Source of the DNA: Prasinococcaceae sp. CCMP 1430
Lineage: Eukaryota; Prasinodermophyta; Palmophyllophyceae; Prasinococcales; Prasinococcaceae
Length of the DNA stretch: 33,045 nucleotides
Direction of reading: 5' to 3'
NCBI GenBank assembly: GCA_013416795.1
Contig: RQSC01000017.1
Span: 1 to 33,045, forward strand
The translations under genes and the position numbers were made by a program. Shown here in pieces: positions 1 through 33,045 of the stretch. The notes under the pieces were generated by a model. The model saw only the letters and a list, made by a program, of their open reading frames with translations, was not told the DNA's origin and did no database searches. Every line of letters starts with the position of its first letter. Positions within the stretch are counted from its first letter, which is position 1.

Positions 1-23
1 CGCGGCGCGCGGCGGCGCGCGGC

Positions 24-220
24 ATGGCCGGCCAGGCGCCCGCGCAAGCCTCGCAGAAGAAGAAGGCTGTCGAAGGCGTGGAGCAGATGCCCGCCTCGCG
101 CACGCGCAACTTCTCCATCATCGCGCACATCGACCACGGCAAGTCGACGCTCGCCGACAAGCTGCTGCTCCAGACGGGCACCGTCGCCGAGCGCGACATG
201 CAGGAGCAGTTCCTGGACGG

Positions 221-253
<33 letters not shown>

Positions 254-1892
254 CAAGCTGCAGGCGGCGCGCATGCACTACAAGAGCGAGAATGACGGCG
301 AGAACTACTGCCTCAACCTCATCGACACGCCGGGGCACGTCGACTTCGGCTACGAGGTGTCGCGCGCGCTCGCTGCGTGCGAGGGCGCGCTGCTCGTGGT
401 GGACGCCGCGCAGGGCGTCGAGGCGCAGACGCTGGCCAACGTCTACCTGGCGCTGGAGAACGACCTGGAGATCATCCCCGTGCTCAATAAGATCGACCTG
501 CCCGGCGCCGACCCCGACCGCGTGTGCCGCGAGATCGAGGAGTCCATCGGCCTCGACTGCACCGACGCCATCTACGCCTCCGCCAAGCAGGGCCTCGGCA
601 TCGAGGACATTCTGCAGGGCATCGTCGATCGCGTGCCGCCGCCGCCGGACACCACCGAGGAGCCCGCGCGCGCGCTCATCTTCGACTCGTACTACGACCC
701 GTACCGCGGCGTCATCGTCTACTTCCGCGTCATCGACGGCGTGCTGCGCCGCGGCGACAAGGTGCGCATGATGAACACCAACAAGGAGTACGACATCGAC
801 GAGCTGGGCGTGCTCATGCCCGGCGAGAAGCAGGTGAACGAGCTGCGCGCGGGCGAGGTGGGCTACATCTCCGCGTCGATCAAGTCGGTGGCCGACGCGC
901 GCGTCGGCGACACCATCACCCTCGCGCGCCAGCCGGCGGAGGAGGCGCTCGACGGCTATGAGGAGGCCAACCCGATGGTGTTCTGCGGCCTCTTCCCGAC
1001 CGACTCCAACCAGTACCCCGACCTGCGCGACGCGCTCGGCAAGCTGCAGCTCAGCGACGCCGCGCTGCGCTTCGAGCCCGAGAGCAGCAGCGCGATGGGC
1101 TTCGGCTTCCGCTGCGGCTTCCTCGGGCTGCTGCACATGGAAATCGTCCAGGAACGCCTCGAGCGCGAGTACAACCTCGACCTCATCACCACGGCGCCCT
1201 CGGTGGTGTACGAGGTCTACACCTCCGCCGGCGAGATGGTCAGCTGCGACAACCCGGCGACGATGCCCGGCGCGGACGTGCGCGACCGCATCGAGGAGCC
1301 GTACGTGTCCATGGAGATCCTCACGCCCGAGGAGTACGTCGGAACCCTCATGGAGCTCGCCAAGAATCGTCGCGGCGAGTTCAAGGACATGTCGTACCTC
1401 ACCGAAGGGCGCACCAGCCTCAAGTACGAGCTGCCGCTGGCCGAGGTGGTGACCGATTTTTTCGACCAGATGAAGAGCAAGAGCCGCGGCTACGCGTCGA
1501 TGGAGTACAGCCTGCTTGAGTACCGCAAGAGCGACCTCGTGCGCCTCGACATCATGATCAACGGCGAGGTCGCGGAGCCGCTCGCGACCATCTGCCACCG
1601 CGACGCCGCGTTCACGACGGGCCGTAGCCTCACGAAGAAGCTCAAGGAGCTCATCCCACGCCAGATGTTCAAGATCCCCATCCAGGCGGCCATCGGCTCC
1701 AAGATCGTCGCCAGCGAGAGCGTGAGCGCCATGCGCAAGGACGTGCTTGCCAAGTGCTACGGTGGCGACGTTTCGCGCAAGAAGAAGCTCTTGAAGAAGC
1801 AGGCCGAGGGCAAGAAGCGAATGAAGGCCATCGGCAAGGTTAATGTCCCGCAGGAAGCCTTCATGGCAGTGCTCGACTTGAACAAGGAGTGA
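24..1892 (+). CDS. lepA: LepA/EF4 translational GTPase, plastid type
   Basis: LepA (EF4) is a ribosome-associated GTPase that acts on translocation. The 622-residue frame is uninterrupted and matches the family's usual length of about 600. G1 is HIDHGKST at residues 35-42, G3 is DTPGH at 101-105 and G4 is NKID at 155-158. Domains II and V follow, then the LepA-specific C-terminal domain ending in a lysine-rich stretch and [13 protein letters not shown]. The segment around [16 protein letters not shown] and [20 protein letters not shown] resembles cyanobacterial and chloroplast LepA more than mitochondrial GUF1 (from family knowledge). The ATG at 24 is the first in the window, but the frame has no stop back to base 3. 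A transit peptide may therefore lie upstream, and the gene may be 5'-partial. The stop is followed by a T7 run and two TGTAA pentamers. Confidence 0.95.
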
Positions 1893-2209
1893 TTTTTTTG
1901 TGTAATATGGTGCGGTGTGTGTAATGTTGGCGTTCTGATGTCTTCGTCGCGCGAACGTGTCAGGCCCGCCGCGAGCGCTTGCAGGGATGCGCGGGAAGCA
2001 CGCACACGCCGCGCGCCCCGCCTGACGGCCGCCACACGCTGTGATACGTCCCTTCTTAAACAATATGGTACGAAGGCGCGCTGCTGGGTACAAGTTTGTC
2101 GGACGGCCTCACACTCACTCTTATTCACCGCAGCGGGAGAATATAGTTCTGCTCCGCGCTCTAGCTAGCGCTCTCCCCACCCACGCCGGTGCCGGACGGT
2201 ACGAGCCAC
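1893..2209. other. Convergent intergenic stretch with 3'-end signals
   Basis: These 317 bases separate the 3' ends of lepA (+) and the CKAP2-like gene (-). Just after the lepA stop are a T7 run and TGTAA at 1901-1905 and 1920-1924. TGTAA is the polyadenylation signal of green algae; its use in this organism is inferred. No gene was recognised here. Confidence 0.5.
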
Positions 2210-3486
2210 TCACGAGCGCCGCGAGGACAGCCTGCTGGAACGGCGAGGCGCGACAGCGGAGGCGGCGGCGCCCGCGTTCTTCGCGGCCTTGGCCTTGGCC
2301 GCCCTCCTGGATCTCGCGGCAGCGGTAGGCGAGGCTGCTTCCGCCAGGGCGCTCTGCACGCCCCCAGAGCCACACGGCGCTTCGACGTCGGTGTCGGTGC
2401 ATGAGGCCTCCGCGGAGACCAGGTGCGGGTTGGGCGCGTATGCAAAGTCACATCGCGCGAGTAGCTCGTCCACGTCTGCGCCGTCGTCGCGGCGCATCTG
2501 CGAAACAAAAAGATGCGTCAGGCGCACGCGCGCACGCACGCAAGAGTTAGCGCGTTGCCATGCAGCGAAATGCGGTGAACGCGCGCGAGGGTGGACATGC
2601 TGTCGCGTGCGCGCGCGCGCGCGCGCACCTTGGACGGCGTCTTTCGCGTGCTTCGGCGCACCGGCGTGAGCACGGCCGCAGTGCCCAGCTCGGTGCGTTC
2701 GGAGGCATTCGCGCGGCGCAGCACGAGAGTGCGGCCGCCGCCAATCGGTGAGCGCTCTGGTGAGCCGAAAGACGCCTGGCACGTCTCGGCGCCAGCGTCG
2801 CAGTCGCTCAGGCGCACACGCTGCGGCGTGCCGCTCACATGCCCTGCCATTGGCACGCGCTGCGGCACATTTACGGCCGCCTCGGCGCCATCATCGACAT
2901 CAGAGGTAGGGATCTCATCCTCCCCGGCATCGAAGAGTGGGTTGGTGGGCGTGTTCGCCATCGCGCGCGCCATCTGGGCCGCCGCGTCGACGGGCGTTCC
3001 TGGCTCGCTGTCGCGCACACTGCCGTCGCTAGTCGCAGGGCTGGGCTGCGCGGGCGATGCGCCGCCGCAGTCGCCGAAGTCGGGGAACGCGACGGCGTCG
3101 GCGTCCGTGTTCAGCTCCTCTGCGGCGCCTTCGCGTTGATCGTACGCTGCGCTCGCCACGCTCGCCATCACGCGCGCGAGCGCGTCCACCGCGAGGGGCG
3201 ACTTGAGGCCGCTCGCGTCGGCGCGCGCGGCGTCGCGCGCGCGCTCGGCGAACATCGCCTTGCCGTGCGGCGTCAGCACGCGGCGCGGCCCCCCGCTCTT
3301 GAGCACGCCCGGCGTGCGCGGTGCGGCCTGCGCGGCCTTTCCCAGCGGCGTACGCAGCGCCGTGTGGCGCCCCTCCCCTCCCCGCCCCCCCCCCCTCTCG
3401 CGCGCGTTTTCGTTTTCGTACGCGCCGCGCCGAGCTAACAACACAACGCCCGCACGATGTTTCGAACGCGGGCCGCAGCCCCGCAT
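2210..3486 (-). CDS. CKAP2-like mitotic/microtubule-associated protein (candidate)
   Basis: Two exons: 3486-2629 and 2497-2210. The 131-nt intron (2628-2498) has donor AAG|GTGCGC and acceptor TTTGTTTCGCAG, and joins in phase 0 to give 381 residues. The protein is basic, low in complexity and rich in S/T-P sites such as TPLGK, TPGVLK and LTPHGK near the N-terminus. The junction brings LTPVRRSTR (273-281) close to DELLARCDFAYAPNPHL (296-312). That pairing resembles the TPVRRS and (F/Y)xPN signature of the CKAP2 C-terminal family of spindle proteins. The tail is rich in A, R and S and ends in SSRLSSRRS. The gene is head-to-head with an Aurora kinase, which supports a mitotic role. The ATG at 3486 was chosen because it is in frame and about 60 bp below a TATA-like site; the ATG of MFAER further in is an alternative. 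The family call rests on two short motifs. Confidence 0.55.
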
Positions 3487-3504
3487 GCGCTTTGACGAAG
3501 CCCC
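3481..3504 (-). repeat. Leader element, diverged copy (CKAP2-like gene)
   Basis: In the sense of the CKAP2-like gene this reads GTCAAAGCGCATGCGG, compared with GTCGAAACGCATGCGC in the exact copies. The ATG within it is the start codon chosen for this gene. Confidence 0.45.
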
Positions 3505-3546
3505 ACCACACCACACAACACCAGACCACACCCACCGGCGGCGCAC

Positions 3547-3553
3547 ATATAAA
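3547..3553 (-). promoter_or_regulatory. TATA-like box of the CKAP2-like gene
   Basis: On the minus strand the site reads TTTATAT, about 60 bp upstream of the ATG at 3486, in otherwise GC-rich DNA. A TATA at this distance would put transcription start near 3520, just before the diverged leader-element copy. It could equally serve the plus strand, but Aurora's ATG is 450 bp away. Confidence 0.4.
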
Positions 3554-3721
3554 TGCATGCATAGCTACTGTATGATTTCGATTGTGATTTTGATTTTGAT
3601 TTTGATTTGATTTCGATGGAAAAGCGCCTCAAACAAATTGGGGCGCGCGCGCGATTTCCCCACACACACACACACGCCAAAAAAAAAAAAAAAGAGTCGT
3701 TGGATCGTCCCCCCGACTGCC

Positions 3722-3741
3722 CAGGTCGAAACGCATGCGCG
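3722..3741 (+). repeat. Leader element, exact copy upstream of Aurora
   Basis: The 20-mer CAGGTCGAAACGCATGCGCG lies about 270 bp upstream of the Aurora ATG, in the sense orientation. Two identical copies precede the aldolase gene. Three perfect 20-base matches in 33 kb are far beyond chance. Confidence 0.75.
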
Positions 3742-4009
3742 CGGGGGCGCGCGCGCGGCCGCCGGGCTCGAGACGCAGGCGAGACGCGCGCGGGGCGGAG
3801 AGGCGACCTCGCGCGTGGCCTGGGCGGCTGAGGGGGAGGAGGGGAAGGGGAGAGGGGGCTGGAGCCGCGGGGGAAAGGTTGCGGCAGCCGGGCGGGTGGC
3901 CGAGCGGTGGCGGCGCTCGCGGCGTGGGCGCTCGCACAGGCGGGCGCGGGCGTAAGCGCGAGCGGGCCTGGGGGGTGGGGAGTCGGGGAAGGTGCGGGCG
4001 GGCACAAGG

Positions 4010-5294
4010 ATGGCCGAGGTTGGCAAGGAGAACGCCACGCCGTCGCAGGCAAACGTCGCGGCGGCGGGGGGCGTCGCGGCGGTGACGGGCAAGGCGGGAT
4101 TGCAGGCGCGGCCGCAGTCGGCGTCGCAGGCGACGACGGCGACCGCCGCACAGCAGCAGCAGCAGCATGAGGAGCGCCGCTGGACGCTCGCCGACTTCGA
4201 CATCGGCAAACCTCTGGGGCGCGGCAAGTTCGGCAATGTGTACCTTGCGCGCGAGAAGCGCTCCAAGTACATCGTCGCCCTCAAGGTGCTCTTCAAGGCG
4301 CAGCTGCAGCAGTCGCACGTCGAGCACCAGCTGCGCCGCGAGATCGAGATCCAGAGCCACCTGCGCCACCCCAACATCCTGCGGCTCTTCGGCTACTTCT
4401 ACGACGCCACGCGCGTGTACCTCATCCTGGAGTTCGCCGGCAAGGTGCGAGCGTGCGCTCGGCGGCGCGAGTCGCCCTTTGTTCGCTGGCTCCGCGTGGC
4501 GCCCACGCGCGCCTCGCGAGTGCCCCATTGGCGGTGACGGACCGCGCAACTGACGCCCCAACCTGCGACGCATCACGCCCGCATCACCTACTGCGTTCGT
4601 GCGCGCGTGCAGGGCGAGCTGTACAAGGAGCTCCAGCGGCGAGAGCGCTTCGACGAGCGCAGGTCGGCCACGTACGTTGCGAGCCTGGCCAAGGCGCTCA
4701 AGTACTGCCACTCCAAGCACGTCATCCACAGAGACATCAGTGAGTGCGCGCGCTACGACCCAGGCGCGCGCACGCGCCACGCCGCGCGCACTCATCCATT
4801 TTATCGCGCTCCCTGCCGTCACTGTGTATCGCTGACCGTGCACCGCACCAATCGTGCCATCGCGCCTAACCGTGCTTGCAGAACCGGAGAACCTGCTGCT
4901 GGGCATCAAGGGGGAGCTCAAGATCGCGGACTTCGGTTGGTCCATCCACGCGCCCAACTCGAGGCGGCAGACGCTCTGTGGCACGCTGGACTACCTGCCG
5001 CCGGAGATGGTGGAGGGAAAGGACCATGACGAGGCGGTCGATATCTGGTCGCTCGGCGTGCTGTGCTACGAGTTTCTTGTGGGAACACCCCCCTTCGAGG
5101 CGGCTGGTCACACCGAGACCTACAAGCGCATCCTGCGCGTGTCGTACGAATTCCCTGACCACGTCAGCGACGGTGCGCGCGACCTCATCCGCAAGCTGCT
5201 GGTGAGGGATCCGAAGGCCAGGCTGGACCTCGAGAAGGTCGCTGACCATCCGTGGATCGTCGCCAACGCGGATCCCACTGGTGCGGTGGTGTGA
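4010..5294 (+). CDS. AUR: Aurora-type mitotic serine/threonine kinase
   Basis: Three exons: 4010-4444, 4613-4739 and 4882-5294. Introns 4445-4612 (AAG|GTGCGA...TGCAG) and 4740-4881 (GTGAGT...TTGCAG) join to give 324 residues; the second split codon restores HRDIKPENLL. The glycine loop GRGKFG is at 70-75, the ATP lysine K92 lies in VALKV, the HRD motif is at 184-186 and DFGWS at 204-208. The activation segment [15 protein letters not shown] places T218 where human Aurora A has its activating T288. DFGWS and this segment are Aurora hallmarks. The N-terminus carries a KEN box (residues 6-8), a known APC/C-Cdh1 degron in cell-cycle kinases, and a Q5 run. The ATG at 4010 is the first ATG in this frame. 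Aurora kinases control spindle and chromosome segregation; whether this one is A-, B-, alpha- or beta-like cannot be decided here. Confidence 0.95.
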
Positions 5295-5572
5295 GCAGCG
5301 CCACCCTGTCATTGCTGATCGCGCACCTTCGTGGAAGCCCGCTGCTTGCATGCTCACGACCTGCTCGCCCTTCTAGTCCCTCCTCCAAGAACCTGCGTGG
5401 GCGTGCGCTCAGACGCCGGATCGAGTAATGAAAAGCCCGGTCTTTGTACAGAGCTCGCCCCGGCGCAGCCCATTCGCGACGCGACGAATGTCGCACGCCG
5501 TACACACCTCTCCTGCTAAGGCTACGCCATTTACAACAACGCACAAAGGTCGACGCCCCTCGCCGGTCGTCA

Positions 5573-7033
5573 TCATGAGTTGACGTCCCAGTTGTACGTC
5601 CTGTACTTCACCTTGTACTTGCCACCCGCAACCAGCGCCTTGAGTTTCTTCTGTTTGTCCTCGTCAGCGAAGCCGGCGAGCCACAGCAGCTTCTCGTCAT
5701 CGTTCGCCCCGAAATCCACCGCGTACCACGTGAGCAGCTTGGAGAGCGTCACGGTCCGTTTGGCCTCGTCCACCTCGACCTCGCCGTCGACATGCGCAGC
5801 CGTGGCCGAGTCGAGCGCCTCATCGATATTTTCGGGGGTATACACGCGGATGGGCGGGCATGACTTGGCGCCGCACACGAGCGCGAAGTGGATTCGCGGG
5901 TCGGCCGGCGGGCACGCGATGAAGCGGCGCGGGTCGCTGGAGCCAAATGGGCGCCTGCCGAAGACAGCAGTCGCCACCGGCCGGTTGCCGCGCAGCACGC
6001 CGTTCTCGATTTCGTCGGGCGTGTAGAGGTCGCCGCCGATGCAGTACTGTGTGGTGGAAAACATCTTCAGGCGCGACAGCAGGTTGCTGGGCTCGCCCTT
6101 GGCCGCAATGATGTGCACGATGAGCGCGTTGTACACGTTGATGAAGAACGCCTTCCGCTGGGCGACGCTCAGACCGAAGAGGTCCACGTTCTGAAGCTCG
6201 GCCGAGGCCGCGACGTACGACTTGTAGATGTCGCTCTTGCGCAGCTTGGCGTAGTCGACCTTGCGCCCGCCGTCGGAGAGCGCGGCGTCATACATGGCGA
6301 CAATGGCGCGACGAAGCTCCTCCGCGACCACCGCCGCGGGGCGCGCGGGGCGCGTCCATTTGTAGGCGCCGTTGATCACGCCCGACGGGTAAGGGCGAGG
6401 CTCGTCCTTGTGCAGGCGGTACCTGTGGTCGCTGCCCGCCTTGTCGAGCACCGCGTCGGAGAAGCTCTCGTGGTGCACGAGCCGCGCTGCTGCCAGCTGC
6501 CGCGCGAGCAGCAGCGCGCGGCCGCGGTCGATCTTCTGGCGCTGGGCGATGGCAGACACCAGCGCCTTGCCCGAGAAGTAGCCGTGGTCGCCCTTCGGTA
6601 GAACCTTGCTGTCCTCCAGCGCGGCCGCGAGAGGCTCGAGCAGCTCGTAGTCGTGCGCTGGCGCCGCGGCCTGCGCGGCGCTGGCGGCCTCGACCGCCTT
6701 CTGCGAGTCCGCTTTGGGCGCCGCCGCGTGCAGGGCGGCGGCCTTGAGGACCATCGGCATCTCGGGCGGATCGCTCGCGTCGAGCAGCGGCTTGAGGCCG
6801 TCCTTCTCGAGCAGCGCGTCCAGGTCGTCCGCGCCGCCCACATACGCGCCGTTCACGTAGATCTGCGGCACGGTGCGCTTGCCTGTTTCCTCTCGCAGCG
6901 CCCTGACGAGCCCTGCGTCCTCGCCGACGTTGACGTCGACGAACGGCACATCCAGCTCCGCGAGCTTCGCCTTGGCGCGCTTGCAGAACGGGCACGCCGA
7001 CGTGCCGAACACGACCGCCGGCGGCAGCGCCAT
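5573..7033 (-). CDS. Glutaredoxin-DEP-DUF547 fusion protein
   Basis: From the ATG at 7033 the protein has 486 residues. The N-terminal glutaredoxin has active site CPFC at 14-17, a TVP cis-proline loop and GGADDL. A DEP-like domain spans about 128-213. A DUF547 domain spans about 290-410 and includes FFINVYNALIVHIIA and HFALVCGAKSCPPIRVY. This order is known as a class of glutaredoxins in photosynthetic organisms; its in vivo role is not settled. The frame stays open for 48 codons upstream of the ATG and reads like a basic, Ala-rich targeting peptide (LRRDAKARHRLQVRAAAP). It contains no ATG before the stop at 7178-7180, so an upstream exon would be needed to use it. The gene lies only 168 bp downstream of the aldolase stop on the same strand. 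TGTAA occurs on the minus strand about 40 bp past the stop (5531-5535). Confidence 0.9.
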   Translation of the reverse strand: MALPPAVVFGTSACPFCKRAKAKLAELDVPFVDVNVGEDAGLVRALREETGKRTVPQIYVNGAYVGGADDLDALLEKDGLKPLLDASDPPEMPMVLKAAALHAAAPKADSQKAVEAASAAQAAAPAHDYELLEPLAAALEDSKVLPKGDHGYFSGKALVSAIAQRQKIDRGRALLLARQLAAARLVHHESFSDAVLDKAGSDHRYRLHKDEPRPYPSGVINGAYKWTRPARPAAVVAEELRRAIVAMYDAALSDGGRKVDYAKLRKSDIYKSYVAASAELQNVDLFGLSVAQRKAFFINVYNALIVHIIAAKGEPSNLLSRLKMFSTTQYCIGGDLYTPDEIENGVLRGNRPVATAVFGRRPFGSSDPRRFIACPPADPRIHFALVCGAKSCPPIRVYTPENIDEALDSATAAHVDGEVEVDEAKRTVTLSKLLTWYAVDFGANDDEKLLWLAGFADEDKQKKLKALVAGGKYKVKYRTYNWDVNS

Positions 7034-7201
7034 CGCGGCCGGCGCAGCAGGCGCCGCCGCCCGAACCTGGAGGCGGTGGCGAGCTTTGGCATCTCGCCTG
7101 AGAACGCCTTCGGCTAGGAGCAGCGGCGCCGATGGCAACACTTGCAGCGGCTGGCGGCCTGAGGGCAGCGCTGCCGTTTACGTGCGCGCGCTGCGAGGCG
7201 C

Positions 7202-8382
7202 TCACGCCATGACCTTCTCCTCGACGACGGCGACGTGATCGCCATCCGTCGGCCCCTCCCGCTCATAGGTGCCCATTGCCGCAGCTCCCGCGATCTTGAG
7301 CTCCGCCAGGTAAAGCGCCTCCATGGCGGGCAGCTGCAGCTCGCCGTGGCCGCGGCAGAGCTCGAAGAGAGGCATCTGCAGGGCTGCGGACCACGAGAAG
7401 CTGATGTTCCACGGGTCGCGCGAGGTCTTGGCCTTGTTGATGGCAGACAGCCGCGCGGCAGCGTCGGCGAGCGACTGGCCGCCCGAGAGGTAGTTCAGGC
7501 CAGGCATGGCCGTAGGGAAGCACCTGCGCAGGACGTCGAGGTTTGCCTGGGCGATCTCCTCGACGCTGTAGCCCGTCGCGCAGTCGCGCCCCGGGTTGAT
7601 GATGTTGGGCTTGAGGGTGGAGCCCTCCATGTACACGCCGTGGTCGAGCATCGCCTTGTAGAGCTCCGACTGGATCTTCACGTTGATGTAGACGGCGTCC
7701 TCCAGGGTGTGGTCGCCCTTGAGCGAGACGTCGGGCTCGACGATGGGCATGAGGCCCTCCTGCTGGCAGATGAGCGCGTACCGCGCGAGGTCGCGCATGT
7801 TGCACTCGATGACCAGGTCCGACGGCTGGCCGTTGGACATGTCAATCTCGATGGGAGAGCGCCACTTGGCGAAGCGGCAGCCCGCGGCGTAGTACTCGGC
7901 ACAGCGCACGGCGAGCGAGTCGAGTCCCTGCATGACGGTCGCACCGTCCTGTCCGGGCAGCGAGTAGACCTTCAGGTGGGGCTTGACGCCGGGCACGATG
8001 CCGAGCTCGGAGAGCACCTCCGGGAAGAGCTTGCCAGCAAACTTCTCGCTGTCCGACTTCTGGTAGAGCGTCTCTGGGTCGAGAATGGCCTAGAAAACGG
8101 CGCAGCGGCCTGTCAGCGCTGCGTGCATACCAAGGCAGCATAGGTGCGCTGTCAGCACCCATCGCTAGCGTCACGTACCGCGGACAGGAAGTCCGCCGCG
8201 CCGGGAGCCTCGAAGAGCATCTGCCTGTACGCGCGGCGGTTCTCCTCTGTGTTCTCCACGCCGACATTCTCGAAGCGCGCGCCGATGGTCCACGGCCCCT
8301 CGTCGCAAGCGGTGATGCCTTTACCCTCGCGAGCGACCAGCTCAGCGGTCTCCTTGAGCTCCGCCTTGCGCTCCGCCGACAG
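7202..8382 (-). CDS. FBA: Fructose-bisphosphate aldolase, class I
   Basis: This enzyme cleaves fructose 1,6-bisphosphate into two triose phosphates through a Schiff base, in glycolysis or the Calvin cycle. The exons are about 8382-8179 and 8089-7202. The 89-nt intron (8178-8090) has donor GTACGT and acceptor TTTTCTAG and joins in phase 0. Family motifs are ACDEG (active-site Asp), VENTEENRRAYRQML, AKWRSPIEI (Lys equivalent to K146 of rabbit aldolase) and STLKPNIINPG (Schiff-base Lys equivalent to K229). The C-terminus ends EEKVMA and lacks the terminal Tyr of animal aldolases. The 5' end is unresolved. The conserved region begins at LSAERKAEL near 8382 and the frame stays open to about 8604, but no ATG lies in it. 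The only ATGs nearby (8519, 8510, 8489) are inside or next to the leader-element repeats, in another frame. A short upstream exon or a non-ATG start is implied. Confidence 0.92.
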
Positions 8383-8482
8383 GTGCGCGCCGTTGTGGCA
8401 CGCGAGCAGTGTCGCGCGCGGCGCCGCGCGGCGCGGCGCCGAGTCCCCTGCGCGCCCCGCAACAGCCGCGCCCCACGTCCGC

Positions 8483-8502
8483 CGCGCATGCGTTTCGACC
8501 TG
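8483..8502 (-). repeat. Leader element, aldolase proximal copy
   Basis: Minus-strand CAGGTCGAAACGCATGCGCG, preceded by GGGGCG. It is identical to the copies at 8513-8532 and 3722-3741. Confidence 0.75.
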
Positions 8503-8512
8503 CGCCCCATCC

Positions 8513-8532
8513 CGCGCATGCGTTTCGACCTG
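8513..8532 (-). repeat. Leader element, aldolase distal copy
   Basis: Second minus-strand copy, exactly 30 bp upstream of the first. The pair forms a short direct repeat of about 26 matching bases, including the preceding GGGGCG. Confidence 0.75.
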
Positions 8533-8793
8533 CGCCCCGGCCGGCGCGCGCGCAGCACACGCGCCCGCGCCGCCGAGGCCGCGAAGGAGAAAAACGCTTG
8601 CCAAAAAAAAAAAAAGATGACGAGAATGGTATCGCGAATTTTGGATGAGGCAGTGGAGACCGTCCTCGAAGGGTGCTACGGTATGACGACGACAGGCGGA
8701 GCGGGGCAGCGCCGGCGCCCGGCGCGGGGGTGGGGGCTCCGCGCGCGGCGACGTGGGCAGGGAGGAGGGTGGAGATGGAGCAGGGAGGCTCTC

Positions 8794-11700
8794 TTACGCG
8801 CCCATCGGCCCCGCGGCAGCGGCGGCGGGGGCGGCGCGCCGCCTGGCGGCCGCGCGCGCGCGCTCGGTGGCCTCCTCGAATTCCTTGGCCTTGGCGGCGG
8901 CCACTGCGACGACGCTCTCGGGCACGCCTGCCATGCGAGCGACGGACACTCCGAAGGAGCGGTCGGCGATGCCTGGCACAACGCGGTATAGCAGCGTGAT
9001 CTTGGGGATGCCCTCCGCCCCCTCGCCCGCGCCCACGTCGCGCACGTAATCCATCCGAAACGTGCCCACATCGTCGGGATGCTCGCGCGCGAGCGCGCGC
9101 ACGATGTCCGGGTAGTGCGTCGCAAAGAGGCACAGGCACCTCGTGCGGCTCACGAGGTAGCTCAGCGTCGAGTACGCGATGGCGGCGCCGTCGTAGGTCG
9201 CGGTGCCTCGACCAAGCTCGTCCAGGATGACCAGGCTGCGCTCGGTGGCCTGCGAGAGCGCCGAGCTCGCTTCGGTGAGCTCCTCGAGGAATGTTGAGCG
9301 TCCCATGAGGATGTTGTCCGACGCGCCCATGCGCGTGAAGACGCCGTCCATGGCTGAGAGCGTCGCCCGCGCACACGGAACGAACGAGCCCGCCTGTGAC
9401 ATGACAACGGACAGTGCAAGCGAGCGCGCCGACGTGCTCTTGCCGCCCATGTTCGGGCCCGTGATCACGTGGCAGCGCTTGGCCGGCCGCGCGCCGAGAT
9501 GGTAGTCGTTGGGGACGAAACCACCGCCCATCATCGGGGAGAGCACCGGGTGCCAGCAGCCCTCGAGGCGCACCTCCACCGGCGCGGACTCAGCGGGCAC
9601 GTGGGGTCGCACGAAGCCCTCCGCCTCCGCGACGGTTGCGAGCGACAGGAGCGCATCGAGCTCGGCAAGCGCGCGCGCGGTGCCAGCCATTGGAGCGTAG
9701 TGCGTACCCGCAGCGCGAACGAATTGCGCCCACGCGAGGTTTGCTGCTGCCACTCGGCGCTCGCGCGCGCACGCGAGGCGTTTGATGCCTGCGATCACCT
9801 CGGGCGGGTGGTAGCGCGCGAATTGTTTGGTCGTGTTCACCTTGAGCCAGGCCGACGGCACCTTGTGGCTCACGGGCACCTCGACGAGGTACTCAGTCTT
9901 CGACGACCCCTGCGACAGCGAACGGTACTTGATCGACGGGCGATTCGCCACGCGGCGCAGTTCCGGCAGCAGGTTCTCGAGCTCCGCCTCTGCTGCACTC
10001 ACCTCGTCACGGCGCTGCGCAAGCTCGGGGAACCGCGCACGCGCGGTCTGCTCTGAGAAGATTTCGAGCTTGTCGCCAGCCGTCGCGGCCGCCTCGTTCA
10101 CCTCGGCGAGCATCGCGGCCGCTGCCGTCTCAACCGTGGCGTCCGACGCGGCGGCAACGAGCCCTCTGAGCAGCTGCGAGCGCGCCAGCGCATCCTCCGA
10201 CTTGGCGCACTCGCGCATGCGGCGCACGGCGGTGAGCATCGTGCGCAGCGTGCCCACTAGCTCGCGCGGGGTGGCCGTCTGGTGCACCACGCGCATGAGC
10301 GCGCGCTCCACGTCTGGCAGGCCGCGCAGCGTGCTGCGCATCGTGCGCGCGAGAATGCCCGCGTCGTTTGCGCCGTCGCCATTCGTGCCGCCAGCGGGGG
10401 CACCGTCCCCAGCCTCCTGCGGCCGTTCGATGCCGCTCGCACGCAGCGACTCTGCGAGACACTCGACAGCCTCGTGGCGCCCAATAACGGGTCTGGCACG
10501 AGCCAGCGGCCGCGTGATCCAACGGCGTAGCATGCGGCCGCCAGCAGCCGTGAGCGTGCGGTCGAGGAGCCGCACGAGCGAGCCGCGCTCGGTGCCGTCC
10601 CCCGAGTTGGTGAGCACCTCGAGCTGGCGCAGCGCGTTGGCAGAGAGCCGCATCTCGCCGTCCTCTGCGTAAGGCCTTGGTCGACTCGCCAGCGTGACCC
10701 CCGCGAGCTTGAACTGCGCGAGGTACTTTAGGCCGGCAGCGAGCGCTGTGAGCACGACCTCGGGCAAGCGCATCACGTCCTCGAGCATCTGATCGAGAGA
10801 TCCGCGCGCGTCATCCGCGTTGGCGAGGCTCGCGAGACCCCCCGCAACGTCGCGCCCGCCCTCGGCCTCGCAGTAGCGATCGGCTACAGCGGCGGCGGCC
10901 GACGCGCCCGCGACGCTCGCGGTCGTTTCGCGCTCTACTCGCACGCTGCCGGACGCTGCGTGCGCCTTGATGACCGCATCGACGACCGCATCGGGATCGC
11001 CTACGAGTACCACCTCGCGCGGCGCAAGCGCGATCACGCGCCCCTCGACCTCCGCGCGAGCGCGCCGCGAGTCGGCCGAGCCGTAGCTGACCTCTCCCGT
11101 GGAGCACTCGATAGCGACGACGCCAACCGACTTGTCCTGGCCCGTGGCGACAACGAGCAAAAAGCTCGACAGATCGCTGCTCTTGTTGCCGTGTGCATCG
11201 GCATCAGCGCCCGCTGCCTCGGTGCCCGCAGCGTCGGCGTCAGCTGGAGCGGCGGCGTCGGCGCTCGCGTACTGCTCGGCCGGCGTCGGGCCGCTGCCGT
11301 TCGTGCCTCCGCTGCTGCCGCCACCACCGCCGCCGCTGAATCGCCCGCGAAAGCGCCCGCCGTAGAAGCCGCCAGCTGGCTTGCGCGCCAGCTCGCCTTC
11401 GCTCGCTCCGAGTGCTGCCTGGGCGGCCAGCGTCGCGGCCGTGTATATGGCGCTGAGCTGACGCGAGAATGGCCCGCTCTTCTTGTCCGACGCGGCCTTG
11501 AGGGCAGCCGTATCGTCCTGCCTGACCACGCCGACCTTGTGTCCAGCCTCGACCAGCCGCTTGCAGTGGACCTCGAGTCGATGGGTGGGCACCGACGCGC
11601 TCAAGAAATTACCCTTGACGTACGCGGCGATGCCCAGGCACTCGCTCGCCACAGCGGCGTCTTTCCCAAAGAACTGGTACTTGTAGCCGACCTCGACCAG

Positions 11701-12351
11701 GAGCAGGACGCCCGGATGCTCGCGCTGCAGGCGCAGCACCTGCTGCTCGAGAGGCGTGTACTCGACGCCGCGCGCGCCAGGGGGCGGCTGGTAGAAAGGC
11801 TCGCCGCCCTCGCCGGTGATGGATGGCGCGCCGCTGTTCGCTGCTGCGGCGGGTGATGGCGCTCCAAGGCTCGCGCGTAGACGCGCGCGCCGTTCCTCCT
11901 CTGTGAGCGGCGTGGCGGGCGTGCCACCGGCTGCGTCGTCCACTGCTGCATCGCCGCCGACGACGTCGTCATCGACTTCGGTCTGATCGACCAGATCGAC
12001 GCCCGCCCACTCGCCCTTGCGCGCGCGCTGCTGCCGCTGCCGCGGCGCTGCCACGGCGGTCGATCGCGGCGGCCGCGACGCGGTCGGAGGCGCGGACGCC
12101 TTCGCTGGCGGTCGAGCGGCCGATGGGGCCGCTGCCCCACCGGCGTTGGCGCCCTTCGGCGCCGCGGCCTTGGGCGCGAAAAACGACGAGATCGCCCGCT
12201 GCTTCCCCCCGGGTGCATGCACGAAGCGCAGAGGCGGCCGCACGCTTGGGGCACGCAGGCTGATTGTGTCAGAACGTGACACGCGTCTGCGCAGCGCGCG
12301 CCGTCCGCCTGCAGCGCTCGACCGCGCCCCCGTCCTTTTCGCGCGTCGCAT
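8794..12351 (-). CDS. MSH3: MSH3-type DNA mismatch repair protein
   Basis: A single frame of 1185 residues from the ATG at 12351. MSH3 pairs with MSH2 (MutS-beta) to recognise insertion/deletion loops in nuclear DNA. A PCNA-binding PIP box, QRAISSFF, is at 50-57. The mismatch-binding domain contains VEVGYKYQFFGKDA, VPTHRLEVHCKRL and VGVVRQDDTAALKA, of MSH3 rather than MSH6 type. A Gly-, Ser- and Ala-rich insert of about 60 residues lies near 340-400. The core and clamp domains follow. The ATPase has Walker A GPNMGGKST near 964-972 and the DELGRGTATYDG signature near 1040. The end is Ala-rich, GPMGA. The start is divergent from the OSCA-like gene. No intron is needed. Confidence 0.92.
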   Translation of the reverse strand: MRRAKRTGARSSAAGGRRALRRRVSRSDTISLRAPSVRPPLRFVHAPGGKQRAISSFFAPKAAAPKGANAGGAAAPSAARPPAKASAPPTASRPPRSTAVAAPRQRQQRARKGEWAGVDLVDQTEVDDDVVGGDAAVDDAAGGTPATPLTEEERRARLRASLGAPSPAAAANSGAPSITGEGGEPFYQPPPGARGVEYTPLEQQVLRLQREHPGVLLLVEVGYKYQFFGKDAAVASECLGIAAYVKGNFLSASVPTHRLEVHCKRLVEAGHKVGVVRQDDTAALKAASDKKSGPFSRQLSAIYTAATLAAQAALGASEGELARKPAGGFYGGRFRGRFSGGGGGGSSGGTNGSGPTPAEQYASADAAAPADADAAGTEAAGADADAHGNKSSDLSSFLLVVATGQDKSVGVVAIECSTGEVSYGSADSRRARAEVEGRVIALAPREVVLVGDPDAVVDAVIKAHAASGSVRVERETTASVAGASAAAAVADRYCEAEGGRDVAGGLASLANADDARGSLDQMLEDVMRLPEVVLTALAAGLKYLAQFKLAGVTLASRPRPYAEDGEMRLSANALRQLEVLTNSGDGTERGSLVRLLDRTLTAAGGRMLRRWITRPLARARPVIGRHEAVECLAESLRASGIERPQEAGDGAPAGGTNGDGANDAGILARTMRSTLRGLPDVERALMRVVHQTATPRELVGTLRTMLTAVRRMRECAKSEDALARSQLLRGLVAAASDATVETAAAAMLAEVNEAAATAGDKLEIFSEQTARARFPELAQRRDEVSAAEAELENLLPELRRVANRPSIKYRSLSQGSSKTEYLVEVPVSHKVPSAWLKVNTTKQFARYHPPEVIAGIKRLACARERRVAAANLAWAQFVRAAGTHYAPMAGTARALAELDALLSLATVAEAEGFVRPHVPAESAPVEVRLEGCWHPVLSPMMGGGFVPNDYHLGARPAKRCHVITGPNMGGKSTSARSLALSVVMSQAGSFVPCARATLSAMDGVFTRMGASDNILMGRSTFLEELTEASSALSQATERSLVILDELGRGTATYDGAAIAYSTLSYLVSRTRCLCLFATHYPDIVRALAREHPDDVGTFRMDYVRDVGAGEGAEGIPKITLLYRVVPGIADRSFGVSVARMAGVPESVVAVAAAKAKEFEEATERARAAARRRAAPAAAAAGPMGA

Positions 12352-13032
12352 ACAGGGTTCGCTTCGAAGATCAAGTCAAATTACCTTTGAGGATATCGCA
12401 GACCCCTTTGACCCAAATTATGTTTTTGAGATTTGAGCTCGCCCGTGGTTACATTTTGCACATTTCGTAGTGCGTGTGCCAAGCCCTCCTCGCGTGTTCG
12501 CGTCAGATTTCGAAATCCGCTGATTCGATGCAGAGAGGTCGATCTTTGATCAAAACGCGCGGAATCGCACGAATTGGGCGCGGCAGACTGCGGCGGAATT
12601 CGCGCGCGCGAGCAGCCCCCCGCGCGCTCGCGCGCGCTCGGGGAACGCGCGCCGGTGCTGGGCGCAGCGGGGCCAAGCGCAGCGCGGCGGCGTTATCGCC
12701 GCCGCGGGCGGGTGGGCGCCAGAGCGCAGGCGCGGCCTCCTGCCCGGCGTCCCCCGCCGCTGCGTCCCCCGCGTTCCTCATCGCCGGCGGCACGAGAAAA
12801 CTCCGATGTCGCCGCCCACGACCGCCTTCCTCCCCCCCCCCCCCAGGTGACGGGGGAGGGCGCCAGGCAACGCGTGTGCACACAGTGGCGCCTACGACAG
12901 CCTCAAGTGACAGGCTCCAGGTCAGGAAAAAAGTTTTTATTTTTTTACGCATCATCTCGACGAGTTGCCTGGAAAGGGGTGGGGGGTGGGAGGGTGCGGT
13001 GCGGCGGGCGGCGACCCGCCCCGGCCGCCGCG
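12352..13032. promoter_or_regulatory. Divergent region between MSH3 and the OSCA-like gene
   Basis: These 681 bases begin with about 190 bp of unusually AT-rich DNA next to MSH3 (12360-12550). GC-rich DNA follows, with a C13 run at 12832-12844 ending in CCAGGTGA, which resembles a splice acceptor and could close a 5' UTR intron. The stretch AAAAGTTTTTATTTTTTTA near 12928-12946, about 90 bp before the OSCA-like ATG, could be its core promoter. GCTCGCCCGTGGTT at 12437-12450 recurs at 21569-21582. No gene was recognised here. Confidence 0.45.
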
Positions 13033-16000
13033 ATGGGATGGGATTCGGATGGGGCTGCCGCCGCTGCGCTGGCGTCGGCGCTGGGGGAAGAGTGCGCGGC
13101 AGCGCTGGGAGCGCTCGCGGGCGCGGCGGCGGCCATCGCGGCAGACCTCGAGGAAGGAGAGGTGCTCCCTCACGAAGCTGGAGGGGCGGCGTCGCCCGGG
13201 ACTCGGTGCGCGAACGCGACGGTCGCCATCGACGGAACGGTGCGCGATGTGCTGAGCATCGCGTGGCCCCTATCGACGGTGGACCTGAAGGTTGCGTCGG
13301 GGTCGACGGTGCGCGACCTCCTCCGCACGCTATTGGTGGCGGCCGCACTCTTTGCTTTCCTCCTGCTTCTGGTCGGCTGGGGTCGCACAGGGCCCCTGCA
13401 CCGAACCTTCGACTCGGTTTGGTGGCAGCTCTCGGAGGGCGGCACGCACCAGGGCGTAGCGCGCACACCCCTGGGCGTGCGGCTGCCTCGGCTCGGTGGC
13501 TGGATGAGCTTCCTGCGAGCAGCGGTCGCGCGCTCGGATGACGCGCTCGCGGTGACTTGCTCGCTGGATGATGTCATGCTGCTGCGATGGGTGCGCATGT
13601 GTGCGCAATTCTTTACCGTGCTCTCCGTGGTTTCTTTGCCAGCGCTGCTGCCGCTGTACGCCCGCTCGCTGGGGAGTTCGGGCGCCGATGGCAGCACGCC
13701 GCTGCGGGAGCTCACGATAGGTAATCTCGCCACCGATACGAACTGGCGGTGGCTGCCCGTGGTCCTCATCTGGGCTTACACCTGGTTCCTTATCAAGATG
13801 CTCTCCTCCCTCACGGCGCAATACGCGCGGCTGCGCTGGACGGTGAGCCCCGAACGGGCCGGCGTGCAGATGCATGCTGTGCTGGTGAGCGACGTGCCCA
13901 CGCACTCAGAGGACGTGGCGGCGGCGCTCGCGCTAGCTTCGGATCCCGCGCAGCTCGCTGAGGTCGGTTCGAATGTGAGCGCGACGTGCAGCTCGTGCAT
14001 GGCGATTGTTGTGTGGTTCCTCCTCGACTTAATGCCAGGAAGGCTGGTTCTCAAGCACGTCGTGGTGCCGCTGTGCAAGCGGCTTGGCGTGCGCGCCATC
14101 GACTACCACCAAATCGGTCGATACACGACCGTTCAGCGAGGGGCCGAACGCATGATCTCGCAGCTCGCTACGCCCGTTAGGAAGACACGCAGGCGTGCGC
14201 GGACTCACGTGCGGACCGGTTCGGAAGATTTGGTCCTCGAGGAAAATGGCAGCGGCCTCGCAAGTCAGCTGACGTCAGGGCATCATCGGCGCGTGGCTTC
14301 GTCGTTGGATTTTGCGAATCTGCCTACAGCTGCGGCTAAGGCAGCACATGCTGGAATGTCGCCTGTGCGAACGCCGCGCGTGGCCAGGGCACCGCCGCCA
14401 GCGCTGGCGATCCCGTCAGGCGGCCAACTCCTCAGCCCACCGAGCATCGCGAGTGTGGCGAGCTTTGCCAGCGTGGCCAGCGTCACCAGCGATGGCGACG
14501 GCGACTCCTCTCAAAGTGGCAGCGCCAAGCGCAGGCGCGAAGCCATCAGGGGCTTCGAAGCCGAGACTGGAAGAGTGGCGGTAGACTTGTTCCTTAATCC
14601 CGACCTGGGGCTCGTGTCGCGCGAGGAGGTGTCCAAACGCGTGCGATCCAAGTTCGCGGAGTCGTTCTCGGAGGAGGAGGTGATCCATGTCATCCAGGCC
14701 CTTGACACGAGCGAAATTGATGTGCTCAGTGCTCAGCTGGACGCGGCGCGCGAGGCCGTCGCTGCGCACAAACTGCGCCACGACCTGACATCGAAGAGCG
14801 CCTTGGCATTCTCGAGGCTGGGCCAGCGGCTTAAGGCGAGCCTGAAAGCGTTCATGGCCCTCCAGCCGACTGTGCCGCGCCTGGAAGTGATTGATGAGCA
14901 TTCCCCTTCGACGACCGCCACATCAAAGCTGCTCGCGCTCGAATCGAGGGCGTCCACGCTCTCGCAGGAGCTCCGCGAGAAGCGCCGGAAGCTTGTCATG
15001 GATGGGGCCCCGAGCCCCTCCGCTATTGTGATATTCAAGCGGCGGCGGACGGCCACTATTGCGGGCAGCGTGCTCCTCAGCCCCGAATTTGGCACGTGGA
15101 ATGCCGAGCCCGCCCCGGGCCCTACGGACGTGGTGTGGTCGAACCTGCACATGACTTCAGCCGAGCGCGACTTGAAGACGCTGAGGGTACGTTTGCTGGC
15201 AGCATTCATCATCCTGTTTGCGCAGGTGCCTGTCGCGTACATCAAGGGCTTGTTGGTGGATAACCAGGACGTTGTGGTCCACCATCTCGGCGATATGGCC
15301 TTCGAACTGCTTGTCGCGCTCGTTTTCGTCATCTTCCTCGTCGTCGGGCACGTCTTGAGCCTGGCGCTCTCGAGAGCCACGGGCCACAAATCTTTTAGCC
15401 GCATGGACACGGAGGGCGCGCAAATATACTTCTGGCTTCTCGCATTGAACGTCGTCGTCGCTAACATGACCACGAAGTCCATCTGGAACGAGCTGGTCGA
15501 CTGGACGAGCGACCTGGGGCTGCTGGGGCTGAAGCTCACCTCGGCGTTGGTAGACACCAGCCAGCTCTTCATCAACTTCGTCGCCTTCCGCGTGGCGCAG
15601 TCGCTGCCGTTCGAGCTCCTGCACCCGCCCTCTCACCTCCGCTATGGGATCAAGCTGTTGCTGCACACGCTGTCGAGGCAGAAATTCAGCGAGTCTGCGA
15701 GGCGCGCCGCCTCGGTGCCTGAGTACATGCCCGCCCATCGCGTGCCTGCGCAAATGGGGATGATCGTGCTCCTGGGCATGCTGTACAGCGTGTTCGCTCC
15801 CCTCATCCTGCCCGTGTGCGCCGTGTACTTCTGGTGCGCGCTCGTCTTCTGGAAGCACAACTGCGTCTATCATTACCGGAGCCGTTACACGAACGGCGGC
15901 GAGCTGTGGCCCTTTCTGCAAAACATGACCCTTCGGTGTCTCCTCCTCACGCAGCTGATTACCTTTGGCGGCATGGGAGCGGCCGACAACGCACTGCTGA

Positions 16001-16903
16001 GGCTCTTCCTGCTCCCCCTGCCGTTTTACACGTACTACGCCGGTAGCGCGCTCCACCGCAGGACCATGGACACTGGCCAGCGCATGCCGCTCTTCGCAGA
16101 CGCCGACGCAGTCGCGGCGGCGTCGCTGGGGGCACTCCAGCGGCGCATTATCTCCGGCGGCTGGCGCGAGTACATCCCGCGAAACCTGCGCGGCATGAGC
16201 GGCACGCGGCTGTTCAAGGAGGCGGTGGTGCGCATCATCGAGGCGCGCGCTTTCGCTGCGGCGCGGGGTCGTCCCCCCCCCGCGGCGCGCCGAGGAGATG
16301 GGCGGTCTCTCCCCGCCCGCGCGCGAGAGGCGGCTCGGCAGGGAGCGCACGTGGCGGCTGGAGGAGGAGCTGCTGCAGCATACGGCGGTTTCCCCCCCAG
16401 GCGCGCGCAGCGGCACTTCCCCGCTCGCGCCACCGCCGTGGGAGCGTGGTCCTCCGACGCGCCCCGCAGGGCGTCGCTCGTCGACGCCTGGCGGCGAGGC
16501 GGATGAGGAAGAGAAGGTGAGCGCCAACGGGGTCGCGCTCCGCCTCCGCGTGGGCACCGACGACGTCCTGCTGGACGCCTCCATGCCGCGCGCGAGGGAG
16601 CTCTTCGGCGTCCCCGAGTTGGGCCCGCCGATGTCGGAGCAGACGCTGATGCCGCGCGTGGGGTCGGGGACGGACGCGGCCGCGGCGGACGGGAGGGCGC
16701 CGGGGGGCAGCGACTGCGGCGACGAGGAGCGTGGCTCGGACACCGGAGGCTCGGAGGCGGGCTCGGTCATTGTGCACTCCGACGCCGATGGCGATGGTGA
16801 GGACGAGGACGATGAGGAAGAGGGCGCCGCGGATGCGGGCTATGACGGGCTCGGCGGGGGCTCCGGGTTGCGCTCGCCGCCGCGCGAGTGGCGAGGCCCA
16901 TGA
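13033..16903 (+). CDS. OSCA/TMEM63 (CSC1-like) family membrane channel, frame change near the 3' end
   Basis: OSCA/TMEM63 proteins are multi-pass cation channels opened by membrane tension or osmotic stress. From the ATG at 13033 one frame runs to 16506 (1157 residues). It shows about ten to eleven hydrophobic segments, the first at DLLRTLLVAAALFAFLLLLV. A conserved loop (SPERAGVQMHAVLVSDVP) precedes a long cytosolic region with a Ser-rich insert. The C-terminal 7TM core contains SLPFELLHPP, YSVFAPLILPVCAVYFW and NGGELWPFLQNMTLR. After about 16270 this frame becomes Ala/Arg-rich and looks non-coding, whereas the next frame reads RRAEEMGGLSPPARERRL and continues to an acidic tail ending at 16903. 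The change sits at a C9 tract (16273-16281). Alternatively, a 133-nt intron 16268-16400 (weak GTCGTC donor, CCCCCCAG acceptor) restores the same frame. The open frame upstream of 13033 back to 12574 has no ATG. Confidence 0.82.
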
Positions 16904-17081
16904 CCACGTCGCCCAACTTTTTTTGGTATAATGAACGACACGCACGTGCGCGGGCGCACGGACGCCGCGCGCGCACGCATGCACGCGCGCGCGCGAACGC
17001 GGCCTACCGAGTGCGCTCGCCCGCGCGCGCCCGCGCGGGTGTGCGCACGGCGCACACCCGTACGCGGCCAGGGTGCCCCAG

Positions 17082-17135
<54 letters not shown>

Positions 17136-18137
17136 ACGGGACCGAAGGGGAAGCCCGCCTCGGCAGGAAAGACTTGACTGCCCCCCCCCACACACACACC
17201 CTCGCGCATGCTGACGCGTCTTCATCAATGGCTGTCAAGAAATCGTGCGCATCGGATCAGGCGATCCTCCGATTCCAAACACCCTCCGAAACGCGAAAAT
17301 TCGAATTCGAACCGCGCGCGCGCGCGCGCGCGCGCGCGCGGTGCGGGCGCGCGCCCCTTTGGGGTCACGACCCCAAACTCATAGGGTCCAATAATTACAT
17401 CACAAAACGTTGACATTCCCATCTTTAATGCATATCTTCCTATCTCGAAGGTATGGTCAAAATGCACTCAAATCGCCCCGCCGCGTGGCGCGCGACGCGG
17501 CCCGGAATCGACGTCAAAAAGGGAGCGCGCGCGCCGAGCCCCCGCGTCCCGCGCGGCGGTTGGCGCCCGCGGGTAGGCGCCCGCGGGAGGGGTTCTGCGC
17601 GCGCGCGCGCGATCGCGCGCGAGCCGCCGCCCCTGATGAAAAACGCCGCGGAGTTGAAACGGCGCGCGCGGCGCGGGAACGCGTCGCGACCGACCTCCAC
17701 ACAACACATATGCGATCATACTTACATCATTATTCCCCACGGGAAAGTGTTTGATTGGAGTGCGTTTTGATGAGATGGTGGGGGACGGGAGGTCGGGACG
17801 CACGCGCGCCGCGCGCGGGCGAAATCGCGGCGGGCGGCGCGCGAAATGGGCGGAGCGGAAAGGCGGCGCGATGCGATGCGACCCGCGCGCGCGCGCGCGC
17901 AGGTGCAGGGCGGGGGAGGGGGTGGGGGGGTGGGGTGGGGGATGAGGGGGGGGTACGAATGGGAGGGCAGAGTGCACGGGAGAGGCGCGCGCGAACGCGC
18001 GCGCGCCCCTCCCACCCACCCCCACCTCGGGCCTCGCGCCCCCACTACACACCCTCCCTCCCGCTCCGATCGCTGCACCGGTCCGGCGCCCGCGCTGCAC
18101 CGGTCCGGCGCCCGCACGGCGCCAGTGGTGGCCAGCG
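16904..18137. other. Gene-free, low-complexity stretch
   Basis: No convincing gene was found in 1.23 kb. It contains a T-rich GGTATAATG site near 16917-16932, alternating purine-pyrimidine GC/CA runs, the C53 tract, a CG dinucleotide run near 17316-17340 and two AT-rich islands (17380-17460 and 17695-17770). A near-tandem GGCGCCCGCGGG pair lies near 17563-17590. The last 370 bp before the next gene alternate G-rich and C-rich blocks. A 105-codon open frame from 17453 is Arg/Ala-rich and has no recognisable motif. Confidence 0.6.
17083..17135. repeat. 53-base C homopolymer
   Basis: An uninterrupted run of C from 17083 to 17135. The opposite strand is G53, able to form G-quadruplexes, and the C strand could form an i-motif. 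The true length in the genome is uncertain because polymerases and sequencers slip on such runs. Confidence 0.9.
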
Positions 18138-19145
18138 ATGGGCGGCGTGCGGCAGACGCGCGCGCGACGTCGGCAGCAGCGGCGGATGCCGGCGAGGGGT
18201 GCGGGGGCGGCCCGGGCCCCATCTGCGGCACTGTGCCTGTGCCTGTGCGCGGCGAGCGCGGCGCGGCTGGCGGCCGGCGTGCTCGCGCCCGCGCCTGTGC
18301 CCGCACCCTCGACGGATGTCTTCCTCGACGGCATCGAAGCCGTGGACGAGTCGCTGCTGCAATTCGGGAGCGTGCCCATCCCTGAGCTCGGCCCGCAGGC
18401 GGCGTCGGAGGCGCCCACCGCCGACGCGGCACCAGAGGAGGGCACCGTCGAGGAGGCCGAGCCGGATCCGGAGAAAGGCATCCCCTTCGGCACCGGTACC
18501 GTCCCCGGCGGCGATGGGCCGGGCGAGGAAGGGGAGGTGGATACGGACGCGCCCGCTCAGATGCCCACGGAGTCATCGACGGACTTCCCCACGACGGCGC
18601 CGATCATCTCCCCGATGACGTCCGCACCAACGGTTCCGATCGCGTTTCCGACGCGCGCTGCCACGCTCTCGCCCGGCGCGCCGACGGCCTCCTCGGAGAT
18701 TCCCTTCTGCCCGCCCTGCAACAGCTGCGCGCCCACACCGTCGCCGACGAAATCGCCGATCGCGCGTACCGAATCGCCCTCTGCTGAGCCCACAGGCAGG
18801 CCGACTCGACCGCCGGTGCCTACACCATCGCCCTTCGCCGTGCAGCCGACGGAGTCGCCCTTGGTGCCTACTGACGCGCCCATCGTGGTGCAGCCGACGG
18901 AGTCGCCCTTGGTGCCCACCGACGCGCCCGTCGTGGTGCAGCCGACGGAGTCGCCCTTGGTGCCAACCGACGCGCCCGTCGTGGTGCAGCCGACGGAGTC
19001 GCCCTTGGTGCCAACCGACGCGCCCGTCGTGGTGCAGCCGACGGAGTCGCCCTTGGTACCCACTGAATCGCCCTTCGAGGTGATCGTGCAGCCGACGGAG
19101 TCGCCCTTGGTGCCTACCGACGCGCCGTTCGACTTGGGAGACTAA
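18138..19145 (+). CDS. Secreted PT-rich tandem-repeat protein (cell-surface candidate)
   Basis: 335 residues from the ATG at 18138. M17 is an alternative start closer to the hydrophobic signal-like segment AALCLCLCAASAARLAAGVL. An acidic linker and a Pro/Thr/Ser-rich region follow, with one small Cys cluster (CPPCNSC). Residues 235-335 are six copies of VQPTESPLVPTDAPVV, a 16-residue unit; copy five is 18 residues. Regular PT and SP steps suggest an extended, O-glycosylated chain like the PT-rich wall proteins of diatoms, brown algae and haptophytes. No enzyme domain was seen. The frame stops straight after copy six, and a decayed seventh copy lies just past the stop in another frame. The molecular role is unknown. 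Confidence 0.75.
   Translation: MGGVRQTRARRRQQRRMPARGAGAARAPSAALCLCLCAASAARLAAGVLAPAPVPAPSTDVFLDGIEAVDESLLQFGSVPIPELGPQAASEAPTADAAPEEGTVEEAEPDPEKGIPFGTGTVPGGDGPGEEGEVDTDAPAQMPTESSTDFPTTAPIISPMTSAPTVPIAFPTRAATLSPGAPTASSEIPFCPPCNSCAPTPSPTKSPIARTESPSAEPTGRPTRPPVPTPSPFAVQPTESPLVPTDAPIVVQPTESPLVPTDAPVVVQPTESPLVPTDAPVVVQPTESPLVPTDAPVVVQPTESPLVPTESPFEVIVQPTESPLVPTDAPFDLGD
18840..19133 (+). repeat. 48-bp coding minisatellite
   Basis: Units begin at 18840, 18888, 18936, 18984, 19032 (54 bp) and 19086, each starting GTGCAGCCGACGGAGTCG. Copies two to four are nearly identical in DNA as well as protein, which points to recent unequal exchange or slippage. Confidence 0.95.
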
Positions 19146-19457
19146 TTGTGCAACCAACCGACATCTTTGATGATCTTCTTGCGGTGGAGGTCTCCTCGTG
19201 AAGACTCCAAATGCAAGTGCGATCTGGACTAAGGGCAGTGAATTGCCCTGGTTGCCACTAATGCGAACACTCCTGCCCCAGTGGCTATACACGAGTATGT
19301 CACTCGTGCCTGCTCCCGTGCACACCATATGACAGAGCGTATATGAATGACGACCGGGCGCTGCGGAACGCGCTGGCACGCGCCCGCCAGCACCGGCTCT
19401 GAGAGGCTCTGAGAGTGCAAGGTCTTGCACGTCGAAGTCGACAGTACTTATAACATA
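19146..19457. other. Convergent intergenic stretch
   Basis: 312 bases of lower GC between the PT-repeat gene (+) and the glycosyltransferase (-). It begins with the relic repeat copy (19148 onward), which reads IVQPTDIFDDLLAVEVSS before a stop. A short direct repeat GAGGCTCTGAGAG lies near 19401-19415. Nothing else was recognised. Confidence 0.5.
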
Positions 19458-21291
19458 TTAAGGGTGCTCATCAATGTCTCCCGTCACATCGATCGAATGC
19501 CGCGCCGTCAGCGCGCGCAGCTGCTCAGAAGCGCGCGTGTACACGCGCGTCAGCCCAAGCGCTCGCACCGCGCGGCACGCTGGCACTAGCTGACGCGAGG
19601 CAGGGAGCAAACACGCGGTTGTGCCCAAAAGCGTACAGACATGCTCACGCTCGCATGCGCCTCCTCGCACCATGTCCCTCGCGCCGCTGACACGCACGCA
19701 CGCGCCGTGCTCCACTTGCGCATCGGCCTCATGCGCGTCTGCAAGCGCGATGGAGCGCTCGAAGAGCGCGCGCGCTTCCTCCCTGTCGCCGAGCCGGCCT
19801 ACGACATCCCTGCAGACCAGGTGGAAACACTCAGGGATGGGCGCATGCCCGCCAAACCAAGCGTCTGGGAAGTCACCTAGCAGGCGATACTTTGCCCACC
19901 ACCTGTCAACAGCAGGGGGGGCGCACACGGGGCACGCGCACGCGAGCGGAGGTGCGCGTCAGCGCGCAAAAAGGCCGGCTTGCGAGCGAGCGGCTCGGCG
20001 CACGCACCACTCGAAGCCACAGTCGATAAAGTGCAGCACGCATGGCGCGCCAGCGGCCACCGCAGGGTCGTACCGCAGGGCGCCGCCGGTGTCGAGCCCT
20101 GGGACGTTGTGCTGTGCGCACCGCACGCGGGCGCGGCGGTGGCGAGGGAGCGCATTGCGGATCAGCACGCTGCGTCCAACATGGGGCAGCAACATCACCG
20201 ATGATGAGGAGAGAGCATGGGCGGCACAGAGCTGGAAGAACAGCGCGCGAGTGCGCACGCACCGCTCCGCGCACAAGGTCTTCGGCGGACGGGGGCAGCC
20301 ACTCGTGCACGGACAGCGGCACCACCCCGTCCGCGAGCCGCACAGCGGCCTTGCCGTTGTCGTACCCGAGAAAGAATTGCCGATGAGGCGTGCGCGCACG
20401 CCAGTACTCAACGCGTTGCAGGCGCTTCGCATCGAGCGGTGAGCTGCCGCCAACACCAACTTGTGTACCGTACACGTCTCCGGGCGATCGCCTGAAGAGC
20501 GTCACTGCGTCGAAGAAGTCGCCGTCGCCGTCGCCGCCATTGGCGTCAGTCGCGAGCACCTCGGGTACGCCCTCCAGGTTCTTGTACACATAGGTGGTGA
20601 CCCCCGCGGCGGAGAGCGCCGCGAAGTGCGCCGCGACGGGCGAGGAGTCGCTGGAGCGCGCGCCCGCGCCGCCGTTTCTACCATTGCCGCCAACACCGAG
20701 CGCCGCGGCGTCCGCAATGTAAAAGAGCTCATCCGCGTCAATGTGCAGCAGCCAGTCGCGCCCCATGCACAGCGCGCGCTTTGCGGCGTGTGCCGCGTTG
20801 AGCTCCTGCCGCGCTTGCACCTCCTCGGCACGGCGCCCGTCAGCCTGGCAAAGGTGAGGGATTGGGAGGCGGTGACCCGGCGGTTGGTACGTGAAATCAT
20901 GCGTCACTGTCAGCAAGCCTATGACATGCATGAGGACGCCCGCGCGCCTACGCACTGGGCGGCGAATGCGTCGCACCTTCAGCTCACAATACGCCGCGAG
21001 GCGCGCATAGTTGGGCAGCGCGCGCCACTCGTGGCGTAGCTCAGCGTCGCATGGCACGACGAGCACGTCGGCAATGGTCGGTGCAGTGCTCGCCGCGCCG
21101 ACAACGGCCGCGCGCACGCCGCGCGCACGCATGCGCGCGGCGGCGTCCGCGGCCTCGCCCGGATCGTCCATGTAGCAGTGGCACTGCGCGAATCCCGCCG
21201 CGAGGTGGTACGCAGCCCAGCGCGCCAGCGAGTCCGCGCACCCCCTCGCGGTGCACACAACCGCCGCGCCCTTTCCCGCGTACCGTGTCAT
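19458..21291 (-). CDS. Glycosyltransferase of the GT2-like/GT92-like type, multi-exon
   Basis: The start is tentatively ATG 21291 (MTRYAGKGAAVVCTARG). Exon 1 ends at 20977 (AAG|GTGCGA) and exon 2 begins at 20844 (CTTTGCCAG). A later exon ends at 20008 (donor GTGCGT), and the last exon runs 19902-19458 (TTGACAG). That last junction creates CGFEWWWAKYRLLGDF. Motifs are the N-terminal CTARGCADSLARWAAYHLA, a DxD site in WLLHIDADELFYI, VHEW, CVLHFIDCGFE and GGHAPIPECFHLVCRD. Between VHEW (about 20300) and LIRNALPRH (about 20165) the frame changes. An intron ending at 20170 (GGACGCAG) with a GTCCGC donor at 20290 would fit, but the donor is uncertain. The 132-nt first intron is a multiple of three without stops, so retention would keep the frame. 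Family assignment is by motif only. A membrane anchor was not seen and may lie upstream. Confidence 0.7.
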
Positions 21292-21644
21292 CTCCCGCCC
21301 GCCAAGCCTCGCCGCTCGATGCGAAGGCCTCCACTCGCAGCGGAGCGAACGGGCGGGCGGGCGGGCGGGCGGGCAGGGGTGGCGGAGATGCGCAGCAACC
21401 CCGCGGCCCCGCGCGGGGGCGCGCGGAGTGGCACCGCGCCTTTTCGCCGCGCGCCGCCCGCAGCGCCGACAGTACCACCGAGGGGAACTGTCCACACCGC
21501 CATGTAAAATGATGTGAATGTACTGTACGCCCCTTTCTGAAAAGTCAGGCAAAATGATGTGGATCTGGCTCGCCCGTGGTTTGTGTTTTGATCGCTCGGG
21601 GGGCCCGCGCGCGCCACTCGGAGAAGCACGACATCTGCTGCACC
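21292..21644. promoter_or_regulatory. Divergent region between the glycosyltransferase and small membrane-protein genes
   Basis: 353 bp containing six GGGC units (21351-21374) followed by AGGGGTGG, which could form a G-quadruplex. AAAATGATGTG occurs twice, at 21506-21516 and 21552-21562, 46 bp apart in an AT-rich pocket. GCTCGCCCGTGGTT at 21569-21582 is shared with the MSH3/OSCA spacer. Confidence 0.45.
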
Positions 21645-22363
21645 ATGCACGCCTTGCTGACCTTGCAGCTGATCGACGAGCTCGCGAGCGCCGAGGACTC
21701 GGGCGTCCCGTGCGGGCCGCGCGCACGCGCCTCGCACGGCGGCGCACAGGCACGCGCAGCGTTCGAAAGAGAGCGACGCGCTGATAGGAGCGGGCACTGC
21801 ACGGCATGCTGCGCCGCTGCCGCGCCGCCGCTGCTCGCTCCGCTGGCATCGCTGACGCGCGCCACCTTCGCCATTGCGCGTACGTCCGCGCGATCGCCCG
21901 AGCAGTCGTCGCTGCTGCGTGCGCGCATCACGGCCTTCCTCGCTGGCTTCGGCGTTGCGGGCGGCGGGGCGATGTACCAACTGCGCAAGGACGTGTGGTC
22001 GTCACACGAGATGATAGACGCGCGGGTCAAGGCAAATGGCAAGGATGTCGACGACAAGGTTCAGGCGATGCAGAAGGAAATCGAGCAAGGTCAGTCTTTG
22101 CGCGGACATTGGCGTGCTTGCAGCTGCGCGTCCGCGCGCGCACGCACCCCAGCACGGTTGCTGCGAACCCAAAAGCACTTTTGTCGCGACCTGCTGACTC
22201 TGGGTCGCCCGCCCACACGCGCTCGCTGTGCTCCACAGTGAAAGCGATGGCAACAGCGATGGCGGCGAAGGCTTCCGAGGCTGCGAGCGAGCCGGAGGCC
22301 GCGCCTGCTTCTGAGGTTGCGCCTGAGCAGTCTCAACAGACGATAGCTGCCCTCGAGGAGTAA
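21645..22363 (+). CDS. Small single-pass membrane protein of unknown function
   Basis: Two exons: 21645-22089 and 22239-22363. The 149-nt intron (GTCAGT...CTCCACAG) splits a Val codon. From ATG 21645 the product has 189 residues. The N-terminal half is Ala/Arg/Ser-rich and could be an organelle-targeting region. A membrane segment, ITAFLAGFGVAGGGAMYQL, lies at about 98-116. A polar helix with coiled-coil character follows (KDVWSSHEMIDARV... to KEIEQ), and the acidic tail is rich in A, E and S and ends IAALEE. This layout is common in small mitochondrial inner-membrane proteins, but no family was recognised. The start is uncertain: the first 50 residues are low in complexity, and ATG 21806 in another frame is an alternative only if a further intron exists. 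Confidence 0.6.
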
Positions 22364-22544
22364 CGACGCTCGGGCATGGCCCAATTTTTGTGCGACTGAC
22401 GCTTTGACGCGGGCCGACTGCCTCTTCTGTCCCATCTCTACCAGCGCGCAAACAGCTGCCGTGGCTTCACGCGCCCTTGCATGTGCTCCCGTGCGACGTG
22501 CACGCGCAGGGTAACATGCCGCCGCGGCAACTCTCTTACTCGCG

Positions 22545-24506
22545 TTAGGTGTTCTCGCCTAGAGCATGGCGTACGACCGCGTGGCGCCAGATGGGCTCAC
22601 CGTACTGCGCCACAAGCCTGCGCTGCCAGGCGTCGCGGCCAGCGGGCGTGCACACGTACACCACAGCGCGCGCGCCGATTGGCAACCGCTTGTGCTGGGC
22701 CTTCAAGAGATGGCGCGTGTGCACCTGTGTGGTTGCGCGCGGCAGTTTCAGTAGACGCTTGGCCACATCGTTGGGCGCCGTCCAGCCAGTCGTCTTCTCC
22801 ACTGCCGCACAAATCTCGAACACGGGCTGAACGACCACGCCCAGTAGCGTTAGCGCCAGCCTGCGTGCTCGATTAGGCAATAGCAGTGCGCTACGATGCT
22901 TGCTTCTGCCTGGCACGGGACATTTCTCGTCGAAGAGCTCCCACGCGGAGGATGGCCCACTCGGCCCGCCCTCCAAGAGGCGCGTCAGCAATGACGTCAC
23001 CCAGAAGCAGCGCGGCACGACGCGTGCGAGGCCATCTTCCCCACCCAGCGCCTCAATAGCCCTAAGAGAAGGCGCAAGCTGCCGCAGCCGCCACTCAAAG
23101 CGGGGAGTGTGAAGCACGCGCGCGAGCGCGTAGAGCGCCTCGAGCCCAAGCGGTGGCTTGCTGCTCGCGCTCGCACGCGCCGCGGCACCATCATCTCCGT
23201 TGGTGCTCTCCCGCTGTGCATCGCTACCTCCGCTGCCGCCACTGCCACTCCCACCGCTGTTGTCGCTGACGCCACTGCTGCCTGCCCCCACGTCGCTGTG
23301 CTCGCCCACATAGCGCGGCCTGCGAGCTGCGTCCGTCTGCAGCTCGTGCCATATCTGTCCGTCCCACGTGAGCTCAAACGCGACCTCAGTGCGCGGCGCC
23401 TGCCGAGGCGCCGGGCGCGAGTAGGCATTCGCTATGCGCAAGCGCGCGAGCGTCTGCTGCACCTGCAAGATCAGGTCGCTCACCTGGCCGATGCCAAGAA
23501 CGCGCAAGAGCTGAGGGAGCGACAGGAGCGTGTACCCGGCCGCGACCGCCGCGTGCGTGAGTGACGGCAGGCCAGGAGGCACGCCCTCGGCGGCGCGCAC
23601 ATAACGCTCCGGCATGGAGCCTGTAGCAGGAAAGAGCCTCAGCGCGCGCAGCACCGCCACCAGGGGACGAAGAGTCGCGCTGCTCGCCATCGGCAGCGAG
23701 TGAGCCGAGACCAGCAAGAAAGAGACCGCGCTCGTCTTTCCACGCAGCGTCGACAGCGCCGCTCCGCCGATCGCCAGAGCGGCCGCCATCGAGCGGCCAC
23801 GCTCGCCTCCCAGCAAAATGAGCGGCGCTACGAGCGCGTCAGCCGTCAGCGTGGCCACCCCGAGGGCTGTGTACGCCAACTGCTCCTCTGGCCTGTCGGC
23901 ATGCAGGATGGTTTCGCCTGCCTCGGCCGCGGCGAGCCCGAGCCTGCGCGCGTGCCGAATCCCGCTCGTCGTCAAACCTATTCCGTGCCTGAGCGCCAGC
24001 CAGCTTGTGAGCCCTGCAAAGCTCGCCGGGCTGCCAACAATCGCTCCCGACGCCCAACGCAGGTAGCACAGCTCAACGAGGTGAGCGTCTTGCTGCGCAT
24101 TCAAGAAGGGCTCTGCGGCCACCACAAGGCTGAGGTACGTCACGCCCACGACACCTGCGGCGGACGCGGGGCCCAGGGCGCCCACACTGGCCGCGCCTGC
24201 CGCCAGGGCGGCGAGCGCGGCGACGCTCGCGATGTCGGAGTCGTAGCAGCGCATCCACAACAGCGATGGGCACTGTAGCACCAGCCGCGCGGCCTCGCGA
24301 ATGGTCAGATCCTCCCGCTCGCCCAGCACTAGGTAGCGCGCACCGCGGAGGAAGCGCCACGCAGGGCGCGCGCCGCGCCCGCCCACCAGCCCCGAGTACT
24401 GCCAGAGGAAGGACGTCGCCGCAGCACCGCCCGCGGCGAAGAGCGCCGCGTCGGCAAGCCACAGCGCCTCGGGGCACGCTGCGAGCGACGACCACGCAGC
24501 AGCCAT
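22545..24506 (-). CDS. Lipase maturation factor (LMF)-like multi-pass membrane protein
   Basis: 653 residues from the ATG at 24506; the frame continues upstream without a supported start. The N-terminal half is hydrophobic with several membrane spans. FLWQYSGLVGGRGARPAW (about 33-50) resembles the LMF pattern VQxPGLxGxxGLLP. AEPFLNAQQDAHLVELCYL (about 127-147) resembles the family's QPFLxFQWDxLLLE motif. The C-terminal half has VAFELTWDGQIWHEL (about 374-390), a Gly/Ser-rich insert, then FEWRLRQL and CFWVTSLLTRLLEGGP, which match in order the LMF segments EGSxDGxxWxEYEF, LDWQMWF and LLxRLLEG. In animals LMF1 acts in the ER to fold dimeric lipases; that function cannot be assumed here. The two-half organisation and motif order are what support the call. 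Confidence 0.65.
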   Translation of the reverse strand: MAAAWSSLAACPEALWLADAALFAAGGAAATSFLWQYSGLVGGRGARPAWRFLRGARYLVLGEREDLTIREAARLVLQCPSLLWMRCYDSDIASVAALAALAAGAASVGALGPASAAGVVGVTYLSLVVAAEPFLNAQQDAHLVELCYLRWASGAIVGSPASFAGLTSWLALRHGIGLTTSGIRHARRLGLAAAEAGETILHADRPEEQLAYTALGVATLTADALVAPLILLGGERGRSMAAALAIGGAALSTLRGKTSAVSFLLVSAHSLPMASSATLRPLVAVLRALRLFPATGSMPERYVRAAEGVPPGLPSLTHAAVAAGYTLLSLPQLLRVLGIGQVSDLILQVQQTLARLRIANAYSRPAPRQAPRTEVAFELTWDGQIWHELQTDAARRPRYVGEHSDVGAGSSGVSDNSGGSGSGGSGGSDAQRESTNGDDGAAARASASSKPPLGLEALYALARVLHTPRFEWRLRQLAPSLRAIEALGGEDGLARVVPRCFWVTSLLTRLLEGGPSGPSSAWELFDEKCPVPGRSKHRSALLLPNRARRLALTLLGVVVQPVFEICAAVEKTTGWTAPNDVAKRLLKLPRATTQVHTRHLLKAQHKRLPIGARAVVYVCTPAGRDAWQRRLVAQYGEPIWRHAVVRHALGENT

Positions 24507-25222
24507 TGTGTGCGTGCTCGCAGGAGCGCAAGCGCCCCCCTCCTGCGAGTTGCCGCCCTCGCCGACCTCCCCTGGCCTCCCCCAGCGCCTACGCAACCCG
24601 AGCGGGGGAGAGAGGAGTGTGCGACCCCTCTCCTTCAGCGGCGGCCTTGTTCGGCCCCCCTCCTGCCTCCGCCCAGCCCGCCCCGCGCCTCTACCCCCGC
24701 GCCTGCGGCCCTGCCCGCGCCCGCCGCGCGGCGCGACGCGCGCGCGGTGTGGGCCGGCGACGGGAGGGGGGGGGGTGGCTGCGCGCTGCTGGTCGCTGAC
24801 GGGCTTTTTTTGTTGTTCGCAAGCGCGGCTTCTTCGGCGCGTGGCGCGATTTTGGTGCGAGAATCCTTCTTTTCTTTCGAAAGAAAGTGGTGCGAGAGTC
24901 CTTTCGAAAGAAAATTTGGATGTCGATTCCGGTTTGTGACGGAGCTTTCTCCTCATCTGTTTGGGGTTTAGAACAGAGTGTACCATCATCGGATGGTTAG
25001 TGTGTGTGTGTCCGCTGCGTTGCGTCGTTGCGGGCGCGCGAGTGCGCCACACCGGCGCGGCGGCGGCCGCGTGCCCACCGCCCACACCGCCACCACCACA
25101 CATACATACACCACCAGAACCGCCCGCCGACCCCCATCCGCTGCCGCCGCGGCCGCGATGGCGAGCGCGGCGGCGGCGCGCTCCGCCGGTGCGTGGGCCT
25201 GTGGCCGATCTTGTCCAGCAGG
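24507..25222. promoter_or_regulatory. Divergent region between the LMF-like and J-like genes
   Basis: 716 bp with no convincing gene beyond a small upstream reading frame (25158-25226). The central AT-richer part (24800-25000) holds two related palindromic units 35 bp apart. The rest is GC-rich on either side, with a C-rich block upstream of LMF and CACCACCAC-type triplets near 25083-25110. Confidence 0.5.
24854..24911. repeat. Paired palindromic units with TTTCGAAA cores
   Basis: Unit 1 is GGTGCGAGAATCC (24854-24866) followed by the perfect 16-bp palindrome TTTCTTTCGAAAGAAA (24871-24886). Unit 2, 35 bp later, is GGTGCGAGAGTCC (24889-24901) running into the 10-bp palindrome CTTTCGAAAG (24901-24910). 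It lies midway between two divergent genes and is a candidate binding site for a dimeric regulator. Confidence 0.6.
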
Positions 25223-25226
25223 ATGA
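25158..25226 (+). CDS. Possible upstream ORF of the J-like gene
   Basis: An ATG in a good context (GCCGCGATGG) opens 22 codons. Its TGA stop overlaps the next gene's ATG as ATGA (25223-25226). If translated it could limit or couple initiation at 25223. This is a sequence observation only; no function is claimed for the peptide. Confidence 0.3.
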   Translation: MASAAAARSAGAWACGRSCPAG

Positions 25227-26176
25227 AGAGGAGGTCGAAGCGAGACAGCAGCGAGTCGGGGAGCGCGATTGGCACGAGCGCCCCGGCGGCGGCCGTCGCT
25301 GCGGCACCCCCCGCGGCGGGGACGAGCGGGAGTGAGCTCGAGAGCGGCGAAGTCAAACCTGACAGCGGCGAGGAGAGTAGCGACAGCGGCGAGCAGAGCG
25401 AGGGCGAGGGCGGAGGAAGCGGCGAGGACAACGATGAAGACGAGGCGTGGGGTGAGCTCGAAGAGTTCTGCCTGTACTCTGCGCTCGGCCTGAGCCGCGG
25501 GTTCAGCGGTGGCTTCACGCGAGTCACCGCGCGCTACCACAAGGCGGTGGCGTCGAAGCGGCGCGGTGCGGCGCGCGTACGCCGTGCACGCGCGGGTAAC
25601 GCGATCTCTATCCTTGAGTTGCGGCGCGTCACTACGGCCTTCCTCGTGCTGCGTGATGAAGAACGCAGGCGCGTTTACGACGAAGGCGGCTGGTGCAACC
25701 TGCGGAAGGCGGAGGTGTACATGGAAGAGAACGCGTTTGACGCTGATCCGTTCGAAGTCCTCGACTCGTTCTTTGCGGCGGCCGACGAAGCGACGCGCGA
25801 ATACCTCATGCTCAACGGTGACGGGGTGCCGTCCGACTCGGAGTCGGAGGGCGGGGAGGACCAGCTGGAGGGAGAGCACGCGGAGGACGGGCAGGAAGAA
25901 AGCGAAGACGAGGCCGGCGAGGCTGTCCTCGCAGCCGCGGCGAAGGCGGCCGCTGAGGCGAGAGCTGCTGCGCAGACGGGTGCGGGCAAGGGGGTCACGA
26001 GCGGCGCTGAGGCCGATACGCTGCCGCGCGCGCCGCTCATCCTGGGCGCCGCTGCGCGCCCCGAGGCCGACCCGTGGGCGGAGTTGCAGTCGCGCGCAGC
26101 TAAACAGAAGCGGCTCGAGGAATTCCGAGAGCAAGAGCGCCTCAAGAAGCTAAAGAAGGAAGACGCTGGCCAGTAA
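25223..26176 (+). CDS. Degenerate J-domain-like acidic protein
   Basis: 317 residues from the ATG at 25223. Residues about 10-75 are Ala-rich, then strongly acidic and Ser/Gly-rich. A region at about 78-150 reads CLYSALGLSR, then RYHKAVASKRRG, then LELRRVTTAFLVLRDEERRRVYDEGG. This follows the helix order of a J domain (YxxLGL, helix II, AxxVLxDxxxRxxYD). The catalytic HPD tripeptide between helices II and III is absent, so activation of Hsp70 is not expected. NAFDADPFEVLDSFF and ATREYLMLNG follow. A second acidic and Ala-rich region comes next, and the C-terminus is a charged helix, AAKQKRLEEFREQERLKKLK. The gene is convergent with PHYLLO, with 111 bp between stops. A nuclear or chaperone-adaptor role is possible but unproven. 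Confidence 0.65.
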   Translation: MKRRSKRDSSESGSAIGTSAPAAAVAAAPPAAGTSGSELESGEVKPDSGEESSDSGEQSEGEGGGSGEDNDEDEAWGELEEFCLYSALGLSRGFSGGFTRVTARYHKAVASKRRGAARVRRARAGNAISILELRRVTTAFLVLRDEERRRVYDEGGWCNLRKAEVYMEENAFDADPFEVLDSFFAAADEATREYLMLNGDGVPSDSESEGGEDQLEGEHAEDGQEESEDEAGEAVLAAAAKAAAEARAAAQTGAGKGVTSGAEADTLPRAPLILGAAARPEADPWAELQSRAAKQKRLEEFREQERLKKLKKEDAGQ

Positions 26177-26287
26177 GGAGTCGGGCGCTCCGTTCCCCCA
26201 CAGCAATGCCGCCAGCTGCACCATCTGCACAGCCCTGTAGGGTGCAAAATAATGACGGACGATATTATTGGCCTCCATGCCAGGCGC

Positions 26288-29200
26288 TCACAGCGCCTGT
26301 CTAATCCACTCGACGACGGTCTCGGGTGCCTCGGTGAGCAGCGCGTGGCCCACGCCTGGGACAACGTGCGCCTCCGCGTGCGGGAAGGGCGCCCCACCGT
26401 CAAAGGCACCCGCGACGCGCTCGAGCAACCTGCGGTTGGCGGCAACGTACTTGCGGTCACGCGCTCCCGCCAGTAGTGACAGGCGCACGTTGTGCGTCGC
26501 GCATGCGGCGGCCACACCGCTGGAGCAGGGCTCCATCCGCCCCACCGACATGCCCTCAAGAGCGCGCGCGAGCTGAGCCTCATTGCCGCTCAAGGCGCTG
26601 CCGCGGCGTTCCACCAGCCTCTTGACCAGCCTCCCGCCCGCGGCGTCGCGCAGTGGCGCCCAAAGTGGGCCATCGTACCAGAAAGAGAGGAACTCCTTGG
26701 CGCCGATGTGCTCAAGCTTCCGCGCGAGGCGCCCATCGGCAACGTGTCGTCGCGCGCGCTCGTCCGGGCGCCCTTCGATGCCCGCGGATGCCGATACGGC
26801 CACTAGTGAGTCAAACAGCTCCGGATGGCGCGAGACGCTAGAGAGCGCAACGCGTCCTCCCATGGAGTATCCCGCGAGCACCACCCGACGCTCGCCCTGC
26901 CTCCCCTTTGCGGCGGCGTCGGCGTTGGCGACACGCTTGACGAATTCGGCCACGGCATCGGCAACTGCCTCAATCGAGCAGAGTTCCTCGACTGGTGCTG
27001 CGGTGGTGCCCGCATCGGATCCACCGGCTTGAGTGGCGGCACCGTGCCCGGGCAGATCGACCGCGACGACGCGCGCGATAGGCGACAGCGCTGCCGCGAC
27101 CATTTGCCAGTCCCTAGCATCGCCCAGAAAGCCGTGCAGAAGCACCACGAGCGGCGCGGGCTCCGATTCAGTCCGACTCGCGCCAGGCTCCCCGTAGTCA
27201 TGCGCGACCAAAGTGTCGGCGCTCGTGCTCCCCGGAATTGGCACCTCCCAGCGCACAGCGTCCTCGTACGACACTGGTCGGAGCGGAGCACTTCGACCGG
27301 GCAACGCTCGCATGTAGGGTTCGCTCGCTGCGGCTGTGATATGCACACCCTCACCAGCGCCACCGATAGGACTCTCGAGCGTCGCCGAATCCGCATCCCA
27401 CAGGTCAGACTCGTCGAGGAACGAGCCAGTACCGAGGCCATGCGTTGTGATGCTTTCCGCGTCGACGTTGTCTGGCTCGGCCGAGTCCGTGGCGCATGCG
27501 AGCGCGGCGATGGCAGACACTCCGGCGCGGCTCTCAAATGCCGCAGAGTACACAGTGCGTGCACCAGCGGCCGCACCACCACGCGCAGCTGCGGCAGTGC
27601 TTTCAACGCTCCCGATGACCGAAGGTTTGAGCACGAGCGCAGCGGCGCCACTCGAGGCCACCAGTGCGGCGACTGCATTGGACACGCCACACGCGTCCTT
27701 CGCCCCACGGATTGCCACACACGCGCGCTCATCGAGTGCCAGCGGCGGCTGCTGCGCGCTCGCCGCGTCCGAGGCCCTCTCAGCCGGACCAATCGGCGCA
27801 ACACCATCGAACGCCATGGGGCCCATCACGTCATCCTCGCTCGAGTCGGAAGTGCTGTCCTCAAGGAGCGCACTCATGAGCGGCTGCCACGAGAGGGGCT
27901 CCTCGACGTACTCAAGAGCGCTCTCGCCGAGTCCGTCCACGAAAGACGCATACTCCTCCGTCGACCACCTCTGATTGGCGTCCACGCGCACGGCACGCGC
28001 CCCCCGCGAGGCGCCAAGAAGCGCCTGCGCAGCGCCGACCGCCGCAGCCGCAGCCTCGCCATCCCTGCGAGCATCAGCGGCGCCCACCCCACGCCCTACC
28101 TTTAGCTTGAAACGATCGTAGCCCTGCGCCACAGCCGCCTCAACAGCATTTCGCGCCTGCTCAGCCGTGCTCACAGCGGGAAGCAGAGCAGCGGTGCGCA
28201 CAGCTGCCGTTTGGCGTGGTGCCCCCCGCGGCGCGCCGGCCGGTGCCGCCATGGCAAACGCCGGTGCGACAAGCTCCGAAACGCTCAGGCCGCGCGCTTG
28301 AGCGAGCGCCGCGAGCAACGCAGTCTCGAGGCCAAACCGCACGCTCGGATAGAGCTCCTCTGGACGCACAGCGAGCTCAGCGCTCAGCCACGCGTGCAGA
28401 CTACCGTCCAGCAAGGCAACACGAGCAGGCAGGCACAGATTGCTCCCGGACCCGCGACTGCTGCACAGCGCTGCGCAGAGCGCCAGGGCCTGCGCCTGCA
28501 CAGAGTTGATGTCCTCACCGGCGGCGTGCAGTCCCTCGAGCGGCGCGATATCACCGACGCCGCTCGCGCCGCACTCGAGCTCGACCTTCAAAAGAATTCC
28601 TGTGCGCACGCCGCCCTTCGCCCCGGTGGTGAGGTTCTGCGCGGTAGGTATAACATACCGCTCGCACTCAGCCCCTGCGACCGCGAGCCCCGGAGAGGCC
28701 GTGGGTGCAAGGCCCATGCCAAATCCTCCTGCGAGCATAGTCGAAGCAGCACCTGTGGCGAGGGCTGCGCCAGGCAACCCGAGCGCAATCGCGCCGCCGC
28801 GCACCGCCGCACGTACGGCACTCTGGAGCTCCGCGTGCAGCAAACGATTGGCTTCCCCGTCGACGACCACCTCCACCACACCGTGTCGCTTGCGCCTCCG
28901 CAGGTCGACCAGTGCGCGAGAGAGGTCGGCGCGTGTGGTCGCCACCGAGTGTAGCACGCGCATGCCGGCGCAAATTTCGCCGATTGCCGTGTCAGGGGGC
29001 GTACGGAAGAGCTGCGTGAGTTCTCCCTCGCTGACTGTGCTAGACACGGGCAAGAAATCGAAGATGCGGCCTCCCCCGTTGTTGATGACGACCACCGCAA
29101 CCGGAGGTAGGTTGGGACGTTCCCGCAACATCGACAAGCCGTTTGTGTCGTGCATGAAGCTCACATCGCCTATGACCAGCGTCGTCGGCAGGCCAGTGCC

Positions 29201-32200
29201 GGCTGCGTAGCCCACTGTTGACGAGACGAGGCCATCGATGCCACTAGCACCGCGGTTGGCACATACTGGCGCTCCAGTGCTCAGATGGCCGTCATGGTGT
29301 CCGCGGCTTTCACCAAACATGTCGGCATCACGGATTGGCATCGAGTTGCCAAGGAAGAGCGCGTTGCGCTCTGGGAGACCCTCCACAATGTCGACAGCCA
29401 CACGCATCTCGGTCAAGCGGTGCGCGTCGCTCTCGTGCGAGGCGAGCCACAGGTCAACCGCACGCGAGGCCGCTCCCGAGAGTTCACTCCACAACGACGT
29501 GAATGCCATCTGCTCCAGAATCCGAGGGTTCGAGCCAGCGCGCTCAGTGGCCCCTGCTGCACCCGGCGTGACCTCATCTGTTGCTGCTACGAAAGCTGAG
29601 GCAGTGCAAACGATGCGATGCGTGGCACAGTGCGTCTCGTCGAGCCTTGCCGCATGCGCCGCCACCAACACGCGTGCGCTAGTTGCGCCGCATGCCGTGC
29701 CGCGCTTCAGAAATTTTGCCAGCCTCTTCGAGAGAGGGCGCTCGCCAAACTGCACGACAACATCAGGGAAGAGATTGCCCCACAGTGGCTCCTCGGCGAG
29801 AGTCTGGTCAAAGTGCGACACGAGGCACACACCTGCGGCGCGGGCGGCGCCCGAATCAATGCCCACGCGCAGCGAAGAGGTCACATCCGTAAGCACGGGC
29901 CATCCAGTGCGCTTTGCCAGCGAAATGATGGCCCACGCATCCTCTGCACCAAGTGCACCACCCGCGACGACGAGCCCCTTTCTCGCGCGAGAGAGCAGCG
30001 GCAGGACAGAGCGCGCCAGCTCCGGATAGATTGACCCAACGCCACCACTAACGGGAGCTGACACACCCGAAACATAGGTCGTAAGCGGCGCGCGGGAGGT
30101 GGCCCACGCGCGCAGCCCGGAGACACACCCTGCGGCGTCCCATTTGTGCGGCGTGGGCTCGAGTGGCTCGCGGAACTCCATGTTGACGTGCACCGCGCCC
30201 GGCCCGTTGCCACCTGCCATGGGCGCGACCGAGCGGTGCACGGCCTGTGAAAGCGCCGACAGCATTGCACTCGCTGGCGCGCCCGCATCGGGGGGCGGCA
30301 CGCTCGTTCTCCATCTCAGCACCGCGTCCCCGAACACGTCAGCCTGCGCCCTGAGGGCCTGGTTGGCGCCACAGTCTCTGAGCTCGAATGGCCTGTCGGC
30401 GGTGAGGAGCAGCAAGGGCGTGCACGAAAGGCTGGCCTCATGAACCGCGGGCGCGAGATTGGCCACCGCGGTGCCGCTGGTCGTAATCACGCACGCGGGG
30501 CAGCCGCTGGCTTTGCCGTAACCAAGCGCGTGGAAGCCCAGCGAGCGCTCATCGATGCATGGCACGACCGTCGCACGACTGTGCTCGAGCGCAGCGAGGG
30601 CAAGCGGCGTGGAGCGGCTGCCGGGGGCCACACAAAAGTACGTGACTCCAAGCCGCACCAGCTCCTCCACAGCAAGGCGTGCCCACGTGTTGCTCGCGTT
30701 AGGAAGAGCCACCAAAGCCGCTTTCGTCCTGATATCGTCGCCATCGTCAGCATCGGCGTTGTATCTGTCCGCCGCGTCGAGCGCTGCTGCCACGTCCGCG
30801 CACACGCCCCTGGCTGGTGTGAGAGCATCCAGCATGGAGCTACACTTGAGGTCGAGCTCGGCCCACTCGGCGTCGGGGCACGCGCCACGCACGATGCCAA
30901 CGCCAGCGTATACGATCACGTGTGCGCCGCCACGGCCATTGTCAGCTCCGGCGCTCCTATCCAAGAGTGCGTCGCCATTATTAGTCCCTCCGTGCGCCAG
31001 GTCCGTGCTGTTCGCTGTCCTGGCGCCGCTCTCCGGCAGAACGAGCGCCGAGCGTATTGCCACAGAAAACTCCGCGCCTTCGCCACCCAGCCATCCGAAC
31101 GGCCCAGCGTACATGCCCCTGTCGAAGGGCTCCGCCTCGCGAATGGCGCGCGTGGCGAGATCCGTTGGATGGCCACACATCGCAGGCGTTGGGTGCAGCT
31201 TGTGCAGCAAATGCGCGTCCGACACATCTTCCCGCAGACGGCCCTGGAGCACGCCGTACAAGTGCTGGATCGACGCCTGCTTGAGGGGCTCCTTACCAAC
31301 CACGTCCTCAACGCTGCTGCAAACCTCGCTGAGCTCCCTCCGCACATCGTCCCTGACAATCATGAATTCCTCGTGTTCCTTTTTGCCCCCCATGAGCTCG
31401 CGCGTGAGCGCCGCGTCCTCCTCATCCGTCACGCCCCGCGCGCGCGTGGCGGCCACCGCCTCGCTGGCCACTTCGCGCCCCACACGACGGTAAAGGCGTT
31501 CTGGGCTCGATCCAAAGAAGGTCTCACCGCTCTCCAGCTGCAGTAGGAATTGATACGCAGTGGGATCACGCTGCTGTAGCTCCGCCAATAGAGCGCACGG
31601 CTCGGCATTTGCGTCCACTGAGACGTGCGTTGCGCGAGCGAGGACGACCTTGGAGAGCGCGTCGCTTCCGTCGGCCGCCGCGCGCTCTTCGGTGTCACGC
31701 ACGTGACCGTCCTCAATGCGCGACAAGGTCTCATCCATGACCCCCTTCCAGCCGTCCGCGCACGGCGCCTGCTCCGTCACGCGCCCTCCCTCAGGCTGGG
31801 CGGCGGCGCGTGATGGCGCGCCAGCGCTCGCGCGGGGCTGCTCGGCCCCGGCGGCCGCGACGGCGCTGAGTGCCGCCGCCGCTCGCGCGGTCGCCGCCAG
31901 AAGGCACTGCTCAGCGCCCATCGCACGCGCGATGCCACCCCCGTGAGGCACACCGTCCCACGCGACGGTCAGCGTGAGCAGCGTTGCACCCGCGCACTCG
32001 CGAAGCTCGACGCTTGGAACCACGAAGTAGTACCCTCCGAAGCGCGCCCACTCGGGTGCGGGCGCGGTGCCCGCATCGAAGCGCGTACAGCCCAGCGCAC
32101 GCACTCGCGGGCTGCGGTCGCTGAGCCACGCTCCAACGGCCGCAGCCGCGTCCTCGTCGAAGTCTCCATCTGCCGTCCACAAAGCAGCTGCTCCACACGC

Positions 32201-32668
32201 GCCGACGGCGCCGTGCACGCCCCAGCCAGCGCCGCCCGCGCGTGCGCTTGAGAAGGCAGCGGGCTCCGTGCGTGACGCGCGCGGGGAAAAGTACACGCGC
32301 GGGGCGAGGTCGGATGCCTCGCTCCGAGCGCGATCGGAGGATGCAGCATCCTCCTCCCACGCCGGGGCACTGCGAAGCGCGGGCAGCGCCTCGAGCCAGC
32401 GTAGAGCGTCGAAGCCTGCCGGCAGCGGCGCCTCAACTCGCACTATGCCCGAAGGTGCGCGCGACGCTGCCGCGGCGGCGGACGCCATCCTCGCAGCGGG
32501 CGAGTCGGGCGCATCGCACCCGCCTGCGCCCTCCTCGCCGCCGTCACGCAGCGCGCGCAGCGCCCCCTCGAGAGCGCGCAGCGCGTCTGCGTAGCTCAGG
32601 CTCGGCGCGAGCGTCACCGTGCGGCAGAGGTCGACCGGCGCTCGCCGCGGTGCGGCGCGGCCGCCATC
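26288..32668 (-). CDS. PHYLLO: PHYLLO: MenF-MenD-MenC-MenH fusion for phylloquinone synthesis
   Basis: This is one uninterrupted 6.4-kb frame; residues are counted from the GTG at 32617. MenF (about 1-597) makes isochorismate: KVVLAR with K323, HPTPAMCGHP, and AEFSVAIR with E516. MenD (about 635-1275) makes SEPHCHC: PGSRSTPLALA, CIDERSLGFHALG and the ThDP motif GDVSFMHDTNGL...NNGGGRIF from 1149. MenC (about 1310-1710) makes o-succinylbenzoate: K1506 in KLKV, D1546 in DAN, E1573 in YVEEP, D1629 in LDE and K1664 in LKPS. MenH (about 1800-2109) forms SHCHC: HGFLGD, S1918 in GYSMGG, D2054 and H2091. This is the PHYLLO order known from plants, algae and diatoms. Unlike land-plant PHYLLO, MenF keeps its chorismate-binding half. 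The frame begins after a TTAG acceptor at 32669; no ATG lies in frame between there and the conserved region, so the N-terminus, expected to target the plastid, comes from an upstream exon. Confidence 0.95.
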   Translation of the reverse strand, partial: DGGRAAPRRAPVDLCRTVTLAPSLSYADALRALEGALRALRDGGEEGAGGCDAPDSPAARMASAAAAASRAPSGIVRVEAPLPAGFDALRWLEALPALRSAPAWEEDAASSDRARSEASDLAPRVYFSPRASRTEPAAFSSARAGGAGWGVHGAVGACGAAALWTADGDFDEDAAAAVGAWLSDRSPRVRALGCTRFDAGTAPAPEWARFGGYYFVVPSVELRECAGATLLTLTVAWDGVPHGGGIARAMGAEQCLLAATARAAAALSAVAAAGAEQPRASAGAPSRAAAQPEGGRVTEQAPCADGWKGVMDETLSRIEDGHVRDTEERAAADGSDALSKVVLARATHVSVDANAEPCALLAELQQRDPTAYQFLLQLESGETFFGSSPERLYRRVGREVASEAVAATRARGVTDEEDAALTRELMGGKKEHEEFMIVRDDVRRELSEVCSSVEDVVGKEPLKQASIQHLYGVLQGRLREDVSDAHLLHKLHPTPAMCGHPTDLATRAIREAEPFDRGMYAGPFGWLGGEGAEFSVAIRSALVLPESGARTANSTDLAHGGTNNGDALLDRSAGADNGRGGAHVIVYAGVGIVRGACPDAEWAELDLKCSSMLDALTPARGVCADVAAALDAADRYNADADDGDDIRTKAALVALPNASNTWARLAVEELVRLGVTYFCVAPGSRSTPLALAALEHSRATVVPCIDERSLGFHALGYGKASGCPACVITTSGTAVANLAPAVHEASLSCTPLLLLTADRPFELRDCGANQALRAQADVFGDAVLRWRTSVPPPDAGAPASAMLSALSQAVHRSVAPMAGGNGPGAVHVNMEFREPLEPTPHKWDAAGCVSGLRAWATSRAPLTTYVSGVSAPVSGGVGSIYPELARSVLPLLSRARKGLVVAGGALGAEDAWAIISLAKRTGWPVLTDVTSSLRVGIDSGAARAAGVCLVSHFDQTLAEEPLWGNLFPDVVVQFGERPLSKRLAKFLKRGTACGATSARVLVAAHAARLDETHCATHRIVCTASAFVAATDEVTPGAAGATERAGSNPRILEQMAFTSLWSELSGAASRAVDLWLASHESDAHRLTEMRVAVDIVEGLPERNALFLGNSMPIRDADMFGESRGHHDGHLSTGAPVCANRGASGIDGLVSSTVGYAAGTGLPTTLVIGDVSFMHDTNGLSMLRERPNLPPVAVVVINNGGGRIFDFLPVSSTVSEGELTQLFRTPPDTAIGEICAGMRVLHSVATTRADLSRALVDLRRRKRHGVVEVVVDGEANRLLHAELQSAVRAAVRGGAIALGLPGAALATGAASTMLAGGFGMGLAPTASPGLAVAGAECERYVIPTAQNLTTGAKGGVRTGILLKVELECGASGVGDIAPLEGLHAAGEDINSVQAQALALCAALCSSRGSGSNLCLPARVALLDGSLHAWLSAELAVRPEELYPSVRFGLETALLAALAQARGLSVSELVAPAFAMAAPAGAPRGAPRQTAAVRTAALLPAVSTAEQARNAVEAAVAQGYDRFKLKVGRGVGAADARRDGEAAAAAVGAAQALLGASRGARAVRVDANQRWSTEEYASFVDGLGESALEYVEEPLSWQPLMSALLEDSTSDSSEDDVMGPMAFDGVAPIGPAERASDAASAQQPPLALDERACVAIRGAKDACGVSNAVAALVASSGAAALVLKPSVIGSVESTAAAARGGAAAGARTVYSAAFESRAGVSAIAALACATDSAEPDNVDAESITTHGLGTGSFLDESDLWDADSATLESPIGGAGEGVHITAAASEPYMRALPGRSAPLRPVSYEDAVRWEVPIPGSTSADTLVAHDYGEPGASRTESEPAPLVVLLHGFLGDARDWQMVAAALSPIARVVAVDLPGHGAATQAGGSDAGTTAAPVEELCSIEAVADAVAEFVKRVANADAAAKGRQGERRVVLAGYSMGGRVALSSVSRHPELFDSLVAVSASAGIEGRPDERARRHVADGRLARKLEHIGAKEFLSFWYDGPLWAPLRDAAGGRLVKRLVERRGSALSGNEAQLARALEGMSVGRMEPCSSGVAAACATHNVRLSLLAGARDRKYVAANRRLLERVAGAFDGGAPFPHAEAHVVPGVGHALLTEAPETVVEWIRQAL

Positions 32669-33045
32669 CTAAGGCGTTCGCGCGCCAATGCGGGCAGGAG
32701 AAGGGTCAGCACACCATCAGCAGACGCGCGGACGGGAGCCTCGCGGCGGCGGCGCGGGCGCGCTGCGCACAGGCCCCGGTGTGGGAGGGTTTGCGGAGGT
32801 CGTCGCAGGAGCGGCCGTTCGAACTGGCGGGCGCGCCGCGCGCGCCGCCTGCAGCGCCGCGCCTCCCTGTCTTCTGCGCTGCCAAACCACGCGCCCCGCA
32901 CGGCCTGCCCGCCGCCTCCAGTGACATCTCGACATCCCTCGCCCCTCTCTCTCCCGCGGGGGGCGAGCGCCGACACCGCGCTGCGCAAAACGCACCTCTG
33001 CAGCGGCCGCCGTCAGCGCGGCGCCGGCGGGCGCGCCCTCGGCGG
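32669..33045 (-). other. 5' region of PHYLLO with a candidate first exon
   Basis: A possible first exon runs from ATG 32927 to 32715: 71 codons, rich in Arg, Ala, Gly and Ser and poor in acidic residues. It is followed by a 46-nt intron (32714-32669) with GTGTGC, CTGAC and CTTAG sites. The join is phase 0 and leads into DGGRAAPRRAPVDLC of the main exon, giving about 2197 residues in total. The peptide resembles a transit peptide but has no hydrophobic signal sequence. The intron is shorter than the other placed introns (89-168 nt), so this model is tentative. The outer 100 bp show nothing further. Confidence 0.3.

Follow-up and report, generated by a model that had tools for sequence, protein, structure and literature searches.

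A short promoter motif from an Aurora kinase locus recurs upstream of six of the eight MCM genes in Prasinococcaceae sp. CCMP 1430

Introduction

What does a repeated 20-base sequence do at the 5' ends of three genes? The question was raised by a window of 33,045 nucleotides (the whole stretch of DNA that was analyzed) from the genome assembly of Prasinococcaceae sp. CCMP 1430. An earlier note, made from the letters alone, had reported three exact copies and one diverged copy of the element there and had offered several readings of it, among them a downstream core-promoter element, a 5'-leader motif, a source of upstream start codons and a dispersed repeat.

Here, we describe a survey of the element across the 24.5-Mb assembly to which the window belongs. 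The window 20-mer is one instance of a genome-wide motif of ~17 bp. Since six of the eight MCM genes have a copy upstream, the motif is most likely a transcription factor binding site that co-activates genes for DNA copying and cell division. The link to DNA-replication genes is new relative to the earlier note. Knowledge of how such genes are jointly switched on is good for yeast and animals and poor for unicellular algae.

Copies in the window

The 20-mer CAGGTCGAAACGCATGCGCG matches the window exactly at 3722-3741 on the plus strand and at 8483-8502 and 8513-8532 on the minus strand. No other place in the window comes within three mismatches of it, and a shuffled window holds a mean of 0.02 matches at that threshold. 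The diverged copy, GTCAAAGCGCATGCGG, occupies 3481-3496 on the minus strand. These are the four copies that had been reported, and with about 0.02 expected by chance they stand. A weight matrix built from relatives scores the four copies at 24.7-28.4 bits, whereas the rest of the window reaches 12.3 bits at most. The two copies upstream of the aldolase gene form a near-exact 30-bp tandem duplication and are therefore not fully independent.

The palindromic core of the motif, CGCATGCG, is in only mild excess when counted on its own (10 in the window, which has a GC content of 68%, versus 4.4 expected). The palindrome alone was therefore set aside as the signal, which lies in the palindrome joined to its left arm, RTCRAAR.

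Gene calls were made with a codon-usage model that was trained on the Pfam-supported genes of the window and refined on the surveyed loci, and which recovers the known genes of the window; gene starts and introns are those of the model, not of an annotation. The features around the copies are collected in Table 1. The last coding segment of the Aurora kinase gene best matches Aurora A, and the label 'CKAP2-like', given earlier to its divergent partner, has no Pfam support. Copies 1 and 2 had both been called sense; they lie in one shared divergent region, where the term is ambiguous. The TATA-like site that had been assigned to the partner gene proves to be a TATAAA on the plus strand, facing Aurora.

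Table 1. Motif copies and neighboring features in the window
Feature	Position	Strand	Remarks
Divergent partner gene (earlier label CKAP2-like)	2551..3426	-	Codon model; no Pfam match
Shared divergent intergenic region	about 3427..3961	.	Holds copies 1 and 2; codon model and sequence
Motif copy 1, TCGTCAAAGCGCATGCG	3482..3498	-	24.7 bits; divergent promoter; points to minus-strand gene
TATAAA	3548-3553	+	Inside shared divergent intergenic region; reads toward Aurora
Motif copy 2, AGGTCGAAACGCATGCG	3723..3739	+	28.4 bits; divergent promoter; points to Aurora kinase
Aurora kinase gene	3962..5291	+	Coding segments 3962-4447, 4583-4759, 4887-5291
Class I fructose-bisphosphate aldolase	7205..8409	-	Coding segments 8185-8409, 7205-8089; predicted start codon
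Motif copy 3, AGGTCGAAACGCATGCG	8485..8501	-	Upstream of class I aldolase; 30 bp from copy 4
Motif copy 4, AGGTCGAAACGCATGCG	8515..8531	-	Upstream of class I aldolase

A genome-wide motif

Alignment of 51 distinct copies gives a consensus of ~17 bp, [AC][GC]RTCRAARCGCATGCG, in which the asymmetric RTCRAAR arm is joined to the palindromic CGCATGCG. In the 24.5-Mb assembly, the core TCRAARCGCATGCGS has 74 exact matches, versus 1 in a reversed control, GTCGAAACGCATGCG has 14 versus 0, and GTCRAARCGCATGCG, at up to two mismatches, has 1303 versus 381, an excess of about 900. There are about 100 perfect sites in all. The flanks of the 51 copies carry no similarity or information beyond positions -3..13, which rules out a transposon or a longer repeat as their common cause. 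Short, degenerate, non-extending and over-represented across the genome, the motif has the sequence properties expected of a transcription factor binding site. Text searches of openly available papers gave no hit for AAACGCATGCG, and those for CGCATGCG or GCATGCG turned up no account of a cell-cycle motif among the papers listed.

Position, orientation and spacing

The genomic context was surveyed for ~63 of the roughly 100 perfect sites; two loci that are the same sequence in two contigs (L003 and L008) were counted once. Predicted coding DNA holds only 2 of 63 copies, compared with about 72% of random positions drawn from the window and 15 control loci (p about 2e-31). Gene bodies are thus avoided, as had been supposed. 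The remaining contexts are mostly divergent (34 of 63), with 11 copies in tandem sense, 4 in tandem antisense and 2 in convergent regions. Among fully called intergenic contexts the divergent share is 34/51, versus 27/87 for random intergenic positions of the window (p about 8e-5). Concentration upstream of genes together with depletion in coding DNA is again what is expected of a transcription factor binding site. The earlier note had named scatter without positional bias, or membership of a longer repeat, as what would count against it. Put to this test here, the element was not refuted: the copies show an upstream and divergent bias, and their flanks do not align outside ~17 bp, in keeping with a promoter-region element rather than a transposon.

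The proposed sense orientation does not hold genome-wide and is a weak tendency at most. Tandem contexts are divided 11 sense to 4 antisense (p=0.12), and the 34 copies in divergent regions are split 18:16 between those that point to the nearer gene and those that point to the farther one. Arrays of alternating orientation stand ahead of MCM2 (+,-,+; spacings of 29 and 29 bp) and in the region shared by MCM4 and STAG (-,+,-; spacings of 29 and 27 bp). The distance from motif to coding start ranges from 5 to 1197 bp, with a median of about 420.

Several promoters contain more than one copy, and where copies are close together, their spacing recurs. A 17-mer-to-17-mer distance of 27-30 bp, close to three turns of DNA, is seen in nine pairs at six loci (L005, L013, L049, L012, L015 and L090), in both direct and alternating orientation, the latter in L012 and L015. 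The MurC-like pair is a direct repeat at 30 bp. It and the aldolase pair may be duplications, and tandem duplication, as opposed to a selected spacing, could account for several of the 28-30 bp pairs; the alternating arrays at MCM2 and MCM4/STAG go beyond what simple tandem duplication makes.

MCM genes and other neighbors

To avoid selection bias, all MCM genes in the assembly were located, which yielded eight clear genes. Six of them carry a perfect copy upstream (five of MCM2-7, plus MCM8; contig positions C124, C133, C55, C2, C75:115k and C75:757k), where about 0.07 would be expected. In these six genes the copy precedes the P-loop domain by 1.1-1.8 kb, which places it near the 5' end. With about 100 perfect sites in the genome, the binomial p value is about 8e-12; a generous 2% chance for each gene raises it to about 2e-9. 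MCM7, MCM4 and MCM8 were identified by Pfam, PDB-sequence and NCBIfam scans of the flanking coding segments; the names MCM2, MCM5 and MCM6 are probable assignments from reading the N-terminal sequence, and MCM3 is presumed by elimination. Upstream of the presumed MCM3 gene, the copies recur in a unit of roughly 127 bp.

No copy is present in the upstream stretch that was read for MCM5 and for the eighth gene, probably MCM9. SMC genes were considered as further members of the regulon and were rejected, since, by a search that can miss weak matches, all six SMC-family N-terminal regions lack a perfect copy within 2 kb. Taken with MCM5 and the probable MCM9, this indicates that the motif is not on every S-phase or mitotic gene.

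The same scans of flanking coding segments identified other neighbors. The gene for the cohesin subunit STAG flanks the motif divergently from MCM4, and that for the RBBP4/CAF-1 subunit (CAF1C) divergently from MCM7. Further flanking genes encode a Toprim/DnaB Twinkle-like protein, plastid-division MinE, MurC, an ERCC6/CSB-like SNF2 protein and Aurora. This mix of flanking genes fits a cluster described for Ostreococcus tauri, where S phase is shared by genes for MCM, cohesion, mismatch repair and plastid division (PMC2850359). Many flanking genes are not obviously related to the cell cycle, including those for aldolase, DXS, ribose-5-phosphate isomerase, ClpB, an asparagine-synthase-like protein and COG2.

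Relationship to E2F sites

The motif is not itself an E2F site, as the canonical E2F/DP site, TTTSSCGC, is not contained in it. The two are alike in their target set of MCM genes and replication, and E2F sites often stand beside the motif. In four of the six motif-bearing MCM promoters, those of MCM2, MCM3, MCM6 and MCM7, exact TTTSSCGC sites accompany it at distances of about 10-106 bp, and E2F/DP-type genes are present at four places in the assembly. The whole set of motif copies shows a modest excess of the E2F consensus nearby (0.44 versus 0.23 per kb), and at distances up to 250 bp CGGGAAAA is enriched. The two elements differ at MCM5, which has the E2F consensus without the motif, and at MCM4 and MCM8, which have the motif without an exact E2F consensus in the stretch read.

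Alternative explanations

Our preferred reading, to which we give a probability of about 70%, is that the motif is a transcription factor site acting beside E2F in a promoter program of S phase and division. That the copies are instead a dispersed repeat, transposon fragments or a product of chance is extremely improbable: a few do sit in tandem arrays (the 127-bp units at MCM3, and locus L050), but 51 copies share nothing outside ~17 bp, the core outnumbers its control 74 to 1 and the copies are not randomly located. An element acting in the transcript, as a 5'-leader motif or an upstream start codon, would agree with the window, where all four copies can be read as sense and copy 1 has its ATG in the frame of the downstream ORF; genome-wide, 15 of 50 motif ATGs share the frame of the coding segment that follows (chance being one in three), and 3 are open. 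Freedom of orientation, evident in the 18:16 divergent split and the alternating arrays, and the variable distance to coding starts both speak against a leader motif, and we regard action at the level of the transcript as very unlikely. The same freedom and variable distance disfavor a downstream core-promoter element at a fixed position. A TATA-anchored core element was rejected as well, given that the window TATAAA faces the other gene and that no co-motif of fixed spacing lies within 40 bp. Rather more room is left for a general housekeeping element, a core-promoter or architectural feature of divergent promoters with no special cell-cycle role, of which the MCM genes would be a subset. The strong promoter and divergent bias and the many flanking genes outside the cell cycle favor this account, but it sits poorly with only about 100 perfect sites in 24.5 Mb that nevertheless reach six of eight MCM genes (p at most about 2e-9), with the SMC-family result and with the lack of a fixed position relative to coding starts; we consider it decidedly doubtful.

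Among known systems, the motif might be of CHR/CLE type, with a LIN54/TCX-like CXC protein reading it in a DREAM-like E2F complex and with TTTYGAY on the other strand beside E2F sites. Human E2F/CLE and CDE/CHR elements (DREAM/MuvB, LIN54) likewise lie in cell-cycle promoters, adjoin E2F sites and have a TTYGA core on one strand. The reverse complement of the motif, CGCATGCGYTTYGAY, resembles CTTGAC, the CLE of CDC45 in human E2F/CLE S-phase promoter elements (PMC5716687), and the non-canonical CHR forms TTTGAT and TTCGAT; paired-domain CXC genes are present at two places in the assembly (C22 and C144), alongside the E2F/DP-type genes, and E2F sites are close to the motif in four MCM promoters. 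However, the CHR/LIN54 consensus TTYRAA (PMC4974476) requires a final A, and the motif has C, T or G there and A in 0 of 90 sites; the human CLE is 4 nt from its E2F site, whereas the distance here is variable; and CHR/CLE gives no account of the invariant CGCATGCG half, which is absent from the human elements. A true CHR/CLE site is thus a possible but unlikely identification. The motif appears to work like a partner element of E2F, one that resembles CHR/CLE without having its consensus or its fixed E2F spacing. A site for an NRF1-like factor is very improbable. NRF1 sites favor CpG-rich bidirectional promoters, and their palindrome, GCGCATGCGC, has CGCATGCG at its center, so that the palindromic core and the GC-rich divergent promoters match; yet the asymmetric RTCRAAR arm required here has no part in NRF1 sites, CGCATGCG without the arm is hardly enriched, and the NRF1 domain PF10491 has no match in the assembly, although its profile is also silent in control genomes. 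Fungal MCB and SCB sites (ACGCGT and CACGAAA, bound by MBF and SBF) offer a parallel in the co-regulation of G1/S genes by short repeated promoter sites, and CGAAACGC bears them a loose resemblance, but neither consensus is contained in the motif and ACGCGT is not enriched near it. The WRKY W-box requires TGAC and was set aside, as about half of the motif sites have TCGAC instead.

A possible role in the S-phase program

On our preferred reading, the transcription factor site, the ~17-bp bipartite element [AC][GC]RTCRAARCGCATGCG would act as double-stranded DNA in promoters, bound in either orientation by a sequence-specific transcription factor or factor complex. Copies ~27-30 bp apart, roughly three helical turns, would place the bound proteins on one face of the DNA, where they could cooperate. 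Together with nearby E2F/DP sites, the element would co-regulate, in what is presumably a unicellular green alga, a program of S phase and division that may take in MCM helicase subunits, cohesin, chromatin-assembly subunits, organelle DNA replication, plastid division and Aurora kinase. We infer protein binding, cooperative binding and timed transcription.

More tentatively, and with clearly less than even confidence, we suggest that the motif could be a lineage-specific master element of S phase, read by a so far unrecognized DNA-binding protein and added to the ancestral E2F network. It would coordinate nuclear replication (MCM2-4, 6-8, cohesin and CAF-1) with organelle DNA replication and plastid division (Twinkle-like, MinE and MurC). 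A 17-bp element at five of the six MCM2-7 genes, accompanied by E2F sites and by arrays spaced three turns apart, provides a handle on a second arm of the algal G1/S switch and on the protein that reads it, and would make it possible to test whether plastid division and peptidoglycan-ligase genes share the same switch.

Genes of plastid type found near the motif, those for MinE, DXS and a nuclear MurC-like ligase, together with a plant-type AAACCCTA box close to motif sites, suggest that the DNA is probably that of a green alga; genes of the peptidoglycan pathway are known from some Micromonas and Dolichomastix (PMC4815162).

Motif neighborhood and arrays

In the loci fetched from the assembly, the plant telo-box, AAACCCTA, occurs at 0.34 per kb within 200 bp of motif copies versus 0.02 per kb farther away. 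It is also present in the MCM5 promoter (L092), a promoter that does not carry the motif.

Upstream of the presumed MCM3 gene (locus L095), the motif is carried by a tandem unit of roughly 127 bp, an arrangement that looks like minisatellite amplification of a promoter element. At another locus (L050, about 1300-1570), motif variants, namely TCAAAACGCACGCG, CGAAACGCATGCG and TCAAAACGCATGCG, are packed in a dense array with a period of 57 bp.

Associated genes and duplicated sequence

A 30-bp motif pair lies upstream of the nuclear MurC-like ligase gene, which suggests that the cell cycle is linked to plastid peptidoglycan genes.

Coordinates of the genes and motif copies discussed
Feature	Location	Strand	Remark
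MurC-like ligase (UDP-N-acetylmuramate--L-alanine ligase), nuclear	L013:1874-3013	+	match below family cut-off; locus contains part of gene only
Glutaredoxin and DUF547 domains joined	window 5576-7039	-	single open frame
Motif copies, presumed MCM3 upstream region	L095 (G000:C75:113000-114600) at 428, 555, 683, 796		
Atypical E2F-like gene	G000:C104:17632-18363		two DNA-binding domains (E2F7/8 or DEL type)
Atypical E2F-like gene	G000:C43:510054-510728		two DNA-binding domains (E2F7/8 or DEL type)

Identical flanks or scores recur across different contigs of the assembly, both for the motif loci L003 (C44) and L008 (C76) and for the SMC matches at C76:97372 and C89:332051; these are recent duplications or uncollapsed haplotypes.
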